Origin: Xanthomarina spongicola
Lineage (GTDB): Bacteria; Bacteroidota; Bacteroidia; Flavobacteriales; Flavobacteriaceae
NCBI RefSeq assembly: GCF_003148645.1
Contig: NZ_QGGP01000007.1
Coordinates: 62,001-126,000 of the forward strand
Length of the DNA: 64,000 nucleotides
Direction of reading: 5' to 3'
In this document: positions 1 to 64,000 of the stretch, one piece after another
Layout of the letters: each line of letters starts with the position of its first letter
Position numbering within the stretch: the stretch's first letter is position 1
The notes under the pieces: model-generated
What the model saw: only the letters and a program-made list of their open reading frames with translations
The model's database searches: none
Told to the model about the DNA's origin: nothing
Position numbers and translations under genes: made by a program

Positions 1-498
1 ACTGGAGCTTTTAAAAACAGGAAACCCATTGGAACTTGGAAAAAGTATGGCTATGAGAACAAACTTCACCATTCTTTTACCTTTTCCCAAGAAAATGATA
101 CCGTAATAATTAAATATTACACACCCAATGGATATGTTGCAAGAAAAGAATTAACAACTGGAATGCCCTTCACAAATGAAAGTAAAAAGTTTAAAGAAAT
201 TGTTTATTGGCAAGAAACACCAGGAAAAGACATTGATTATTTATTTGTCACTAAAAATGGATTCACGGTTTTTGACAAAGAAAACCCTGTTGTGTTTGAC
301 GAAACGACACCTGACAACATAATACAAATGAAATTTAATCCTGAAACTTATAGTCAAGAAGCCTTCATCTGGAAAAACGGAAAGACAATACCTTTTGAAT
401 TTTGTCCTTATGATGGAACAAAAGTGACCTATTTAGAAAATGGAGTGAAAAAATCCTATCGTTGGGAAGATTGTAAAAAAGTACCAATTAATAAATAA
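1..498 (+). CDS. Hypothetical protein, 3' part only (start outside window)
   Basis: The reading frame is open from base 1 and ends at a TAA at 496-498, so this is the C-terminal 165 residues of a longer protein. The first visible residues (GAFKNRKPIGTWKKYGYEN) resemble the 'G.F.NGKPIGTWKYY' repeats of MORN-like or YwqK-type proteins of Bacteroidota. The rest, rich in aromatic and charged residues, gives no domain I recognise. An internal Met at 163 exists, but the frame is clearly coding upstream of it. Function unknown; the MORN-like resemblance is an inference from one partial repeat. Confidence 0.7.
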   Translation, partial: TGAFKNRKPIGTWKKYGYENKLHHSFTFSQENDTVIIKYYTPNGYVARKELTTGMPFTNESKKFKEIVYWQETPGKDIDYLFVTKNGFTVFDKENPVVFDETTPDNIIQMKFNPETYSQEAFIWKNGKTIPFEFCPYDGTKVTYLENGVKKSYRWEDCKKVPINK

Positions 499-559
499 AA
501 ACGTTTGCCAATCCGTTTATAATTCATTACTAGTACTCGCCCACTTCTGAAAATCCTCG

Positions 560-612
560 CAGATTTTTTACCTGCCTACCAGCAGGCAGGTTCGGTTTGT
601 ATTTGCTAAATT
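560..612. repeat. Intergenic hairpin repeat, copy A
   Basis: A 53-bp block that recurs at 2533-2585 with a single mismatch (position 605). Its core is a hairpin with an 8-bp stem ACCTGCCT (570-577), a 6-nt loop and AGGCAGGT (584-591). It lies in the spacer between the partial gene ending at 498 and the gene starting at 707. It is GC-rich against the surroundings, consistent with a dispersed REP-like palindromic element. Confidence 0.85.
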
Positions 613-706
613 TAGGGTTTAAATAAATAACGTAATCATACAAAAAAGTGTTGTACACAATTAAACCATAAATAATAATCAAAATGAATCTAAAAAATTC
701 AAGTTT

Positions 707-1558
707 ATGAAAACTAAAGTAACCTTATTTTTACTCTTTATGAGTATCGGAATTTCTACAATAGCACAAAACTTCGACATCATTCTAAAAACGAATGGCG
801 AAGAAATGGAAGGAACTGTAAAAGGTATTGAAGAGGAAACTATATCCTTTATTTATAAAAACGAAACAATTGTTTATAAAGTGAAACAAAGTGATATTGT
901 AAAAATCACCTTCGCTTCTGGGAGAGTACAATTTTTTAATAAATTTGATCAACCAGGAAATTCTAATGATGTAAGCCTGGAAGACCATCATAATAAAGTA
1001 GCCGTTTTGCCCTTTGCTTATATTAAAGACCAACAGGCAGGAGATCAGGTGATGAGTAATAAAATACAGACTGAAACTTTCGCGCTTTTAAATAAACATC
1101 GTGGAGGTTTAACCTACTTAAGTGTTAACGACACGAATGCGTTATTAATTAAAGCAGGAGTTACTAATAATAATATTCAAGGGTATACTATGGGAGAAAT
1201 CTGTACGATTTTAGGAGTTGAATATGTAATTCAAGGAATGGTTTCAGTTGAAAAAACAACCCAACAAAATATCAATACTTATTCTGAAACCACAAAAAAC
1301 AAAGGAAATAATAAGGCTTATGTTGATAGTAATGGACATTTAATTGGAGATCCCTTAAATAATGGCAAAAGTCAATCTTATGGCTCTTCTATATCAACCA
1401 AAACTCAGAATTATGCAACTTCTATGACGATGAATATATTCAACGATAAAGGAGATAATATTTTTAGTCAAGACCATACGTCCTTTTGGAATACTCAAGA
1501 TGCCTATAAAATTACTTTAAAGTACTTGGCAAAAAGAATGCCTTTATTCAAGAAATAA
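707..1558 (+). CDS. Secreted protein with CsgG/TolB-N-like domain
   Basis: This 283-residue protein has a clear signal peptide (residues 1-20, ending STIAQ). Residues 22-78 form a small beta-rich N-terminal region of a kind common in Bacteroidota exported proteins ('DIILKTNGEEMEGTVKGI ... DIVKITF'). From about residue 98, 'VAVLPFAYIKDQQAGD' followed by 'ILGVEYVIQGMVSVEK' matches the pattern of CsgG and TolB N-terminal domains ('vavlpF... galGvdyvv.G.v'). The C-terminal half holds a polar, low-complexity insert (about 185-235) and then more of the fold. A periplasmic or outer-membrane-associated role is inferred; there is no lipobox, so it is not a canonical CsgG lipoprotein. It is a stand-alone gene with spacers on both sides. 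Confidence 0.6.
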   Translation: MKTKVTLFLLFMSIGISTIAQNFDIILKTNGEEMEGTVKGIEEETISFIYKNETIVYKVKQSDIVKITFASGRVQFFNKFDQPGNSNDVSLEDHHNKVAVLPFAYIKDQQAGDQVMSNKIQTETFALLNKHRGGLTYLSVNDTNALLIKAGVTNNNIQGYTMGEICTILGVEYVIQGMVSVEKTTQQNINTYSETTKNKGNNKAYVDSNGHLIGDPLNNGKSQSYGSSISTKTQNYATSMTMNIFNDKGDNIFSQDHTSFWNTQDAYKITLKYLAKRMPLFKK

Positions 1559-1688
1559 ATAATGGAATATAGAAAACTTTATATAACAAAAAGCTGAGTA
1601 ATAAAACATACTATTTTAGTGCTTAACCAATTTAAAAGTGCGTGTTTGTTTACACACACAAAACCCTTTACACAAAAAAACAAACAAT

Positions 1689-2471
1689 ATGCATAAAAAA
1701 ATATTTATAGTTTCGTTGCTAATTTTATTAACAAGTATTGGATATGCTCAATCTGATAAAATAAAAATTAAATCAGAAAATCTTAATGAATCAAATTATC
1801 TAAAAGTGGATGATTTTTATTTAACCCATTATTTGTATATCGACTTATTTTTAAGAGAGAATTTATTTCCAGAAGCAAATCCAGAAGATGTTTCCTCTAT
1901 ACTAAATGCATTAAAAAAGTATGTTTCATTAGAAAACAAGTTAGATATTGAAATTGAAAAACCTGGGAAAAAAAATTATTTAATTCGATTTGCACTATTA
2001 AAGAAAGATGACGGAACGGAACTTTTAATTGCATTTACAAACTGGAGTACGAAAGAAAAAATATTTGAGAAAGAAATAAAAATAGAGAACGATTCCTACA
2101 CGAGATGGTATTTTCTTAATGGAAACAAAATGACCTATAGAAAAGATATGTCTAATGAGAATGATTATTCAAATATGACCAAATCTGACCTAGTCAACGC
2201 TTATCTGTTCGATGAACTATCAGAGAACGATATGGAAATAAAAAACACCTTAGACGAAATTCTAAATGAAAGTGATTTGAATGTATCAGATACTATTATG
2301 GCTAATTTAATTCTCTTGAAATATCAAATTTTCCAAAGAGATAACGACAATGTGATTAAGCAAACCGAATACTTAAATAAACTGTTTGAAAACAATAAAT
2401 CGGAATCTAATATCAGAGGACTTGAAATGGCCTTTGACGCAACAAAATTTCAAATAGAACTAATGAAATAA
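1689..2471 (+). CDS. Hypothetical secreted protein
   Basis: A 260-residue protein counted from the ATG at 1689, which gives a textbook signal peptide (MHKKIFIVSLLILLTSIGYAQ). An upstream start at 1638 would place 17 polar residues before it and is unlikely. After the signal the chain is acidic and lysine-rich with predicted helices and no motif I can assign. The C-terminal third (about 180-260) is helical with regularly spaced Leu and Tyr, TPR-like in texture but without a clear repeat. Probably periplasmic. Function unknown. Confidence 0.6.
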   Translation: MHKKIFIVSLLILLTSIGYAQSDKIKIKSENLNESNYLKVDDFYLTHYLYIDLFLRENLFPEANPEDVSSILNALKKYVSLENKLDIEIEKPGKKNYLIRFALLKKDDGTELLIAFTNWSTKEKIFEKEIKIENDSYTRWYFLNGNKMTYRKDMSNENDYSNMTKSDLVNAYLFDELSENDMEIKNTLDEILNESDLNVSDTIMANLILLKYQIFQRDNDNVIKQTEYLNKLFENNKSESNIRGLEMAFDATKFQIELMK

Positions 2472-2532
2472 ATACAGTTAACATTAACGTATATATTTTA
2501 TAGATAGCAATTACCTACTTACCAAGTTCTTA

Positions 2533-2585
2533 CAGATTTTTTACCTGCCTACCAGCAGGCAGGTTCGGTTTGTATTTACTAAATT
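2533..2585. repeat. Intergenic hairpin repeat, copy B
   Basis: Second copy of the 53-bp element at 560-612, again between stand-alone genes. The 8-bp ACCTGCCT/AGGCAGGT stem is intact, and the flank TTCGGTTTGTATTT is conserved to the base. The two flanking spacers are otherwise dissimilar. Confidence 0.85.
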
Positions 2586-2628
2586 GGGTGCTTAAAACTG
2601 TTAACAACCCTTACAAAAATCATATAAA

Positions 2629-3006
2629 ATGAAAGTTACTACCGAAAAAAATGAAAAAGTTGCCAATATGATATTTGCTTCCATTTATCCACTTTACTTG
2701 ATTAGGTTGGAGAAGAATGGTAGATCAAAAGAAGAACTGAATCAGGTAATAGAATGGTTCACTGGTTTTGATAAAGATAAATTACAAGCACTCATTGAAG
2801 AGAAAGTAACTTTTAGAACATTTTTCCAAAAAGCTAAAATACATGCTAACGCACACTTAATTAAAGGAGTGGTTTGTGGTTATCGAATTGAAGAAATAGA
2901 GGATGAATTTGAATTGTATAGACAGTGCAGACGTATGGAAAAGCTAATTGATGAATTGGCAAGAGGTCGTAAAATGGAAAAAATTTTGCGTGAAGAAAAA
3001 AAGTAG
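2629..3006 (+). CDS. DUF2200 family protein
   Basis: A 125-residue soluble protein matching DUF2200 across its full length: 'FASIYPLYLIRLEKNGRSKEE' near the start, a central 'VIEWFTGFDKDKLQ', the signature 'LIKGVVCGYRIEEIED' and the terminal 'LIDELARGRKMEKIL'. These fit the family pattern as I know it. The family has no established function. The gene stands alone, 157 nt after the preceding stop and 44 nt before the GNAT gene. Confidence 0.88.
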   Translation: MKVTTEKNEKVANMIFASIYPLYLIRLEKNGRSKEELNQVIEWFTGFDKDKLQALIEEKVTFRTFFQKAKIHANAHLIKGVVCGYRIEEIEDEFELYRQCRRMEKLIDELARGRKMEKILREEKK

Positions 3007-3050
3007 AAACTGTTGCTAACAAAAAACTGAAACAAGAACAATTATAATCC

Positions 3051-3584
3051 ATGCAAATCCAATTCAGAAAACTACAACCAAAAGAATCAAACTCATATAG
3101 AGAGATTAGATTGGAATGTTTGAAGAATTTTCCAGAAAACTTTGGCTCTAATTATCAAGATGAAAAAGCAAAGGATGTTTTATTCTTTCAACCTCATATT
3201 GAAAAGCAAAACACAAATAATTTTATTATTGGAGCATTTAACAACAATAACTTAGTTGGAATTTCAGGTTTTAATAGATACGAAAGTGAGAAAACAAAAC
3301 ATCGAGGCAGAATCATTCAGGTCTATGTAAAACTAGAATATCAAGGACAACATATTGGTTCAAATATTATTAAAGCCACAATTGAAGAGGCCTTTAAAAT
3401 ATCAGGAATTGAGCAAATAGAAATTAATGTACTTACAAATAATGTAAATGCAGAAAAACTATATAATAAATTAGGCTTTGAAGCTTACGGTGTTCAAGAG
3501 AATTACATTAAAATTGACAACAAATATTACGATCAAAAAATGATGCTGTTATATAAAACAGTTTATCATTCAAAGTATAATTGA
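3051..3584 (+). CDS. GNAT family N-acetyltransferase
   Basis: A 177-residue protein with the GCN5-related acetyltransferase fold. The acetyl-CoA loop (motif A) is 'IIQVYVKLEYQGQHIGSNII' near residues 84-103, of the form V.P.yrg.GiG with Q-G-Q-H-I-G. Motif B follows as 'IEINVLTNNVNAEKLYNKLGFEAYGV', including the typical N-x-x-A-x-x-L-Y-x-x-x-G-F. The substrate cannot be read from sequence. It lies 44 nt after the DUF2200 gene, possibly co-transcribed. Confidence 0.85.
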   Translation: MQIQFRKLQPKESNSYREIRLECLKNFPENFGSNYQDEKAKDVLFFQPHIEKQNTNNFIIGAFNNNNLVGISGFNRYESEKTKHRGRIIQVYVKLEYQGQHIGSNIIKATIEEAFKISGIEQIEINVLTNNVNAEKLYNKLGFEAYGVQENYIKIDNKYYDQKMMLLYKTVYHSKYN

Positions 3585-3681
3585 CATTTATTCAAATCTA
3601 TAGCATCAATTCTTTTACTATCTTAGTCCTCAAGTCACCAAAACCAGAAACTAACTTTTCCTACATAAAAACACTAAAATC

Positions 3682-4101
3682 ATGAATTCAACAGTAAAAA
3701 ACATTTTAGCAGTAGTTGCAGGAATCATTATTGGAGGCATTGTCAATATGGGATTAATAAATATAAGTGGCTCTATTATTCCACCACCAGAAGGTGTAGA
3801 TAATACAACCATGGAAGGTTTAAAAGAGTCCATGCATTTGTTTCAACCCAAACATTTTATATTTCCATTTTTAGCTCATGCTCTTGGAACACTTGTTGGA
3901 GCCTTTATAGCAGCTAAAATTGCTGCAACTCGAAAAATGACATTCGCTTTAGTAATTGGTGCCTTTTTCTTATTAGGTGGCATTACCAGTGTTATGATGC
4001 TTCCTTCACCTACTTGGTTCTCCATACTTGATATTGTTGGAGCTTATATTCCTATGGCTTATATTGGAGGAAAGCTCGCTATAGGAAAAACGGAATATTA
4101 A
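3682..4101 (+). CDS. Small conserved membrane protein
   Basis: A 139-residue inner-membrane protein with about four hydrophobic segments: residues 7-30, 60-80, 88-107 and 113-133. A conserved-looking loop with proline-rich 'GSIIPPPEGVDN' lies between the first two. Gly-rich helix packing ('GALVGAFIAAKIA'-like) is typical of small uncharacterised Bacteroidota membrane proteins. No catalytic residues are apparent. It lies 41 nt before the C45-family gene and may be co-transcribed. Confidence 0.6.
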   Translation: MNSTVKNILAVVAGIIIGGIVNMGLINISGSIIPPPEGVDNTTMEGLKESMHLFQPKHFIFPFLAHALGTLVGAFIAAKIAATRKMTFALVIGAFFLLGGITSVMMLPSPTWFSILDIVGAYIPMAYIGGKLAIGKTEY

Positions 4102-4142
4102 AATTCACTTACAATTAACCGAACATAAATATCTAAATTATT

Positions 4143-5309
4143 ATGAAAAATATATTTATATTATTATTACTCTTAACATTTGAAGGTTTTGGACAACAAG
4201 CTAATAGAGATTTACAAATAATTACGCTTTCTGGAAGTGGTTATGACCTTGGCTTACAACATGGTAAACAATTAAAAGAAGAAATTGGAGACATTATTAG
4301 TGCATGGAAAAAAAATACTTCTAATGCATTAAAAAAAGATGCAGATTTAGTTGTGGCAGAGTTCTTTGAATATGCTAATTTTGATGAAGCCATTAAAAAA
4401 TGGACACCAGACCTATATGAAGAAGTAAAAGGAATTGCAGATGGTTCTGAACAAAATTTCAATGATGTGTTTGTTTTGAATTTACTCGATGAGTTTTGGG
4501 TTTATCTAGACAATCTGTACAACCATCATTGTAGTAGTTTAGGTGTGCCAGCAAGAAATGGAAATCCAGGCTATATTTCACAAAACATGGATCTTGAAAA
4601 TTATACTGATGGTTTTCAAGTGCTCATGCGTTTAAAAAGAATAGAAAATCGTCCAGAACAATTAATTTTAACACATCCTGGATTAATTGCATTAAATGGT
4701 ATGAATGAAGATGGCATTGGTGTCTGCGTAAATACGCTTATGGAATTAAATGCTTCTGCTTCAGGATTACCTGTGGCATTTGTTGTTAGGCGCATTATAA
4801 ATACCACAGATAAAGAAGATTTATTATCCTTTATCCAAACTGTAAATCACGCTTCAGGACAAAATTATATCTTAGGCATAAAAGGTGAAGTTTACGATTT
4901 TGAAGCTTCTGCAAATAAAGTCGTTAGATATAACCCCTTAAATGAAAATGGTACAGTTTACCATACAAACCATCCTATTGTAAATGATGATGTAAAATCT
5001 TGGCACAATCAGTTCAATCCTAATTTAAAAGAAAAAGAAAAACCTAAAAAGACAAATAGCCATTTAAGATTTAATGCTGTTGAAACTAGAATGGCAAATA
5101 GTGAAGAAATTAATGATCAACAGATAATGGATGCCTTGCGCTCTAAAGACGATAAAAACAACCCTGTTTGTAGAACAAATAATAACAATGGTTATGGGTT
5201 TACCTTTGCATCTACTATCATGACAATGTCTGAAAAACCTTATATACAAATTCTTGCTGGACCACCTGATGAATCTGATTATATACGAGTTGATTTTAGT
5301 TCAAAATAA
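4143..5309 (+). CDS. C45-family autoproteolytic acyltransferase/hydrolase
   Basis: A 388-residue exported protein with a signal peptide at residues 1-18. The body matches the acyl-CoA:6-aminopenicillanic acid acyltransferase/choloylglycine-like Ntn-hydrolase superfamily (peptidase family C45): an N-terminal 'SGSGYDLGLQHGKQLKEEI', then the probable nucleophile Cys130 in 'NHHCSSLGV', then 'GYISQNMDLE' and 'GLIALNGMNEDGIGVCVNTL'. Members activate by cleavage directly before the Cys and cleave or transfer amide-linked acyl groups. Substrate unknown. Periplasmic location is inferred from the signal peptide. Confidence 0.8.
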   Translation: MKNIFILLLLLTFEGFGQQANRDLQIITLSGSGYDLGLQHGKQLKEEIGDIISAWKKNTSNALKKDADLVVAEFFEYANFDEAIKKWTPDLYEEVKGIADGSEQNFNDVFVLNLLDEFWVYLDNLYNHHCSSLGVPARNGNPGYISQNMDLENYTDGFQVLMRLKRIENRPEQLILTHPGLIALNGMNEDGIGVCVNTLMELNASASGLPVAFVVRRIINTTDKEDLLSFIQTVNHASGQNYILGIKGEVYDFEASANKVVRYNPLNENGTVYHTNHPIVNDDVKSWHNQFNPNLKEKEKPKKTNSHLRFNAVETRMANSEEINDQQIMDALRSKDDKNNPVCRTNNNNGYGFTFASTIMTMSEKPYIQILAGPPDESDYIRVDFSSK

Positions 5310-5321
5310 TAATTACCTTTG
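5290..5321 (+). promoter_or_regulatory. Bacteroidota-type promoter for the first GT2 gene
   Basis: TTG at 5290-5292 and TACCTTTG at 5314-5321 with a 21-nt spacer, close to the known consensus (TTTG, 17-23 nt, TAnnTTTG). It overlaps the end of the C45 gene and would start transcription roughly 7-10 nt upstream of the ATG at 5336, giving a very short leader. Confidence 0.6.
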
Positions 5322-5335
5322 AAGCTTTAATTGCC

Positions 5336-6073
5336 ATGAAAAAACTATCTGTCATCATTCCTACTTATAACGAGGAAGCCTATTTAAAAAATGCGCTTCT
5401 TTCGGTTTCTTTTGCCGATGAAATTATTGTGATAGATTCTTTAAGTACAGATAAAACAGTAGAGATAGCTGAAGCTTTTGGCTGTAAAATATTAAGCAGA
5501 AAATTCGATAATTTTTCCAATCAGAAAAACCATGCACTTCAATATGCTACTGGAGAATGGGTTTTATTTATTGATGGTGACGAACGTATTACATACAAGT
5601 TAAAGCAAGAAATTCTTGAAGCTATGGATTCTGGGAAACATGCTGGATACAAGCTCAATTTTCCTCATTTTTATATGAATCGTTTTTTGTACCATCATAG
5701 CGATCATGTAACCAGATTAGTTCTTAGAGAAAAATGTCGATTTGAAGGTTCTGTTCACGAAAAACTAATTGTAGAAGGAAGTGTTGGGAAACTTAAAAAC
5801 CCTGTTTTACATTTCACATACAAAGGTTTGATGCATTACATAAGTAAAAAAGACAGTTATGCTTGGTTTCAAGCCGAACAGCTTTTAAACAAAGGTAAAA
5901 AAGCTACCTATTTTCATATAGCATTCAAACCTTTCTACCGTTTTTTTAGCAGTTATGTTTTACGTGGTGGTTTTCTAGATGGCATTCCAGGATTGGCAGT
6001 TGCCAGCATTAATGCCTATGGCGTTTTTTCTCGTTATGTAAAACTTATGCTTCTTCAAAAAGGTATTAGATAG
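5336..6073 (+). CDS. Glycosyltransferase family 2, WaaE/KdtX-like
   Basis: A 245-residue cytosolic GT2 enzyme. The GT-A start 'LSVIIPTYNEEAYLKNAL' and the metal/nucleotide motif 'LFIDGDERI' (D-G-D at about residue 80) are intact. The 'SFADEIIVIDSLSTDKTVE' and 'FSNQKNHAL' segments are characteristic of the WaaE/KdtX group, which adds a sugar to the lipopolysaccharide inner core. The C-terminal 'FYRFFSSYVLRGGFLDG' is shared with the paralog at 6896-7642. It opens the glycan cluster; its stop is 3 nt from the stop of the convergent deacetylase gene. Exact sugar and acceptor are unknown. Confidence 0.85.
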   Translation: MKKLSVIIPTYNEEAYLKNALLSVSFADEIIVIDSLSTDKTVEIAEAFGCKILSRKFDNFSNQKNHALQYATGEWVLFIDGDERITYKLKQEILEAMDSGKHAGYKLNFPHFYMNRFLYHHSDHVTRLVLREKCRFEGSVHEKLIVEGSVGKLKNPVLHFTYKGLMHYISKKDSYAWFQAEQLLNKGKKATYFHIAFKPFYRFFSSYVLRGGFLDGIPGLAVASINAYGVFSRYVKLMLLQKGIR

Positions 6074-6076
6074 GTT

Positions 6077-6796
6077 TTAGAAAAAAAGTTTTCCAAACTT
6101 CAATTTTCGTTTAAAAGTAGCTAGACTATCTTCTCCTTTAATATCTAATCGCTGAATTTCGTAGTTATTTTTAAATGGAAATGTATTTACTCTATTTCCA
6201 ATTCTCAAACCATAAGCTATTTGATTTTTATGCAACAAATTAATAAATGTTTGTTTCTCTTCTCCTTTTCTTGGATACTTTCCGTAAGGATAAGCTAATG
6301 TATTATGTACTTCTAAATGGTTTTCAACTATAAATTTTTTACATAAATCAAAATCTATCTGGATATCTTCAAGAGTCATCTCATCATATTTATTATGTGA
6401 AAAACTGTGTAAACCAAGCTCGACAACTTCAGAATCTAAAATTTGTAATTGTTCAACAGACATAATTTTTTCTTCATCTGTATTCCATGAATCCACACCA
6501 TTTACATATTTAAATGGCACATAAAAACAGGCTTTTAAACCATACTTTTTCAGCAACGGATAAGCCATTTCCAACTGATTTACATATACATCGTCGAACG
6601 TAATGATAACGGCTTTCTTAGGGAAATCTGCTAGACCTTTTATATCCTGAAAATCTTTAAAATGAAGTGATTGATAACCGTTTTCCTTTAAAAAAGCAAA
6701 TTGTTCTTCCAATTTTGAAACAGCAATAGTTAAGCCTTGACTCTCTTCGAGATTCGCACTCACACTATGATACATTAAAACAGGTAGTTTAGGCAT
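6077..6796 (-). CDS. Polysaccharide deacetylase family protein (CE4)
   Basis: A 239-residue protein of the NodB-homology/CE4 fold. It starts with 'PVLMYHSVS', has the catalytic and metal motif 'VIITFDDVYVN' (TFDD), and the second metal motif 'LGLHSFSHN' (H-S-x-x-H). Later 'TLAYPYGKYPRKG' matches motif 3 (A-Y-P-Y-G). These enzymes remove N-acetyl or O-acetyl groups from glycans. No signal peptide is evident, so it may act on cytosolic or membrane-linked precursors. It is transcribed divergently from the GT2 gene at 6896, inside the glycan cluster. Confidence 0.85.
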   Translation of the reverse strand: MPKLPVLMYHSVSANLEESQGLTIAVSKLEEQFAFLKENGYQSLHFKDFQDIKGLADFPKKAVIITFDDVYVNQLEMAYPLLKKYGLKACFYVPFKYVNGVDSWNTDEEKIMSVEQLQILDSEVVELGLHSFSHNKYDEMTLEDIQIDFDLCKKFIVENHLEVHNTLAYPYGKYPRKGEEKQTFINLLHKNQIAYGLRIGNRVNTFPFKNNYEIQRLDIKGEDSLATFKRKLKFGKLFF

Positions 6797-6808
6797 TGCT
6801 TGTTATTA

Positions 6809-6841
6809 TTGAAAAAAATCTATGTAAATTGATTACTTTTG
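6809..6841 (+). promoter_or_regulatory. Bacteroidota-type promoter upstream of second WaaE-like gene
   Basis: TTG at 6809-6811 and TACTTTTG at 6834-6841, spacer 22 nt, followed by the ATG at 6896. A second -7-like element, TATATTTG, lies at 6868-6875 closer to the start. The 99-nt divergent region must also hold the promoter of the minus-strand deacetylase; a reverse-orientation TATATTTG is present at 6845-6852. Confidence 0.5.
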
Positions 6842-6895
6842 ACACAAATATATAAAGGCATTAGCAATATATTTGATAAATCTGAAATTTTATAA

Positions 6896-7642
6896 ATGAT
6901 AAGCGCTTTAGCTATAACCTACAACGAGGAATCCAACATTGAAAGCTACATTGAGAGCCTGTCTTTTGCCGACGAAATTATTATTGTAGATTCTTTTAGT
7001 ACAGACCAAACGGTTGCTCTAGCAAAAAAACATAAGGTAACAGTTGTGCAACGAGCATTTGATAATTTTTCAGCACAAAAAAATCATGCTATTTCTCTAG
7101 CTAAAAACGACTGGGTTGTGTTTTTCGATTTAGACGAAAAAATTTCAGAATCTCTAGCAAAGGAAATAGTTTCTACAGTAAATTCTAAAAATCCATTGAA
7201 AGCCTATAAAGTAAAACGCAACTTTATTTTTATGGGTAAACGCTTAAAATATAGTGGTTTTCAAACAGATGAAGTTATCAGGTTATTTAATAAGAATTTC
7301 TGTAAATACAACGGAAATTCGGTTCATGAAACCATTGAAACTTCAGAAAAAACAGGTCTTTTAAAAAACACTTCAGATCATGATACCTATAAGGATTTTG
7401 ATAGTTACAATCAGAAATTAAGTCAATATAGCAAACTACAAGCAGAGCAATTATTCGAAAAAAATGTACGTCCTAACATGTATCATTTCCTGTTTAGACC
7501 TTGGTACAGGTTTATGCATCAATACTTTTTAAGAGGTGGTATTTTAGATGGTAAAGAAGGATTTATTTTAGCCTATATCAATGCCTTTTCAGTATTTAAA
7601 CGTTATATTCAACTTTGGTTGATGTATAGAAAAATTAATTGA
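6896..7642 (+). CDS. Glycosyltransferase family 2, WaaE/KdtX-like paralog
   Basis: A 248-residue paralog of the enzyme at 5336-6073. The same landmarks appear: 'ISALAITYNEESNIES', 'SFADEIIIVDSFSTDQTV', 'NFSAQKNHAI' and 'VVFFDLDEKI' where the usual D-G-D is D-L-D. The shared C-terminal block is 'PWYRFMHQYFLRGGILDG'. Two WaaE-like enzymes in one locus suggest two successive similar additions to lipopolysaccharide core or another surface glycan; this is an inference. The following GT4 gene begins 5 nt downstream, so the two are probably translated from one mRNA. Confidence 0.85.
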   Translation: MISALAITYNEESNIESYIESLSFADEIIIVDSFSTDQTVALAKKHKVTVVQRAFDNFSAQKNHAISLAKNDWVVFFDLDEKISESLAKEIVSTVNSKNPLKAYKVKRNFIFMGKRLKYSGFQTDEVIRLFNKNFCKYNGNSVHETIETSEKTGLLKNTSDHDTYKDFDSYNQKLSQYSKLQAEQLFEKNVRPNMYHFLFRPWYRFMHQYFLRGGILDGKEGFILAYINAFSVFKRYIQLWLMYRKIN

Positions 7643-7647
7643 TTGTT

Positions 7648-8715
7648 ATGCCAAATATATTTTTAGAATCTCATAACATTAAAAATCAATTCTTCGGATT
7701 TGGACAATTCAATTACCATCTAATAAAAGGATTGTATCATGCCAATCCAGATGATTTTAAAATGACTTTACATGTTAAAGATGCTTCTAAATTAAAAGAT
7801 GAATTTGGCAGCTTCTTCAACTATAAAAAATACTTTTCTTTTAGAAGATATCCTGCTTTAAGAATTAGAAAAAAATACGATGTTTGGCATTCTTTAAACC
7901 AGAATATCAAAATTGAACCATTTCATAACATTCCTTATATCTTGACAGTTCATGATGTGAATTTTATAGATGAAGTTTCTAAAGACATGGATCATGAAGT
8001 GAATATTAGATTTCAGGAGAAACTAAACAGAAGCTCAGCTATAACATACATTTCAGAATTTGCTAAAACCTCTACACATGCTCATTTTAAAGTACCAAGT
8101 GTTCCAGAGTATGTAATTTATAATGGCAATCCTATTGCAGAGATTACGTTACCTGAAAATCACAATCCAAAGCTCACTACATCTAGACCTTTTATATTTA
8201 GTATTGGCGAGTTTACCGAACGCAAAAACTTTCATACACTTGTAGAAATGCTTTCGCATTTGCCAGATTACGACTTGGTTTTATCTGGAAATAATGAAAC
8301 CTCTTATGCTTCAGGAAAATTAGCAAACACCATTGAGTCTTTAAATTTAAAGAATCGTGTCTTCATTACTGGTAAAATTGGAGATTTAGACAAGCAATAT
8401 TATTTAAAAAATTGTACAGCTTTTGTTTTTCCTTCGCTTCGTGAAGGTTTTGGTATACCACCAATTGAAGCCATGCGTTTTGGAAAACCAGTTTTCCTGT
8501 CTAATAACACTTCTTTACCAGAGATTGGTGGAAAACATGCTTTTTATTGGGATCATTACGAATCTGATTATATGGCAAACGTCTTTAACAATGGTATGAA
8601 TGAATATCTTAATAAGAAAGAAACTTATGCTACTGCCTATATTGAAAGAGCAAAAAGTTTTAATTGGGATAATACTGCCAAGCAGTATATTGAAGTTTAC
8701 AGAAGTCTTTTATAA
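7648..8715 (+). CDS. Glycosyltransferase family 4
   Basis: A 355-residue GT-B enzyme from the ATG at 7648; a TTG at 7639 in the same frame overlaps the upstream stop and is less likely. The C-terminal Rossmann half has the GT4 landmarks 'FIFSIGEFTERKNFHTLVEM', 'RVFITGKIGDLDKQYYLKNC' and the E-x7-E nucleotide-sugar motif in 'FVFPSLREGFGIPPIEAMRF'. The N-terminal half includes 'DVWHSLNQNIKIEP' and 'TVHDVNFIDEV', typical of acceptor domains. Retaining mechanism; donor sugar unknown. Co-oriented with the neighbouring GT2 genes. Confidence 0.88.
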   Translation: MPNIFLESHNIKNQFFGFGQFNYHLIKGLYHANPDDFKMTLHVKDASKLKDEFGSFFNYKKYFSFRRYPALRIRKKYDVWHSLNQNIKIEPFHNIPYILTVHDVNFIDEVSKDMDHEVNIRFQEKLNRSSAITYISEFAKTSTHAHFKVPSVPEYVIYNGNPIAEITLPENHNPKLTTSRPFIFSIGEFTERKNFHTLVEMLSHLPDYDLVLSGNNETSYASGKLANTIESLNLKNRVFITGKIGDLDKQYYLKNCTAFVFPSLREGFGIPPIEAMRFGKPVFLSNNTSLPEIGGKHAFYWDHYESDYMANVFNNGMNEYLNKKETYATAYIERAKSFNWDNTAKQYIEVYRSLL

Positions 8716-8737
8716 CAACTTGCTGAATAAAAATTAG

Positions 8738-8745
8738 TAGCTTTG
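8738..8745 (+). promoter_or_regulatory. Putative -7 element (TAGCTTTG)
   Basis: TAnnTTTG match 18 nt upstream of the ATG at 8764. The nearest TTG (8720-8722) gives a spacer of only 15 nt, shorter than usual, so the upstream box is uncertain. Confidence 0.35.
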
Positions 8746-8763
8746 TTTCATTAAAATCTATAC

Positions 8764-9666
8764 ATGAAGGATATTTCGGTAATCATTATTAATTACAACA
8801 CAGCATCTTATACAATTAGTTGTGTGGAGTCTGTATTAAAATTAACAAACCCTAAATTAGATATCGAAATTATTGTTGTAGATAACAATTCTAAGTCTGA
8901 AGATTATTCATTTTTAATAGAAAGTCTACCAGAATCAAATAAAGTAAAACTTTATAGAAGCATTATAAATACTGGCTTTGGTGGAGGCAATATGTTTGGT
9001 GCTCAATTTGCTCATGCCAAATATCTTTTGTTTCTAAATAACGATGCTTTTTTACAAAACGACTGCTTGTCTATTCTACATGATTATATGGAAGAGCATC
9101 CAGAAATTGGTGTTTCTACTGCACAAAATTATGATGAATATGGAAAACATGTGGTCTCATTTGATCATAATAAAGGCATTAGAAAACTTATTTTTGGACG
9201 TAGTTTTTTGGAGAAGAATTTTTCTAAAAAACATCCAAAACGTAAAAAAGAATACACAGATCCAATAACTGTTAATTATGTAAATGGTGCTTTTATGTTT
9301 TTTAAAAGTGATGTATTTGCATTAGTTGGTGGTTTTGATACAAATATCTTTTTGTATTTCGAAGAGATGGATATATGCTATAGAATAAATAAATTAAATT
9401 ATAAAAGTGTCTTGGTACCTAAAGCTAAAATAACCCATTACCAAGGTGTTAGTACTGGAATGTCGAAAGCAATTAGTAAAGAAGGATTATTGTCTTATTT
9501 CTATGTGATTAAAAAGAATTATCCATATTTAAAATATGCTTTTATAAGATTATATTATTGTTTAACATTTTTAATAAAACCAAAGAAATGGTTTATGTTG
9601 CCATTGGTTTTAAAAGGCGTACATTTATCTGAATCCTTGAAACAAAAGCAACAGATTCATTTTTAA
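8764..9666 (+). CDS. Glycosyltransferase family 2, rhamnosyltransferase-like
   Basis: A 300-residue GT2 enzyme of the WbbL/rhamnosyltransferase-like subgroup. Landmarks are 'ISVIIINYNTASYTISCVES', 'IEIIVVDNNS', the 'NTGFGGGNMFGA' loop, 'LLFLNNDAFL' (the D-x-D equivalent N-N-D-A), 'VNGAFMFFKSDVFALVGGFD' and 'FLYFEEMDICYRI', where E-E-M-D supplies the catalytic base. The C-terminus contains a hydrophobic stretch that may attach to the membrane. Its place in the glycan cluster supports a role in O-antigen or capsule assembly. Confidence 0.87.
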   Translation: MKDISVIIINYNTASYTISCVESVLKLTNPKLDIEIIVVDNNSKSEDYSFLIESLPESNKVKLYRSIINTGFGGGNMFGAQFAHAKYLLFLNNDAFLQNDCLSILHDYMEEHPEIGVSTAQNYDEYGKHVVSFDHNKGIRKLIFGRSFLEKNFSKKHPKRKKEYTDPITVNYVNGAFMFFKSDVFALVGGFDTNIFLYFEEMDICYRINKLNYKSVLVPKAKITHYQGVSTGMSKAISKEGLLSYFYVIKKNYPYLKYAFIRLYYCLTFLIKPKKWFMLPLVLKGVHLSESLKQKQQIHF

Positions 9667-9687
9667 ATAAAACCATACTTATTAATT

Positions 9688-10347
9688 ATGGATATAGATT
9701 ACAATCACAAACCAGATGATTATTTTGAAAATGAACGAATGGAAATGCTTCAATTCCTTCCAAAAAATGCAAAATATGTTCTTGATGTTGGTTGTAGTAA
9801 TGGTGGTTTTGGCAATCTTATAAAATCTAAAACTTCAGCCGAAGTTTGGGGAATAGAGCCTTTAGAGCATGCTTCAGATAATGCAAAAAAAGCATTGGAT
9901 AAGGTTATAACTAAGTCTTGCGAATTGGCTATTGATGAATTACCTTCTAAATACTTTGATGCTATTTTTTTTAATGATGTTTTAGAACATCTTATAGATC
10001 CTTATTCAGTTTTAGAAATTATGAAAGAGAAGCTTAAAGACGATGGCAAAATAATTAGCTCCATACCAAACATAAGATATCATAGAACCTTTTTAAAATT
10101 GTTATTTAAAAAAGATTGGGAATACCAAGATGAAGGAGTTTTAGACAGAACACATTTAAGATTTTTTACCTATAAAAGCATAAGTAACATGTATGAAAAT
10201 GCTGGTTATGTTGTTGAAAAAAACATTGGAATTAATGGTGGAAAATCTTTAAAACCATTTTTAGTCAATATTCCACTTCTTTTCTCAGGAATGGATATGA
10301 AATATCCACAATTTGCTACTGTTGCAAGTAAAAAAAATATCACTTAA
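9688..10347 (+). CDS. Class I SAM-dependent methyltransferase
   Basis: A 219-residue methyltransferase. Motif I is 'YVLDVGCSNGGFGNLI' (about residues 30-45), the acidic end of beta-2 is 'EVWGIEPLEHA', and motif IV-like 'YFDAIFFNDVLEHLIDP' precedes 'LKDDGKIISSIPNIRY'. This belongs to the Methyltransf_23/UbiG-like group often found in glycan clusters, where members methylate sugars or cap chains. It begins 21 nt after the GT2 gene and is probably in the same operon. Substrate not readable. Confidence 0.85.
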   Translation: MDIDYNHKPDDYFENERMEMLQFLPKNAKYVLDVGCSNGGFGNLIKSKTSAEVWGIEPLEHASDNAKKALDKVITKSCELAIDELPSKYFDAIFFNDVLEHLIDPYSVLEIMKEKLKDDGKIISSIPNIRYHRTFLKLLFKKDWEYQDEGVLDRTHLRFFTYKSISNMYENAGYVVEKNIGINGGKSLKPFLVNIPLLFSGMDMKYPQFATVASKKNIT

Positions 10348-10351
10348 TTGT

Positions 10352-11581
10352 TTAAGAGTTACTTAAATCGTTTAAAACTTTCTGGACGTTAGCTTCAATA
10401 TTATCTACTGAAAAAGGTTCCAATATGTCTTTCGAAGCATCACTAACTTTCATCCATAAGGCATCATCTTCATATAGTTTTAGAATTTTATCTGCCATAC
10501 CTTGTGCAGTATTATCTATTAAAGCTGATGCATGTACTCCAAAATCAAATCCTTCTGCACCAACTTCAGTTGTAATTACTGGTAAACCAAATTCTAAACT
10601 CTGACCAATCTTTCCTTTTACACCAGCACCAAAACGTAAAGGCGCTACAAAAACTCTAGAAATATTAAAATAATGAGAGATGTCTTCAACATAACCTAGA
10701 ACAGAAAATCGTTCTGAATTTAAAGCTAACATTTCTTTAGTAGGATAACTTCCAACAATAGTAACTTTAATATTTTTATTTTCTTTCCATACCAAAGGCA
10801 TGATATCGTGATATAAAAAACTTACAGCATCTTCATTGGGTTTGTGCGAGAATCCTCCAACAAAAAACAATCCTGATCTTTGCTCTAAAAGTTTTTGCTT
10901 TATACCTTTATGTTGATGAACATTGCTTATGGTAAGCATCTTATCGTCATTAGAATAAAACTCATTTAATGCCAGTTTATCTGCATCAGAGATAGTAATA
11001 ATCTTATCTGCTTTTTTACAATTTTCTACTTCAATATACTTGTATTTATCCGCTTCCTTTTTAATCTTTTTATCATTAGACTTTTCCCATTCACGTTCTA
11101 ATCTTAAATAATGAAAATCGACCATGTCATAGATTAGTTTAATAGATTTATTAGCAGATACCAGATCTACATAATCTTTAAATACGTCTGCTCTATGCAG
11201 CCATGCAAAATCTATTTTTTCTAAAATATTTAGAATAAAGGATTCTCCAGTAATAAAATTTCCATTTTGATCAATAGATGGCTCATACACTACAACACCT
11301 AAATTCTTATAATGATTTACATATTCTGTTTTGTATTTATATTCTTTTTTATCGGCAACTAAAAAAACACCAAAATTATTTTTAATTAATATCTGAATAA
11401 TCTTGTGTAAGCGTCTAGATCCTGAATCTTTATCGAATTCCGGAATAATTGAATCAATAATAAGGACATTCTTTTTAGAGTAAGCAATCTTTGAAAAATC
11501 GAAAACTTTATTGGCTTTTTTTAAAGCAACTTTAAGTTGGTGATTTTTATATTTTAATCGTAAGTCTTTGTAAAACGACAT
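10352..11581 (-). CDS. Glycosyltransferase (GT4-like, two-domain)
   Basis: A 409-residue GT-B-type protein. The N-terminal part has a short basic helix and then 'NVLIIDSIIPEFDKDSGSRR', a segment seen in GT4-family enzymes acting on surface glycans. The C-terminal donor domain shows 'LFFVGGFSHKPNEDAVSFL', 'VTIVGSYPTKEM', 'SVLGYVEDISHYFNISRVFV' and 'PLRFGAGVKGKIGQSLEFGL', which is the GT4 E-x7-E region in modified form. It runs against its neighbours; its stop is 4 nt from the stop of the methyltransferase gene. Confidence 0.82.
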   Translation of the reverse strand: MSFYKDLRLKYKNHQLKVALKKANKVFDFSKIAYSKKNVLIIDSIIPEFDKDSGSRRLHKIIQILIKNNFGVFLVADKKEYKYKTEYVNHYKNLGVVVYEPSIDQNGNFITGESFILNILEKIDFAWLHRADVFKDYVDLVSANKSIKLIYDMVDFHYLRLEREWEKSNDKKIKKEADKYKYIEVENCKKADKIITISDADKLALNEFYSNDDKMLTISNVHQHKGIKQKLLEQRSGLFFVGGFSHKPNEDAVSFLYHDIMPLVWKENKNIKVTIVGSYPTKEMLALNSERFSVLGYVEDISHYFNISRVFVAPLRFGAGVKGKIGQSLEFGLPVITTEVGAEGFDFGVHASALIDNTAQGMADKILKLYEDDALWMKVSDASKDILEPFSVDNIEANVQKVLNDLSNS

Positions 11582-11715
11582 ATATATTAGATTTTGCTCT
11601 TAATCTTCCTTTGTAATGCGAAAATAAGTATTTACCAATAAAGTTTTCCTTCAATTTCCATTTGTTTAATGAGAATAAATTATTTTTGATTTTTAAGTTA
11701 AAATCAACTCTAAAA

Positions 11716-12801
11716 ATGTCTCATCCATTAGTATCAATTATTGTTCCATGCTATAATGTTGAAGCTTTTATTAATAAAAGCTTAGAGAGTATTTATGCTC
11801 AAACATATGGTAATTGGGAATGTATTTTAATAGATGATGGAAGCAAAGACAGGACCAAACAAGAAATTGATGCTTGGTTAAAAAAAGATTCTCGATTTAA
11901 ATATTTCTATCAAGACAACCAAGGTCTTTCTGGTGCTAGAAATACTGGATTACAAAAAGCTGGAGGGGAATTTGTTTATTTTTTTGATTCAGATGATTTA
12001 TTAGACGCAATTACATTAGATAATTTACTATCGTTAGTTGAAGATGACATTGATATTGTTATTGGTAAAAATGCTATTACTCAAGGACAAACAAATAAGA
12101 TTGCTGATTTTTTAGAGCATTATTCACAGCCACTAAAAAAGCTTAACAATCAGAACAAAAAATTAATAAAACTGGTTGTAGAAAACCCGATTATATGCGT
12201 GGCGTGGAACAAACTTTATAGAAAAGAGTTTTTAGACACACATAAATTAATCTTTAAAAAAGGGATTCTACATGAAGACGAACTATGGTTTTTCGAAACT
12301 CTCTTTCATGCAAGAGCTATTATTTTTAACGACAAAACTACCTATTATTATAATGTAGCTAATGTAAATTCTATTACAAACAATTTTGGGATTCGAAATT
12401 TAGAATCTTATCTAGAGATTATTGAATTTATTAATGAGTCGTATTATAAAAATGATTCTACAGAGTTAACATCTATTTACATAACGCATTTAAAAATAAA
12501 AGCGATTCAACATTGTTTTAAGAAATTAAACAAGCAGGATAAACAAAAGGCTACTCCAAAAATAAAAACTTGTTTTGATAATATTCAACCCAACAGACAC
12601 AGTCAAATATTAGACTTTTCGTTTGAAGATTTGCATTATCATTTTAAAATAGCTGAGGTACTTGAGCCTAATAACATCTTAAAGTTTTTACGTTATTTTA
12701 ACTCTTCAAAATTTTTCAGAAAAATAAAAAGCAAAGTACTTTTCCAAAAAGCCCTCAAAATCAATTCTAGTAAGAATCGTTCTGTTAATAAAGTATATTA
12801 A
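11716..12801 (+). CDS. Glycosyltransferase family 2
   Basis: A 361-residue GT2 enzyme starting at the ATG at 11716 (MSHPLVSIIVPCYN). A TTG 54 nt upstream in the same frame adds residues that do not belong to the fold. GT-A landmarks are 'NWECILIDDGSKDRTKQEID', 'GLSGARNTGLQKAGGEFVYF' and 'FFDSDDLLD' (D-S-D-D, metal binding). The 'HEDELWFFETLFHA' motif supplies the catalytic acid residues usual in CpsI/EpsJ-like enzymes. Its stop codon shares the sequence TTAA with the stop of the convergent GT32 gene. Confidence 0.87.
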   Translation: MSHPLVSIIVPCYNVEAFINKSLESIYAQTYGNWECILIDDGSKDRTKQEIDAWLKKDSRFKYFYQDNQGLSGARNTGLQKAGGEFVYFFDSDDLLDAITLDNLLSLVEDDIDIVIGKNAITQGQTNKIADFLEHYSQPLKKLNNQNKKLIKLVVENPIICVAWNKLYRKEFLDTHKLIFKKGILHEDELWFFETLFHARAIIFNDKTTYYYNVANVNSITNNFGIRNLESYLEIIEFINESYYKNDSTELTSIYITHLKIKAIQHCFKKLNKQDKQKATPKIKTCFDNIQPNRHSQILDFSFEDLHYHFKIAEVLEPNNILKFLRYFNSSKFFRKIKSKVLFQKALKINSSKNRSVNKVY

Positions 12802-13580
12802 AGATATTTTCTTTTAAGCTGCTCGATTAAAGAATCTTTTGGGAAAGTGGCATTCTTATTAAAATCTTTTTCCCTTCTTGTCATTTCATTCCATAAATGA
12901 ATGGCATACGTATCAGCAAAAAATTCCATGCCATTTTTAAAGGTATCGTCGTAAACTGTATGCCAATTAGAAAAATGCACTGGAAAGAAAAAAACAAATG
13001 GTTTGGCCTTGTCTCGAACTTTAAAATAGTCTAAAGCTTTTGTAAATCCTTCTGGACCTCCGGTTTCTCCCCATTCCATGTCTTCTCTACCTTTTCCTAA
13101 CATTCTTCTTTTCCATTTTTTCCGTCTCGTTTTCGTTCTATCATAAGGCAAATACGCATTTGGATTTTCGCAGTTATCTTTCAAAAATTTGCTTATTTCG
13201 TGTTTTGGAGGAAATCCTAAAACTGCTGGACAAACTAAATCTATACTTTCAGAACCAAAAATCAAATCAGCATCAAAATCAAATGGTTTTAGACAAATCA
13301 TATCTGTATCAACCCAAAAACCTCCCTCTTTATATAATAATTCCCAACGAAACCAATCAGCAAATCCTGCATAACTACCTCCACAATAGGTAAAAATATC
13401 TTTTTCGGGAATAATATTATTTCCGTCTTTTACAATCGTTCCTTCTGGTATTCCTTTTACTTCTCCATAAGTATATAAATGGAACTCGTGATTGTTTTTT
13501 ATAAATGATGAAATAGATAGCTGTTCGATTAACGAAAGCTCTCCACCAACCCATAACGATTGTATAATAGGTAATGCCAT
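12798..13580 (-). CDS. Glycosyltransferase family 32 (DXD sugar-binding)
   Basis: A 260-residue protein from the ATG at 13580 (MALPIIQSLWVGGELS). A further nine codons back to a TTG are open but unlikely to be used. The family core is 'SYAGFADWFRWELLYKEGGFWVDTDMIC', seen here as 'FADWFRWELLYKEGG' followed by the D-T-D metal motif. This is the Gly_transf_sug (OCH1/capsular glycosyltransferase) pattern. It probably uses a nucleotide sugar in the cytosol for surface glycan assembly. It runs opposite to its neighbours. Confidence 0.85.
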   Translation of the reverse strand: MALPIIQSLWVGGELSLIEQLSISSFIKNNHEFHLYTYGEVKGIPEGTIVKDGNNIIPEKDIFTYCGGSYAGFADWFRWELLYKEGGFWVDTDMICLKPFDFDADLIFGSESIDLVCPAVLGFPPKHEISKFLKDNCENPNAYLPYDRTKTRRKKWKRRMLGKGREDMEWGETGGPEGFTKALDYFKVRDKAKPFVFFFPVHFSNWHTVYDDTFKNGMEFFADTYAIHLWNEMTRREKDFNKNATFPKDSLIEQLKRKYL

Positions 13581-13714
13581 ACTTGTTTTTTTTATATACT
13601 TTTGCAAGTATACAACATAATAAGATTCTTTAAATTTTAACGATATAAATCAACACTAAATTATATTGATTTTATGTTATATAAGCCTAAAAATAATTAA
13701 AATACATTCAAAAA

Positions 13715-14662
13715 ATGAAATATGGCCTACTTAAATATCGAGATAAAGAATCTAACATTGGAGATTACATTCAAAGTCTAGCTGCCAAACGCTTCTTACC
13801 TCAAGTTGATAGGTTAGTAAGTAGAGAAAAACTCGATAAAGTTTCTGAAGATTTATATATTATTTTAAACGGTTGGTTTATGCACCATCCTGAAAACTGG
13901 CCTCCAAGTGGACACGTGACTCCTAAATTTATTTCGTTTCATATTAATAATCATGCAAAAAGATTAATGACAAATGAAAAATCTATTGCTTATTATAAAA
14001 AACATGAACCCATTGGATGTCGAGATAAATTCACAGAAAAACTCTTAAAAGACAAAGGTGTAGAAGCCTATTTCTCTGGTTGTTTAACACTAACTTTAGA
14101 GAAAGAAAAATATTTAAAAGACGAAAAAGCTGAAGTTATTTTTTGCGATATTCTTTCACATAAAAATGATGTTATTAACGAAGGCCAAAAAATTCCATGG
14201 AAAAAAATTCGTAATCCTCATAAAATCTTCATTAAAAAAGTAAAGAAAAAACTATTTAAAAAGAAGACTAGAAAATTAATTAAAAAATTAGTTCCAAATC
14301 AGCTTAGGAAAAATGCTATTTATATATCAAATCAAAACTTTCAAGCAACAACACATGAAGAAAAATTTGAAATAGCTAAAAGCCTTCTAGCAAAATATGC
14401 AGCAGCCAAATTAGTTGTAACCTCCAGAATTCACGTAGCTTTACCTTGTCTAGCTTTTGGTACTCCTGTAGTTTTTATTCATCCTGAGAGAGACACAAGT
14501 CGTTTATCTGGATTAATAGAATTGTTTCATACGTTTACCATTAAGCAAATTGAAGAAACTCCAGAAGATGAACTTCAAAAACAATTTTTAAAAGCTTCAA
14601 TAAAAAACAAAGAAGTTCATCTTAAATTAAGAGATGATATTATTAAAAGTTTTTCAAAATAA
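13715..14662 (+). CDS. Polysaccharide pyruvyl transferase family protein
   Basis: A 315-residue protein of the PS_pyruv_trans family. Recognised segments are the N-terminal 'DKESNIGDYIQSLAAKRFL', the central 'EPIGCRDKFTEKLLKDKGVE' with 'YFSGCLTLTL', and the C-terminal 'KLVVTSRIHVALPCLAFGTP', the family's donor-site signature (S-R-x-H-x-x-x-x-x-x-x-G-x-P). Members add pyruvate ketals to sugars or, in related branches, act as sugar transferases. A strongly basic stretch (residues 165-200) is unusual and may contact membrane or glycan. It ends the glycan cluster; tsaC follows 8 nt later. Confidence 0.85.
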   Translation: MKYGLLKYRDKESNIGDYIQSLAAKRFLPQVDRLVSREKLDKVSEDLYIILNGWFMHHPENWPPSGHVTPKFISFHINNHAKRLMTNEKSIAYYKKHEPIGCRDKFTEKLLKDKGVEAYFSGCLTLTLEKEKYLKDEKAEVIFCDILSHKNDVINEGQKIPWKKIRNPHKIFIKKVKKKLFKKKTRKLIKKLVPNQLRKNAIYISNQNFQATTHEEKFEIAKSLLAKYAAAKLVVTSRIHVALPCLAFGTPVVFIHPERDTSRLSGLIELFHTFTIKQIEETPEDELQKQFLKASIKNKEVHLKLRDDIIKSFSK

Positions 14663-14670
14663 ATATTATT

Positions 14671-15237
14671 GTGGTCGATAATACAATTTTAAATAATGCT
14701 TTAAACGTTTTAAAACAAGGAGGACTTATCCTCTATCCTACAGACACAGTTTGGGGAATTGGTTGTGATGCTACTAATGAAGAAGCTATTGAAAACGTGT
14801 TCAAACTCAAACAACGAAAAGATTGCAAAGCTTTAATTTGTTTAGTGGCAGACGATAGAATGCTAAAAAAATATATTAAAAAAATACCTGAAGCTGCTTT
14901 CGATTTAATGGATATTGAAGACAATCCAATTACTATTATCTACGACGAACCTCAAAATTTAGCGAAAAACTTAATTGCTGAAGACAACACCATTGCCATT
15001 AGAATTCCAGATCATGAGTTTTGCTTTCAACTCCTTAGAAAATTTAATGGAGCTATTGTTTCTACCTCAGCAAATATTAGTGGACAAGCCACGCCAAAAT
15101 CGTTTAAAGAAATACATGAAGACATTTTAAAAGGTGTGGACTATGTTGTAAATTTGCCGGATGAAAAAATAGGTGCTAAACCATCATCAATTATTAAATT
15201 GGGTAACGATGGGAAAGTACAAGTAATCAGGAAATAG
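14671..15237 (+). CDS. tsaC: L-threonylcarbamoyladenylate synthase (Sua5/YciO/YrdC)
   Basis: A 188-residue enzyme making threonylcarbamoyl-AMP from Thr, bicarbonate and ATP for the universal t6A37 tRNA modification. Landmarks are 'GGLILYPTDTVWGIGCDA', 'FKLKQRKDCKALICLVAD' (K-x-R and P-like loop), 'IAIRIPDHEF' and 'GAIVSTSANISGQATP'. The length fits the short TsaC form without a Sua5 C-terminal domain. The start is GTG at 14671; no in-frame ATG lies nearby. It is separated by 8 nt from the pyruvyl transferase gene. An inverted-repeat-bounded unit begins 3 nt after its stop. Confidence 0.9.
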   Translation: MVDNTILNNALNVLKQGGLILYPTDTVWGIGCDATNEEAIENVFKLKQRKDCKALICLVADDRMLKKYIKKIPEAAFDLMDIEDNPITIIYDEPQNLAKNLIAEDNTIAIRIPDHEFCFQLLRKFNGAIVSTSANISGQATPKSFKEIHEDILKGVDYVVNLPDEKIGAKPSSIIKLGNDGKVQVIRK

Positions 15238-15239
15238 TT

Positions 15240-15258
15240 TAGCCACGAATACACGAAT
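15240..15258 (+). repeat. Left terminal inverted repeat
   Basis: A 19-bp sequence perfectly complementary to 15740-15758, starting 3 nt after the tsaC stop codon. It contains two adjacent CACGAATA octamers. Confidence 0.9.
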
Positions 15259-15262
15259 AATA

Positions 15263-15637
15263 ATGTCTAACATTTTATATAAAGAAGAAAGTTATTCCAT
15301 AATTGGAGCTTTATTTGATGTTTACAATAATTTAGGAAGTGGTTTTTCTGAAATTGTTTATAAAGATGCTTTGGAATACGAATTCAAAACATTGGATATT
15401 CCATTTCAAAGAGAAAAAGAATTTAAAATCAATTATAAAAACATTGTACTTCCACATACATTTTATGCAGATTTCGTAGTATTTGACACAATTATATTAG
15501 AAATAAAATCTGTTGAAAATTTAAATGATAAACATTTAGCACAATGCTTGAATTATTTAAAAGTATCCAATTGTAAACTAGCTATTTTAGTAAATTTTCA
15601 CAAAGATTTACTAGATCATAAAAGAATTGTTTTATAA
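15263..15637 (+). CDS. GxxExxY family protein (PDDEXK_3-like nuclease fold)
   Basis: A 124-residue protein. The name-giving motif is G27-x-x-E30-x-x-Y33 in 'LGSGFSEIVYKDAL'. A PD-(D/E)xK-type active site is visible as D70 ('FYADFVV') and E80-x-K82 ('IILEIKSVE'), followed by the conserved 'LAQCLNYLKVSNCKLAILVNF'. The family is widespread and has no settled function; a nuclease activity is expected from the fold. The gene fills the space between two 19-bp inverted repeats, which suggests it is the cargo or mobilising gene of a small element rather than part of the tRNA-processing neighbourhood. Confidence 0.88.
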   Translation: MSNILYKEESYSIIGALFDVYNNLGSGFSEIVYKDALEYEFKTLDIPFQREKEFKINYKNIVLPHTFYADFVVFDTIILEIKSVENLNDKHLAQCLNYLKVSNCKLAILVNFHKDLLDHKRIVL

Positions 15638-15656
15638 AATAAAAAGAAACACATTA

Positions 15657-15728
15657 GAGTAAGAGTAAGAGTAAGAGTAAGAGTAAGAGTAAGAGTAAGA
15701 GTAAGAGTAAGAGTAAGAGTAAGAGTAA
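15657..15728 (+). repeat. GAGTAA hexamer array, 12 perfect copies
   Basis: Twelve exact tandem copies of GAGTAA, 20 nt after the GxxExxY stop codon and 11 nt before the right inverted repeat. A thirteenth isolated GAGTAA lies outside the unit at 15769-15774. The array is non-coding here and would be expected to vary in length by slippage. Confidence 0.95.
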
Positions 15729-15739
15729 GAAAGAAAAAC

Positions 15740-15758
15740 ATTCGTGTATTCGTGGCTA
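15740..15758 (-). repeat. Right terminal inverted repeat
   Basis: Perfect 19-bp reverse complement of 15240-15258, 108 nt before the start codon of the CCA-adding enzyme gene. Confidence 0.9.
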
Positions 15759-15865
15759 TAAAACATAAGAGTAAGAAAAGAATTTATCCAAACATATAAT
15801 GAGTACCAAAACCCATAATAGACGTTTTGGAATTTCGTTTTTATTTTTTGGAATTTGAATCAAAT

Positions 15866-17284
15866 ATGAATTACAAACAAGCATTAAATCACCCAATATT
15901 TAAGATTATTTCGCAATCTGCAAAAGAACTACAGCTTGATGCTTATGTTATTGGTGGTTTTGTTCGTGATTTTATCTTACAACGTGGCTCTGCAAAGGAC
16001 ATCGATATTGTTGCTATAGGTTCTGGAATTGAATTAGCCAAACAAGTTGCTAAAAATTTACCTAACAAACCAAAAGTTCAAGTTTTTAAAACTTATGGAA
16101 CAGCCATGTTGCGTTTTGAAGATATTGAAATTGAATTTGTAGGTGCCAGAAAAGAAAGCTATAACGAAGACAGTAGAAATCCAGTTGTTGAGAATGGCAC
16201 ACTTGAAGACGACCAAAATCGTCGCGATTTCACTATTAATGCTTTGGCATTAGATTTAAGCGAATCACATTTTGGAGACCTTTTAGATCCATTTAATGGC
16301 ATTCAAGATTTAAAAGATTCAGTTATTAGAACACCATTAAATCCAGATATTACATATAGCGACGATCCGTTACGTATGATGCGAGCCATACGTTTTGCTA
16401 CCCAATTAAATTTTAAAATAGAGTCAAAATCTTTAAAAGCTATTTCAGATAACAAGCAGCGTATCGAAATAATTACTAAAGAACGAATTGTTGTAGAATT
16501 ACATAAAATCATGGAAAGCACAAAGCCTTCTATTGGTTTTATACTTCTAGAAGACACTGGATTATTAGATTACATCTTACCTGAGTTAACAGCTTTAAAA
16601 GGCATAGACGAAATTGAAGGTCAAAGACATAAAGACAACTTTTATCACACATTAGAAGTAGTCGATAATATTAGCGAAAACACAGACAATCTTTGGTTAC
16701 GTTGGGCTGCCTTATTACACGATATTGGAAAAGCACCTACTAAAAAATTTCATAAAAAAATTGGCTGGACGTTTCATGGACATGAGTTTCAAGGTTCAAA
16801 AATGGTATATCATATATTCAAGCGTTTAAAAATGCCTTTAAATGATAAGATGAAATTTGTTCAAAAAATGGTGCTCATGAGTTCGCGTCCTATTGTCTTG
16901 GCAGAAGATATGACAACAGATTCTGCTGTAAGACGATTAGTTTTTGATGCAGGAGATTATGTAGAAGATTTAATGACACTTTGCGAAGCAGACATTACCA
17001 CAAAGAATCCTAATAAATTTAAAAAATACCATAACAACTTTAAACTTGTTCGGAAGAAAATTGTTGAAGTTGAAGAGCGTGATCATGTTAGAAATTTTCA
17101 ACCTCCTGTTTCAGGTGAAATTATTATGGAAACTTTTAACTTAAAACCTTCAAAAGAAATTGGCATGATTAAAGAAACCATAAAAGAAGCTATACTTGAA
17201 GGTGAAATTCCAAATGAGTATGAAGCAGCTTACCAATTAATGCTAAGGGAAGGAGAACGATTAGGTTTAAAAGTTAGTAAGTAA
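15866..17284 (+). CDS. cca: CCA tRNA nucleotidyltransferase (with HD domain)
   Basis: A 472-residue class II nucleotidyltransferase from the ATG at 15866 (MNYKQALNHPIF). The catalytic site is 'YVIGGFVRDFIL' with the 'SAKDIDIVAIG' D-x-D. It is followed by 'DDQNRRDFTINALALDL' (R-R-D-F-T-I-N, motif B) and 'YSDDPLRMMRAIRFATQLNF' (the R-R-x-x-R-F region). An HD phosphohydrolase domain follows: 'NFYHTLEVVDNI', 'LRWAALLHDIGKAPTK', then 'FHGHEFQGSKM'. It adds or repairs the 3' CCA of tRNA, or only C or A in organisms that split the task. The GNAT gene starts 2 nt after its stop. Confidence 0.92.
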   Translation: MNYKQALNHPIFKIISQSAKELQLDAYVIGGFVRDFILQRGSAKDIDIVAIGSGIELAKQVAKNLPNKPKVQVFKTYGTAMLRFEDIEIEFVGARKESYNEDSRNPVVENGTLEDDQNRRDFTINALALDLSESHFGDLLDPFNGIQDLKDSVIRTPLNPDITYSDDPLRMMRAIRFATQLNFKIESKSLKAISDNKQRIEIITKERIVVELHKIMESTKPSIGFILLEDTGLLDYILPELTALKGIDEIEGQRHKDNFYHTLEVVDNISENTDNLWLRWAALLHDIGKAPTKKFHKKIGWTFHGHEFQGSKMVYHIFKRLKMPLNDKMKFVQKMVLMSSRPIVLAEDMTTDSAVRRLVFDAGDYVEDLMTLCEADITTKNPNKFKKYHNNFKLVRKKIVEVEERDHVRNFQPPVSGEIIMETFNLKPSKEIGMIKETIKEAILEGEIPNEYEAAYQLMLREGERLGLKVSK

Positions 17285-17286
17285 TC

Positions 17287-17745
17287 ATGTTAGAAATTAT
17301 TAGAACAAATTCAGAAAACGAAGATTTTGTTTCTCTAGTAAAACAACTAGATGATTACTTAAAAATAACAGATGGTGAAGAGCATGCTTTTTACAATCAG
17401 TTTAATAACATCGATGTTTTAAAAAACACCATAGTTTTATATCTAAATAACAAACCTGTTGGCTGTGGTGCTTTTAAACAATTTGATTCTAATACTGTAG
17501 AAATTAAACGCATGTTTACACTTCCTGAAACTAGAGAACAAGGTATTGCAACCAAAATTTTAAACGCATTAGAAGATTGGGCTAAAGAATTAAAATATTC
17601 GGCTTGTATTTTAGAAACAGGAATTCGACAAGTTGAAGCAGTTCAGTTTTACAAAAAAAACAAGTATACTATTATCCCAAGTTATGGCCAATATAAAAAT
17701 GTTGATAATAGTATTTGTTTTCAAAAAATATTTAATCAAAAATGA
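17287..17745 (+). CDS. GNAT family N-acetyltransferase
   Basis: A 152-residue acetyltransferase. The CoA-binding motif is 'EIKRMFTLPETREQGIATKI' (R-x-x-G-I-A at the pyrophosphate loop), preceded by 'PVGCGAFKQFDSNTVEIKRM'. It ends with 'AVQFYKKNKYTIIPSYGQY', the usual G-Y/F region with N-K-Y. It resembles small stand-alone GNATs annotated as putative ribosomal or amino-acid acetyltransferases; substrate unknown. It is tightly coupled: 2 nt after cca, and its stop overlaps the heme A synthase start by 4 nt. Confidence 0.87.
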   Translation: MLEIIRTNSENEDFVSLVKQLDDYLKITDGEEHAFYNQFNNIDVLKNTIVLYLNNKPVGCGAFKQFDSNTVEIKRMFTLPETREQGIATKILNALEDWAKELKYSACILETGIRQVEAVQFYKKNKYTIIPSYGQYKNVDNSICFQKIFNQK

Positions 17746-18755
17746 GAAAAGACAATAATAAAGTAATCTATTGGTTACTTACTGGTTGCATATTAATATT
17801 CATCATGGTAATAATTGGTGGTATTACTAGATTAACAGATTCTGGATTATCTATTTCTAATTATAAATTAATTACTGGAACCATTCCTCCTATTGGAGAA
17901 GCAGAATGGCAAGAAGCATTCGAGCTTTACCAACAATATCCTGAGTTTCAAAAACTACATTCACATTTTACTATTGAAGATTTTAAAGGTATTTATTTTT
18001 GGGAATGGCTTCATAGAGTTATTGGTAGATTAATTGGTATCGTATTTATAATCCCATTCTTATATTTTATAGCTACTAAACAGCTCACAAAAAAAACCAT
18101 TAAAAAGTGTATTGTTCTTTTAGTACTTGGAGGCTTCCAAGGCTTTTTAGGTTGGTATATGGTTAAAAGTGGTTTGGTAGATATGCCAGATGTTAGTCAT
18201 TTTAGATTAGCTGCGCATTTAACAACTGCCTTTTTAACTTTTGCTGCGACACTTTGGGTGGCTTTAGATTTAATATTTCCAGAGAAAAAAATAATCGATA
18301 AAAAATTTAGGAATCTAATTATTATAAGTTATCTAGTTTTAATTTTTCAGATAGTTTATGGTGCTTTTGTCGCTGGATTAAAAGCTGGATTACTTCATAA
18401 TCATTGGCCTTTTATGAATGAAGGTAAATTTATGCACGAAACAGTTTATATTCTTCAACCATTTTATAAAAACTTAATAGAAAACCCAAGTGGCATCCAG
18501 TTTATTCACAGAACAGCTGCATATATAGTTGTAATCTTTATTTTAATTATTTGGTTTCAGGCTAAAAAAATGTCACTTACCAAGCTACAAAACAAAGCTG
18601 TTGATAGCTTATTTTTTCTGGTTGGTATTCAATTTTTATTAGGTGTTTTAACTATTATTTATCAGGTTCCATTATGGTTAGGTGTTGCTCATCAAGTAGG
18701 TGCTTTTTTCTTGCTTTCAGCTATGACTTTTACCTTGCATCGTTTTAGTAAATAA
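17742..18755 (+). CDS. ctaA: Heme A synthase (COX15/CtaA)
   Basis: A 337-residue inner-membrane enzyme that oxidises heme O to heme A for cytochrome c oxidase. About eight membrane helices are visible. Family landmarks are 'GGITRLTDSGLSISNYKLIT', 'EFQKLH' and 'EDFKGIYFWEWLHRVIGRLI' with the His ligand, 'AAHLTTAF', 'AGLKAGLLHNHWPFMNEGKF', 'FIHRTAAYIVV' and 'GVAHQVGAFFLLSAMTF'. The conserved heme-binding His residues appear at each expected place. Length fits the type 2 (COX15-like) form. It overlaps the GNAT gene by ATGA, so the two are translationally coupled. Confidence 0.93.
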   Translation: MRKDNNKVIYWLLTGCILIFIMVIIGGITRLTDSGLSISNYKLITGTIPPIGEAEWQEAFELYQQYPEFQKLHSHFTIEDFKGIYFWEWLHRVIGRLIGIVFIIPFLYFIATKQLTKKTIKKCIVLLVLGGFQGFLGWYMVKSGLVDMPDVSHFRLAAHLTTAFLTFAATLWVALDLIFPEKKIIDKKFRNLIIISYLVLIFQIVYGAFVAGLKAGLLHNHWPFMNEGKFMHETVYILQPFYKNLIENPSGIQFIHRTAAYIVVIFILIIWFQAKKMSLTKLQNKAVDSLFFLVGIQFLLGVLTIIYQVPLWLGVAHQVGAFFLLSAMTFTLHRFSK

Positions 18756-18775
18756 TCGAAAATAACTTATCTTTG
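18743..18775 (+). promoter_or_regulatory. Bacteroidota-type promoter giving a near-leaderless mRNA
   Basis: TATCTTTG at 18768-18775 with a TTTT at 18743-18746 as a plausible -33 box (21-nt spacer). The ATG at 18780 lies only 4 nt after the -7 element, so the transcript is expected to start at or within a few nt of the start codon. Confidence 0.55.
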
Positions 18776-18779
18776 CAAA

Positions 18780-19295
18780 ATGATTTACAGATTTAGAATT
18801 ATACTTGACCACGACTCTGAAGGTGATATTTTTAGAGATATTGAAATTCGTGAAACAGACACTTTAGAAGATTTTCACAATACCATTACACAATCTTTTG
18901 GTTTTGAAGGTAGCGAAATGGCATCTTTTTATTTAAGTGATGACGAATGGAATCAAGGTGAAGAAATTTCTCTATTTGATATGAGCGAAGTTGCAAATCA
19001 AGTTCGTTTAATGCGTGATACAACAATTAATGATGTAACACATGAGGCTAAAACTAGGTTGATTTATATATACGATTTTCTAAGCATGTGGACTTTTTTA
19101 GTTGAACTTGCTGAAATTGTTGAAGAAGCCGAAGGCACAGATTATCCAAACTTAATGTTTGTTCATGGTCAAATTCCAGATGAAGCTCCAGAAAAATCTT
19201 TTGAAGCTGAAAGTTTTGATGATTTTAACGAATTTGAAGACGATTTAGATATTGATGATTACGATAATTTAGATTTTGATGAAAACTGGAATTAA
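18780..19295 (+). CDS. Plasmid pRiA4b ORF-3-like family protein
   Basis: A 171-residue soluble protein that matches the pRiA4b ORF-3/IS1096-passenger family: 'MIYRFRIILDHDSEGDIFRDIEIRE'-type beta start, then 'DTLEDFHNTITQSFGF', 'ASFYLSDDEWNQGEEI' and 'RLIYIYDFLSMWTFLVELAEI'. The family's last part is replaced by a very acidic tail (about residues 140-171, rich in Asp and Glu). Function unknown; despite the family name there are no other mobile-element signs here. Its stop shares TTAA with the convergent downstream gene. Confidence 0.85.
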   Translation: MIYRFRIILDHDSEGDIFRDIEIRETDTLEDFHNTITQSFGFEGSEMASFYLSDDEWNQGEEISLFDMSEVANQVRLMRDTTINDVTHEAKTRLIYIYDFLSMWTFLVELAEIVEEAEGTDYPNLMFVHGQIPDEAPEKSFEAESFDDFNEFEDDLDIDDYDNLDFDENWN

Positions 19296-20368
19296 TAAAA
19301 ATTCCTCATGTTTACATCTTCGTAATTACGTTTAACAAAATCCAGAGCATACTTTAAAATGTCTCCCATAGTTTTACTTTTCTTAAAATTGATATCTGAA
19401 GTAAACTCATAAATATTATTTCTTAATTGCTTAATATTTTCAGGTTTTGAAATAATATCTGCTCTCATACAATCTATTAAATGTTCTATTCTATCATGAT
19501 AGCTAATTAAACGTTTAGCCATAATAGAACGCTCCTCAAGTTTATATTGGTCTATGGATTCAGCTTGAAATTTTTCAGAAACCAACTCAACCATTTTAAA
19601 GTTTTCTTTAAAAAATTGAGGTTTATAAATATTAAACTTCCCTTCATAACACTGTTGATCGAAATCTATAGCACGAATTTTATAAACCACTTGATCAAAA
19701 TCATGCGTTGGTACAATAACATAATTATAAGATCTCATATCACCTAATAACCTTATGGTACAACGCTCATTAAATTTCACAAACTCTTTAGCAATTTGAG
19801 ATTTTTCAAGAGGGTTACAATCTGGCAACATGTTTTTTATAAACTCATCTCCAGGAATTCCAGCAATATGCTCTTCAATTAATGTATCCTTATGTACCAG
19901 AAAATTCAAATTATATGGCGAAAGCATGTGCTCTAATTCTAATCCATAAACTCTGGAAGCATCAGCCTTTTTTACATAAAAATAAGTAAAGTTATCGTTT
20001 AAAATATTTCTAACTTTTACACGAAAAGGTTTAGAATTTCCAAACGTGCAATAATCGACAGCATCGATGGTTAAAAATGGAATGGTTTTTTCGTTTCCAT
20101 CACTATGTAAAATAGTGTAAACGCGTTTCAGACTTAAGTCTATTTCTTCACGTTCAAATTCATTATAATACACACGAATCCAAAGTGTATCTATATCGTT
20201 TTTATCATACACGACAATTGATCCTTGGAAACGCAACAAATCATCGTAAAAAATAGGCAACCTAATATTTCTGTTATATTCTGTGAGATATTGGTGTAAT
20301 TTTTTACTAACTGGATAAGATGGCTTTTTTTTTGATATCTTTAAATCTTCCATAGTAAATGAATTCAT
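19292..20368 (-). CDS. Conserved hypothetical protein, possibly kinase-like
   Basis: A 358-residue soluble protein counted from the ATG at 20368. Another ATG at 20353 (MEDLKISKKK) is possible, since a reverse TAAATTTG (20369-20376) abuts the first. I do not recognise the family by name. Weak hints of a kinase-like fold are 'RLLGDMRSYNYVIVPTHDFD', resembling a catalytic loop with Asp and Asn, and 'YKIRAIDFDQQCYEGKFN', resembling a D-F-D metal segment. The C-terminus is helical ('HDRIEHLIDCMRADI'). It is transcribed divergently from an ABC transporter. Confidence 0.55.
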   Translation of the reverse strand: MNSFTMEDLKISKKKPSYPVSKKLHQYLTEYNRNIRLPIFYDDLLRFQGSIVVYDKNDIDTLWIRVYYNEFEREEIDLSLKRVYTILHSDGNEKTIPFLTIDAVDYCTFGNSKPFRVKVRNILNDNFTYFYVKKADASRVYGLELEHMLSPYNLNFLVHKDTLIEEHIAGIPGDEFIKNMLPDCNPLEKSQIAKEFVKFNERCTIRLLGDMRSYNYVIVPTHDFDQVVYKIRAIDFDQQCYEGKFNIYKPQFFKENFKMVELVSEKFQAESIDQYKLEERSIMAKRLISYHDRIEHLIDCMRADIISKPENIKQLRNNIYEFTSDINFKKSKTMGDILKYALDFVKRNYEDVNMRNFY

Positions 20369-20436
20369 CAAATTTAAGCTTTTATTTTTATGGATGTAAC
20401 ATTTTTAAAAGACTCTCGTCTTATTAATACTAACTT

Positions 20437-20458
20437 AAACCGAATCTAATTTCGGTTT
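20437..20458. promoter_or_regulatory. Inverted repeat in divergent promoter region
   Basis: AAACCGAA (20437-20444), a 6-nt loop, and TTCGGTTT (20451-20458): a perfect 8-bp inverted repeat 16 nt before the TTG start of the ABC ATPase gene. It could be an operator for the divergent pair or a 5'-leader hairpin. Confidence 0.5.
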
Positions 20459-20474
20459 CAATCAAAAGAACAAT

Positions 20475-21371
20475 TTGGAACCAATTTTATCAATCAATAA
20501 TCTTACTAAAAAATTTGGCTATTTAACAGCTGTTAAAGACTTATCTTTTACTATTAACAAAGGAAATGTTTATGGTATTCTAGGTCCAAATGGCAGTGGA
20601 AAATCGACTACATTAGGCATTGTTTTAAATGTTGTAAATAAAACTACTGGCGATTTTAAATGGTTTAATGGAACCGTTTCTACACATAATGCACTAAAAA
20701 AAGTTGGAGCTATAATAGAAAGACCAAACTTTTATCCATACATGACAGCTGCACAGAATTTAAAGCTTGTTTGTAAAATTAAAGGTGTGAATTATTCTAA
20801 AATTGACGAAAAGCTAGAAATAGTCAATTTATTAGACAGAAAAGACCATAAATTTAGTACGTATTCTCTAGGTATGAAACAACGTTTAGCAATTGCCTCA
20901 GCATTATTAAACGATCCAGAGATTTTAATTTTAGACGAACCTACAAATGGTTTAGATCCTCAAGGAATCCATCAAATTAGACAAATAATTAAAGACATTG
21001 CTGGAGAAGGCACTACTATTTTATTAGCTTCACATTTATTAGACGAAGTTGAAAAAGTGTGCTCTCACGTGGTTGTATTAAGAAAAGGTGAAAAACTTTA
21101 TTCTGGTCGTGTAGACGAAATGATTTCTAGTCATGGCTTTTTTGAATTGAAATGCGAAAATCAAGAGCAGCTCTTAACATATTTAGAATCGAATCCAGAT
21201 TTTGGAACTGTAAAAGTTGAAAATCAAATAATTACTGCTTTTTTAAATGAACCCATGGATGCTGTAACCTTTAACAAACTTATGTTTGAAAAAGGCATTG
21301 TATTATCTCATTTAGTAAAACGTAAGGAAAGTCTAGAAGAACAATTTTTACAACTTACAGACAAACTTTAA
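20475..21371 (+). CDS. ABC transporter ATP-binding protein
   Basis: A 298-residue ATPase of the ABC-2/BcrA type. Walker A is 'GILGPNGSGKSTTLG', the signature is 'YSLGMKQRLAIASALL', Walker B is 'ILILDEPTNGLDPQG', and the switch His is in 'LLASHLLDEVEKVC'. The start is a TTG at 20475 (M-E-P-I-L-S-I-N-N-L); an in-frame stop 39 nt upstream rules out an earlier ATG. The permease gene follows after 23 nt. Together they form a one-ATPase, one-permease exporter as in bacitracin-type or other small-molecule exporters; the substrate cannot be read. Confidence 0.9.
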   Translation: MEPILSINNLTKKFGYLTAVKDLSFTINKGNVYGILGPNGSGKSTTLGIVLNVVNKTTGDFKWFNGTVSTHNALKKVGAIIERPNFYPYMTAAQNLKLVCKIKGVNYSKIDEKLEIVNLLDRKDHKFSTYSLGMKQRLAIASALLNDPEILILDEPTNGLDPQGIHQIRQIIKDIAGEGTTILLASHLLDEVEKVCSHVVVLRKGEKLYSGRVDEMISSHGFFELKCENQEQLLTYLESNPDFGTVKVENQIITAFLNEPMDAVTFNKLMFEKGIVLSHLVKRKESLEEQFLQLTDKL

Positions 21372-21394
21372 TTCATCCAATCAAAACCAATTTC

Positions 21395-22219
21395 ATGTTA
21401 AGACTTTTAAATCTAGAATTACAAAAACTGCTTTTAAACAGAACCAGTAAAATATTGATATTTGTATCCTTTGTTTTACCATTTACAGTATTAATTCTAT
21501 CATCTATAAAAATAAATTTCTTCGGATTTTTCACTTTAGAATTAGGTGAATTAGGTATTTTTAATTTCCCAATTATTTGGCATATTACCACTTTCTTTGC
21601 ATCTCAATTTAAATTCTTCTTTGCTATTGTAGTTGTAAGTATGATTGGTAACGAATACAGCAACAAAACTTTAAAACAAAATTTAATAGATGGCTTAAGC
21701 AAGAAAGAGTTTATACTCTCTAAGTTTTATACCATAGTATTCTTTTCTCTTGTTGCAACATTGCTAATTGCAGTAGCATCTTTTTTTATAGGTTTATATT
21801 ATTCAAGTTATACTGAAGCATCTATTATTATTAGAGAAACTGATTTTCTTGTTGCTTATTTTGTTAAGCTTGTAGGCTTTTTTAGTTTATGTCTTTTCTT
21901 TGGTATGCTGGTTAAACGTTCAGCTTTTGCATTGGCTTTTTTGTTCATTTTATATATTTTAGAATGGATTGCTTTTGGAATTATATCTTGGCAGGCCAAC
22001 ATGGATGTGGCTGAGAAAATTCAGAATTTTTTCCCTTTAAAATCCATGTATAAACTTATAGACCAACCTTTTCAAAGAGTCATGATGACTAAGTTTCCTG
22101 ACAAAGCAGATTTAATGTACGACTATGCTGTGCATTGGCATGAAATAGCTATCGTGCTATGTTGGACTGCCTTATTTATCTTTTTATCCTATAGATTATT
22201 AAAAAAGCGAGATTTATAA
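21395..22219 (+). CDS. ABC-2 type transporter permease
   Basis: A 274-residue inner-membrane protein with about six hydrophobic segments (near residues 18-36, 58-78, 105-128, 150-172, 180-202 and 245-266). Between segments is the typical ABC-2 coupling region 'IGNEYSNKTLKQNLIDGLSK'. It pairs with the ATPase just upstream, and the C-terminus ends in basic 'YRLLKKRDL'. The dimeric ATPase-permease exporter is inferred from gene order and family. Confidence 0.87.
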   Translation: MLRLLNLELQKLLLNRTSKILIFVSFVLPFTVLILSSIKINFFGFFTLELGELGIFNFPIIWHITTFFASQFKFFFAIVVVSMIGNEYSNKTLKQNLIDGLSKKEFILSKFYTIVFFSLVATLLIAVASFFIGLYYSSYTEASIIIRETDFLVAYFVKLVGFFSLCLFFGMLVKRSAFALAFLFILYILEWIAFGIISWQANMDVAEKIQNFFPLKSMYKLIDQPFQRVMMTKFPDKADLMYDYAVHWHEIAIVLCWTALFIFLSYRLLKKRDL

Positions 22220-22227
22220 TACCTTTG
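22220..22227 (+). promoter_or_regulatory. Putative -7 element (TACCTTTG)
   Basis: TAnnTTTG match 18 nt upstream of the ATG at 22246, starting right after the permease stop codon. No clear -33 TTG was found at the expected spacing. Confidence 0.4.
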
Positions 22228-22245
22228 GTAGCTATTGCTCGTTAA

Positions 22246-25200
22246 ATGAAAAAACTACTTTTTTACATACTATTATTAAGTACCTTTTTTGCTTATTCTC
22301 AAGAAGAGGCTTCTAATTGGTACTTTGGTGAAAATGCAGGAATTCAATTTGCAGCAGATGGTTCTGTAAGTGTTTTAAACGATGGACAATTAGATACACT
22401 TGAAGGTTGTTCATCTATTTCAGATAACAATGGAGATCTTGTATTCTACACAGATGGCACAACTGTTTACAACAGGTTGCACAATGTAATGAGTAACGGT
22501 TTTGGGCTATTGGGCGATTCTTCAAGTTCGCAATCAGCTATTGTTGTCCCAAAACCTAACGATCCTGATTTTTATTATATTTTTACCGTTGGTTCAAATG
22601 CTTCTCAAACTGGTTTAAAATATTCTGTTGTAGATATGACACGTGATGGAGGCTTGGGTCAAGTAATTCAAAAAAATGTTAACCTCCTTGATCAATGTGC
22701 TGAAAAAGTTTCAGCTGTGTTAAAAGATTGTGCGTCACAAAGTATTTGGGTAATTGCTTTATCAAATCCAACCGGAACAAGTACAAATACATTAGACACT
22801 TTTCATGCTTTTGAAGTTACAACAGCTGGTGTTAACTCAACTGCTGTTACCTCAACTTTTAGTGGCTTAGGAATTAGTGATCTAAGAGGCTATTTAAAAT
22901 TATCTCCAAGTGGAGAGAAATTAGCTTGTGCTAATGTACAAACAGATGGCTTATTTTTATTCGATTTCGATAAAGATACTGGAATTGCAAGTAACAACAT
23001 AAGACTAAACATTAATAGTCCTTACGACCAACCTTATGGGATCGAGTTTTCGCCAAACAGTAATCTATTATACGTTTCATCTTCAAATGATAATTTTGGA
23101 CCAGGAGATACAAATCCTGCCTCTCATTTTTCTTCATTAACACAATTTGATTTAACAGCTGCAGATATTGTTGGATCCCAACAATTAATCGATCAACAAA
23201 ATTTATACAGAAGTGCCTTACAATTAGGCCCAAATGGTAAAATTTATCGTTCTATGGCTGCTACTTATTTGAGAGGGATTCCCTTTTTAAGTGTTATAAA
23301 CAATCCAAACGAAATTGGTCCTGCTTGTAACTATCAGAACAATGCAATTGATTTAGGGAACAATAATTCTACTCAAGGTTTACCTCCATTTATATCATCG
23401 TTTTTTGTTGAAAAAATAGATATTATTCAAAATCCATCTAATCCTATTGCTGTTAATTATTTACCTTTATGTTTTGGCGAAACCTATACATTAACGGCTG
23501 AAGATGTACCAGGAGCTATTTATACTTGGTATTTTAACGGAGCACTTTTACCAAATACTGATTATTTCTTAGATATAACTACAAATGGTCTTTATGAAGT
23601 TATTATTGACTTAAACAATGGTGGCTGCGATTTTTTAGAAGGCGAAGCGCTTGTAGAATACTTTCCTTTTCCTATAGCTAATATGGCTTCAAAAATTGAA
23701 GTTTGCGATGATAACAATGATAATTTATGGCAGTTTGATTTCACAATCCAAGATACAGATATTTTAGGCGCTCAAAATCCTACAAACTATAGTGTACATT
23801 ATTTCGAATCTCAAACAGATGCCGATTTAAATCAAGGAGAAATTACTGGTTTATATACCAATACATCTAATCTTCAAGAAATATTTGTTAGAGTCGATTT
23901 AACAGGAAGTCCTGGTTGTTACGACACCTCATCCTTTTTTATTGAAATATTCAATACTCCTATTGCAAATACAGTAAGCACACAAGAAGTATGTGACAAT
24001 GATACTGATGGAGATTATGCTAATGGACAAGTAGACATCTATTTACATAATTACGATACTACGATTCTAGATAGTCAAGATGCAACTGCTTATACAATAA
24101 CGTATCATCCTACTCAATCAGATGCTGAAAATAATACAGCTGAACTTTCAGAACCACATTACAACCTAACTCCTTTTACAGAAACCGTTTTTGTTAGGAT
24201 TGAAAATAATTTGAATACTACTTGTTTTGACACAACAACTTTCGAAATAATTATAGATCCTGCACCAGCATCATTTAACGCATCTCTTCTTCAATGTGAT
24301 GAAGATGGTATAAACGATGGCATTACAATTTTTAATCTAAATGAGGCCAACACAGATTTAACTGGAGGTATTGCTAATTTATCTACTGCATTTTATAACA
24401 ATTTTATGGATGCTGAAAATAGCAACAATCCATTAAATGCAAATAACTTTATTAATACAAGCAATCCTCAAATAGTATTTGCACAAGTTATTGATGATAC
24501 TACTGGGTGCTTTAGTATTGTAGAACTTTCTCTTGAAGTTAGTATTACGCAACTTTTAGATTATCAAACTCCTCCTGTTTGCGATGAGCTGGATTCTGAA
24601 GATGGCATTAATACGTTTAATTTAAACGACTTTGCTTTAGATATGCAAACCATAAATGGTATTGTGTTTCCTATTACTTTTTATGAAACGTATCAAGATG
24701 CTCTTTTAGAACAAAACGAATTAGTTTCTCCATATAATAACACAATACCTTACAATCAAACTATTTATGCAAGAGCTGAAAACAACAATGCTTGTTATGG
24801 TATTAGCGAAGTTTATATTACTGTAAATGTGTTGCCAGAACTGGAAGAAGATGAAACGGTTTTATATTGCTTAAACACGTTTCCTCAAACCATTCCTCTT
24901 TTTTCTGGAATCCTTAACGATTCTCCTACCAACTATACATATTTATGGTCTACTGGCGAAACTACCGAAACCATTCAAATTAATCAATTAGGCACTTACA
25001 CTGTTACTGCTACAAATATGTTTGGTTGCTCTAAGTCTAGAGATATTACTGTTGAACCATCAAGCACAGCTACTTTTAACGATATTATTGTGGTTGATGC
25101 TACCGAAAATAACACTATTACAGTTTTAGTTTCTGGTGAAGGCGAATACGAATATGCACTTTACGACCAAGATGGTTTATATACTACTTTTCAATCAAGT

Positions 25201-25557
25201 AATGTTTTTTATAATGTTTATGGTGGCATTTATACAGTTGCTGTAAGAGATATTAAAAACGATTGTGGTATTGTAACACAAGATGTTTCTGTTATTGGTT
25301 TTCCTAAATTTTTTACTCCAAATGGCGATGGTTTCAATGATACATGGAATGTAAAAGGTGTTTCAAATGTATTTCAGCCAAATACTATGATTCGTATTTT
25401 CGATAGATACGGAAAACTAGTAAAACAATTAAGCCCTCTTGGCGAAGGTTGGGATGGCACATTCAATGGAGAACTACTTCCTACTAGCGATTATTGGTTT
25501 TCTGCAACACTTCAGGATGGCAGAGAATTCCAAAGCCACTTTACTTTAAAACGATAA
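22246..25557 (+). CDS. T9SS type B sorting-domain protein with beta-propeller-like N-terminus and four repeat modules
   Basis: A 1103-residue secreted protein with signal peptide MKKLLFYILLLSTFFAYSQ. Residues 22-390 look like a propeller ('NWYFGENAGIQF', 'SISDNNGDLVFYTDG', 'LKLSPSGEKLACAN', 'YGIEFSPNSNLLYVSS'). A short Ig/PKD-like segment is followed by four ~94-residue modules whose Cys codons lie near 23702, 23992, 24296 and 24581; each starts with 'C-D-x-(D/N)' and contains 'ITYHPTQSDAE'-type and 'VRIENN'-type segments. Another Ig-like segment precedes the type B signal 'FPKFFTPNGDGFNDTWNV' to 'FTLKR'. Expected to be exported by T9SS and attached to or released from the cell surface. Confidence 0.88.
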   Translation: MKKLLFYILLLSTFFAYSQEEASNWYFGENAGIQFAADGSVSVLNDGQLDTLEGCSSISDNNGDLVFYTDGTTVYNRLHNVMSNGFGLLGDSSSSQSAIVVPKPNDPDFYYIFTVGSNASQTGLKYSVVDMTRDGGLGQVIQKNVNLLDQCAEKVSAVLKDCASQSIWVIALSNPTGTSTNTLDTFHAFEVTTAGVNSTAVTSTFSGLGISDLRGYLKLSPSGEKLACANVQTDGLFLFDFDKDTGIASNNIRLNINSPYDQPYGIEFSPNSNLLYVSSSNDNFGPGDTNPASHFSSLTQFDLTAADIVGSQQLIDQQNLYRSALQLGPNGKIYRSMAATYLRGIPFLSVINNPNEIGPACNYQNNAIDLGNNNSTQGLPPFISSFFVEKIDIIQNPSNPIAVNYLPLCFGETYTLTAEDVPGAIYTWYFNGALLPNTDYFLDITTNGLYEVIIDLNNGGCDFLEGEALVEYFPFPIANMASKIEVCDDNNDNLWQFDFTIQDTDILGAQNPTNYSVHYFESQTDADLNQGEITGLYTNTSNLQEIFVRVDLTGSPGCYDTSSFFIEIFNTPIANTVSTQEVCDNDTDGDYANGQVDIYLHNYDTTILDSQDATAYTITYHPTQSDAENNTAELSEPHYNLTPFTETVFVRIENNLNTTCFDTTTFEIIIDPAPASFNASLLQCDEDGINDGITIFNLNEANTDLTGGIANLSTAFYNNFMDAENSNNPLNANNFINTSNPQIVFAQVIDDTTGCFSIVELSLEVSITQLLDYQTPPVCDELDSEDGINTFNLNDFALDMQTINGIVFPITFYETYQDALLEQNELVSPYNNTIPYNQTIYARAENNNACYGISEVYITVNVLPELEEDETVLYCLNTFPQTIPLFSGILNDSPTNYTYLWSTGETTETIQINQLGTYTVTATNMFGCSKSRDITVEPSSTATFNDIIVVDATENNTITVLVSGEGEYEYALYDQDGLYTTFQSSNVFYNVYGGIYTVAVRDIKNDCGIVTQDVSVIGFPKFFTPNGDGFNDTWNVKGVSNVFQPNTMIRIFDRYGKLVKQLSPLGEGWDGTFNGELLPTSDYWFSATLQDGREFQSHFTLKR

Positions 25558-25559
25558 AC

Positions 25560-25578
25560 ATAAAAGTTGTACTTTTAT
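25560..25578. terminator. Possible AT-rich hairpin terminator
   Basis: ATAAAAGT (25560-25567), loop TGT, ACTTTTAT (25571-25578), directly after the stop of the first type B gene. The stem is AT-only except one pair and the T-run is short, so termination is uncertain. Confidence 0.35.
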
Positions 25579-25597
25579 TTCAATAATCACAAATTGA

Positions 25598-27436
25598 ATG
25601 TTTCGACTTTATAAATACGTTTTATTATTTATTTTTATAACTAGCAATGTTGCTTTTAGTCAAGAGATAAGCTTATTTCAGCAATTTAATGGGCGTTATG
25701 ATTATCTAGCAATTGGAAACACTTTAAATACGTTCGAAAATAATATAGATCGTGATTTTTGTGAAATCTTACCAGAATCTCAAGCCGATTTACTTTTACC
25801 CGTAAACACAAACATAATAGCGGCATATTTATATTGGGCTGGTTCTGGCGAAGGTGATTTAGAAGTTAGTTTAAATAGTGTTCCTTTTATTGCAGACGAT
25901 ATCTATTTGATAGATTACAACGACTCAAGTTATGGCGTTCTAACTTACTTTTCCTGTTATGCAGACATTACAGATTATATAATTGCAACAGGAAATGCAA
26001 CTTATAACTTTTCTAATTTAGATATTTCTGAAACTCTTTTTAACAATCCTGGATATTGTGGTAATAGAACCAATTTTGCTGGATGGAGTATTTATATTGT
26101 TTATGAAGACATGGATTTACCTTTAAATCAAGTAAATTTATTTCAAGGTCTGGATATTATAAATAGAAATGTTAGAGAAAAAATCATCACCTTAGATAAT
26201 GTAAATGTATTAGATAATGAAGGAGCTAAAATTGGGTTTCTTGCTTGGGAAGGTGATGCGCTTTTAAATTACGGAGAATCCTTACTAATCAATGATAATA
26301 TTATTTCAAATCCACCATTAAACCCAGCAAATAATGCTTTTAATGGAACCAATACATTTACTAATAGTAATACGTTTTACAATGGAGACATAGATGTCTA
26401 TGGTATTCAAGATAATATTACTATTGGCGACACTTCAGTTGAAATAAAATTGACGACTGGAGATTTAGACGTTAATGGTATTCTACAAGCCGATTTAATT
26501 ATTATCAATAATATAATTACAGTATTAAACAGCCAACTTCCAGATGCTACTGTTCAAATTAATGCTATTAACCTAGAATGCTCTAACAGGCAAATTACTA
26601 TAGATTATACTGTATTTAATATAAATAGCACTGAGTTTCTTCCTTCAAATGTGCCAATTGCCTTTTATGCTAATAATGAACTTGTTGGAACCAGTCAAAC
26701 AATAAATCAAATAGAAATAGGTGATTCAGAAAATGGACAAATTACAATTTTTATACCTGATCATTTACCAAATGACATCACCATAACTGTGGTAGTAGAT
26801 GATATTGGCGATGGAACTGGAATTATTACTGAATTAAACGAACTTAATAACCAAGACACACAAAACATTCAATTACTTGAAATTGTAATCACTCCTTTAC
26901 AACCTATAACAAATTGTGATGAAGGTTTTAATATGGCGTATTTTGATTTAACCTTACAACTTGATTCCATAAAAACAAATGGAGAACCAACTGCCTTCTT
27001 CTTAACATTAGAGGATTTACAAAATAATGATAATGATATCTTAAATCCTGGTAATTTTCAAAATACAGTTGTACCACAAACCATTTATTTAAAAATAGAA
27101 AACCAACCATGTTATGACATTTATTATTTCGATTTAATAGTAGAAAACTGTCCTCCACATGTGCCTCAAGTTTTTACACCAAATAACGATGGTTATAACG
27201 ATTGGTTTAATATACAAGGACTTTATAATATTTTCGAAAAACATAAACTCCTTATATATAATAGGTATGGAACCTTAATTTTTGAAGGTGACAATAACAA
27301 CCCTTGGGTCGGAAAATCAAACAAAGGTTTGAATAACATTGGTAAGGCACTCCCAGTTGGCACTTATTTCTATGTGCTTTACCTTAACGATTCAAATTAT
27401 AAAACCTTAACCGGTTGGATCTACTTAAACATGTAG
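25598..27436 (+). CDS. T9SS type B sorting-domain protein (DUF11/CARDB-like body)
   Basis: A 612-residue secreted protein; the signal peptide ends 'NVAFSQ' near residue 21. Residues 30-300 form a large beta domain ('NTNIIAAYLYWAGSGEGD', 'NFAGWSIYIVYEDMDLPLN', 'GFLAWEGD'), the 'surface protein with DUF3344-like' pattern seen in Bacteroidota adhesin-type proteins. Then comes a CARDB-like segment ('ECSNRQITIDYTVFN'), a single copy of the C-D module ('ITNCDEGFNMAYFDLTLQ', Cys near 26914), and the type B signal 'VPQVFTPNNDGYNDWFNIQG' to 'GWIYLNM'. Probably a surface adhesin or structural protein; ligand unknown. Confidence 0.83.
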   Translation: MFRLYKYVLLFIFITSNVAFSQEISLFQQFNGRYDYLAIGNTLNTFENNIDRDFCEILPESQADLLLPVNTNIIAAYLYWAGSGEGDLEVSLNSVPFIADDIYLIDYNDSSYGVLTYFSCYADITDYIIATGNATYNFSNLDISETLFNNPGYCGNRTNFAGWSIYIVYEDMDLPLNQVNLFQGLDIINRNVREKIITLDNVNVLDNEGAKIGFLAWEGDALLNYGESLLINDNIISNPPLNPANNAFNGTNTFTNSNTFYNGDIDVYGIQDNITIGDTSVEIKLTTGDLDVNGILQADLIIINNIITVLNSQLPDATVQINAINLECSNRQITIDYTVFNINSTEFLPSNVPIAFYANNELVGTSQTINQIEIGDSENGQITIFIPDHLPNDITITVVVDDIGDGTGIITELNELNNQDTQNIQLLEIVITPLQPITNCDEGFNMAYFDLTLQLDSIKTNGEPTAFFLTLEDLQNNDNDILNPGNFQNTVVPQTIYLKIENQPCYDIYYFDLIVENCPPHVPQVFTPNNDGYNDWFNIQGLYNIFEKHKLLIYNRYGTLIFEGDNNNPWVGKSNKGLNNIGKALPVGTYFYVLYLNDSNYKTLTGWIYLNM

Positions 27437-27451
27437 AAAAAATCTAAATAG

Positions 27452-27500
27452 TGCATTTTATCGTTATTTTTTGCATTTTGTCTAATTTTAACTTACTTTG
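27452..27500 (+). promoter_or_regulatory. Promoter with direct-repeat motif TGCATTTTATC/TGCATTTTGTC
   Basis: Two related 11-mers, TGCATTTTATC (27452-27462) and TGCATTTTGTC (27472-27482), precede a -7-like TACTTTG (27494-27500); the second repeat overlaps a possible -33 TTG (27471-27473). Similar motifs occur at 37408 and 37486. This arrangement suggests an activator site overlapping the promoter. Confidence 0.45.
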
Positions 27501-27542
27501 CCCACTGATTAATCCCAAATCTAGAGTAACTTGAAAACATTA

Positions 27543-30500
27543 ATGAAAAAGAAAAATATCATGTTAAACAATTATAGCTATTTGTTAGTTATTTTTTTAA
27601 TGTCATTCTTTCAAAATACCCATGCACAACAAATTTCAATAAACGATAATATTCCATTAAACGATCTAATAGAAACCCACTTAATTCAAGGTTGTGTAGA
27701 GGTTTCAAATATACAATCTAATAGCAATGGATTGGTTAATGGATTAGCTAGTTATGGCTATTTCGAAAAAGCCAGTTCTAACTTTCCTTTCGAAAATGGA
27801 ATTTTGCTTTCTACAGGTTCAGCAACTGCAGCTGGAAATACAGTAAATGCCAATCCATTAAATGAAGGTGAAACCAGTTGGGGAACAGATACAGACTTAG
27901 AAAATGCCCTTGGAATTACAAACACATTAAATGCAACATCTATAGAATTCGATTTTATTTCGGTTTCAAATCAAGTACAATTCAATTATATTTTAGCTTC
28001 AGAAGAATATTATGCAAATTATCCTTGCGATTATTCCGATGGATTTGCTTTTCTTATAAAACCAACAGGATCTGCAGCTCCCTTCCAAAATGTAGCTTTA
28101 GTTCCTGGAACAAGTATTCCTGTAAACACAAATACAGTACACGAAGAAGTTGTTGGTTTTTGCCCAGCAGAAAACGAACAATATTTCGATGGACATAATC
28201 TTGGAGACACCAATTTTAATGGTAGAACAACAGTTTTATCAGCTACTGCAACTATTCAACCAAACGTTCAATATCATATTAAATTAGTAATTGCCGATCA
28301 AACAGATGAGAATTTCGATTCAGCAGTATTTATTGAAGGAAATAGTTTTAATGCAACTGTAGATTTAGGTCCAGATGTAACTACTTGTGCAGATAATATA
28401 ATTTTAAATGCAGATACACAAAACCCATTAGCTACATATGAATGGTATTTAGATGGACAACTTTTATCTGGTGAAATTTTAGAAACCTTAACAGCTGTAA
28501 CTTCTGGTACATATACAGTAGTTATTAGTATACCAATAAGTAATACAACTTGTGTTATTAACGATGAGATAATAGTAACATTAAATTCTGAACAATCTGC
28601 TGGAAACATCTCAGATTTTGAAATATGTGATGATGCTAGTAATGATGGTATTGAAACTTTCGATTTAAGCACTAAAGATTCTGAAGTAATTGCATCTGTT
28701 CCTGCTTCAAATTATAACATTAGTTATCATTATAGTTTAACCGATGCTCAAAACAACATCAATCCAATTACAACTTCAATTCAAAATACAACTAATCCAC
28801 AAACCATTTTTGTTAGGATTCTTGATAGAGATAATGGTTGTTTAGCTTATGCTAATTTCAATCTTGTTGTAAATCCGTTACCAGTAATAACAGATCCACA
28901 ACCTTTAGAAATTTGTGATGATGCAGTAGCAGACGGTTTTACTCAAATAGATTTAACACAAGCTAATAATGAGATTACAAATAGTAATCCTAATTTAATT
29001 GTTACCTATCATTATTCTCAAGCTGAAGCAGATGCTGGAACAAATCCAATAGCATCGCCTTATGTAAATACCAATCAAACAGAACAACTTTTTATAAGAG
29101 TTACAGATGCAACTACTGGTTGTATTAGCACAACTTCAATAGTAATTACTGTATTAGATTCTCCAAATATTAATAATGAAACTCAAACAATTAATGCTTG
29201 CGAACAAGATGGAGATGGTTTCGATACTTTTGATTTAACTACAATAATAGATGATGTGTTAGCAGGATTAACAAATGTTACAACAACATTTCATACTACT
29301 TTTGAAGATGCTGAAACTGGAGACAATCCAATTCAAGACATTCAGAATTATCAAAACACAACACCAAATCTTCAAATAATATATATTAGAGTTGTTGATG
29401 ATGTTACTGGTTGCGTAGCCATTTCAACTATCGAATTACATACCAATATTCTTGAATCTGCTACTAACATTAGAAACTTTGATGTTTGCGACGATGCTTC
29501 AAACGATGGTATTGCAAACTTTAATTTAGAAAATATTGGAAACTCCATAGTTAATAATCTGGCTAACACTACAGTTATATTTTATGAAACAGAAACTGAT
29601 CAAACAAATGGAACAAATCCAATAGATATAACACAATTATATGAGGTTACATCAAGCCCTCATCAATTATATATAACTATAGAAAATACTGATTGTACTT
29701 ATTTTACAGATATTAATTTAATTATCAATCCAGCAGTAATTATTCAACCTTTAAGCCCTATTAATTATTGCGATACTGACGACGATGGTTTTACAGCTAT
29801 AGAATTAGCAACATTTGACACTTATGTAAGTACTGGAATATCAAATCCATCTATAAGTTATTTCTTAACTCAAGAAGATGCTGACAACAATGAGAATATA
29901 TTGACTCCATTCTACACAAACATTAGCAATCCACAAATTATATATGTTCGTGTGGTAGAATCAACTACTAGCTGTCATGATGTTTCCTCGTTTGAAATAA
30001 ACATCATTCCTGCTCCAACTGTTACACAACCATTGGATGTTGTTATATGTGACAATGATCAAGATGCCTTTTCAACAGTAAATTTAGATGATAAAATTTC
30101 TGAGATAGTTTCTAGCACTTCAAATTTAGACATCACATTCCATACCTCAGAAGATGATGCTAATGCAGATACAAACGCCATTACAAATACAACAGCTTAC
30201 AATGCAAATACACAAACTGTATATGTTAGAATTGAAAGTGATATTACAACCTGTTATGCTTTAGTTAACTTTGAAATTATTGTAAATACAGAGCCTGTTT
30301 TTACAAATATTAGTAATTATAGAAATTGCGAAACCGATGGTAATCAAACAGCAGATTTCATTTTTATAGATAAAGATGCAGAAATATTAAATGGTCAAAC
30401 AGGGAAACGTGTTTTGTACTTTGAAAATGCTACAGACGCGTTAAACAGAACAAATATCATTAACAAAACATTAGCTTATACAAATCAATCGAATCCTCAA

Positions 30501-32393
30501 ACCATTCATGTTCGTGTAGAAAATTTAAGCGACCAAAGTTGTTTTGGAGTTTCTACTTTTGTTATTGAAGTTGGTTCTATTCCAATTTTCAATGCACCTT
30601 TAGACACTTTTTTATGTGATGACAGATCAAACGACAGTCAAGAAACTTTCGATTTGAATGCTATTATTACTGAAATGTCAGTAAGCAGTCCTGAAACTTT
30701 AACCATTACGTTTTATGAGACTTTAGTAGATGCTGAAAACGAACAAAACGAATTGCCTTTAAATTACACCAATCAAACCAATCCTCAGCAAATTTACGCT
30801 CGTGTAGAAAATGGCACGTATTGTCATGCTATTGCAGAATTTGGCTTGAATGTCATACAAGTCCCTTTGGTAAACTCGGCTTCTGCATTAACACAATGTG
30901 ATACAGATCAAGATGGTTCAGCAAGTTTCAATTTAACAGTTTCAGAAACTGAAGTGTTAGACATTAGACAAGATGATATTTTAGTTACTTATCATGAAAC
31001 TATTGAAGATGTAGATAATAACGATGTAACCATTCCAAATCCAAGTGCATATCACAACACATCGAACCCTCAAACGGTTTATATTCGAGTAACCAATACA
31101 GTTTCTAATTGTTATGTAACCATTCCATTGGAACTAATAGTGAACTTACCTCCTTCTATAAATACGGCAATTATTGAAACTTGTGATAGCGATACCAATA
31201 CATATAATTTATTAGATGCTATAACTGATTTAATTGGAACTCAAACTCCTATAAACGTGACTTTTTATGCAAACTTATTAGATGCACAAAACACACAAAA
31301 TCCTTTAAATACAGATTATACCTACGCAACAAATAACGACACTATTTTTGTAAATGCTGTAAATACAGATACTGGTTGCTCTGCAATAACATCGTTTAAT
31401 TTATTGGTAAATTCGAGTCCTATTGCAAATCAACCACCAAATCTTGTTGCTTGCGATGACGATTTTGACAGTATGCTATTTTTAGATTTATCACAACAAA
31501 CAGCAATTGTATTAGGAGCTCAAGATCCAAATCAATTTACTGTAAGTTACTTTGAATTAGAAGTAGAGGCAATAGATAATACCAATGCCATACTAGATTT
31601 GAATTACAACGCTTTTGATGGTCAAACTATTTACGTAAGAATAGAAAACAATACAACTGGTTGTTTTAGTACAACATCTTTTGATATAATTATAAATAGA
31701 AAACCAGATGTGAATATTCCAGATCAGACGGTTTGTTTAGACAATTTACCACTAATTGTTTCAGCTGAAACAGGATTTGCAGACGACACCTATTTATGGT
31801 CAACAAATGCTTCAACTTCTGAAATTGAAATTACTACTATTGGCACTTATTCTGTAACAGTTACATCCATTTTTGGATGTCAAACAACTTCTACTTTCAA
31901 TGTCATAGAATCTGAACAAGCAACCATAGAGTTTACAGAAACAGTAGATTTTTCAAATCCGAATAACATTACAGTTACCATAAGTGGAATTGGAAACTAT
32001 TTGTACACTTTAGATCATGGAGTACCACAGGAATCAAACGTATTTTACAATGTAACTTTAGGACCACATGTAATTGAAATAATTGATTTAAATGGTTGTG
32101 CTTCTGCCATTAAAAACATTGTTATTATTGATGCACCATTATTCTTTACACCAAATAATGATGGTTATAATGACACTTGGCATATTACTGGAGTCAATCA
32201 ACTTGAAGGAACTGTTGTTTACATTTTCGACAGATATGGCAAACTTATTAAGACATTAAACCATAGTTCACCAGGATGGGACGGAACGTATAGAGGTGAA
32301 CTCATGCCATCTAACGACTACTGGTTTTTAGCTCAAGTTAAAAAAGGCGACATTTCTTTTGAAGTGAAACGACATTTTGCTTTAAAACGATAG
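27543..32393 (+). CDS. Giant choice-of-anchor L, T9SS type B protein with 11 tandem modules
   Basis: A 1616-residue secreted protein from the ATG at 27543; a TTG at 27531 is also in frame. After the signal peptide (to about residue 30, 'NTHAQ') comes a choice-of-anchor L domain to about residue 270 ('GILLSTGSA', 'FNYILASEEYYANYPCDYSD', 'LVIADQTDENFDSAVFIEG'). An Ig/PKD-like segment follows. Then eleven modules with Cys codons near 28626, 28914, 29197, 29486, 29767, 30047, 30325, 30611, 30900, 31180 and 31450 give a period of about 282 nt (94 residues). Many begin with Ca-loop-like 'CDTDQDGSASFNL' or 'CDTDDDGF'. The end is a type B sorting signal ('FFTPNNDGYNDTWHITG' to 'FALKR'). Confidence 0.9.
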   Translation: MKKKNIMLNNYSYLLVIFLMSFFQNTHAQQISINDNIPLNDLIETHLIQGCVEVSNIQSNSNGLVNGLASYGYFEKASSNFPFENGILLSTGSATAAGNTVNANPLNEGETSWGTDTDLENALGITNTLNATSIEFDFISVSNQVQFNYILASEEYYANYPCDYSDGFAFLIKPTGSAAPFQNVALVPGTSIPVNTNTVHEEVVGFCPAENEQYFDGHNLGDTNFNGRTTVLSATATIQPNVQYHIKLVIADQTDENFDSAVFIEGNSFNATVDLGPDVTTCADNIILNADTQNPLATYEWYLDGQLLSGEILETLTAVTSGTYTVVISIPISNTTCVINDEIIVTLNSEQSAGNISDFEICDDASNDGIETFDLSTKDSEVIASVPASNYNISYHYSLTDAQNNINPITTSIQNTTNPQTIFVRILDRDNGCLAYANFNLVVNPLPVITDPQPLEICDDAVADGFTQIDLTQANNEITNSNPNLIVTYHYSQAEADAGTNPIASPYVNTNQTEQLFIRVTDATTGCISTTSIVITVLDSPNINNETQTINACEQDGDGFDTFDLTTIIDDVLAGLTNVTTTFHTTFEDAETGDNPIQDIQNYQNTTPNLQIIYIRVVDDVTGCVAISTIELHTNILESATNIRNFDVCDDASNDGIANFNLENIGNSIVNNLANTTVIFYETETDQTNGTNPIDITQLYEVTSSPHQLYITIENTDCTYFTDINLIINPAVIIQPLSPINYCDTDDDGFTAIELATFDTYVSTGISNPSISYFLTQEDADNNENILTPFYTNISNPQIIYVRVVESTTSCHDVSSFEINIIPAPTVTQPLDVVICDNDQDAFSTVNLDDKISEIVSSTSNLDITFHTSEDDANADTNAITNTTAYNANTQTVYVRIESDITTCYALVNFEIIVNTEPVFTNISNYRNCETDGNQTADFIFIDKDAEILNGQTGKRVLYFENATDALNRTNIINKTLAYTNQSNPQTIHVRVENLSDQSCFGVSTFVIEVGSIPIFNAPLDTFLCDDRSNDSQETFDLNAIITEMSVSSPETLTITFYETLVDAENEQNELPLNYTNQTNPQQIYARVENGTYCHAIAEFGLNVIQVPLVNSASALTQCDTDQDGSASFNLTVSETEVLDIRQDDILVTYHETIEDVDNNDVTIPNPSAYHNTSNPQTVYIRVTNTVSNCYVTIPLELIVNLPPSINTAIIETCDSDTNTYNLLDAITDLIGTQTPINVTFYANLLDAQNTQNPLNTDYTYATNNDTIFVNAVNTDTGCSAITSFNLLVNSSPIANQPPNLVACDDDFDSMLFLDLSQQTAIVLGAQDPNQFTVSYFELEVEAIDNTNAILDLNYNAFDGQTIYVRIENNTTGCFSTTSFDIIINRKPDVNIPDQTVCLDNLPLIVSAETGFADDTYLWSTNASTSEIEITTIGTYSVTVTSIFGCQTTSTFNVIESEQATIEFTETVDFSNPNNITVTISGIGNYLYTLDHGVPQESNVFYNVTLGPHVIEIIDLNGCASAIKNIVIIDAPLFFTPNNDGYNDTWHITGVNQLEGTVVYIFDRYGKLIKTLNHSSPGWDGTYRGELMPSNDYWFLAQVKKGDISFEVKRHFALKR

Positions 32394-32447
32394 AAAAACC
32401 CAAAACGTCTTTAACAAACTTTATTCCTTTAAAAAATTAGTATTAGT

Positions 32448-32455
32448 TATCTTTG
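32448..32455 (+). promoter_or_regulatory. Putative -7 element (TATCTTTG)
   Basis: TAnnTTTG match 17 nt upstream of the ATG at 32473, suggesting that the fourth type B gene has its own promoter. The -33 region is AT-rich without a clear TTG. Confidence 0.4.
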
Positions 32456-32472
32456 CAAACTAATTACTATTA

Positions 32473-34803
32473 ATGAAGCCCTTTTTATTATTCCCATTCT
32501 TATTGGTTTCCTGTGTCATGTTTTCTCAAAACGTGACAACAGATAGTAGAACTTATACTGCACAGCAACTAATTGAAGATATTTTAATTGACAGCAATTG
32601 TATAACAGATGTTGTGGTTACCAATGTTCTTGGTGGAGATTTTAGTGGTACTGATGAAAGTTATGGTTATTTTGAAGCCAATGGCTCAGCTTTTCCATTT
32701 CAAGAAGGCGTTGTGTTAAGTACAGGGAAACTTGTAAATGTGCAAGGCCCTAATTCCTCTTTAAGTGATGACGATGCTCCAGGTTGGGTTGGAGATGCTG
32801 ATTTAGAATATGTATTAAACGAATCAAACACATTAAATGCAACCATTTTAGAATTTAATTTTAAAGCTGTTGCAGACCAAATAAGCTTTAGATATCTTTT
32901 TGCTTCAGAAGAATACCAGGAAGGCAATAGTAATACCTGTCAATATTCAGATTTATTTGGGTTTTTAATTAGAAAAGAAGACGAAACCAGATACGAAAAC
33001 ATTGCTGTGGTCCCAGGAACTATGACTCCTGTAAAAGTAACAACGGTTCACTCTGGAATCCCAGGTGCTTGCGATCCAATTAATGAAACATATTTTGGGA
33101 GTTGGAATGATGTAACAGCTCCAATTAATTTTAATGGCCAAACTGCTATTTTAACAGCAACTGCAAATGTAATCCCTAATGAAACATATCATGTAAAATT
33201 AGTGATTGCAGACGAACAAAATTACAGATACGATTCTGCTGTTTTTCTTGAGGCTGGAAGTTTTCAATTAAATACCGATTTAGGTCCAAATTTACTAATA
33301 GACTACAATACTGCTTTATGTCCTACTGAAACCGTTTTACTAGATGCTAATCAGCCTGGAATAAATACTTATAAATGGTTTAGAAATGGTGTTGAAATTT
33401 TGTTTGAGACTAATCCAACCTATTTAGTAACAGATGCTGGAACTTACAACGTTGAAGTAATTATTGATGGAACGTGTATCTCATATGGAGAAATAATTAT
33501 TGAAATTGCTACAGATCCTATTGTTTTTAATACAACTCTTATTAGTTGCGATTACAACTTAGATGGTTTTACAACTTATAATTTATATGATGCAGAAGCA
33601 GATATCACAAATGGTGATAGTAACTTAAATTTAGAAAATTTCTTTTTAACACAAGCTCAAGCTGAATCTGGAGTGAGTCCAATTCCTACTCCAACAAGTT
33701 TTGATAATACCTCGTTAAATCAAATTGTTTATGCAAGGGTTTCCAATGCTAATGGCTGTATATCGATTGCAGAAGTTACATTAGATTTTGCTAACAACTC
33801 TATTATGTTACCTTCTTATGATGCTTGCGATGAAGATATTAACGATGGTATCATCAGTTTTAATCTGAATGATATCTCAGATTTTATCATCTCTCAAAGT
33901 AACGTCCCTAACTCTGCAAGTGTAATATTTTATAATTCTCAAAATGAATTAGAAAACCAAGAAAATGCCCTTTCCGGAACTTATGAGAATATAGACAATC
34001 CATATTTAGAAACACTATTTGTTCAAATTACTGATAATGGGTTATGTTATGCGTATTCAAACATTAACTTAGCTGTGTTTCCTTTTCCTGAACTAGTTCC
34101 AGATGAAGAAAGTACTTATTGTTTAAATACATATCCAGAGACCATAAGTTTAGAAGCAGGAATTTTAAACGGATTGCCTTCAGATTTTACTTATCAATGG
34201 CTTTTAGATGGCATCGATTTAATGCAGAATTCTGAACAGATTTTAATTAATGAAACTGGTGTTTATACAGTTATTGTTACAAATAACGATGGTTGTTCAA
34301 GCACAAGAACCATCACAGTTTTTCCTTCTAACATTGCTACCATTGAAGATGTTTTTGTAACTGAAGCCTCTAATAATAACACAATAACTATTAATGTTTC
34401 AGGCGAAGGTGATTACGAATATGCTTTAGATAATGGCTTCTTTCAAAACAGCAATACATTTTCCAATGTATCTCCTGGATATCACACAGTGCATATTCAA
34501 GATAAAAATGGCTGTGGAATTGTTTCAGAAGACGTATCAGTTTTAGGTTTTCCAAAATTCTTCACTCCCAATGGAGATGGATATAACGATTTTTGGAATC
34601 CTATTGGTTTAGATTATTTAGAAACTAACGTTATCATAAAGGTTTTTAATCGTTACGGAAAACTTATTAAAGAATTAAGTGCTTTTGGGTCTGGTTGGGA
34701 TGGAACTTTTAATGGCAATTTACTCCCAAGTGATGATTATTGGTTTGTTATCACATTAACAGACGGAAAAGAATATCGAGGTCATTTCTCTTTAAAACGA
34801 TAA
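32473..34803 (+). CDS. Choice-of-anchor L, T9SS type B protein with two modules
   Basis: A 776-residue paralog of the giant protein before it. The signal peptide ends near residue 18 ('CVMFSQ'). The choice-of-anchor L domain shows 'GVVLSTGKLVNVQGPNSSLS', 'ISFRYLFASEEYQEGNSNTC' and 'LVIADEQNYRYDSAVFLEAG'. It is followed by an Ig-like segment ('YKWFRNGVEI'), two C-D modules with Cys codons near 33546 and 33827, a PKD-like segment and the type B signal 'FPKFFTPNGDGYNDFWNPIG' to 'FSLKR'. Its C-terminal third is very close to that of the 22246 gene product, which suggests gene duplication followed by module loss or gain. Confidence 0.9.
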   Translation: MKPFLLFPFLLVSCVMFSQNVTTDSRTYTAQQLIEDILIDSNCITDVVVTNVLGGDFSGTDESYGYFEANGSAFPFQEGVVLSTGKLVNVQGPNSSLSDDDAPGWVGDADLEYVLNESNTLNATILEFNFKAVADQISFRYLFASEEYQEGNSNTCQYSDLFGFLIRKEDETRYENIAVVPGTMTPVKVTTVHSGIPGACDPINETYFGSWNDVTAPINFNGQTAILTATANVIPNETYHVKLVIADEQNYRYDSAVFLEAGSFQLNTDLGPNLLIDYNTALCPTETVLLDANQPGINTYKWFRNGVEILFETNPTYLVTDAGTYNVEVIIDGTCISYGEIIIEIATDPIVFNTTLISCDYNLDGFTTYNLYDAEADITNGDSNLNLENFFLTQAQAESGVSPIPTPTSFDNTSLNQIVYARVSNANGCISIAEVTLDFANNSIMLPSYDACDEDINDGIISFNLNDISDFIISQSNVPNSASVIFYNSQNELENQENALSGTYENIDNPYLETLFVQITDNGLCYAYSNINLAVFPFPELVPDEESTYCLNTYPETISLEAGILNGLPSDFTYQWLLDGIDLMQNSEQILINETGVYTVIVTNNDGCSSTRTITVFPSNIATIEDVFVTEASNNNTITINVSGEGDYEYALDNGFFQNSNTFSNVSPGYHTVHIQDKNGCGIVSEDVSVLGFPKFFTPNGDGYNDFWNPIGLDYLETNVIIKVFNRYGKLIKELSAFGSGWDGTFNGNLLPSDDYWFVITLTDGKEYRGHFSLKR

Positions 34804-34882
34804 ACGAAAGTTTCATACAAAATTTCTAATTCCAACAACTTTAAGTAATTTAGACAATTCAAGTACTTTAGGCACTTTTTCA

Positions 34883-36886
34883 ATGAAATTTAAGATAAAA
34901 TCAGAATTCAGTCCAACAGGAGATCAACCAGCTGCAATTAAACAATTAGTAGACGGTCTTGTTATTCAAGAAAAATACCAAACACTTCTTGGTGTTACTG
35001 GTTCTGGTAAAACATTTACAGTTGCTAATGTTATAGAAGAAGTACAAAAACCAACGTTAGTTTTAGCACATAACAAAACCTTGGCAGCGCAATTATATTC
35101 TGAATTCAAGCAGTTTTTTCCTGAAAATGCAGTCGAATATTTTGTGTCTTATTACGATTATTACCAACCTGAAGCATACATTCCAGTTTCTGGAGTTTAT
35201 ATAGAAAAAGATCTCTCTATAAACGAAGAAATTGAAAAAATGCGATTAAGTACAACCTCTTCTCTTCTTTCTGGAAGACGAGATGTTTTAGTAGTAGCTT
35301 CCGTATCTTGTTTATATGGTATTGGAAATCCTGTAGAATTTCAGAAGAATGTGATTTCACTTGAAAAAGATCAGGTTATTTCACGAACAAAATTACTTCA
35401 CAGATTGGTTCAAAGTTTATATTCCAGAACTGAAGCCGAATTTAATCATGGGAATTTCAGAATAAAAGGAGATACAGTTGATGTATTTCCAAGTTACGAT
35501 GATCATGCTTTTAGAATTCACTTTTTTGGCGATGAAATTGAAGAAATTGAAGCTTTCAACATTCAAACTAATGAAGTAATTGAGAAATATGATAGACTGA
35601 ATATTTATCCAGCTAATATGTTTGTTACGTCTCCAGATGTCTTACAAGGAGCTATAAAAGACATTCAAGACGATTTAGTAAAGCAATACGATTATTTTAA
35701 AGAAATAGGCAAACACTTAGAAGCAAAAAGATTAAAAGAACGCACTGAATTCGATTTAGAAATGATTCGAGAATTGGGTTATTGCTCTGGTATTGAAAAC
35801 TATTCTCGTTACTTAGATGGCAGACAACCAGGAACCAGACCTTTCTGTTTATTAGACTATTTTCCAGACGACTATTTAATGGTTGTAGACGAAAGTCACG
35901 TAACCATTTCTCAAGTACATGCCATGTATGGAGGAGATAGAAGCAGGAAAGAAAATCTGGTAGAATATGGTTTTAGATTACCAGCTGCTATGGACAATAG
36001 ACCTTTAAAATTTGAAGAGTTTGAAGCGCTACAAAACCAAGTGATTTATGTTAGTGCTACTCCAGCAGATTACGAACTTCAAAAATCAGATGGTGTTTAT
36101 GTCGAACAAGTAATTCGTCCTACTGGACTTTTAGATCCTACTATTGAAGTAAGACCAAGTTTAAACCAAATAGACGATTTAATAGAAGAAATCCAGCTAC
36201 GTGTAGAAAAAGACGAACGAACATTAGTGACTACTTTAACCAAAAGAATGGCTGAAGAATTAACCAAGTATTTAAGCAGAATTCAAATACGCGTACGTTA
36301 TATACATAGTGATGTAGATACTTTGGAGCGTGTACAAATTATGCAAGATTTACGTGCAGGTATGTTTGATGTTTTAGTTGGTGTCAATCTTTTAAGAGAA
36401 GGCCTAGATTTGCCTGAAGTGTCATTGGTTGCTATTCTTGATGCAGATAAAGAAGGCTTTTTGCGTTCAGCGAGATCATTAACACAAACTGTTGGAAGAG
36501 CTGCAAGGAATCTAAATGGAAAAGCTATTATGTATGCAGACAAAATAACCAAGAGTATGCAAAAAACCATTGATGAGACTAATTACAGACGTGAAAAACA
36601 AATTGCTTATAACACAAAGCACAATCTAATTCCTAAGGCATTAAACAAAAGTCTTGACAATGCGTTGTCAAAGAATTCGGTGAGTACATATAGTTATGAA
36701 TTGGAAGCATTAAAAGCAGCAGAACCAGAAAGTAAATATTTAACTAAAGGTGAATTGGAAAAGAAAATCCGTGAAAAACGAAAATTTATGGAAGAAGCCG
36801 CAAAGGCTTTAAACTTTTTACAAGCAGCCAAATTTAGGGATGAAATTAAAGCTTATCAAGATAAGCTTGAGAAGCTTAAAATATAA
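34883..36886 (+). CDS. uvrB: Excinuclease ABC subunit UvrB
   Basis: A 667-residue DNA-damage recognition helicase of nucleotide excision repair, acting with UvrA and UvrC. Visible are the start 'KFKIKSEFSPTGDQPAAIKQ', Walker A 'LLGVTGSGKTFTVANVI', the beta-hairpin 'YYDYYQPEAYIP', the DEAD-like 'MVVDESHVTI', 'VYVSATPADYEL', the C-terminal helicase motif 'TVGRAARNLNGKAI', and the UvrC-binding UVR domain 'LEKKIREKRKFMEEAAKALN' near the end. Full family length, with all motifs intact. Confidence 0.97.
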   Translation: MKFKIKSEFSPTGDQPAAIKQLVDGLVIQEKYQTLLGVTGSGKTFTVANVIEEVQKPTLVLAHNKTLAAQLYSEFKQFFPENAVEYFVSYYDYYQPEAYIPVSGVYIEKDLSINEEIEKMRLSTTSSLLSGRRDVLVVASVSCLYGIGNPVEFQKNVISLEKDQVISRTKLLHRLVQSLYSRTEAEFNHGNFRIKGDTVDVFPSYDDHAFRIHFFGDEIEEIEAFNIQTNEVIEKYDRLNIYPANMFVTSPDVLQGAIKDIQDDLVKQYDYFKEIGKHLEAKRLKERTEFDLEMIRELGYCSGIENYSRYLDGRQPGTRPFCLLDYFPDDYLMVVDESHVTISQVHAMYGGDRSRKENLVEYGFRLPAAMDNRPLKFEEFEALQNQVIYVSATPADYELQKSDGVYVEQVIRPTGLLDPTIEVRPSLNQIDDLIEEIQLRVEKDERTLVTTLTKRMAEELTKYLSRIQIRVRYIHSDVDTLERVQIMQDLRAGMFDVLVGVNLLREGLDLPEVSLVAILDADKEGFLRSARSLTQTVGRAARNLNGKAIMYADKITKSMQKTIDETNYRREKQIAYNTKHNLIPKALNKSLDNALSKNSVSTYSYELEALKAAEPESKYLTKGELEKKIREKRKFMEEAAKALNFLQAAKFRDEIKAYQDKLEKLKI

Positions 36887-36916
36887 AATTAGAGGTTTTA
36901 ACTTTTTTAAAAATTA

Positions 36917-37318
36917 CTAATTATATTGAACCTTAAAGATATCAATAAGCACATCTGGTGGAACAATTTTATTAGGAAAGCTTTCCATCAAGTATAATAC
37001 TTTATTTATAGACTCATGACTTAAACCCATTCTAAGACCATAATTAAAAAGTTTAATCTTGTCTTTAGGAGAATTTTCCTCATCGATATTCATTAATAAT
37101 ACCAATCTATGAAACTGGACAATACGTTCGCTATGAGATTCTAAATGAATATAATTTATAGGATGCTCGATTAAATAATCGAAATCTTCTCTTGAAATAT
37201 CTAACTGTTTTGCAATAGCCAATAAAAAATTATATTCTATTGGTTTTAGATTGCTTTCGCTTTTTGCAAATGATATCATTTCAGACAAAAGGCTTAATTT
37301 TTCAACCTTGTTAATCAT
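36917..37318 (-). CDS. TerB-like helical protein
   Basis: A 133-residue all-helical protein. The segment 'LLSEMISFAKSESNLKPIEYNFLLAIAKQL' and the later 'KIKLFNYGLRMGLSHESINKVL' fit the TerB-like (tellurite-resistance TerB) fold in layout: an early helix with acidic residues, then 'D-x-x-x-x-E'. Function unknown in this context; no other ter genes are present. It is convergent with uvrB (30 nt between stops). Confidence 0.55.
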   Translation of the reverse strand: MINKVEKLSLLSEMISFAKSESNLKPIEYNFLLAIAKQLDISREDFDYLIEHPINYIHLESHSERIVQFHRLVLLMNIDEENSPKDKIKLFNYGLRMGLSHESINKVLYLMESFPNKIVPPDVLIDIFKVQYN

Positions 37319-37407
37319 TGGAGGAATGGATTAATATTACAATATAAAGATACCTATAAACAATATTTAATAATCCCTTATAATTTGTAACTTGTCGAAA
37401 ATTTGAA

Positions 37408-37512
37408 TGCGTTTCATCGTTATTTTCTTACATTTAATAAATAATATTTTTTAACATTTTGATTATCAGATAGTTAATTCGAACGTGCATTTCATCGATT
37501 ATTCTATTATTG
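37408..37512 (+). promoter_or_regulatory. Two TGC(A/G)TTTCATCG motifs upstream of the DUF1456 gene
   Basis: TGCGTTTCATC (37408-37418) is followed 21 nt later by TACATTTAATA (37429-37439), and a second TGCATTTCATC lies at 37486-37496. A -7-like TATTATTG (37505-37512) follows the last copy, 19 nt before the ATG at 37531. The motif resembles that at 27452-27482. Confidence 0.4.
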
Positions 37513-37530
37513 AACCATAAAACTAAACAC

Positions 37531-37797
37531 ATGACAAACAACGATATCTTCAAAAAACTAAGAGTTGCATTAAAACTTCGCGATGATGAAATTGTTAAAA
37601 TTTTAGAATTAGTAGACTTTAGAATTACAAAAAGTGAATTAGGTGCTTTTTTTAGAAAAGAAGACCATCCAAAATACATGGAATGTGGCGATCAAATTTT
37701 AAGAAATTTCCTGAATGGATTAGTAATTCATCTTCGTGGACCAATGCCTAAAAAAGAAATAAAGCAACCAACTACAAATAAACCCTTAAAAAAATAA
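37531..37797 (+). CDS. DUF1456 family protein (YehS-like)
   Basis: An 88-residue protein from the ATG at 37531 (MTNNDIFKKLRVALKLRDDE). An upstream in-frame TTG lies in the promoter region. The sequence matches one DUF1456 repeat: 'NDIFKKLRVALKLRDDEIVKIL' followed by 'ITKSELGAFFRKEDHPKYMECGDQILRNFL'. Typical members (E. coli YehS) hold two such repeats in about 150 residues; here a second copy is present only as the trailing 'CGDQILRNFLNGLVIHLRG', so this is a short form. Function unknown. Confidence 0.8.
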   Translation: MTNNDIFKKLRVALKLRDDEIVKILELVDFRITKSELGAFFRKEDHPKYMECGDQILRNFLNGLVIHLRGPMPKKEIKQPTTNKPLKK

Positions 37798-37821
37798 TAA
37801 AGGTTTTAAAAGTTTATTGAA

Positions 37822-37848
37822 TAATCTTAAATTGCGCATTTAAGATTA
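37822..37848. promoter_or_regulatory. Perfect 11-bp inverted repeat upstream of cysH
   Basis: TAATCTTAAAT (37822-37832), a 5-nt centre TGCGC, and ATTTAAGATTA (37838-37848), ending 16 nt before the ATG at 37865. No T-run follows, so an operator or leader hairpin is more likely than a terminator of the DUF1456 gene. Confidence 0.5.
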
Positions 37849-37864
37849 AAATGTCCTAAATAAT

Positions 37865-38563
37865 ATGATAGATAATCCTACTATTATGAATTCGTCTGAA
37901 ATTTCAGATGAACAAATAAAATCTCTCAATAAGAAATACAAATATCTTTCAGTTACAAATCGTATTAAAGAACTTTATGTAGATTTCGATGTTAACCAAG
38001 TTATGTTAACTAGCTCTTTTGCTGCAACCTCAGCTTTCTTATTAAAACTTTTTTCTGATGTTAACAAAGAACAACAAGTCTTCTTTATTGATACAGGATA
38101 TCATTTTGAAGAAACATTAAAATATAAAGACAAGTTGGTACAATTATATGGTTTAAATGTAAAATCTATAAGTGCTATAAAAGAGGAACATGAGTTTACA
38201 ACCAAAGATGAAACATGGAAGAAAAATCCTGATTTTTGTTGTTCAATAAATAAAGTAAGCCCTTTAGAATCCATTAAAAAAAATTACAAGGTTTGGGTGT
38301 CTGGCTTAATGGAATGGCAAAGCGACCATAGAGCAAGTTTAGATATTTTTGAAATGCGTGGAGAAATATTAAAATTCTATCCACTATTAGATATTACTAA
38401 AGAACAACGTGATGCTTTTATTGAAATTCACCAATTACCTTTTCATCCTTTAGTTGCAAAAGGTTATAACTCCATTGGCTGTAGTCATTGTACAATTCCT
38501 AGTGAAGACAGAAGTGGACGATGGAACAACAATCCAAAAACGGAGTGTGGCTTACATCTTTAA
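37865..38563 (+). CDS. cysH: Phosphoadenylyl/adenylyl-sulfate reductase
   Basis: A 232-residue enzyme that reduces activated sulfate to sulfite. The PP-loop region is 'VMLTSSFAATSAF' and 'FFIDTGYHFEETL'. The paired cysteines C125-C126 ('DFCCSINK') with C206-x-x-C209 ('GCSHCT') are the four ligands of a [4Fe-4S] cluster, which marks the APS-reducing or dual-specificity type. The catalytic C228 lies in the C-terminal 'KTECGLHL'. No other sulfate-assimilation gene lies nearby in the window. A second in-frame ATG at 37886 could be the true start. Confidence 0.9.
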   Translation: MIDNPTIMNSSEISDEQIKSLNKKYKYLSVTNRIKELYVDFDVNQVMLTSSFAATSAFLLKLFSDVNKEQQVFFIDTGYHFEETLKYKDKLVQLYGLNVKSISAIKEEHEFTTKDETWKKNPDFCCSINKVSPLESIKKNYKVWVSGLMEWQSDHRASLDIFEMRGEILKFYPLLDITKEQRDAFIEIHQLPFHPLVAKGYNSIGCSHCTIPSEDRSGRWNNNPKTECGLHL

Positions 38564-38590
38564 ACTAATTTTTAAAAAATCGAAAATAAA

Positions 38591-38620
38591 AAAAGCCACT
38601 TTATATTTAAAGTGGCTTTT
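38591..38620. terminator. Bidirectional terminator between cysH and sucC
   Basis: AAAAGCCACTTTA (38591-38603), loop of 4 nt, TAAAGTGGCTTTT (38608-38620): a perfect 13-bp stem flanked by A-run and T-run. It serves cysH on the plus strand and sucC on the minus strand. A second 7-bp hairpin CTCTTAG/CTAAGAG (38632-38651) lies between it and the sucC stop. Confidence 0.88.
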
Positions 38621-38664
38621 GTTTTGTTAAACTCTTAGATAAAACTAAGAGCTACCTTTTTTAA

Positions 38665-39855
38665 TTAGGCTAAAACTTTCTGTACTTTATCTGCTGCTTC
38701 TTGAAATTCAGTTGCACTTAATACATCTAAACCAGAATTATCTATTAATTCTTTAGCGATGTCTGCATTGGTTCCTTGAAGACGTACAATAATTGGCACA
38801 TTAATATTACCCATATTTTTATATGCATCAATAACACCTTGTGCAACACGATCGCAACGTACAATACCTCCAAAGATGTTAATCAAAATAGCTTTAACAG
38901 CAGGATCTTTTAAAATAATTTTAAAAGCTGCTTCTACTCTTGCAGCATCAGCAGTTCCACCTACATCTAAAAAGTTTGCTGGTTCTCCACCTGCTTGTTT
39001 TATTAAATCCATAGTTGCCATTGCAAGTCCTGCTCCATTAACCATACAACCAACATTTCCGTCTAAGTCAACATAGTTAAGTCCTAAAGCTCCTGCTTCT
39101 ACTTCAATTGGATTTTCTTCACGTAAATCGCGTAAATCTTGATAATCTTTATGTCTGTAAAGGGCATTATCGTCTATGGTTACTTTAGCATCCACAGCCA
39201 TAATTTTATTGTCACTTGTTTTTAATACTGGATTGATTTCGAATAAAGAAGCATCAGATTCTACATAGGCAGTATATAAAGAAGCAACAAACTTGGTCAT
39301 TTCTTTAAATGCAAGTCCTTCTAATCCTAAGTTAAAAGCAACACGTCTAGCCTGAAAAGGCATTAACCCAACAGATGGATCTACCTCTTCAGTGAAGATT
39401 AAATGTGGTGTTTCTTCAGCAACAGTTTCTATATCCATTCCTCCTTCTGTAGAATACATAATCATATTACGTCCAGTAGCACGATTCAATAAAACTGACA
39501 TATAAAACTCATTCGTTTCAGTTTCACCTGGATAATAAACGTCTTCAGCAACTAAAACTTGGTGAACTTTTTTTCCTTCAGCAGACGTTTGTGGTGTAAT
39601 TAAATTCATACCAATTATTTGTCCTGCAATTTGTTCAACCTCTTGAAGATTTTTTGCAAGCTTAACGCCTCCTCCTTTACCACGTCCACCTGCATGAACC
39701 TGAGCTTTAATTACATGCCAACCTGTTCCAGTTTCAGCAGTTAACTGTTTTGCAGCAGCAACAGCTTCTTGTGCATTTTTTGCTACCATTCCACGCTGAA
39801 TACGTACGCCAAAGTTTGCTAATATGTCTTTTCCTTGATATTCGTGTAAATTCAT
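38665..39855 (-). CDS. sucC: Succinate-CoA ligase (ADP-forming), beta subunit
   Basis: A 396-residue TCA-cycle enzyme subunit. The start is the ATG at 39855 (MNLHEYQGKDILANFGV), because the family begins with exactly this pattern; a 15-codon upstream extension in frame is untypical. Landmarks are 'VIKAQVHAGGRGKGGGVKLA' (ATP-grasp), 'LFEINPVL' and 'MAVDAKVTIDDNALYRH', 'MVNGAGLAMATMDLIKQAGG', 'FLDVGGTADAARVEAAF' and 'ILINIFGGIVRCDRVAQGVI'. The alpha subunit gene sucD is not adjacent, so the genes are split here as in many Bacteroidota. Confidence 0.96.
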   Translation of the reverse strand: MNLHEYQGKDILANFGVRIQRGMVAKNAQEAVAAAKQLTAETGTGWHVIKAQVHAGGRGKGGGVKLAKNLQEVEQIAGQIIGMNLITPQTSAEGKKVHQVLVAEDVYYPGETETNEFYMSVLLNRATGRNMIMYSTEGGMDIETVAEETPHLIFTEEVDPSVGLMPFQARRVAFNLGLEGLAFKEMTKFVASLYTAYVESDASLFEINPVLKTSDNKIMAVDAKVTIDDNALYRHKDYQDLRDLREENPIEVEAGALGLNYVDLDGNVGCMVNGAGLAMATMDLIKQAGGEPANFLDVGGTADAARVEAAFKIILKDPAVKAILINIFGGIVRCDRVAQGVIDAYKNMGNINVPIIVRLQGTNADIAKELIDNSGLDVLSATEFQEAADKVQKVLA

Positions 39856-39914
39856 CTTTAAGTTCTTATTTGTTATTTCCTTAAAATAAAGAAACATCAA
39901 AATTTATAGTGGCA

Positions 39915-39945
39915 CAAAAGTAAACAACCTGATGCTTTTTACCAA
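39915..39945 (-). promoter_or_regulatory. Promoter of sucC
   Basis: On the minus strand TTG (39945-39943), a 20-nt spacer, and TACTTTTG (39922-39915), matching the Bacteroidota consensus; it would give a leader of about 50 nt before the ATG at 39855. This also supports that start over the upstream alternative. Confidence 0.6.
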
Positions 39946-40040
39946 TAAATTTTAAAGGAAGTATTTTATTTTATAACTGAATGTTCAAGGAATTTAACAA
40001 ACTATCAGTGTTGTCTATAAAAAATAAGGTATTGAGGCAC

Positions 40041-40079
40041 AAAAATACCGATGAGTCATTGAGACTCATCGGTATTTTT
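40041..40079. terminator. Strong bidirectional terminator
   Basis: A 17-bp perfect stem (40041-40057 with 40063-40079) with a 5-nt loop ATTGA, an A-run on one side and T-run on the other. It lies 18 nt after the stop of the minus-strand type A T9SS gene and insulates sucC from it. Confidence 0.9.
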
Positions 40080-40096
40080 TATAAACTATAATAATT

Positions 40097-41104
40097 TTAT
40101 TTCTTAATAAATTTCTTAGTAATAAACCCATTTTTAGTTTGAACAGATACAATATATAAACCACTTTTTAGTCCAGATACATCAACTGATTTTGAAGCAC
40201 CAATTGAACTTAAAATTATTCGCCCGTTTATATCCGAAACACGAATAGATTGAATTGTATTCGCTGGGTTAAATTTAATATTTAATATATCAATCACTGG
40301 ATTAGGAGCTACACTAAACTCATTCGTTACCAAAGTATTGTTTGGCGTTGATAAAGAATTTGTTAAGAAACTTTCCATAAGAGTTATAGTATCATCTATA
40401 CCAACAATGGCAAATTCAATATCAGCTGTATTCGATCTAAAAACAAGATTACCATTACTATTATCATAATAGTAATAGGATGTTTGAAATACAGTTCCTG
40501 TAAAAATAGATACGGATAAGGTTAAATCTTGAACTATTTTTAGTCTTGTTACACTACCACTAAATGCACCCTCTCCAAGATCATTCATATTTAAAGTTCC
40601 ATGAGCATCAACTGTAGTTGTAATTGTTCCTGCAAAAGTACCTGATCCAGAATCGCTTGTAAAAGACCCAGCTACTGCGTCTGAAGTTGTATCCAAATAG
40701 CTTAAAGGAAATGTCCCAAGAAATGCATTATTTGTGTTATAATTCAATTCAAAACCAGCATTAGAAACACCCGTAAAAGAAAAAGCACCTGCTATATCTT
40801 TAGCAAAAATATTATTTTCTTCCATGGTACCTGATGTTGTAACAGTTAAAACCTCAGTAGTTCCAGGGTATGTAGCTAACTCACTAGCAGTAGGTACAGC
40901 ATAGGTATCCGTGTTTATCCCTAATGTTGTTAAATTCGTAAAATCCCATACTAATGATGCACCAGAGGTGCTTTGGTCAATAGCAGGATTAGATTCTACA
41001 ATGGCATACGATGACATTGGAACACTAAAGAATTCATTAATTGGTGCTTGCGCAAAAAATAATACGGGTAAAAATAAAAATAAGAAAGGTAGTTTTGTTT
41101 TCAT
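40097..41104 (-). CDS. T9SS type A sorting-domain protein
   Basis: A 335-residue secreted protein. The signal peptide is MKTKLPFLFLFLPVLFFAQ. The central 230 residues are Thr/Ser/Gly-rich beta sequence without a recognised domain. The C-terminal 75 residues are a classical Por_Secre_tail/type A signal: 'FSVAPNPVIDILNIKF', 'IRVSDINGRIILS' and 'SGLYIVSVQTKNGFITKKFI'. It should be exported through the type IX system and its tail cleaved. A TAGCTTTG on the minus strand (41127-41120) 16 nt before the start is a likely -7 element. Confidence 0.9.
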   Translation of the reverse strand: MKTKLPFLFLFLPVLFFAQAPINEFFSVPMSSYAIVESNPAIDQSTSGASLVWDFTNLTTLGINTDTYAVPTASELATYPGTTEVLTVTTSGTMEENNIFAKDIAGAFSFTGVSNAGFELNYNTNNAFLGTFPLSYLDTTSDAVAGSFTSDSGSGTFAGTITTTVDAHGTLNMNDLGEGAFSGSVTRLKIVQDLTLSVSIFTGTVFQTSYYYYDNSNGNLVFRSNTADIEFAIVGIDDTITLMESFLTNSLSTPNNTLVTNEFSVAPNPVIDILNIKFNPANTIQSIRVSDINGRIILSSIGASKSVDVSGLKSGLYIVSVQTKNGFITKKFIKK

Positions 41105-41238
41105 GTGTTATGTTTTTTTCAAAGCTATTAAAAAGTGTGCTTCATCTATAAAAAATAGGATAATATTAAAAGAAACTTCGTTTAAGTGTTTTATTGATTG
41201 ATAATTAATTTTGTATTTTTATCATTAAACTATTAATT

Positions 41239-41751
41239 ATGAAAAAGTTAGACTGGTATGAATTCACTAAACGAATTTATATTCATACAACTGTTGAAAA
41301 ACTTTATTGGTGTTGGGCTACAAAAGAAGGTCTTATTTCATGGTTTTTAAAAGATGCTGAGTTTTCAAGAAATGAAAAAGTCATAAATAATTCAGAATTT
41401 ATACAACAAAATGACAATTATACTTGGTTTTGGTACAATTGGGATGGAAAAGAAGAAGGAAAAATTCTTGAAGCAAATGGAACAAATGTTATTAAATTTA
41501 CATTTGCTGGAAGTTGTGTAGTTACCATTACTATAGAACAAAAAGAACATGCTGTTTTACTTTCTTTAACGCAATCTAACATCCCACTAGACGACAAAAG
41601 CAAACTCGAAATATTTTATGGTTGCAGCAATGGTTGGACTTTTTGGTTAACCAATTTAAAGTCTTATTTAGAACATGACATCTTATTAAACGAGACCAAA
41701 ATTGATTTAAGGCCCTTTGGATTAGCTGGTTACGAATTTGTAAATATGTAG
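41239..41751 (+). CDS. SRPBCC (START-like, AHSA1) domain protein
   Basis: A 170-residue soluble protein with the Bet v1/AHSA1 layout: 'FTKRIYIHTTVEKLYWCWAT' followed by 'EGLISWFLKDAEF', a central 'NYTWFWYNWDGKEEGKILEA', 'VIKFTFAGSCVVTITI' and the C-terminal helix 'GWTFWLTNLKSYLEHDI'. These folds hold a hydrophobic ligand; the ligand here is unknown. It lies alone between the type A gene (divergent) and the histidine kinase gene. Confidence 0.85.
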   Translation: MKKLDWYEFTKRIYIHTTVEKLYWCWATKEGLISWFLKDAEFSRNEKVINNSEFIQQNDNYTWFWYNWDGKEEGKILEANGTNVIKFTFAGSCVVTITIEQKEHAVLLSLTQSNIPLDDKSKLEIFYGCSNGWTFWLTNLKSYLEHDILLNETKIDLRPFGLAGYEFVNM

Positions 41752-41779
41752 TTTTTTTTAGTATCTTTAAACTCTCCTC

Positions 41780-41809
41780 AAGTCTTTTTTAATAGCGTTC
41801 AAAAGACTT
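41780..41809 (+). promoter_or_regulatory. Hairpin abutting the start codon of the TPR histidine kinase gene
   Basis: AAGTCTTTT (41780-41788), a 12-nt loop, and AAAAGACTT (41801-41809); the second arm ends at the base before the ATG at 41810. A TATCTTTA (-7-like) lies at 41762-41769, which would place the hairpin in the 5' leader. Confidence 0.45.
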
Positions 41810-43828
41810 ATGAAAACTAACAAACTAAAGCCATTTGTGCTATCGCGTATAACAGTACTCTGTTGTACAAAAAATCCAGTGCATTTTTTTGCAATTAAAT
41901 CAAATAGAAATTGCTCTAAAAAATTTCTATTAATTATCCTTTTACTTTGTTTTCAATTTACTTTTAGTCAAAATCAAAAAATAGATAGCCTTGCTAATCT
42001 GCTACAAAATGAAAAAGACTATCGTATCAAACTAAAATTACTTAGTGAATTAGTAACGCTGCAATCTCAAACAGATTTTGAAAAAGCGATTGTATATTCA
42101 AGACAGGGAATAACACTTTCAGAAAACACTAAAGATGCTGAATGGCAACCAACATTTTATGAAATGCATGGTCGAATCCATGCCAACTTATTAGAGTTAG
42201 ATTCTGCCTCTTTTTACTTCAACAAAGCCTTAGTTGGTTACAAATCTATAGATAACAAAAAAGGACAAGCAACTACTTTGTTTAAAATTGGTTGGATTAA
42301 TAAACGAAAAGGAGATATTGAACAAGCCCTAAAAGTCGACCTTGAAGCTTTAAAACTTATGGAAGCAATTGACGATATAACAGGAATTGCAGGTGCTTAC
42401 AGTCGTATTTCTGAAGATTTAAACAATCAAGGTAGACACAATGAAGCTTTGGAATATGCTTTAAAAACAATTAAATTATGTAAGCAAAACCATTTAGATA
42501 CAGAATTGGTTTACGCTTACACTTCTGCTGGAGACTCTTATCTGGCTTTAGGCAACTTTCAAGAATCTTATAATTATTTTAATGAAGCAATTAATTTAGC
42601 AAAAACATTAAATTTTTCTGTTTATGATTTGCTTAATTTTTCCAACAATAGAGCAAATTCCCTTAAACGTATGGGAAAATATCAAGAAGCAAAAAAAGAA
42701 TATGAAACCACTTTAACAAAAGCAAAAGAGGTGAATTATGAAAACGCTATTTACGTAATAACTGCAAATTTAGGTGAAGTAACAATGCTTTTAGGAAATT
42801 ATGAAGAAGCGCTAAATTACCAACTTCAAACAGTAGAACTTCAAGAAACCAATGGAGATGTCTCTAATCTAACAGAAAATTATGGTCATGTTAGTACTAT
42901 TTATGAAAAATTGGGCAACTATGCAAAAGCACTTGAATATCAGAAAAAGGCAAGAGTTATGAGAGATAGTACAGCTGCTATAGAAAGTGATAAAGTCATG
43001 TCTAATTTATTAACCAAATACGAAACAGTTAAAAAAGAAGAAACTATTAAAACCCAAGAAGCCAAAATATCTCAACAACAAAAAACACAAATATTATACA
43101 TTACTATTGCTGGGTTATTAACTCTTAGTTTAATAGGCATGTTTTCTAGTATAAAAAATATTAGAAAAAAACGTGAAAAACTATTAGCTTTAAATATTGA
43201 ATTAGAGAAAAAAAATAAACAAAACGAATTACTCCTAAAAGAAATACATCATCGCGTAAAAAATAATTTAGAGTTAGTAAAAAGTTTAATTGCTCTACAA
43301 TCTGCACAATTAGAGGATTCAGCCACCAAAGACGCTATGATTGCTAGTCAAAACAGAGTACAATCAATGGGAATTATCCATCAAAAACTCTATCAAGGTA
43401 CTAACTTAGGAAGTATTGAAATGAAAGACTATTTCCTAAATTTAAGCGAAGGTATTTTAGATACTTTCAACACGGAAGATAAAGTGAAAATTGAGTGTGC
43501 AATGGATAATTTAGAACTAGATGTTGACACAGCAGTACCAATAGGTTTAATAGTAAACGAGCTTTTAACAAATGCTTTAAAGTACGCTTTTCCAGACAAC
43601 AAAAAAGGTAATATTAAAATTAGCTTATTGCAAGATAAACCAGATATTTTAACACTTAAAGTAGTTGATAATGGCATTGGAAAGGTACATGGAATAACTC
43701 CTAAAGGAACTGGTTTTGGATCTCAACTAATTAAACTTTTAACCCAACAGTTAAATGGTGAAATGCAAGAAGAAAACACAAATGGCACATCTGTATTGTT
43801 TCATTTTAAACTACATAATGCTGCCTAA
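41810..43828 (+). CDS. TPR-containing sensor histidine kinase (HisKA_2)
   Basis: A 672-residue membrane-bound kinase. An unusual 35-residue Cys-containing N-terminus precedes a hydrophobic segment (about 38-54, 'LLIILLLCFQFTFSQ') that looks like a signal peptide, so the TPR region (about 60-400) should be periplasmic. TPR-like units include 'ALVGYKSIDNKKGQATTLFK' and 'GNYEEALNYQLQTVELQETN'. A second membrane helix lies at about 425-447. The HisKA_2 phosphoacceptor is in 'LLKEIHHRVKNNLELVKSLI' (about residue 480). A HATPase domain follows with 'LIVNELLTNALKYAF', 'VVDNGIG' and 'GTGFGSQLIKLL'. It abuts the response regulator gene and is surely its partner. Confidence 0.92.
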   Translation: MKTNKLKPFVLSRITVLCCTKNPVHFFAIKSNRNCSKKFLLIILLLCFQFTFSQNQKIDSLANLLQNEKDYRIKLKLLSELVTLQSQTDFEKAIVYSRQGITLSENTKDAEWQPTFYEMHGRIHANLLELDSASFYFNKALVGYKSIDNKKGQATTLFKIGWINKRKGDIEQALKVDLEALKLMEAIDDITGIAGAYSRISEDLNNQGRHNEALEYALKTIKLCKQNHLDTELVYAYTSAGDSYLALGNFQESYNYFNEAINLAKTLNFSVYDLLNFSNNRANSLKRMGKYQEAKKEYETTLTKAKEVNYENAIYVITANLGEVTMLLGNYEEALNYQLQTVELQETNGDVSNLTENYGHVSTIYEKLGNYAKALEYQKKARVMRDSTAAIESDKVMSNLLTKYETVKKEETIKTQEAKISQQQKTQILYITIAGLLTLSLIGMFSSIKNIRKKREKLLALNIELEKKNKQNELLLKEIHHRVKNNLELVKSLIALQSAQLEDSATKDAMIASQNRVQSMGIIHQKLYQGTNLGSIEMKDYFLNLSEGILDTFNTEDKVKIECAMDNLELDVDTAVPIGLIVNELLTNALKYAFPDNKKGNIKISLLQDKPDILTLKVVDNGIGKVHGITPKGTGFGSQLIKLLTQQLNGEMQEENTNGTSVLFHFKLHNAA

Positions 43829-44572
43829 ATGAAAAATCCATTAAAAATATTAATAGTTGAAGATGAAATGATTATTGCAGCAAATATATCATTACAACTT
43901 ACCATGCTTGGTTACGAAGTAACTGGTATTATTCCTCGTGGTGAGGAAGCATTGCTTCATATTAAAGAACAACAACCAAACATTGTTCTCCTTGATATTA
44001 ATTTAAAAGGAAAAATAGATGGCATAGAAACTGCTTTAATCATGCAGAAAGATTATAATATTCCAATTATTTACCTTACTGCTAATGCAGATGACACAAA
44101 TTTCAACAGAGCTAAAACAACAAATCCCTATGCATTTATTTCTAAGCCTTTTAAAAAATTAGACTTACAACGTGCAATAGAACTTACTGCAAATCATTTA
44201 AAATTAGAAAATAAAGATAAAAAAGAACCATCTATTGATAATGACGAACCTTTAATTTTAGACGATTGTATTTTTGTTCGTCATCACGAAAAAATGGTAA
44301 AAATCAATATTAAAGACATCTTATATATTGAAGCTGAACGAAACTATTGTCGTATTTATGCTAAAGGCAAAGAGTACTTGATAGTGACTACTCTAAAAGA
44401 TATTGATGAAAAATTACCTCAAGTTCATTTTTTAAGAATTCATAGGTCGTTTATAGTTAATATTTCTCAAATAGATGAAATAGCAACTAGTCATGTGGTT
44501 GTTTCAAGAAAAGCCATTCCTATTAGCAAGCAACTAAAATCTGAGCTCCTAAAACGCTTACATACAATTTAG
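43829..44572 (+). CDS. LytTR family response regulator
   Basis: A 247-residue DNA-binding response regulator. The receiver (1-122) has acidic E11-D12, phospho-acceptor D56 ('IVLLDINLKGK'), 'IYLTANADD' and 'FISKPFKK'. The LytTR domain (about 150-245) shows 'ILYIEAERNYCRIYAKGKEY', 'VHFLRIHRSFIVNISQIDEI' and 'ISKQLKSELLKRL'. Its ATG follows the kinase stop codon with no gap, giving a translationally coupled two-component pair. LytTR proteins bind direct repeats about 21-22 bp apart; such repeats occur just downstream at 44646-44676 and again at 50159-50189. Confidence 0.93.
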   Translation: MKNPLKILIVEDEMIIAANISLQLTMLGYEVTGIIPRGEEALLHIKEQQPNIVLLDINLKGKIDGIETALIMQKDYNIPIIYLTANADDTNFNRAKTTNPYAFISKPFKKLDLQRAIELTANHLKLENKDKKEPSIDNDEPLILDDCIFVRHHEKMVKINIKDILYIEAERNYCRIYAKGKEYLIVTTLKDIDEKLPQVHFLRIHRSFIVNISQIDEIATSHVVVSRKAIPISKQLKSELLKRLHTI

Positions 44573-44584
44573 TAACAATAAAAA

Positions 44585-44602
44585 CTTGCAATTAATTGCA
44601 AG
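44585..44602. promoter_or_regulatory. Perfect 18-bp palindrome after the LytTR gene
   Basis: CTTGCAATTAATTGCAAG reads the same on both strands and starts 12 nt after the response regulator stop. It has no T-run, so it is either a weak terminator stem or a protein-binding site 43 nt before the candidate LytTR repeats. Confidence 0.45.
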
Positions 44603-44645
44603 AAAGACAAAAGTAGCAACTCCCTTCGATAAAAATAAAAGTGTT

Positions 44646-44676
44646 TTCGGACATTAATAACTCTATTTCGTCCTAA
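44646..44676 (+). promoter_or_regulatory. Candidate LytTR operator, site 1
   Basis: TTCGGAC at 44646-44652 and TTCGTCC at 44667-44673 form a direct repeat with a 21-bp period, two helical turns; the second is followed by TAAT. The same arrangement recurs at 50159-50189. It lies 62-92 nt before the ATG at 44738, right behind the LytTR gene itself. Confidence 0.5.
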
Positions 44677-44737
44677 TACGCTTTTAATAAGTAATAATTA
44701 TAGCTTTCTTAGTTAACACATTTAAAACCATAATTAA

Positions 44738-45163
44738 ATGAAGCTCTTAATAACATCTTTTACATTAATAATTTGCTTTTTACTAATTCCTGAAACGTTA
44801 ATATCTCAAAATCAAGATGATAACATTATCACAATTGAAGAAGTTTATAATAATTTAATTCCTAACGAAATTTCAAGTACAAAAAACTTTATAAACCCTA
44901 CAACTAATTACAAATTGATTAAAACAAATCAAGAAGTTTCAATTTTAAATAACACTATAATTAGCGATGTTATAAAAGATTTTAAGAGTGAATGGGAATA
45001 TATAATTTTTAACGAAGTTACTATAAATGAAGTTGAGAAAGACAACATATTAGTAACTGGAATTATTTCAGGAAAAAAAATTGAACAAGGTATCGTAAAT
45101 CATCAATATTTTCAACATACATGGCTAATTCAAAATGGTATTGTTGTTAAATTTTTGAATTAA
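44738..45163 (+). CDS. Small secreted protein, NTF2-like in appearance
   Basis: A 141-residue exported protein with a signal peptide ending near residue 23 ('ETLISQ'). The mature part has alternating beta strands and ends in 'QHTWLIQNGIVVKFLN', which resembles the last strand of NTF2/SnoaL-like folds ('h.w.i.dGkI..f'). Assignment to that fold is tentative. It is the first gene behind a candidate LytTR operator. Confidence 0.5.
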   Translation: MKLLITSFTLIICFLLIPETLISQNQDDNIITIEEVYNNLIPNEISSTKNFINPTTNYKLIKTNQEVSILNNTIISDVIKDFKSEWEYIIFNEVTINEVEKDNILVTGIISGKKIEQGIVNHQYFQHTWLIQNGIVVKFLN

Positions 45164-45303
45164 TAAATATTAAAAAAACAAGTAGATATGTTTAAAAGCA
45201 AATAGCTTAAATTTTTATAGGGAAAATAGTTTAGTTTTTTGAAAAGGACACTAAACACTTAGCTATTCTACTTGTTTTAAATCATTAATTAACATAAAAC
45301 ATC

Positions 45304-46242
45304 ATGAAAAAGGCAGGTATTATTGGAGGCTCAGGCTTTATTGGAAGCTATATAACTAAGCAATTCTTAGACCATGATTTCGAAGTAAAGGTGTCTTCAA
45401 CAGATATTTCTAAAGAAGAAAAATATCAACATTTAATGAACCTAGAAAATTCAGATCATTTGCATATTAGCGAATTAGATGTTACAGATAAAGCAGCCCT
45501 AAAAGATTTTATTAAGGATTGTGATATAGTGATTCATGGAGGAACACCTTTCCAATTAGATGTTACAGATCCACAAAAAGAATTATTTGACCCAACCATA
45601 ATTGGTACTGAAAACTTTTTAGAAATAATTTCTAAAACACCCTCAGTAAAAAAAGTGGTATTAATAGCATCTGTAGCTGCCTGGAATACAAATTTTCCAT
45701 TACCAGTAGAAGGAAAAACAAGAAATGACACCTATAGTGAAAAGGATAAACCCTACACAAGTAAAGATAGTCATCCTTACGCTCAAGCTAAGTTTATTGC
45801 AAATCAAACGGTCGAAAACTTTATTAAAAACAATCCAGAAATAGATGTAGAAATTACAAGTGTTTCTCCTGTTATGGTCATGGGAAAATCTTTATCAAAT
45901 CGTGAAGATTCTACTTCAACAGGCATTCAATTTCTTTTCAAAAATAAAATAGCTCCAAACCCATTCATTCAAATGTTTTACGACACAGATATTCCTTTAG
46001 CTATAGTAGATGTGGAAGATGTTGCAACAGGTGTTTTTAAAGCAGCAACAATACCTGGAAACCATGGAAAGAATTATTTATTAAGTAGTGAAACCTATCC
46101 AGTTTCTGATGTATCGTTAATGCTTAATCATAAAGAACCAAAAAATGCACCAAAAATAATATATCAAAACAAAATGGCAGAACGCGAACTAGGATTGCCT
46201 TTCCGATCCGTAAAATCAACTTTAAATAATTATTCTAATTAA
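45304..46242 (+). CDS. NAD(P)-dependent epimerase/dehydratase family protein (extended SDR)
   Basis: A 312-residue cytosolic oxidoreductase. The Rossmann motif is 'AGIIGGSGFIGSYITKQF' (G-x-x-G-x-x-G). Then come 'SELDVTDKAALKDFIKDC' and 'IHGGTPF', and the catalytic Y-x-x-x-K is 'HPYAQAKFIANQTVENF'. This is the dihydroflavonol-reductase-like branch of extended SDRs; substrate unknown. A GGACACTAA (45246-45254) upstream is a possible degenerate LytTR half-site. The RidA gene follows after 13 nt and the cupin after 29 nt more, so the three are probably one operon. Confidence 0.87.
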   Translation: MKKAGIIGGSGFIGSYITKQFLDHDFEVKVSSTDISKEEKYQHLMNLENSDHLHISELDVTDKAALKDFIKDCDIVIHGGTPFQLDVTDPQKELFDPTIIGTENFLEIISKTPSVKKVVLIASVAAWNTNFPLPVEGKTRNDTYSEKDKPYTSKDSHPYAQAKFIANQTVENFIKNNPEIDVEITSVSPVMVMGKSLSNREDSTSTGIQFLFKNKIAPNPFIQMFYDTDIPLAIVDVEDVATGVFKAATIPGNHGKNYLLSSETYPVSDVSLMLNHKEPKNAPKIIYQNKMAERELGLPFRSVKSTLNNYSN

Positions 46243-46255
46243 AATAAAAATAATA

Positions 46256-46777
46256 ATGAAAAAAGCAACCTTTTTAAACCTAGCAGTTTTAACACTTATT
46301 ATTACTGCTACATTAGTAAGTTGTAAGGAAGAAACTAAAACTGAAACTCCTCAACCAGAACCTCAACCAATTGTAGTTGAAGTAGATGAAACACCAGACT
46401 ATTTTCAATTACGCCCAGAAGTTGAAAAAGCTTATGGCTATTCGCATGCAGTAAAAATTGGCAACGACATTAAAATATCTGGAGCTGTTAGTATGGATGA
46501 TGAAGGCAACCCAACTGCTGTGGGAAATTTAGAACAACAAATGAAAAACTGTTATGCCGATTTAGATAAAATCCTAAAGCATTATGGCTGTACATTTGAT
46601 GATGTGGTAAAGGAAGACGTATTCACTACAAACATGCCAAAATTTTTAGAAGTTGCTGGTTATAGAGCAGAAATTTACAAAAACCAATTCCCTACTGGTA
46701 CTTGGCTTGGCGTTAAAGAATTGGCCATACCAGAATTTCTTATAGAAATAGAATTAGAAGTACATAAAACGGAATAA
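46256..46777 (+). CDS. RidA family (YjgF/YER057c) lipoprotein
   Basis: A 173-residue protein with a lipobox ('TLVSC', Cys at about residue 23) and a Pro/Glu-rich linker. The RidA fold follows: 'EKAYGYSHAVKIGNDIKISG', 'NLEQQMKNCYADLDKILKHY' and 'FLEVAGYRAEIYKNQFPT', ending 'IEIELEVHK'. The catalytic-type Arg of RidA deaminases is not clearly at its usual place (family 'P.R....V'; here 'PTGTWLGVKELAIPEFLIEI'). This suggests a non-deaminase or altered-specificity member held on the outer face of a membrane. Confidence 0.85.
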   Translation: MKKATFLNLAVLTLIITATLVSCKEETKTETPQPEPQPIVVEVDETPDYFQLRPEVEKAYGYSHAVKIGNDIKISGAVSMDDEGNPTAVGNLEQQMKNCYADLDKILKHYGCTFDDVVKEDVFTTNMPKFLEVAGYRAEIYKNQFPTGTWLGVKELAIPEFLIEIELEVHKTE

Positions 46778-46806
46778 AAAAATCTATTAAAACCAAATTA
46801 ACAATT

Positions 46807-47259
46807 ATGAAAACAAGTCAATTATTAATGGCTCTTATAGTCATGATTTCTATAAACCTAAATTGCATAGGTCAAGAAAATAGCAACCAACAAACAATAA
46901 ATTATAAAACAGGAAATCCAGCAGATTGGCCTAAAGAACTTGATGCTGTAGTAGCTGCTCCAAAAAACCATAAAATTTTATTAGAAAATGACAGCGTAAG
47001 AGTTTTGGAAGTATCACTTGCTCCTGGAGAAGTAGAAGCATTGCATCATCATCAGTGGCCAAGTGTCCTATATATTCAAGAAGCTGGAGACTTTATTGAT
47101 TATGATGGTGATGGGAACGTTATTTTCGATTCTAGGAACTTACCTGAACCTTTAACTCTACCACTAACTATGTACAAAAATCCCGAAGCTCCACATAGTG
47201 TTGTAAATTTAAGTGAAACAGAAACCATACGACTTATTCGAGTTGAAATGAAACAGTAA
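46807..47259 (+). CDS. Secreted cupin-domain protein
   Basis: A 150-residue exported protein (signal peptide to about residue 22, 'INLNCIGQ'). The cupin motif 1 is seen in 'SLAPGEVEALHHHQWPSVLY' with several His residues able to bind metal, and motif 2 in 'NPEAPHSVVNLSETETIRLI'. Single-domain cupins of this type may bind or transform small molecules in the periplasm. It belongs to the run SDR-RidA-cupin. Confidence 0.85.
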   Translation: MKTSQLLMALIVMISINLNCIGQENSNQQTINYKTGNPADWPKELDAVVAAPKNHKILLENDSVRVLEVSLAPGEVEALHHHQWPSVLYIQEAGDFIDYDGDGNVIFDSRNLPEPLTLPLTMYKNPEAPHSVVNLSETETIRLIRVEMKQ

Positions 47260-47437
47260 AACCAAAAAACAAACATGAAAAAAATAAAAAAACTGCTTAC
47301 AATATCGTGTATATAAAAATGTTGTTTTTGGCTTAATAAAAGGACAATATTACACAAGCAAGATGACTAATATCGAAAATATTATTTCGTTCAGAAGCTA
47401 GATTCAATTAACTGTAATAATATAAATCACAAACAAA

Positions 47438-48199
47438 ATGAAAGACAAAGTCGCATTAATAACTGGAGCAAGTAGCGGTATCGGAAAATCTACAGCTGAA
47501 GCCTTTGCAGCCAAAGGTGCAAATGTTGTAGTCGCTGCACGTCGAAAAGAAGAGTTGGATAGTTTGGTTGCTTCAATTGTGGCTAATGGAGGAAAAGCCT
47601 CTGCCATACAAACAGATGTTTCTAACTCAAAAAGCGTGGAAGAAATGGTGGCACATACCATTAAAACCTTTGGCCGTTTGGATTATTGTGTCAATAGTGC
47701 TGGAATTGAAGGCGTATTTGGAAGCGTCATAGATTTACCAGAAGAAGACTGGGACAAAGTAATGAACATCAACCTCAAAGGAACATTTCTATGTATGAAA
47801 TATCAAGCCAAAGCAATGATTAAAGCAGGCAAAGGTGGTTCTATTGTGAATATTGGTTCGGTCAATTCATTTCTTGGTTTTCCAACAGGGTCTGCATATG
47901 TTACATCAAAGCATGGTCTTATTGGATTAACTTCTAGTGCTTCTGCCGAATTGGGACCACTGGGCATTAGAGTCAATCTCTTGTGTCCTGGTATTACTGT
48001 TACACCAATGCACGACCGTTTAAGAGATATTGTTGGTGATGACATGTACGACAAGGGCATAATTCCAACTGTTCATCTTCAACGTGCTGGAAAACCAGAG
48101 GAAATGGCAAAAGCTATCCTATTTCTATGTTCAGAAGATTCGAGTTATATAAGTGGTTCGACGCTTACTGTTGATGGTGGACTTACACTTACGATGTAG
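47438..48199 (+). CDS. SDR family oxidoreductase (3-oxoacyl-ACP reductase-like)
   Basis: A 253-residue classical short-chain dehydrogenase. 'KVALITGASSGIGKSTAEAF' (T-G-x-x-x-G-I-G), 'VVAARRKEEL' (NADP-type Arg pair), 'DYCVNSAGIEG' (N-S-A-G), catalytic Ser in 'VNIGSVNSF' and 'YVTSKHGLIGLT' (Y-x-x-x-K), and the end 'SGSTLTVDGGLTL' are all in place. Substrate unknown. The 178-nt upstream spacer contains GGACAATAT (47342-47350) with GACTAAT about 22 nt later, a weak relative of the LytTR-like sites. Confidence 0.9.
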   Translation: MKDKVALITGASSGIGKSTAEAFAAKGANVVVAARRKEELDSLVASIVANGGKASAIQTDVSNSKSVEEMVAHTIKTFGRLDYCVNSAGIEGVFGSVIDLPEEDWDKVMNINLKGTFLCMKYQAKAMIKAGKGGSIVNIGSVNSFLGFPTGSAYVTSKHGLIGLTSSASAELGPLGIRVNLLCPGITVTPMHDRLRDIVGDDMYDKGIIPTVHLQRAGKPEEMAKAILFLCSEDSSYISGSTLTVDGGLTLTM

Positions 48200-48360
48200 C
48201 GCATTTATGACAAAAATAAACTAAATCGATGCTCAATTACTAGTTACAACTTTTTCATTTTCGTTGTTTCCAAATTCATTTGGTAACCGATTATAAGTAT
48301 TAAAAAGAATTAGAAAAAAATAACTTCATATTAACAATTATTAATTAAAAACATCTAATA

Positions 48361-49215
48361 ATGAAAACCGTATTAATTACAGGCACTAGCAAAGGTATTG
48401 GACTTGAAACAGCACTATTTTTTGGACGAGCTGGATATAAAGTTTTTGCAACCATGAGAAATCCAGAAAAAGCTTCAGCATTTAAACAAAAAATAGCCTC
48501 CGAATCTTTGGATATCAGCATACATAAAATGGATGTCGATTCAGATGCATCTGTTTATAATTGTATAGATTCTATATTCGACAATCATGAACACATAGAT
48601 GTTTTGGTAAATAATGCAGGAATTGAACGTCATGGTTCTATTGAAGAAATGTCTATGAACGATTTCGAATCTGTTATGAATACTAATTACTTAGGTGTAT
48701 TAAGATGCACAAAAGCATTACTACCACAAATGCGAAAGAAAAAAACAGGTTGCATTATTAATGTTGCATCTGTTGCTGGACATATTTCCAACAGTCCCTT
48801 AGGTGCCTATGCAGCAAGCAAATATGCTCTAGAAGCTGTTAGCGAAGCTTTAGCGCAAGAAGTAAAGCCCTTTAACATTCGAGTAGCTATTGTAGAACCA
48901 GGCATTATTAATACCGAAATGGCAACTGATATTTCAGTAGATGGAGAGTCTATCTATCCACATTCTAAACGTCAAGCTGGTCTTTTTGCTGCAGCATTAA
49001 AAACGCCAACACCACCTTCTCTCGTGGCAAATAAAATTTTAGAAATCTCAGAAAGCAACTCTTGGAAATTAAGGCATCCCGTTGGACCAGATGCAGAACC
49101 TTTTATTGCATGGAGAGCTTCTATGAGTGATGAAGAATGGGTAGATTGGAATTCAGTAAATGATGAAGACTGGTATAATTCTGTAGAAAGAGATTTTGGA
49201 TTAAATGCACGCTAA
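48361..49215 (+). CDS. SDR family oxidoreductase
   Basis: A 284-residue classical SDR. Cofactor motif 'VLITGTSKGIGLETALFF', 'HKMDVDSDASV', 'DVLVNNAGIERHG' (N-N-A-G), catalytic Ser in 'IINVASVAGHISNSPL', and 'YAASKYALEAVSEAL' (Y-x-x-x-K). The C-terminal part carries an extra segment ending 'EDWYNSVERDFGLNAR', as in retinol-dehydrogenase-like SDRs. Substrate unknown. It is separated by 161 nt from the preceding SDR gene, so it may have its own promoter. Confidence 0.88.
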   Translation: MKTVLITGTSKGIGLETALFFGRAGYKVFATMRNPEKASAFKQKIASESLDISIHKMDVDSDASVYNCIDSIFDNHEHIDVLVNNAGIERHGSIEEMSMNDFESVMNTNYLGVLRCTKALLPQMRKKKTGCIINVASVAGHISNSPLGAYAASKYALEAVSEALAQEVKPFNIRVAIVEPGIINTEMATDISVDGESIYPHSKRQAGLFAAALKTPTPPSLVANKILEISESNSWKLRHPVGPDAEPFIAWRASMSDEEWVDWNSVNDEDWYNSVERDFGLNAR

Positions 49216-49490
49216 AGCAAAATTATTTGAAGGAAATCAAGAAAATTCTATAAATTACTTTAGTATTTAAGTAATAAAATCGATCCTTGTAAGAATACAT
49301 TCACTTAAATTTTGTATTTTTACTTGTATGCTAACTTATTAAACCAGTTGGTATTCAAGTAATTTTGTTTAGTAGCAACAAGCCCTACTTCTGCTATAAC
49401 TAATGATGAGGTATTAATACTATTCAATGTTATATTCATCTATTACTTTCTAATTATTTATGTCAAATTATTAACTTAAAATCATCACTC

Positions 49491-50054
49491 ATGAAAAAAT
49501 TAGTTTTATTATGTTGCCTGATATTCACCCTAAACTCATGCAACAAAGAGCCAAGATACACACAAGATTCAGAAGAAATTGAAATTGTTAAAGCTGCAAT
49601 TAATGATTACGACTACCAAGAATGGGATAAATTATTAACTCATTATGCAGATACAGCAAAAATATTTTACAATTCAAGATCGAATGTTTTATCGCCAATA
49701 GCCCTTCTAGATTTTCATAAAAATAATGATTCTAGTTTTTCTACCCGAGCTTTCGAAGACGAAAACAGAGAATACGAAATGGTTGAAGATAACAATGGTA
49801 AAACATGGGTTAATTTTTGGGGCTTATGGAAAGGAAACTTAACTGCAAATAACAAACAAATAGTAATTCCAGTTCATATAACGTATCAATTTATCGACAA
49901 TAAAATTGTTACTGAATATGGCTATTGGAATTCTGCTGAATTACAATTAGAACTCCAAAAAATTGAAGCTAATAAAACACTTTCAGAACCTGAAGAAGAT
50001 ATTGAAGATATTGTTGAAATTGAGGATATAGAAGACATAGAAGAAGTTGAGTAG
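49491..50054 (+). CDS. NTF2-like (SnoaL-type) lipoprotein
   Basis: A 187-residue lipoprotein (lipobox 'FTLNSC', Cys at about residue 17). The fold is suggested by 'IVKAAINDYDYQEWDKLLTH' then 'YADTAKIFYNSRSNVLSPIA' and 'WGLWKGNLTANNKQIVIPVH', 'ITYQFIDNKIVTEYGYWNS', which is a nuclear transport factor 2-like layout. The C-terminus is a very acidic repeat of E-D-I units (about 168-187). Ligand or reaction unknown. The 275-nt spacer upstream (49216-49490) is AT-rich and shows nothing I can assign. Confidence 0.8.
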   Translation: MKKLVLLCCLIFTLNSCNKEPRYTQDSEEIEIVKAAINDYDYQEWDKLLTHYADTAKIFYNSRSNVLSPIALLDFHKNNDSSFSTRAFEDENREYEMVEDNNGKTWVNFWGLWKGNLTANNKQIVIPVHITYQFIDNKIVTEYGYWNSAELQLELQKIEANKTLSEPEEDIEDIVEIEDIEDIEEVE

Positions 50055-50158
50055 CTATTTTCTATTTAATTTTCAGTTTAATTGAAACACTCCATTTAAT
50101 AATAAAAAGCATTTATTTTTACCAGTAGGACCCTTGTTTAGATAATTATTTTAGCATA

Positions 50159-50189
50159 TTCGGACAATAAATTCAATCATTCGTCCTAA
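50159..50189 (+). promoter_or_regulatory. Candidate LytTR operator, site 2
   Basis: TTCGGAC at 50159-50165 and TTCGTCC at 50180-50186, again with a 21-bp period and followed by TAAT, matching site 1 at 44646. It lies 88-118 nt upstream of the alpha/beta hydrolase gene. Confidence 0.5.
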
Positions 50190-50276
50190 TTCAATTTTAT
50201 ATTAATTTAAATATCACGTACTTAGAATTCAATAGATAATTGAAGATAACACAATCTATATAAAATAATTTTTATC

Positions 50277-51329
50277 ATGAAATCAAACATTATTATTTGT
50301 TTTTGTTTCTTAGTTTTTTGTTTTGGATGCCAAATAAAACAAAATTCTAACCCAGAAACCAATTGCGATTCAACGTATTTAGATTATTCTAACAGTAAAG
50401 ATCAATTTACTGGAGGCATCAACATGATTCCAATTACAACACCAAAAGGCACCTTCAATGTTTGGACAAAACGTGTTGGTAATAACCCGAAAATAAAAGT
50501 ATTACTTCTTCATGGCGGACCTGGTGGGACACACGAATTATTTGAATGCTTTGATGGCTATTTCCCAAACGAAGAAATTGAATATGTATATTACGATCAG
50601 CTAGATTCTTATTATAGCGACAAACCAAATGACTCTACACTTTGGACAACTGAACATTTTGTTGAAGAAGTAGAACAAGTTAGAAAAGCGTTAAATATGG
50701 ATCATAGCAACTTCTATTTACTAGGTCAATCTTGGGGAGGTATATTAGCCATGGAATATGCTTTAAAATATCAAGACAATTTAAAAGGTTTAATTATTTC
50801 GAACATGATGGCTAGTATCCCTGAATATGAAAAATATGCTGCTGAAGTTTTAGGACCGCAATTAGATCCTGAAGTTTATAAAGAAATTAAAGACATGGAA
50901 GCTAATAACGATTTTGAAAATCCAAGATATGCAGAATTAGTCACAACCAATTATTATACAGAACACGTATTAAGAATGCCATTAAATTCCTGGCCAGAAT
51001 CAATAACACGAGGATTTAACCACTTAAATCCAAGCATCTATATTTATATGCAAGGCTATAGTGAATTTGGAGTTACTGGTAATGCCACTTTAAAAGGCTG
51101 GGATGTATCGGATAGGTTAAAAACCATAAACACGCCAACCTTAATGATTGGTGCTACTTATGATACTATGGATCCAAAATATATGGAATGGATGTCTAAC
51201 CAAGTTCCTAACGGTCGCTTCTTATTGTGTCCAAACGGAAGTCATTTCTCTCAATACGATGATCAAAAAAATTATTTCAAAGGGTTGATTTCTTTTATCA
51301 AAGATGTGGATTCTGGCTCATTTAATTAA
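50277..51329 (+). CDS. Alpha/beta hydrolase lipoprotein, proline iminopeptidase-like
   Basis: A 350-residue lipoprotein (lipobox 'FCFGC', Cys at about residue 18). The oxyanion loop is 'LLLHGGPGGTHELFE' (H-G-G-P-G), the nucleophile elbow is 'LLGQSWGGILAMEY' (G-Q-S-W-G-G), the acid is in 'IGATYDTMDP' and the His in 'NGSHFSQYDDQ'. This is the pattern of prolyl aminopeptidases (family S33), but related members hydrolyse lactones or epoxides. It is located on the periplasmic side. The amidohydrolase start follows 10 nt after its stop, so they are probably one operon. Confidence 0.88.
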   Translation: MKSNIIICFCFLVFCFGCQIKQNSNPETNCDSTYLDYSNSKDQFTGGINMIPITTPKGTFNVWTKRVGNNPKIKVLLLHGGPGGTHELFECFDGYFPNEEIEYVYYDQLDSYYSDKPNDSTLWTTEHFVEEVEQVRKALNMDHSNFYLLGQSWGGILAMEYALKYQDNLKGLIISNMMASIPEYEKYAAEVLGPQLDPEVYKEIKDMEANNDFENPRYAELVTTNYYTEHVLRMPLNSWPESITRGFNHLNPSIYIYMQGYSEFGVTGNATLKGWDVSDRLKTINTPTLMIGATYDTMDPKYMEWMSNQVPNGRFLLCPNGSHFSQYDDQKNYFKGLISFIKDVDSGSFN

Positions 51330-51339
51330 TCTATTTTTT

Positions 51340-53076
51340 ATGAATAAAATACTTAGTACTTTAACCTTATTTTTCTCTATTACATTTGGTTTTTCGCAAA
51401 CTTATATCACGAATGTAACCATTATAGATGTTGAGAATCAAAAGTTAATTCCCAATCAAACAGTAGTTATTACTGGAGATAAAATTTCTAATATTCAATC
51501 AAGTAAAAAGATTAAAGTTGCAGCAGATACCTCTGTAATTGATGGTACTAACAAATATTTAGCACCAGGTTTAACAGACGCTCATGTGCATTTTTTTCAA
51601 AATGGAGGGCTTTACTCGCGTCCTGATGTTATTGATTTAAGAAAGGAAAAATCTTTTGAAGAAGTCATTGAATTTTCTCATGAAAATATGGAAGACCAAC
51701 TTCGAAGATACTTAAGAAGTGGTATTACTAATGTGATAGACGTTGGAGCCACTTATAACCTCCTTGAACTAAGAAAAACTTTCGAAAACAAAAATTTTGC
51801 ACCTTCAGTTTACATGACAGGCCCATTGTTAACCACATACGAACCTCAAGTTTACATAGGATTAAAAAAGAACGAACCATTTAGTTTGGTTAAAACCGAA
51901 GAAGATGGCAGAAAAATGGTACAAGCACAATTAGCACATAAGCCAGATTTCATTAAAATCTGGTACATCGCTGGTGCAGATGGTTTGGATGCAGAAACAA
52001 GTGCAAAGAAAAATTCTCCTTTAATTAAAGCCATTATTGAAGAAGCCCATAAAAACAATTTAAAAGTTGCTGTTCACGCATCCGAAAGAATTACAGCACA
52101 GTTAGCTGTTGAAAATGGCGCAGATTTTTTAGTACATAGTGTGGATGATGAGATTGTTCAACCAGATTTTGTTAATCTTTTAAAGAAAAACAAAGTCATT
52201 CTTTGTCCAACACTAACTGTTTACGATGGTTACATGAATACGTTTGGACAAAAACATAGTTTTAGCGATTTAGAATTAACACAAACCAATCCATATCAAT
52301 TAGGTACTTTATTAGACTTAAAACACATTCAGGACACCTTGCTTGTAAATCAATACAAGAGTATGGCTAATTCAGAAAGAAGCATGTCTGGTCTTAAAAA
52401 ATCAGATTCTATTAGCATGGTAAATTTAAAAATATTATCAGATGCTGGTGTGTTAATTGCAACTGGAACAGATGCAGGAAATATTGGAACCTTACATGCT
52501 TCATCTTACTTAAAAGAACTACAAACCATGCACAAAAGTGGCATGAGCAATTGGCAAATTCTTCAAGCATCAACCATTAATGGTGCGAAAGTTCTAGATA
52601 AGCAAAATGAATTTGGCTCTGTTAGCATAGGAAAAAATGCAAATTTGATCCTTTTAGATGAAAATCCAGTTGACAAGATTGAAAATCTCACAAAAATACA
52701 TCGTGTTATTAATAAAGGAACTGTTTTTAATCCTGAATCTTTAGTTGAAGAAACACCAGAGGCTTTAGTGCAGCGTCAATTAAATGGCTATAACTTAAGA
52801 AATATTGACGCTTTTTTAGAACCATATGCAGACGATGTAGAAATATATAATTATCCAGATCAATTAGCCTCAAAAGGGAAAGAAAATATGCGTTTAGGTT
52901 ACTCTCAAATGTTTCAAACGGTTCCTAATTTACATTGCGAACTCAAAGGCAGACTAATCAGAGGAAATATTGTAATTGATCAAGAATACGTACAATTTGG
53001 TGATAAAATTTTAGAAGCCATAGCTATCTATCATATAGAGAATAATAAAATTAAAAAAGTCTATTTCATTCAATAA
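51340..53076 (+). CDS. Secreted amidohydrolase with C-terminal NTF2-like domain
   Basis: A 578-residue exported protein from the ATG at 51340 (signal peptide to about residue 20). An upstream frame start at 51304 overlaps the previous gene and lacks sense. The amidohydrolase domain (about 21-455) has 'APGLTDAHVHFFQ' with D80, H82 and H84, then 'FIKIWYIAGADG', 'KVAVHASERITAQLAVENGA', 'FLVHSVDDEI', 'IATGTDAGN' and 'GSVSIGKNANLILLDENP'. From about residue 470 a SnoaL/NTF2-like domain follows: 'YNLRNIDAFLEPYADDVEIY' to 'IYHIENNKIKKVYFI'. The fusion is an imidazolonepropionase/prolidase-type enzyme with a ligand-binding tail. Substrate unknown. Confidence 0.88.
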   Translation: MNKILSTLTLFFSITFGFSQTYITNVTIIDVENQKLIPNQTVVITGDKISNIQSSKKIKVAADTSVIDGTNKYLAPGLTDAHVHFFQNGGLYSRPDVIDLRKEKSFEEVIEFSHENMEDQLRRYLRSGITNVIDVGATYNLLELRKTFENKNFAPSVYMTGPLLTTYEPQVYIGLKKNEPFSLVKTEEDGRKMVQAQLAHKPDFIKIWYIAGADGLDAETSAKKNSPLIKAIIEEAHKNNLKVAVHASERITAQLAVENGADFLVHSVDDEIVQPDFVNLLKKNKVILCPTLTVYDGYMNTFGQKHSFSDLELTQTNPYQLGTLLDLKHIQDTLLVNQYKSMANSERSMSGLKKSDSISMVNLKILSDAGVLIATGTDAGNIGTLHASSYLKELQTMHKSGMSNWQILQASTINGAKVLDKQNEFGSVSIGKNANLILLDENPVDKIENLTKIHRVINKGTVFNPESLVEETPEALVQRQLNGYNLRNIDAFLEPYADDVEIYNYPDQLASKGKENMRLGYSQMFQTVPNLHCELKGRLIRGNIVIDQEYVQFGDKILEAIAIYHIENNKIKKVYFIQ

Positions 53077-53127
53077 AAAACCAAACAACCCTAAGTCTTA
53101 TTATTAATAGCATTAAAATTAAGACAA

Positions 53128-54387
53128 ATGACAACCAACAAAACAACTAACACAACACTACAACCAGTAACCAAGGAAGAAAGAATTGATTTTCTAGACA
53201 TATTAAGAGGCATTGCCATCTTTTTTATTTTTGCAGCTAATATTATTTATTTTTCTGGGTTCTTCTTTTTCCCACCAGAAGCACATATACCTTCTACAAA
53301 CTTGGTTATAGATCCTTATGTAGACTTTATATCATTTACATTAATAGACGGTAAATTTTATTCCATTTTTTCTTTGCTTTTTGGTATTGGTTGTGCCATA
53401 CAGTTCAATAAATTGAATAATCTCAACAAACCCTTTGCTCCTTTTTTTAGACGCAGAATGTTCTGGCTTTTAATAATAGGATTAATTCACTTATGCCTTT
53501 TTTGGTTAGGAGACATTTTAACTCTCTATGCTTTACTTGGTTTTGTACTTATTTGTTTTGTTAAAATGCCCAATAAAAAACTTATAACATGGTCAATAAT
53601 TTTAATTTTATTTCCACTAGCTAACTGGTTTATAATACATATAGCAAATTTTAATTACCCAATGTATTTATTTCATTTAAACACAAAATATGCTGAATCT
53701 ATGGGTTTTCAAATGGTGGAATGGCAAGGTGTAAAAAGGTTCAGTATGCAAGCACATTTATTAAATCAAGACATCTTAGAATTCTTTAAAATGAACGTTG
53801 GAAACACGTTGATTAGAATAGGAAATATTTTAAGGGAAGGTAGAATCTTTAAAGTTCTTGGTATTTTTCTAATTGGTCTTTGGGCAGGAAGAAAAATCAT
53901 TAACGAAGATTTGCTAAATAACACCAAATTTTTAAAGAGAGTGGCTCTTTGGGGAGTTTGTATTGGACTACCAATAAGTGTTTTTAGAACATATATAGAA
54001 TTCTTTTCTAGTCAAGAACTTATTTGGGATTTTCTAAACACTCTTTCTTATGCTTTTGGAACAGTACCTTTAGCAATGGGTTATGCAGCTTTATTGGCGC
54101 TTTTTTATAGAAAAGGATTTAAGTTTTTACATTGGTTTGCTCCAGTTGGAAAAACAGCACTATCAAATTATATATTTCAAACCTTTATAGCAATAACCAT
54201 ATTCTATGGAATTGGCTTTGGCTGGGCAGGAAAATTTGGTATTACTGTTATTATGGGAATTACATTAACCATTTTTGCCTTTCAAATAATTATGAGTATA
54301 TGGTGGCTTAAACATTTTAGGTTTGGACCACTAGAATGGATTTGGAGACAATTAACTTATAATAAAAGAATCAAACTCAAGAAATAA
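53128..54387 (+). CDS. DUF418 domain-containing membrane protein
   Basis: A 419-residue inner-membrane protein with about ten hydrophobic helices. The family start 'ERIDFLDILRGIAIFFIFAA' and the segment 'FYSIFSLLFGIGCAIQFNKL' are typical of DUF418/heparan-acetyltransferase-like proteins. The C-terminal DUF418 block includes 'APVGKTALSNYIFQTFIAIT' and ends 'WLKHFRFGPLEWIWRQLTY'. An acyl-transfer role is possible by fold, but not established. It begins 51 nt after the amidohydrolase gene. Confidence 0.88.
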   Translation: MTTNKTTNTTLQPVTKEERIDFLDILRGIAIFFIFAANIIYFSGFFFFPPEAHIPSTNLVIDPYVDFISFTLIDGKFYSIFSLLFGIGCAIQFNKLNNLNKPFAPFFRRRMFWLLIIGLIHLCLFWLGDILTLYALLGFVLICFVKMPNKKLITWSIILILFPLANWFIIHIANFNYPMYLFHLNTKYAESMGFQMVEWQGVKRFSMQAHLLNQDILEFFKMNVGNTLIRIGNILREGRIFKVLGIFLIGLWAGRKIINEDLLNNTKFLKRVALWGVCIGLPISVFRTYIEFFSSQELIWDFLNTLSYAFGTVPLAMGYAALLALFYRKGFKFLHWFAPVGKTALSNYIFQTFIAITIFYGIGFGWAGKFGITVIMGITLTIFAFQIIMSIWWLKHFRFGPLEWIWRQLTYNKRIKLKK

Positions 54388-54435
54388 CTTATTAAAACAT
54401 CAATAAATTAGAAATCAAATCTAAAAATTAACATC

Positions 54436-54771
54436 ATGAATTCAAAGGACACCTCTTGGACAAAAAAAGAGCTACAAACTTATATTTTACTGCTCTGTGC
54501 AAATGCAGATTCTAATGAAACAGAAGAAGAACTTAATTTAATAAAATCTAAAACTGACCCTGAAACTTTTGAAAAAATACACAAAGAATTTAGTAATGAT
54601 TCCGAAGAAGAAAGATTCGAAAAAATTGACATCAACGTTCAATTACACGATTATTCTAATATGGAACTCTCTGAATTTAGAAAAGAAATGTATGAAATTT
54701 TCTTAGCAGACAAAAAATATATGCTTATGGAACGTAATTTAGATCGCATTTTAGACAATATTCTCTATTAG
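54436..54771 (+). CDS. Hypothetical helical protein (possibly TerB-like)
   Basis: A 111-residue acidic, helical, soluble protein. 'KKELQTYILLLCANADSNETEEELNLI' recalls the first helices of TerB-like domains (a helix with 'A-x-A-D' then an acidic loop). The remainder ('FEKIHKEFSNDSEEERFEKI') fits a helical bundle. I do not recognise a named family with certainty. It lies between DUF418 and a cupin gene, 16 nt before the latter. Confidence 0.5.
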   Translation: MNSKDTSWTKKELQTYILLLCANADSNETEEELNLIKSKTDPETFEKIHKEFSNDSEEERFEKIDINVQLHDYSNMELSEFRKEMYEIFLADKKYMLMERNLDRILDNILY

Positions 54772-54787
54772 AAAAGACTTTTATAAC

Positions 54788-55222
54788 ATGAGTAAATTCT
54801 TAAAAAACTTGTGCTCTCAAGAGCGAAACATAAGCCTAAATTCGCAATTCAAAATAACTACTCTGTTGTTTTTATGCCTTATGGGCTGTAAAAACAAAAC
54901 TACTATACCAGATCCATTACAAGCAGGATGGAACAATCAATCTGTTTGTGTAGTGGTTGAAGACAACCCAAAAATTAGAGTGTTAAAATGTACTTTTCCT
55001 CCAGGAGTTGGACACGAAAGACATTATCATGCTGCTCATTTTGGATATACCATTAAGGGAAGCAAATTTCGTATTAAAGACACAACTGGTACTCGTGAGA
55101 TAGATGTACCTACAGGAACTGAATTTTATAATGAAGGAATAGAATGGCATGAAGTTTTAAATATTGGCGACAGTATTGCTGAATTTTTAATTATAGAACC
55201 TAAAACAAATTCTGACAAATAA
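54788..55222 (+). CDS. Cupin-domain lipoprotein
   Basis: A 144-residue protein with a late hydrophobic segment and lipobox ('LLFLCLMGC', Cys at about residue 34). The cupin motif 1 is 'TFPPGVGHERHYHAAHFGYT' with three His, then 'GSKFRIKDTTGTREIDV', and motif 2 is 'GIEWHEVLNIGDSIAEFLII'. This is the second exported cupin in the cluster. Substrate unknown. It starts 16 nt after the helical protein gene and ends 13 nt before the DUF6090 genes, so it may be part of one long transcript. Confidence 0.83.
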   Translation: MSKFLKNLCSQERNISLNSQFKITTLLFLCLMGCKNKTTIPDPLQAGWNNQSVCVVVEDNPKIRVLKCTFPPGVGHERHYHAAHFGYTIKGSKFRIKDTTGTREIDVPTGTEFYNEGIEWHEVLNIGDSIAEFLIIEPKTNSDK

Positions 55223-55235
55223 AATCACCTACAAT

Positions 55236-56006
55236 ATGATAAAGTTTTTTAGAAAATTACGTGAAAACATGATTAAAGAGAACAGAGTAAGTAAGTATAT
55301 TCTTTATGCCATTGGCGAAATCATCCTAGTGGTTATTGGTATTCTCATTGCTTTACAAATAAACAATACTAACGAAGCGAATAAAGCAAGAGTAAAAGAA
55401 TTGCATTATCTTAAAAACATCAAAACCGATTTACTCCTAAACATAGATAACATCAATAGTTTTATTGAAACCAGAGAAACTAAAATTAAATCGGCAAACA
55501 TTGTTTTGGAGTATTATGAGGGGAAACCTCTCTCTAATCTTAATGATTTCAATAAAAATATTTTAAACGTATATATCTGGCATAAATTCTATCAAATAAA
55601 CAACACCTTTTTAGAATTAACCAACTCAGGAAATCTAGCAACAATATCAAATGATTCTATAAAGAACGGTTTACTAAATATAGATGCGCTTTATAAAGAA
55701 TTAAAAGGCGAAGAAGAGCATTATCGTTTTGACACAGAGGTACTACTTTATGAGCCTTCGTTTAATGTTTTAGACTTAAATCCACTAACAAAAAAATTCA
55801 TGTACGATGTTAGTAATGGCCAAGCTGGAGAAAATACTGAAATACCTAGAGAAAATTTTGAAACACTTTTAAAAGACACCAAACATAAAAATGGCTTCGT
55901 AATGGCAGTTTATGAATTTACAGTTATGAACGGTCAATTAGCAACCATGAAAAACATGTCTGAAGAACTTATACAACTAATTGATAAGGAACTAAAAAAA
56001 GGATAA
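55236..56006 (+). CDS. DUF6090 family membrane-anchored protein
   Basis: A 256-residue protein. The N-terminal block 'MIKFFRKLRENMIKENRVSK' plus 'YILYAIGEIILVVIGILIAL' and 'QINN' is the signature of the DUF6090 family, a single membrane helix near residues 22-44 preceded by a basic amphipathic segment. The rest is a soluble helical domain facing the periplasm. Function unknown in the family. The next paralog starts at the base after its stop. Confidence 0.88.
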   Translation: MIKFFRKLRENMIKENRVSKYILYAIGEIILVVIGILIALQINNTNEANKARVKELHYLKNIKTDLLLNIDNINSFIETRETKIKSANIVLEYYEGKPLSNLNDFNKNILNVYIWHKFYQINNTFLELTNSGNLATISNDSIKNGLLNIDALYKELKGEEEHYRFDTEVLLYEPSFNVLDLNPLTKKFMYDVSNGQAGENTEIPRENFETLLKDTKHKNGFVMAVYEFTVMNGQLATMKNMSEELIQLIDKELKKG

Positions 56007-56720
56007 ATGATTAAATTCTTCAGAAAAATAAGGCAGAACATGATAAAAGAGAACAAAGTTAGCAAATACATGCTGTATGCTATTGGAGAAATCATACTCG
56101 TGGTTATTGGTATTTTAATTGCGCTTCAAATAAATAATTGGAATGATACACGAAAGAATCAAAAATATGAACAAGAAATCCTGCTTTTAATTAATCAAAA
56201 TTTAAAAAATGATTCACTTGCTTTATCCCTTGAATTAATTAAAGCAAAGAAAGCTACTTTATTAACAAACCGATTAATAGAGCAAGTTGCTTCAGGGAAT
56301 TATGGTGATAGTTTAAACTATTGGATGGGAAATATTATTTCATTTGAAAGATTTAAATCACAATCAAGCGCCTTTGAGGTATTAAAATCAAAAGGGATAG
56401 AAACAATTTCTGACAATGAACTCCAATTAGCATTAATATCTTATTACGATGAAACTTTATATAATATACATCAATCACTTAACGATGTAAGTGACTCCTT
56501 TAAAACAGATTGGATTCCAATAATAAAACAAGATTTTTCAGATTTTAAATGGCGTGAGTATTGTATACCTATAGATTCTAAAGTATTTTTTGAAAATCCA
56601 TCAACCATTACTTTTTTCAAAATTTATAAGGATAATCGATCAGGTTCTGTGCAAAATATTGAATTAGCATTAGATAAAATATCTGAAATAAGAATATTAA
56701 TTAATAAAGGTTTAAAATGA
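56007..56720 (+). CDS. DUF6090 family membrane-anchored protein, second copy
   Basis: A 237-residue paralog with the same N-terminal anchor ('IGEIILVVIGILIALQINNW') and a different periplasmic helical domain. Its first 85 bases (56007-56091) are identical to 56717-56801, the start of a truncated third copy. Its stop overlaps the ATG of that third copy by 4 nt. Confidence 0.88.
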   Translation: MIKFFRKIRQNMIKENKVSKYMLYAIGEIILVVIGILIALQINNWNDTRKNQKYEQEILLLINQNLKNDSLALSLELIKAKKATLLTNRLIEQVASGNYGDSLNYWMGNIISFERFKSQSSAFEVLKSKGIETISDNELQLALISYYDETLYNIHQSLNDVSDSFKTDWIPIIKQDFSDFKWREYCIPIDSKVFFENPSTITFFKIYKDNRSGSVQNIELALDKISEIRILINKGLK

Positions 56721-56884
56721 TTAAATTCTTCAGAAAAATAAGGCAGAACATGATAAAAGAGAACAAAGTTAGCAAATACATGCTGTATGCTATTGGAGAA
56801 ACCATCCTCGTGGTTATTGGTATTTTAATTGCCTTAAGCATCAACAACTATAATGAATACATAAAACATATAAATTTTAACTAA
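56717..56884 (+). CDS. Truncated DUF6090 copy (55 residues)
   Basis: A short frame starting at the ATG overlapping the previous stop and ending with TAA at 56882-56884. It encodes just the DUF6090 N-terminal anchor ('MIKFFRKIRQNMIKENKVSK', then 'IGETILVVIGILIAL') and a 15-residue unrelated tail. Eighty-five bases are identical to the second copy, so this is either a recent partial duplication or the remnant of a full third gene. It may still make a small membrane peptide, but a decayed gene is as likely. Confidence 0.7.
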   Translation: MIKFFRKIRQNMIKENKVSKYMLYAIGETILVVIGILIALSINNYNEYIKHINFN

Positions 56885-56920
56885 CTTTAAAGAATCTAGA
56901 AAAAATTCACTAAATATTCC

Positions 56921-58060
56921 ATGAAAGCAAAATCCATAAAAGGACATTCTACTTCAGAAATAAAAACAGCTTTAACTCAAAGTATGGCAGATGGTTTTAA
57001 ACCCACTTTGGCCATCGTCTTTTTATCTATAAGTCAAGATAGAAAATCAATTTGTCAACTTCTAGATAAAGAAAATATTGCTATCTATGGATCTACAAGC
57101 AATGGTGAGTTTATCGACGAAGAAAATGAAAAAGAATCGACAGCAATTTTGTTAATGGATATTAAAAGAGAACATTTTAAAATTTACCTCGAAGAATATC
57201 CCAATAAAAACTATCGTGAAACTGCAAAAAACATAGCTTCAAAAGCAAAAAAAGAATTTAAAAAACCTGCATTCTTAATTGCTGCAAGTCATCTAGAAAC
57301 TGATGCCGAACAATTACTGTATGGTTTTGAAGATATTATTGGAAAGCATGTTAATGTTTTTGGAGGAATGGCAGGAGACGATTATACATTTTCAGATCAA
57401 TTTGTTTTTACAAATGGAAAAGAAAGCAATATTGGAACTGTAGTCTTAGCTTTAGATGAAAACAACATAAAGATTAAAGGAGTTGCCACCTGTGGCTGGA
57501 AAGCTGTAGGCACTGAAAAAACCGTTACTAAAAGCGAAGGTAATCATGTTTATACTGTAGATAATATTCCTGTATTAGATATTACCACAAAATATGGTGG
57601 TTTAGAAAATGTAACTCCCGAAAACGAAAATTTATTACTTGAGATCGCTGCCAATTTTCCCTTGCAATTACAAAGAGAAAAAGGCGACCCTGTAATGCGA
57701 CCTGGTTTGGTTGTTGACTGGAGTGATCGTTCCTTTTATTGTAGTGGGTCTGTACCACAAGGTTCTAAAGTTCGCTTTTCACTACCACCAGATTTTGATG
57801 TGATGGACAAAGTAATTAAAGGTGTTCAACACTTAAAAGATACTGAAATGCCTGAAGCAGATGCTTTAGTCGTTTTTAGTTGTGCAGGAAGAATTTTATC
57901 TCTTGGACCACTAATGAATCTAGAGTTGGAAGGCGTGAAGAATGTATGGAATATACCAATGGCTGGTATGTTCTCTAATGGAGAATTAGCCAGAGCAACA
58001 GGTGGCAACCTTGAAATGCACAACCTAACAACTTGTTGTGTTGCACTAAAAGAAAAATAA
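56921..58060 (+). CDS. FIST signal-transduction protein, paralog 1
   Basis: A 379-residue soluble protein made of the FIST N and C domains. Landmarks are 'GFKPTLAIVFLS', 'IAIYGSTSNGEFID', 'VFGGMAGDD', 'IKGVATCGWKAVGTEKTVTK', 'CSGSVPQGSKVRFSLPPDFD', 'ADALVVFSCAGRILSLGPLM' and 'NIPMAGMFSNGEL', with a vicinal Cys pair in the C-terminal 'TTCCVALKEK'. FIST domains are predicted small-ligand sensors linked to kinases and cyclases. It heads the operon, 36 nt after the truncated DUF6090 copy. No signal peptide or membrane segment, so it is cytosolic. Confidence 0.92.
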   Translation: MKAKSIKGHSTSEIKTALTQSMADGFKPTLAIVFLSISQDRKSICQLLDKENIAIYGSTSNGEFIDEENEKESTAILLMDIKREHFKIYLEEYPNKNYRETAKNIASKAKKEFKKPAFLIAASHLETDAEQLLYGFEDIIGKHVNVFGGMAGDDYTFSDQFVFTNGKESNIGTVVLALDENNIKIKGVATCGWKAVGTEKTVTKSEGNHVYTVDNIPVLDITTKYGGLENVTPENENLLLEIAANFPLQLQREKGDPVMRPGLVVDWSDRSFYCSGSVPQGSKVRFSLPPDFDVMDKVIKGVQHLKDTEMPEADALVVFSCAGRILSLGPLMNLELEGVKNVWNIPMAGMFSNGELARATGGNLEMHNLTTCCVALKEK

Positions 58061-58076
58061 TTAAACTATAATAAAT

Positions 58077-58385
58077 ATGTATAAATTAACTGTATTGTAT
58101 GGTCATCCAACAAATGCTGAGGCCTTCGAGAAATACTACAAAGAGAAACACTTACCACTAGCTTCAACTATGGAAGGTGTCGATAAACTTGAAGTAACCA
58201 AGTTACTTGGAACACCAGATGGTCAAAAAGCCGATTATTATAGAATGGCAGAAATGTACTTTTCTAGTGTTGAGCAAATGCAAGAAACCATGGCTTCTCC
58301 AGAAGGACAAGCAACCGTTAACGATCTATCCAACTTCGCCACAGGTGGTGTAAACGTGATTGTTGGAGTTACAGAAAATGATTAA
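58077..58385 (+). CDS. EthD family protein (dimeric alpha-beta barrel)
   Basis: A 102-residue protein matching the EthD family: 'MYKLTVLYGHPTNAEAFEKY', 'YKEKHLPLA' (H of the family motif), 'VTKLLGTPDGQKADYYRMAE' with 'YFSSVEQMQETMASPEGQAT'. Members are dimeric ferredoxin-like folds, often involved in the metabolism of aromatic or ether compounds. Here it sits between FIST genes 1 and 2 with 16- and 15-nt gaps, so it is part of the same transcript. A role in making or binding the FIST ligand is a guess. Confidence 0.88.
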   Translation: MYKLTVLYGHPTNAEAFEKYYKEKHLPLASTMEGVDKLEVTKLLGTPDGQKADYYRMAEMYFSSVEQMQETMASPEGQATVNDLSNFATGGVNVIVGVTEND

Positions 58386-58400
58386 AAAACATTCCAATAA

Positions 58401-59540
58401 ATGATTTCAAAAACAGTAAAAGGCAATTCAACCGAAGCTATCAAAAAAGAAATTGACAAGGCAACTTCTGATGGTTTCGAGCCAACATTAGCCATTGTTT
58501 TCACTTCAATTAAACAAGACTGGAAAGCTATTATTGATGTATTGAACCAAAAAGAAATTGCTGTTTTTGGAGCTACTACATCAGGAGAGTTTATAGATGG
58601 AGATATTGAAGAAGGTAGCATAGTCATGATGCTGCTTGATATAAACCCTAAGCATTTCAGAGTTCTATTTCTTGAAACAGGTGAACATACAACCCATGAA
58701 AATGCAAAACAAATTGGTATAGCTGGAAAAAACACCTTTAATAATCCTGCTTTTATTATCGCTTCAGGTTGGTTGCACATAGATGGTGAAAAAATTATTG
58801 AAGGTATCATTAAAGGTTTTGGTAATGAAGTAACCGTTTTTGGAGGCATGGCAGGAGACGATTTAGCCATGCAAGGACCACTAGTTTTTACAAATGAAAA
58901 AAGTGCCGTGAATGGTTTGCTTGCATTAATTGTTGATGAAGATAAAATTGAAATCAATGGTATTGCTACTTGTGGTTGGAAGCCTATTGGGACCACCAAG
59001 ACTGTTACAAAAAGTGAAGGTAATATTGTTTATACCATAGATGATAAACCCGCTCTTGATATGGTCATGAAGTACCTTGGTCTCGATATAGATTTAGATT
59101 CTGGAAATGATGTTCTGACCAATATTGGAGCTTATTACCCTTTACAATTAGAAAGAGAAAATGTAACTCCTGTGATGCGTACTGCAATGTGGGGAAATAA
59201 AGAAGATCGTTCTCTTATTTGTGCAGGCACAGTGCCACAAGGAGCTAAAGTCAGGTTTTCACTTCCTCCAGATTTTGATGCTATTGAACAAGTTATTGAT
59301 GAATGCAAAGAAGTGAAAAAAGAACGGCAAAAGGAAGCTGATGCACTTATCATGTTTTCCTGTATTAGTCGTCATTTATCCTTTGGTATTTTAATGACAG
59401 AAGAAATTGAGCAGGTGAAACAAGTTTGGGACGCTCCTATGGTTGGTTTCTTTAGCTATGGAGAATTTGGAAAATCAAAAACAGGAAAGCACGAATTTCA
59501 CAATAACACCTGTTGTGTCGTGGCATTAAAAGAAAAATAA
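58401..59540 (+). CDS. FIST signal-transduction protein, paralog 2
   Basis: A 379-residue cytosolic FIST N-FIST C protein. It is closest to paralog 3: both share 'KEIDKATSDGF', 'GEFIDGDIEEGSIV', 'VFGGMAGDDL', 'IATCGW', 'TVTKSEGNIVYTIDDKPALD', 'FSLPPDFDAIE' and 'ADALIMFSC'. The C-terminus keeps the Cys pair ('NNTCCVVALKEK'). The next FIST gene starts 3 nt after its stop. Confidence 0.92.
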   Translation: MISKTVKGNSTEAIKKEIDKATSDGFEPTLAIVFTSIKQDWKAIIDVLNQKEIAVFGATTSGEFIDGDIEEGSIVMMLLDINPKHFRVLFLETGEHTTHENAKQIGIAGKNTFNNPAFIIASGWLHIDGEKIIEGIIKGFGNEVTVFGGMAGDDLAMQGPLVFTNEKSAVNGLLALIVDEDKIEINGIATCGWKPIGTTKTVTKSEGNIVYTIDDKPALDMVMKYLGLDIDLDSGNDVLTNIGAYYPLQLERENVTPVMRTAMWGNKEDRSLICAGTVPQGAKVRFSLPPDFDAIEQVIDECKEVKKERQKEADALIMFSCISRHLSFGILMTEEIEQVKQVWDAPMVGFFSYGEFGKSKTGKHEFHNNTCCVVALKEK

Positions 59541-59543
59541 AAG

Positions 59544-60686
59544 ATGAAATCAAAAACAATAAAAGCCAATTCCACAGAAACCATTATCAAAGAAATTGAT
59601 AAGGCAACTTCTGATGGATTCAAGCCAACTTTAGCAGTTGTTTTTTCTTCTATAAAGCGAGACTGGCTTAGCGTAATTAATGTTTTAAACAAAAAAGAAA
59701 TTACTGTATTTGGAGCTACAACTGCTGGAGAGTTTATTGATGGTGATATTGAAGAAGGTAGCATTGTCATCATGTTGCTCGATATGAATCCATCATCTTT
59801 TAAATTAATATTTCTTGAAACAAGTACAGAAACTACTTTAGAAGATGCAAAAAAACTAGGAGGTATTGGAAAAGAAACCTTTACTAATCCTGCATTCATC
59901 ATAGCAACAGGTGGAATTTTCATAGATGGCGAACAAATTGTGGATGGCATCATGCAAGGTTTTGGAGAGGAAGTCACCATTTTTGGAGGGATGGCAGGAG
60001 ATGATTTGATTGCTGAAAAACCCATTGTTTTTACCAACAATAAAAATAAAGATAACGCCTTAATAGCACTCATCATAGATGAAGACAAAATAGATGTAAG
60101 AGGTATCGCTACCTGTGGCTGGAATGCTATTGGCACCACAAAAACTGTGACTAAAAGCGAAGGCAATATTGTATATACCATTGACGACAAACCAGCATTG
60201 GATATGTTAATGAAATACCTTGGTGTAGATGTAAAGCAAGATAATAACACAGGCATCGTTGCATTTCACAATTCTTGGTATTACCCACTTCAATTGGAAA
60301 GAGAAAACGGTGATACTGTAATACGTGCAACCAGATTTGCAAACAGTGAAGATCGTTCACTTATCTGTACTGGAAGCGTACCTCAAGGTGCTCAAATCAA
60401 GTTTTCACTGCCACCAGATTTTGACGCCATAGAAACAGTGGTTGCAGAATGTGCGAGTATTAAAGATAATGAGCAACAACAGGCAGATGCTTTAATTATG
60501 TTCTCGTGTGTAAGCAGACATCTATCGTTTGGAGCTTTAATGAAAGAAGAAATAGAACAAGTTCAAAACGTTTGGAATGCACCTATGGTAGGCTTTTTTA
60601 CTTATGGCGAATATGGTAAATCAAAAATTGGCACAAATGAATTTCACAACAATGCCTGTTGTGTTGTAGCCCTAAAAGAAAAATAA
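59544..60686 (+). CDS. FIST signal-transduction protein, paralog 3
   Basis: A 380-residue FIST N-FIST C protein, sister of paralog 2. Variable positions between the two concentrate around residues 90-125 ('LIFLETSTETTLEDAKKLGG' here) and 232-262 ('VDVKQDNNTGIVAFHNSWYY'), which may be ligand-facing. The C-terminus is 'NNACCVVALKEK'. Gaps of 3 nt to both neighbours indicate tight translational coupling. Confidence 0.92.
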   Translation: MKSKTIKANSTETIIKEIDKATSDGFKPTLAVVFSSIKRDWLSVINVLNKKEITVFGATTAGEFIDGDIEEGSIVIMLLDMNPSSFKLIFLETSTETTLEDAKKLGGIGKETFTNPAFIIATGGIFIDGEQIVDGIMQGFGEEVTIFGGMAGDDLIAEKPIVFTNNKNKDNALIALIIDEDKIDVRGIATCGWNAIGTTKTVTKSEGNIVYTIDDKPALDMLMKYLGVDVKQDNNTGIVAFHNSWYYPLQLERENGDTVIRATRFANSEDRSLICTGSVPQGAQIKFSLPPDFDAIETVVAECASIKDNEQQQADALIMFSCVSRHLSFGALMKEEIEQVQNVWNAPMVGFFTYGEYGKSKIGTNEFHNNACCVVALKEK

Positions 60687-60689
60687 AAA

Positions 60690-61850
60690 ATGAGATCAAA
60701 ATCAATACATGGTAAATCTGTTTCTGACATCCAAAGTGAATTGGATAATGCAATGGTTGATAGATTTAACCCAACATTAGCCATTGTCTTTATTTCTGTA
60801 AAGCAAGACAGAAACGCTATATGTAAATTGTTAGATTCCAAAAACTTGGATGTATTTGGTGCCACATCCTGTGGCGAGTTTATAAATGGACACCAAACTA
60901 AAGGTGAAATTGCCATTTTACTTTTAGAATTATCAAAAGATCATTACACCATTCTTTTTGAAGACATAGGAGATAGAACCTTGGATGAAACAGTTTCAAA
61001 TCTGGCTAATACTGCCTTGAAACAATTTATTAATCCCTCGCTTATAGTTTGCAGTCCAGGCGTTAACGAAAAAGAAGAAATTTTTGAAGGCGAGAAAATG
61101 GTAAAAAGACTTGAAGAAAGCCTCGGACCAGATAAAATTTTCTTTGGAGGTATGGCAGGAGATGATTGGTTATTTAAAGGAAGCTTTGTTTTTACAAATG
61201 AAAAAGAAACTGCTTGTGGACTTGTAGCTCTGGTATTAAACGCAGATAAAATTAATTTAAAAGGAATGGCCATTACTGGTTGGAAACCTTTGGGAATTAC
61301 AAGGACAGTTACTAAAAGCAATGACAATTTACTTTACGAGATAGATAATAAATCTGCTGTTGAACTATACTTGAAATATTTAGGGAAAGAAGGCAAAATA
61401 ACAGAAAACAATTTTAATGTATTTATAGAGTTAGGATTTGAATATCCATTCATAGTAGAAAGGGATAAAAACGAAACAATACTAATAACACCAATGAAAA
61501 TTGACAGTAATGAAAAAGCACTTGTCATGAATCTACCTATATCAGAAGGCACAAAATTTTGGTTTACCAATCCTCCAGATTTCGATATTGTTGAAGAGGT
61601 AATTGAAAAAGCAACCCAATTAAAACAAGATTCTAAAGAAGAAGCCGATGCCATGTTGATTTTTTCATGCGCAGGAAGACACCCTATTCTTGGACCAATG
61701 GTAACAGATGAAAATGAAAGACTCGCTGAAACGTGGAATACACCAATGGCTGGTTTTTTTACCTATGGTGAATTTGGACGCGTGCTAAATGGCAAACAAA
61801 ATTTTCATTCAGGAGCATGTTGTTGGGTAACCCTAAAAGAAAAAGAATGA
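60690..61850 (+). CDS. FIST signal-transduction protein, paralog 4 (divergent)
   Basis: A 386-residue FIST N-FIST C protein and the most divergent of the four. It keeps 'VFGATSCGEFING', 'FFGGMAGDDW', 'MAITGWKPLGITRTVTKSND' and 'ADAMLIFSCAGRHPILGPMV', plus the Cys pair 'SGACCWVTLKEKE'. But the 'C(S/A/T)G(S/T)VPQG' loop of the others is replaced by 'MNLPISEGTKFWFTNPPDFD'. It may recognise a different ligand or act as the adaptor to the kinase. Its last codons overlap the kinase start by 4 nt. Confidence 0.9.
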   Translation: MRSKSIHGKSVSDIQSELDNAMVDRFNPTLAIVFISVKQDRNAICKLLDSKNLDVFGATSCGEFINGHQTKGEIAILLLELSKDHYTILFEDIGDRTLDETVSNLANTALKQFINPSLIVCSPGVNEKEEIFEGEKMVKRLEESLGPDKIFFGGMAGDDWLFKGSFVFTNEKETACGLVALVLNADKINLKGMAITGWKPLGITRTVTKSNDNLLYEIDNKSAVELYLKYLGKEGKITENNFNVFIELGFEYPFIVERDKNETILITPMKIDSNEKALVMNLPISEGTKFWFTNPPDFDIVEEVIEKATQLKQDSKEEADAMLIFSCAGRHPILGPMVTDENERLAETWNTPMAGFFTYGEFGRVLNGKQNFHSGACCWVTLKEKE

Positions 61851-62893
61851 ACCAACACCTACAACATATTTTAGATTTTATTGAAAGTTCAAATCACTTT
61901 TCTGAAGATGACAAAGCTGCCTTATTAAAATCGGTAAAAAGTGCCGATAAAGATTTGCTCATTTCAGATTTTAAATTAGAACGAACTGAAAAAGTAAAAC
62001 GCACCACTGCTATTTTATTAGAGGAAACCATTGAAGAATTAGAGCATAAACGAAAAGCTATAGAAGACACAAAAAATGCACTTCAAAAATCGTTAGATGA
62101 GCTTAAAGCGACTCAAACACAACTAATTCAATCTGAAAAAATGGCAAGTTTAGGTGAATTGACTGCTGGTATTGCACATGAAATTCAAAACCCCTTAAAC
62201 TTCGTCAATAATTTTTCAGAAGTCAGTAAAGAATTGCTAGAAGAGATGCTAGAAGAGCTTCAAAATGGCGACATGGAAGAAGTCAATGCCATTGCTCAAG
62301 ATGTCATTCAGAATCTAGAGAAAATAAACCACCATGGAAAACGTGCAGATGGTATTGTAAAAGGCATGTTACAACATAGTCGAAGCAGTTCTGGAGTAAA
62401 AGAATTAACAGATATCAATGTTTTGGTAGATGAATATTTACGCCTGGCTTATCATGGCTTACGTGCCAAAGACAAATCGTTTAATGCTGCATTAGAAACA
62501 CATTTAGATGATTCCATTGGAAAAATAGAAATTGTGCCACAAGACTTTGGAAGAGTTGTATTAAACCTAATAACCAATGCCTTTTATGCTTGTAATGAAA
62601 AGAAAAAAATGCAAATTGAAGGATATGAACCTAAAGTAACTGTTGAAACAAAAAAAAATAAAGATTTTATAGAAATTCAAGTTCAAGACAATGGTAATGG
62701 TATTCCTAAAAAAGTATTGGATAAAATATTTCAACCATTTTTTACAACCAAACCTACTGGACAAGGGACAGGATTAGGCTTATCCTTAAGTTACGATATT
62801 ATTAAAGCACATGGTGGCGACATTAAAGTAAACACCAAAGAAAACGAAGGCACAGCATTCATTATCACATTGCCAACAACCAAAAACGCATGA
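61847..62893 (+). CDS. Soluble sensor-less histidine kinase
   Basis: A 348-residue cytosolic kinase starting at the ATG at 61847, which overlaps the FIST4 stop; an earlier in-frame ATG at 61817 lies wholly inside FIST4 and is less likely. The first 55 residues are polar helix, residues 56-100 a coiled coil ('EETIEELEHKRKAIEDTKNA'). H111 in 'ELTAGIAHEIQNPLNF' is the phosphoacceptor. The HATPase has 'LNLITNAFYAC', 'VQDNGNGIPKKVLDKIFQPF', 'FTTKPTGQGTGLGLSLSYDI'. No PAS, GAF, receiver or membrane segment is present, so the signal should come from partner proteins, plausibly the FIST paralogs. Confidence 0.93.
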   Translation: MNQHLQHILDFIESSNHFSEDDKAALLKSVKSADKDLLISDFKLERTEKVKRTTAILLEETIEELEHKRKAIEDTKNALQKSLDELKATQTQLIQSEKMASLGELTAGIAHEIQNPLNFVNNFSEVSKELLEEMLEELQNGDMEEVNAIAQDVIQNLEKINHHGKRADGIVKGMLQHSRSSSGVKELTDINVLVDEYLRLAYHGLRAKDKSFNAALETHLDDSIGKIEIVPQDFGRVVLNLITNAFYACNEKKKMQIEGYEPKVTVETKKNKDFIEIQVQDNGNGIPKKVLDKIFQPFFTTKPTGQGTGLGLSLSYDIIKAHGGDIKVNTKENEGTAFIITLPTTKNA

Positions 62894-64000
62894 AACTGAC
62901 CAAAAAAATAGAAACCGAAATCTGGAAGATTTATGATACTTGGATGCAAGGATACCTGAATGCAGATGTCGAAACATATAATTATTATTTTGATGAAGAC
63001 TATCATTTTATAGGCTCGACAAACAATGAAGAATTTCTAAACAAAAAAGATACTACAGATTTTTTTAGAGCTACAGGAGACCAATTTGCAGGATTGACAG
63101 ATTTGCGCAAGGAAACTAAAACACTTGAAGTATTTGGAGAACATGTTTTTTTAACCCATTTTTTTGATGCTTGGTTTAAAAACGATAAGGACTGGAGTTA
63201 TTATGGGAGATTTCGATTTTCTTCTGTAATGCATAAAACTAAAGAAGGCTGGCGTTTTATATATCAACATTTTTCGATGCCAGACTCTAAATCTGAAGAA
63301 GGGCAAACCATTGGCTTCGATAAAGTCCATCTTGAAAATCAAGAGCTTCGAGAAGCTATTCTACGTAGAACTACTGAGCTGGAGCAAAAAAATCGTGAAC
63401 TCGAAGTAGAAACAGCTTTAGAACGTATTCGTGCTCAAGCAGTTGCCATGAAAGAATCTTCAGACTTACTTGATATCGTGGTTACTATGCGTAACGAATT
63501 TATTAAACTAGGTCATGAAGCCCATTATTTCTGGCATATGATGTGGTTGCCAAAAACCTATGAAAAAGCGATGACTTCTGGTGATGGTAGCAAAATTGGT
63601 TTTGTCATGGAGTTACCAAGACATATTCATGGTGACATTCCTCAATTAGCAAAATGGGAAAAAAGCAAAAAACCAACCGTTGTGTATGCTATGAATATTG
63701 ACGAAGCCATTGATTATGTTGACAAAATGGTCAACTTAGGTGATTTTCAAAGTATAGATCCGCAAGCACCAACTCATGATGACATTAAACATATTGGTGG
63801 TTTGACCTTTATTATGGCAAGAACCACTCATGGAGAAATAGGTTACTCTTTGCCAGGAATAGTGAAAAATCCACCTGCAGAAGATCTAGATATTTTAATA
63901 CAATTTGCAGGAGCTTTCGACTTAGCACATCGAAGGTTTTTAGACCTTCAAAAAGCTGAAAAGCAAGCTAAAGAAGTGAAGATAGAATTGGCACTTGAAA
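62890..64000 (+). CDS. NTF2-like/coiled-coil/sensor protein, 5' part only
   Basis: The ATG at 62890 overlaps the kinase stop (ATGA), and the frame is open to the window edge, 370 codons without a stop. Residues 1-130 look like a SnoaL/NTF2 fold with aromatic pocket residues ('WKIYDTWMQGYLNADVETYN', 'VFLTHFFDAWFKNDKDWSYY', 'FIYQHFSMPDS'). Residues 145-195 are a coiled coil ('TELEQKNRELEVETALERIR'). From about 200 a GAF-like sensory domain follows ('LGHEAHYFWHMMWLPKTYEK', 'GGLTFIMARTTHGEIGY'), then another helix starts. In Bacteroidota such N-termini are usually followed by a kinase or cyclase output domain, here beyond the edge. Confidence 0.75.
   Translation, partial: MKLTKKIETEIWKIYDTWMQGYLNADVETYNYYFDEDYHFIGSTNNEEFLNKKDTTDFFRATGDQFAGLTDLRKETKTLEVFGEHVFLTHFFDAWFKNDKDWSYYGRFRFSSVMHKTKEGWRFIYQHFSMPDSKSEEGQTIGFDKVHLENQELREAILRRTTELEQKNRELEVETALERIRAQAVAMKESSDLLDIVVTMRNEFIKLGHEAHYFWHMMWLPKTYEKAMTSGDGSKIGFVMELPRHIHGDIPQLAKWEKSKKPTVVYAMNIDEAIDYVDKMVNLGDFQSIDPQAPTHDDIKHIGGLTFIMARTTHGEIGYSLPGIVKNPPAEDLDILIQFAGAFDLAHRRFLDLQKAEKQAKEVKIELALE

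Follow-up and report, generated by a model that had tools for sequence, protein, structure and literature searches.

A Bacteroidota gene run of separate FIST proteins, histidine kinases and a receiver-linked class III cyclase suggests a many-input switch for a small signaling molecule

Two described systems come close to the locus considered here. In the first, the separate FIST protein NosP acts on a sensor-less histidine kinase (NahK or NosK), and the NosP–NahK/NosK–NarR/NosR systems, as described in excerpts of PMC12570481 and PMC11237717, resemble our cassette in placing a distinct FIST gene beside a histidine kinase without a recognized sensor domain, along with a response regulator dealing with a nucleotide messenger. 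In the second, Pycsar, the gene for a class III cyclase is, as in the cassette, directly followed by one for a PycTM-family membrane protein. The cassette and the NosP systems nevertheless differ in paralog set, adaptor, GAF-array kinase and PycTM output: the former has up to four FIST paralogs plus an EthD-family protein, a FIST-linked kinase adaptor, GAF-array kinases and an adenylyl-type class III cyclase, as opposed to the c-di-GMP enzyme of the NosP systems in those excerpts. From Pycsar it is set apart by the receiver on the cyclase, the adenylyl-type residues of the latter and the kinase genes alongside. Our literature search found no paper on the arrangement described here, which is weak evidence of absence given its thin coverage of subscription journals.

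The window, i.e., the whole stretch of 64,000 nucleotides analyzed from Xanthomarina spongicola (assembly GCF_003148645.1, contig NZ_QGGP01000007.1, positions 62,001 to 126,000), holds the upstream part of the cassette at its 3′ end, while the gene run extends about 2 kb past the giant kinase gene to include the REC, REC-cyclase and PycTM genes (Table 1). All four FIST proteins pass the Pfam cut-offs for FIST (23.2 bits; observed range 91.9–112.4) and FIST_C (28.5 bits; observed range 63.2–83.1), in agreement with an earlier note that had called them full-length, and they are the only four Pfam FIST matches in the whole genome. The tight spacing at the 3′ end given in that note was reproduced, with 3 nt between FIST2 and FIST3, 3 nt between FIST3 and FIST4, and −4 nt both between FIST4 and the soluble kinase gene and between the latter and the next gene (the kinase start being taken at the ATG at 61847, with the longest ORF beginning at 61817). 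However, an EthD gene that it had missed separates FIST1 from FIST2, leaving 16 nt before it and 15 nt after it; this gene lies within the cassette in nine of the 19 named loci, some of which are cut short. Its operon picture was incomplete also in that the GAF-array kinase and the REC/REC-cyclase/PycTM genes lay outside its view: what it took for an NTF2/GAF-like sensor protein is really the window-cut start of a 2334-aa histidine kinase.

Table 1. Members of the cassette, with positions in the window or, for the last three genes, in locus L005
Feature	Position	Strand	Evidence
FIST1, 379 aa, clade F1	56921..58060	+	Pfam FIST 96.5 bits, FIST_C 63.2 bits
EthD-family protein, 102 aa, optional cassette member	58077..58385	+	TIGR02118 96.2 bits, Pfam EthD 50 bits
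FIST2, 379 aa, clade F2	58401..59540	+	Pfam FIST 112.4 bits
FIST3, 380 aa, clade F3	59544..60686	+	Pfam FIST 105.9 bits
FIST4, 386 aa, clade F4	60690..61850	+	Pfam FIST 91.9 bits
Soluble histidine kinase (HK), 348 aa	61847..62893	+	HisKA 29.3 bits, HATPase_c 90.3 bits
Proposed FIST-docking adaptor, first 95 aa of HK	61847..62131	+	Co-occurrence with FIST type, SpoIIE fusions
GAF-array histidine kinase, 2334 aa	from 62890, ends 5,894 nt past window	+	SnoaL_3, HisKA, HATPase_c
Receiver (REC), 124 aa	L005:7101-7475	+	Response_reg 81.6 bits
REC-class III cyclase, 346 aa	L005:7475-8515	+	Response_reg 83.4 bits, Guanylate_cyc 83.9 bits
PycTM-family membrane protein, 186 aa	L005:8545-9105	+	Pfam PycTM 60.5 bits (cut-off 27.2), PADLOC PycTM 95.1 bits

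The window FISTs are old, separately conserved paralogs, one to a clade, which sustains the earlier view of them as diversified subunits; because they sit in four distinct clades, we dropped the idea of a recent local duplication. In the alignment, 28 positions differ between the FIST groups. The AlphaFold2 model of FIST3 (pLDDT 89.8), the sole window FIST modeled, has FBXO22 as its top four PDB matches (best 8ua3, E 5.2e-9, TM-scores 0.52 and 0.60), pointing to a FIST fold. FBXO22 is a eukaryotic ubiquitin ligase subunit that differs in function and is just 11% identical to FIST3, and a search of the FIST3 sequence against those of solved structures gave no useful match.

The shared layout of FIST, sensor-less histidine kinase and response regulator seen in excerpts of PMC12570481 raises the question of whether the cassette is a Bacteroidota counterpart of NosP/NahK, sensing nitric oxide via haem. 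The NosP model (NF041558) is the only NCBIfam match of each window FIST, and these proteins adjoin a kinase without a recognized sensor domain, as the NosP definition asks. Yet the four score merely 33.8, 44.8, 59.2 and 31 bits against a curated cut-off of 450, far enough below it for us to reject direct NosP orthology; moreover, there are four to five paralog lines here versus one in the NosP operons covered by those excerpts, and the output domain differs. We hence consider such a counterpart unlikely. Five Flavobacteriaceae FISTs of another type score 34–75 bits with the same model, so that one of these comes slightly closer to NosP than does the best-scoring window FIST. As the action of NosP on NahK/NosK is already known (excerpts of PMC12570481 and PMC11237717), the concept of a separate FIST acting on a sensor-less kinase, raised in the earlier note, is not new.

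In the soluble histidine kinase, the HisKA and HATPase-type matches begin at about residue 100. The preceding 95 residues match nothing in Pfam at E 0.01, as expected from its earlier description as a soluble kinase without a recognizable sensor, nor any PDB sequence at E 0.1. In genome searches at a threshold of E 1e-6, this segment was found in 11 of the 11 genomes with a window-type FIST (the ten with a multi-FIST cluster plus G080) among 199 sampled Flavobacteriaceae, and in none of the other 188. Of the latter, 52 have FISTs of another type, all of which were compared with the window FISTs, giving best identities of 24–31%, except for the partial FIST of G049, which gave no match. A second set of 65 chosen genomes gave the same picture: the segment is present in 13/13 with a window-type FIST and in 0/38 without one, including 0/20 other Flavobacteriaceae, and each positive genome has exactly one match. 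It was not found in G510, whose FIST is 31% identical and was not counted as of the window type. In this set 13 of the 14 named genomes have the segment; it is missing from G540, where the contig with the FIST genes (L049) breaks off partway through one of them. We rejected a generic coiled coil of the kinase line as an explanation, as the segment is absent where a REC-cyclase occurs but no such FIST (0/17 in the 65-genome set and 0/10 in the other sample, with G119 in both). Further countering that explanation, it is fused not just to HK and repeat-HK but also to SpoIIE and repeats-SpoIIE modules, every one of them beside a FIST. Given the fusions to SpoIIE phosphatases, it evidently travels with the FIST rather than with the kinase.

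This co-occurrence, whose counts are not independent events since the genomes are related, is consistent with a trans action of the FISTs on the kinase, and taken with the fusions it marks the N-terminal 95 residues as a putative FIST-docking module. The earlier idea of a kinase served by FIST partners thus gains from the association of this segment with the FIST type, which is without exception in two sampled sets, as far as co-occurrence goes. The kinases surveyed come from 28 of 33 loci: L047, L048, L049 and L053 have no kinase after the FIST in the stretch at hand, and L042 was left out by a length filter, its kinase having the adaptor (seen as L059). The last ~20–30 residues of the segment weakly match other kinases.

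The giant kinase combines an N-terminal SnoaL_3 domain and ten GAF-like repeats of ~190 aa with HisKA and HATPase_c domains, and up to 15 repeats were counted in one protein. No GAF family is among its 11 Pfam matches to E 1. However, the model of a repeat pair from a relative (L037; pLDDT 90.5), in which a long helix connects the two domains, best matches the GAF-PHY tandem of a phytochrome (8w26, E 2.4e-8, TM-scores 0.40 and 0.41), and every one of the 42 PDB hits with E ≤ 0.001 is a phytochrome structure, containing GAF and PHY domains. The repeats are thus predicted from the model to have a GAF-type fold in the tandem form common to phytochromes, from which they differ in their number and in an identity of about 11%.

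The gene order FIST(s)–(EthD)–HK–(GAF-array HKs)–REC–REC-cyclase is kept in Bacteroidota. Adjacency of FIST and kinase genes in related genomes had been set beforehand as a test capable of refuting the earlier proposal; as it is conserved, the proposal withstands it. A multi-FIST cluster is present in 10 of the 199 Flavobacteriaceae genomes, and a REC-cyclase ortholog in 10/10 of these as compared to 10/189 of the others, one of which is a partial match (the match in G005 being only partial). All 19 named genomes, which were reached through FIST3, have the REC-cyclase (14 searched directly plus G037, G038, G054, G069 and G101). In the phylum sample, it occurs in only four of the 13 genomes with a window-type FIST, and five of the other nine have SpoIIE phosphatases in its place.

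The operon might alternatively hold two independent systems, with the GAF-array kinases driving the REC and REC-cyclase, and the FISTs and small kinase having another target. A FIST cluster of the window type is missing from 10 of the 20 sampled REC-cyclase genomes, where other kinases must therefore drive the cyclase, and in G271 some 130 kb of the same contig separate the FIST cluster from the cyclase gene. On the other hand, the 11-kb contig L129 carries four FIST genes, EthD, HK, REC and REC-cyclase with the small kinase as the only one between the FIST and REC/REC-cyclase genes, though a kinase further upstream is possible as the contig begins 73 nt before the first FIST. Likewise, G080 shows the order FIST-HK-REC-cyclase-PycTM (its cyclase only 31% identical) with no recognized GAF-array kinase within the 19.9 kb of sequence covered, and the cores of the small and giant kinases are 72% identical (207/288). 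We therefore hold two separate systems to be improbable.

Class III adenylyl cyclases possess two metal-binding aspartates, a lysine and an aspartate or threonine that select adenine, and an asparagine and an arginine for the transition state. The cyclase of the window genome has all of these (two Asp, Lys, Thr, Asn, Arg), with its Lys and Thr aligning with those of a solved photoactivated adenylyl cyclase. The base-selecting positions show Lys with Thr or Asp in 35/35 aligned rows (29 distinct genes); the transition-state Arg is replaced by Gln in the G080 cyclase and by His in one L093 cyclase. Together, these residues predict cAMP as the product. Its real receptors could, however, be the four cNMP-binding proteins encoded in the genome, which counts against PycTM in that role. 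Of the 20 sampled genomes, 12 have a PycTM relative (at least 56% identity) within 200 bp of the REC-cyclase, and a 13th has it at a distance of one gene, but it does not adjoin the cyclase in the other seven (G005, G025, G037, G040, G104, G154, G182). It follows the cyclase in nine of the 14 named genomes and does not adjoin it in the remaining five or in 18 of the 21 cyclase-bearing genomes of the phylum sample; PycTM is not a universal cassette member. Conversely, a close PycTM occurs in seven sampled genomes that lack a REC-cyclase ortholog; for three of these (G047, G157 and G169), the region retrieved contained no match to the cyclase profile. The PycTM sequence had no useful match among solved-structure sequences.

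The matches of the REC-cyclase to PADLOC PycC models (best 88 bits) and of the last gene to PycTM would suit an anti-phage system of the Pycsar type, where the cyclase would respond to infection and cell death would follow through PycTM. This is rendered very unlikely by the adenylyl-type Lys and Thr, and by two of three base-selecting residues differing from PycC clades D and E in excerpts of PMC11224242 (the third, Phe, is identical), in a comparison made by offsets from the two metal-binding Asp and confined to these two clades. In addition, none of 10 flanking proteins matches PADLOC at E 1e-4 (defense-gene neighbors are not strictly defining for Pycsar), the TerY match of a VWA protein being marginal (E 0.0087), and in our judgment a receiver domain and a conserved set of sensors are more in keeping with regulation than with an alarm. 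Canonical Pycsar was accordingly dropped on partial evidence, namely the offset-compared residues and the absence of a flanking PADLOC match. Just as doubtful is that the FISTs are enzymes or scaffolds and the cassette, EthD included, a metabolic unit with attached regulation: a near-invariant Cys (C322, 56/56 aligned rows) and His (H368, 55/56) and weak matches of the FIST3 model, after FBXO22, to cyclic amide hydrolase and chorismatase folds (E 6e-5 to 3e-3) speak for it, but the genes from HK to cyclase are all signaling genes by domain, and NosP, a FIST relative, regulates kinases (excerpts of PMC12570481).

We instead favor, with reasonable though far from full confidence, a cytosolic many-input two-component system with a nucleotide cyclase output, operating in five steps, in which we infer FIST binding, ligands, cAMP production and PycTM action. 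First, each FIST paralog would be a soluble ligand-binding sensor. Second, going by the co-occurrence and fusions, FISTs would dock on the N-terminal ~75–95 residues of the soluble kinase and alter how it autophosphorylates, in the way that NosP acts on NahK/NosK. Third, the ten-repeat kinase may contribute further inputs and, with its 72% identical core, probably phosphorylates the same receivers. Fourth, phosphate would pass to the single REC and the REC-cyclase, the latter making cAMP. Fifth, and most tentatively, cAMP might gate the PycTM protein encoded directly downstream, where present, or, alternatively or additionally, act on CRP-type cNMP-binding proteins encoded elsewhere. A more specific proposal, which we put forward as possible rather than probable, is that of an undescribed trans-sensing module, wherein an ensemble of ancient FIST paralogs docks on a dedicated adaptor that is swapped between HK and SpoIIE, and which in Flavobacteriaceae controls a phospho-gated adenylyl cyclase whose cAMP opens PycTM; as part of that proposal, the PycTM branch would be a housekeeping Pycsar relative running on cAMP, not cyclic pyrimidines.

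If true, the many-input system would define a physical link, testable with purified proteins, between FISTs, whose ligands are mostly unknown, and kinases, in the form of a ~75–95 aa module. PycTM effectors would moreover gain a role beyond defense against phages and a link to cAMP, and the system would offer an example of several soluble sensors feeding one kinase in trans.

The four full-length FIST genes that the earlier note had described are borne out, each being complete, and no others turn up when the whole 3.16 Mb host genome is searched with Pfam FIST. FIST2 and FIST3 are 69% identical, and all other pairs share 38–48%. An EthD-family gene is placed between FIST1 and FIST2, and the small kinase overlaps FIST4 by 4 nt. 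The gene after it, cut by the window end, has a complete product of 2334 aa, with a SnoaL_3 domain, ten repeats of ~190 aa and a HisKA/HATPase core that is 72% identical over 288 aa to that of the small kinase. None of these repeats reaches a Pfam cut-off; a structure model of two adjacent repeats from a relative (L037; pLDDT 90.5, 47 sequences) matches the GAF-PHY tandems of phytochromes. Thereafter come, in order, a single receiver (REC), a receiver-class III cyclase (REC-cyclase) and a PycTM-family membrane protein, preceded by gaps of 5, -1 and 29 nt. Just upstream of FIST1 are DUF6090 genes, of which relatives of the cassette have longer runs nearby (eight in locus L039). Downstream of PycTM come a VWA protein (gap 75 nt) and then one of 348 aa (gap 2 nt); the former is matched only in Xanthomarina (L050/L056) among loci L037-L071, and LYZ1037 has genes of equal lengths to this pair at that place.

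Coordinates of the cassette and of associated features in relatives
Feature	Stretch	Coordinates
Window	contig C7	62001-126000
Two tandem DUF6090 genes, then a third truncated to 55 codons	window	55236-56720 and 56717-56884
FIST1-FIST4	window	56921-61850
Small kinase	window	61847-62893 (+)
Proposed adaptor of small kinase	window	61847-62131
VWA protein, then 348-aa protein	L005	9181-11633
FIST3 broken into two ORFs (Gelidibacter algens)	L054	9959-11165
NosD-like beta-helix protein after REC-SpoIIE gene	L103	2028-3236
NosD-like beta-helix protein after REC-SpoIIE gene	L097	14315-15523
HD-YitT-DUF2179 membrane protein	L127	4552-6018
HD-YitT-DUF2179 membrane protein	L128	1067-2527

With FIST3 as the scan query, which reaches close relatives only, we found 19 named loci, every one Bacteroidota by title. 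Their gene order, as far as each stretch reaches, is FIST(s)-[EthD]-HK-[GAF-array kinases]-REC-REC-cyclase, often then PycTM, with up to 15 repeats in one GAF-array protein (L039, where the protein runs off its stretch). The FIST-kinase adjacency proposed earlier holds in relatives, a kinase of <480 aa following the last FIST in 28 of 33 loci. A compact form (L129, whose contig starts 73 nt before the first FIST) has four FISTs, EthD, HK, REC and REC-cyclase, with neither another kinase between nor PycTM. In the locus with a broken FIST3, the kinase is likewise split. Among 199 Flavobacteriaceae genomes sampled, 63 have a FIST and ten a multi-FIST cluster of the cassette's kind; all ten have a REC-cyclase orthologue, which is present in 20 overall (Fisher 9e-12, a value that ignores kinship). 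An eleventh genome, G080, carries a single such FIST (57% identical) along with a REC-cyclase of its own. In the remaining 52, FISTs reach at best 24-31% identity to those of the window, with one partial FIST unmatched. Across the phylum, 345 sampled genomes gave the REC-cyclase in 21 cases, FISTs of this type in 13 (not counting a 14th match of 31% identity) and the two together in four.

The window's FISTs fall in four separate clades, each also holding other families, in a 106-row tree made by a quick method with SH-aLRT support only: F1 (24 rows, support 99), F2 (14 rows, support 88, below the starred level), F3 (18 rows, support 100) and F4 (23 rows, support 100); a further line, F5 (9 rows), is without a window member. 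Near-invariant residues include W193, C322, R325 and H368 (56 rows), and the best match of the FIST3 model is FBXO22. Separately, three genomes (L067, L106/L107, L109) encode a class III cyclase of 441-446 aa that is immediately preceded, in the same orientation, by a divergent FIST-like protein of 398-400 aa, and the two may form a kinase-free FIST-cyclase pair; the FIST-like protein is a FIST by Pfam only in L067 (genome G075), the others giving weak profile matches.

About 98 residues precede the core of the small kinase, the first 95 of which, the proposed adaptor, have no Pfam match. In 25 of 28 loci this N-terminus shares 60-98% identity with that of the window, and in two (L065, L102) 42%; that of L112, a locus of the other FIST type, is 19% identical. 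It is better conserved than the core in nine of the 28 (62 vs 48% in L108, 63 vs 52% in L099) and less in the remainder. A search with the 95 aa (E 1e-6) found it in 11 of the 199 Flavobacteriaceae, with one match per genome; these 11 are precisely G080 plus the ten that have a multi-FIST cluster. Among 65 chosen genomes, it is present in 13/13 phylum-sample genomes with this FIST type and 13/14 named genomes, and was found in 0/17 that have the REC-cyclase yet lack such a FIST, in 0/20 further Flavobacteriaceae and not in G510. In each of the 13 phylum-sample genomes, its coordinates place it no more than ~120 nt beyond a FIST gene. Its fusion partners elsewhere are SpoIIE phosphatase domains (L104, L101) or a repeat plus kinase (L059, L098). 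Because the adaptor keeps its FIST neighbour while the output domain changes, this pattern would be best explained by FIST-adaptor contact.

The host REC-cyclase has all metal, base and transition-state residues of adenylyl cyclases, with Lys and Thr as in a solved photoactivated adenylyl cyclase. Lys with Thr or Asp recurs in 35/35 cyclase rows (29 distinct genes, one partial); G080's cyclase and the longer ones close to other PycTM genes have Lys/Asp as this pair, and the transition-state Arg is substituted in G080's cyclase and one L093 cyclase. Of three residues reported for PycC clades D and E (PMC11224242), the two clades compared, two differ here when located by their offset from the metal Asp. 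The system resembles Pycsar in including an effector family of that type (PycTM), but its cyclase looks adenylyl-type. A PADLOC search of 10 flanking proteins (E 1e-4) showed no defence neighbourhood around the cassette.

A PycTM relative at least 56% identical occurs in 21 of the 199 Flavobacteriaceae. Fourteen of these also have the REC-cyclase, within 200 bp in 12, with an intervening gene in one and on another contig in one. Among the other seven, PycTM comes after G080's own REC-cyclase, has a longer cyclase nearby in G103, G189 and G190, and has no cyclase recognised nearby in G047, G157 and G169. Close PycTM relatives are also found in the vicinity of class III cyclases of 605-646 aa (L079, L080, L081, L093), in some cases in the opposite orientation; the two cyclases scanned (L079, L080) are TPR-cyclases. 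In the phylum sample, PycTM adjoins the cyclase in 3 of the 21 genomes with the cyclase, so the PycTM output belongs chiefly to Flavobacteriaceae. Three distant genomes (L097, L103, L105) have REC-SpoIIE as the last regulator, and in two of them a NosD-like protein follows. In L127 and L128, the position ~20 nt after the REC-cyclase, which PycTM takes in other loci, is occupied by an HD-YitT-DUF2179 membrane protein that may be an alternative effector.

For NosP it is already established that a FIST can act in trans on a kinase lacking a sensor (PMC12570481, PMC11237717). By analogy, the window's FISTs would work in the same manner, but they fall short of the NosP model cut-off. In the literature searched, no paper on this gene arrangement was found. 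Beyond the gene content, order, conservation, co-occurrence and predicted folds observed here, we posit that the FISTs would act as sensors docking on the adaptor of the small kinase, from which phosphate would pass to REC/REC-cyclase; here the single REC could serve either as a relay or as a competing sink. The REC-cyclase would then make cAMP, with PycTM or cNMP-binding proteins (four are encoded elsewhere in the host genome) as its possible targets. We file the cassette with the trans-sensing FIST two-component systems, as a new variant.
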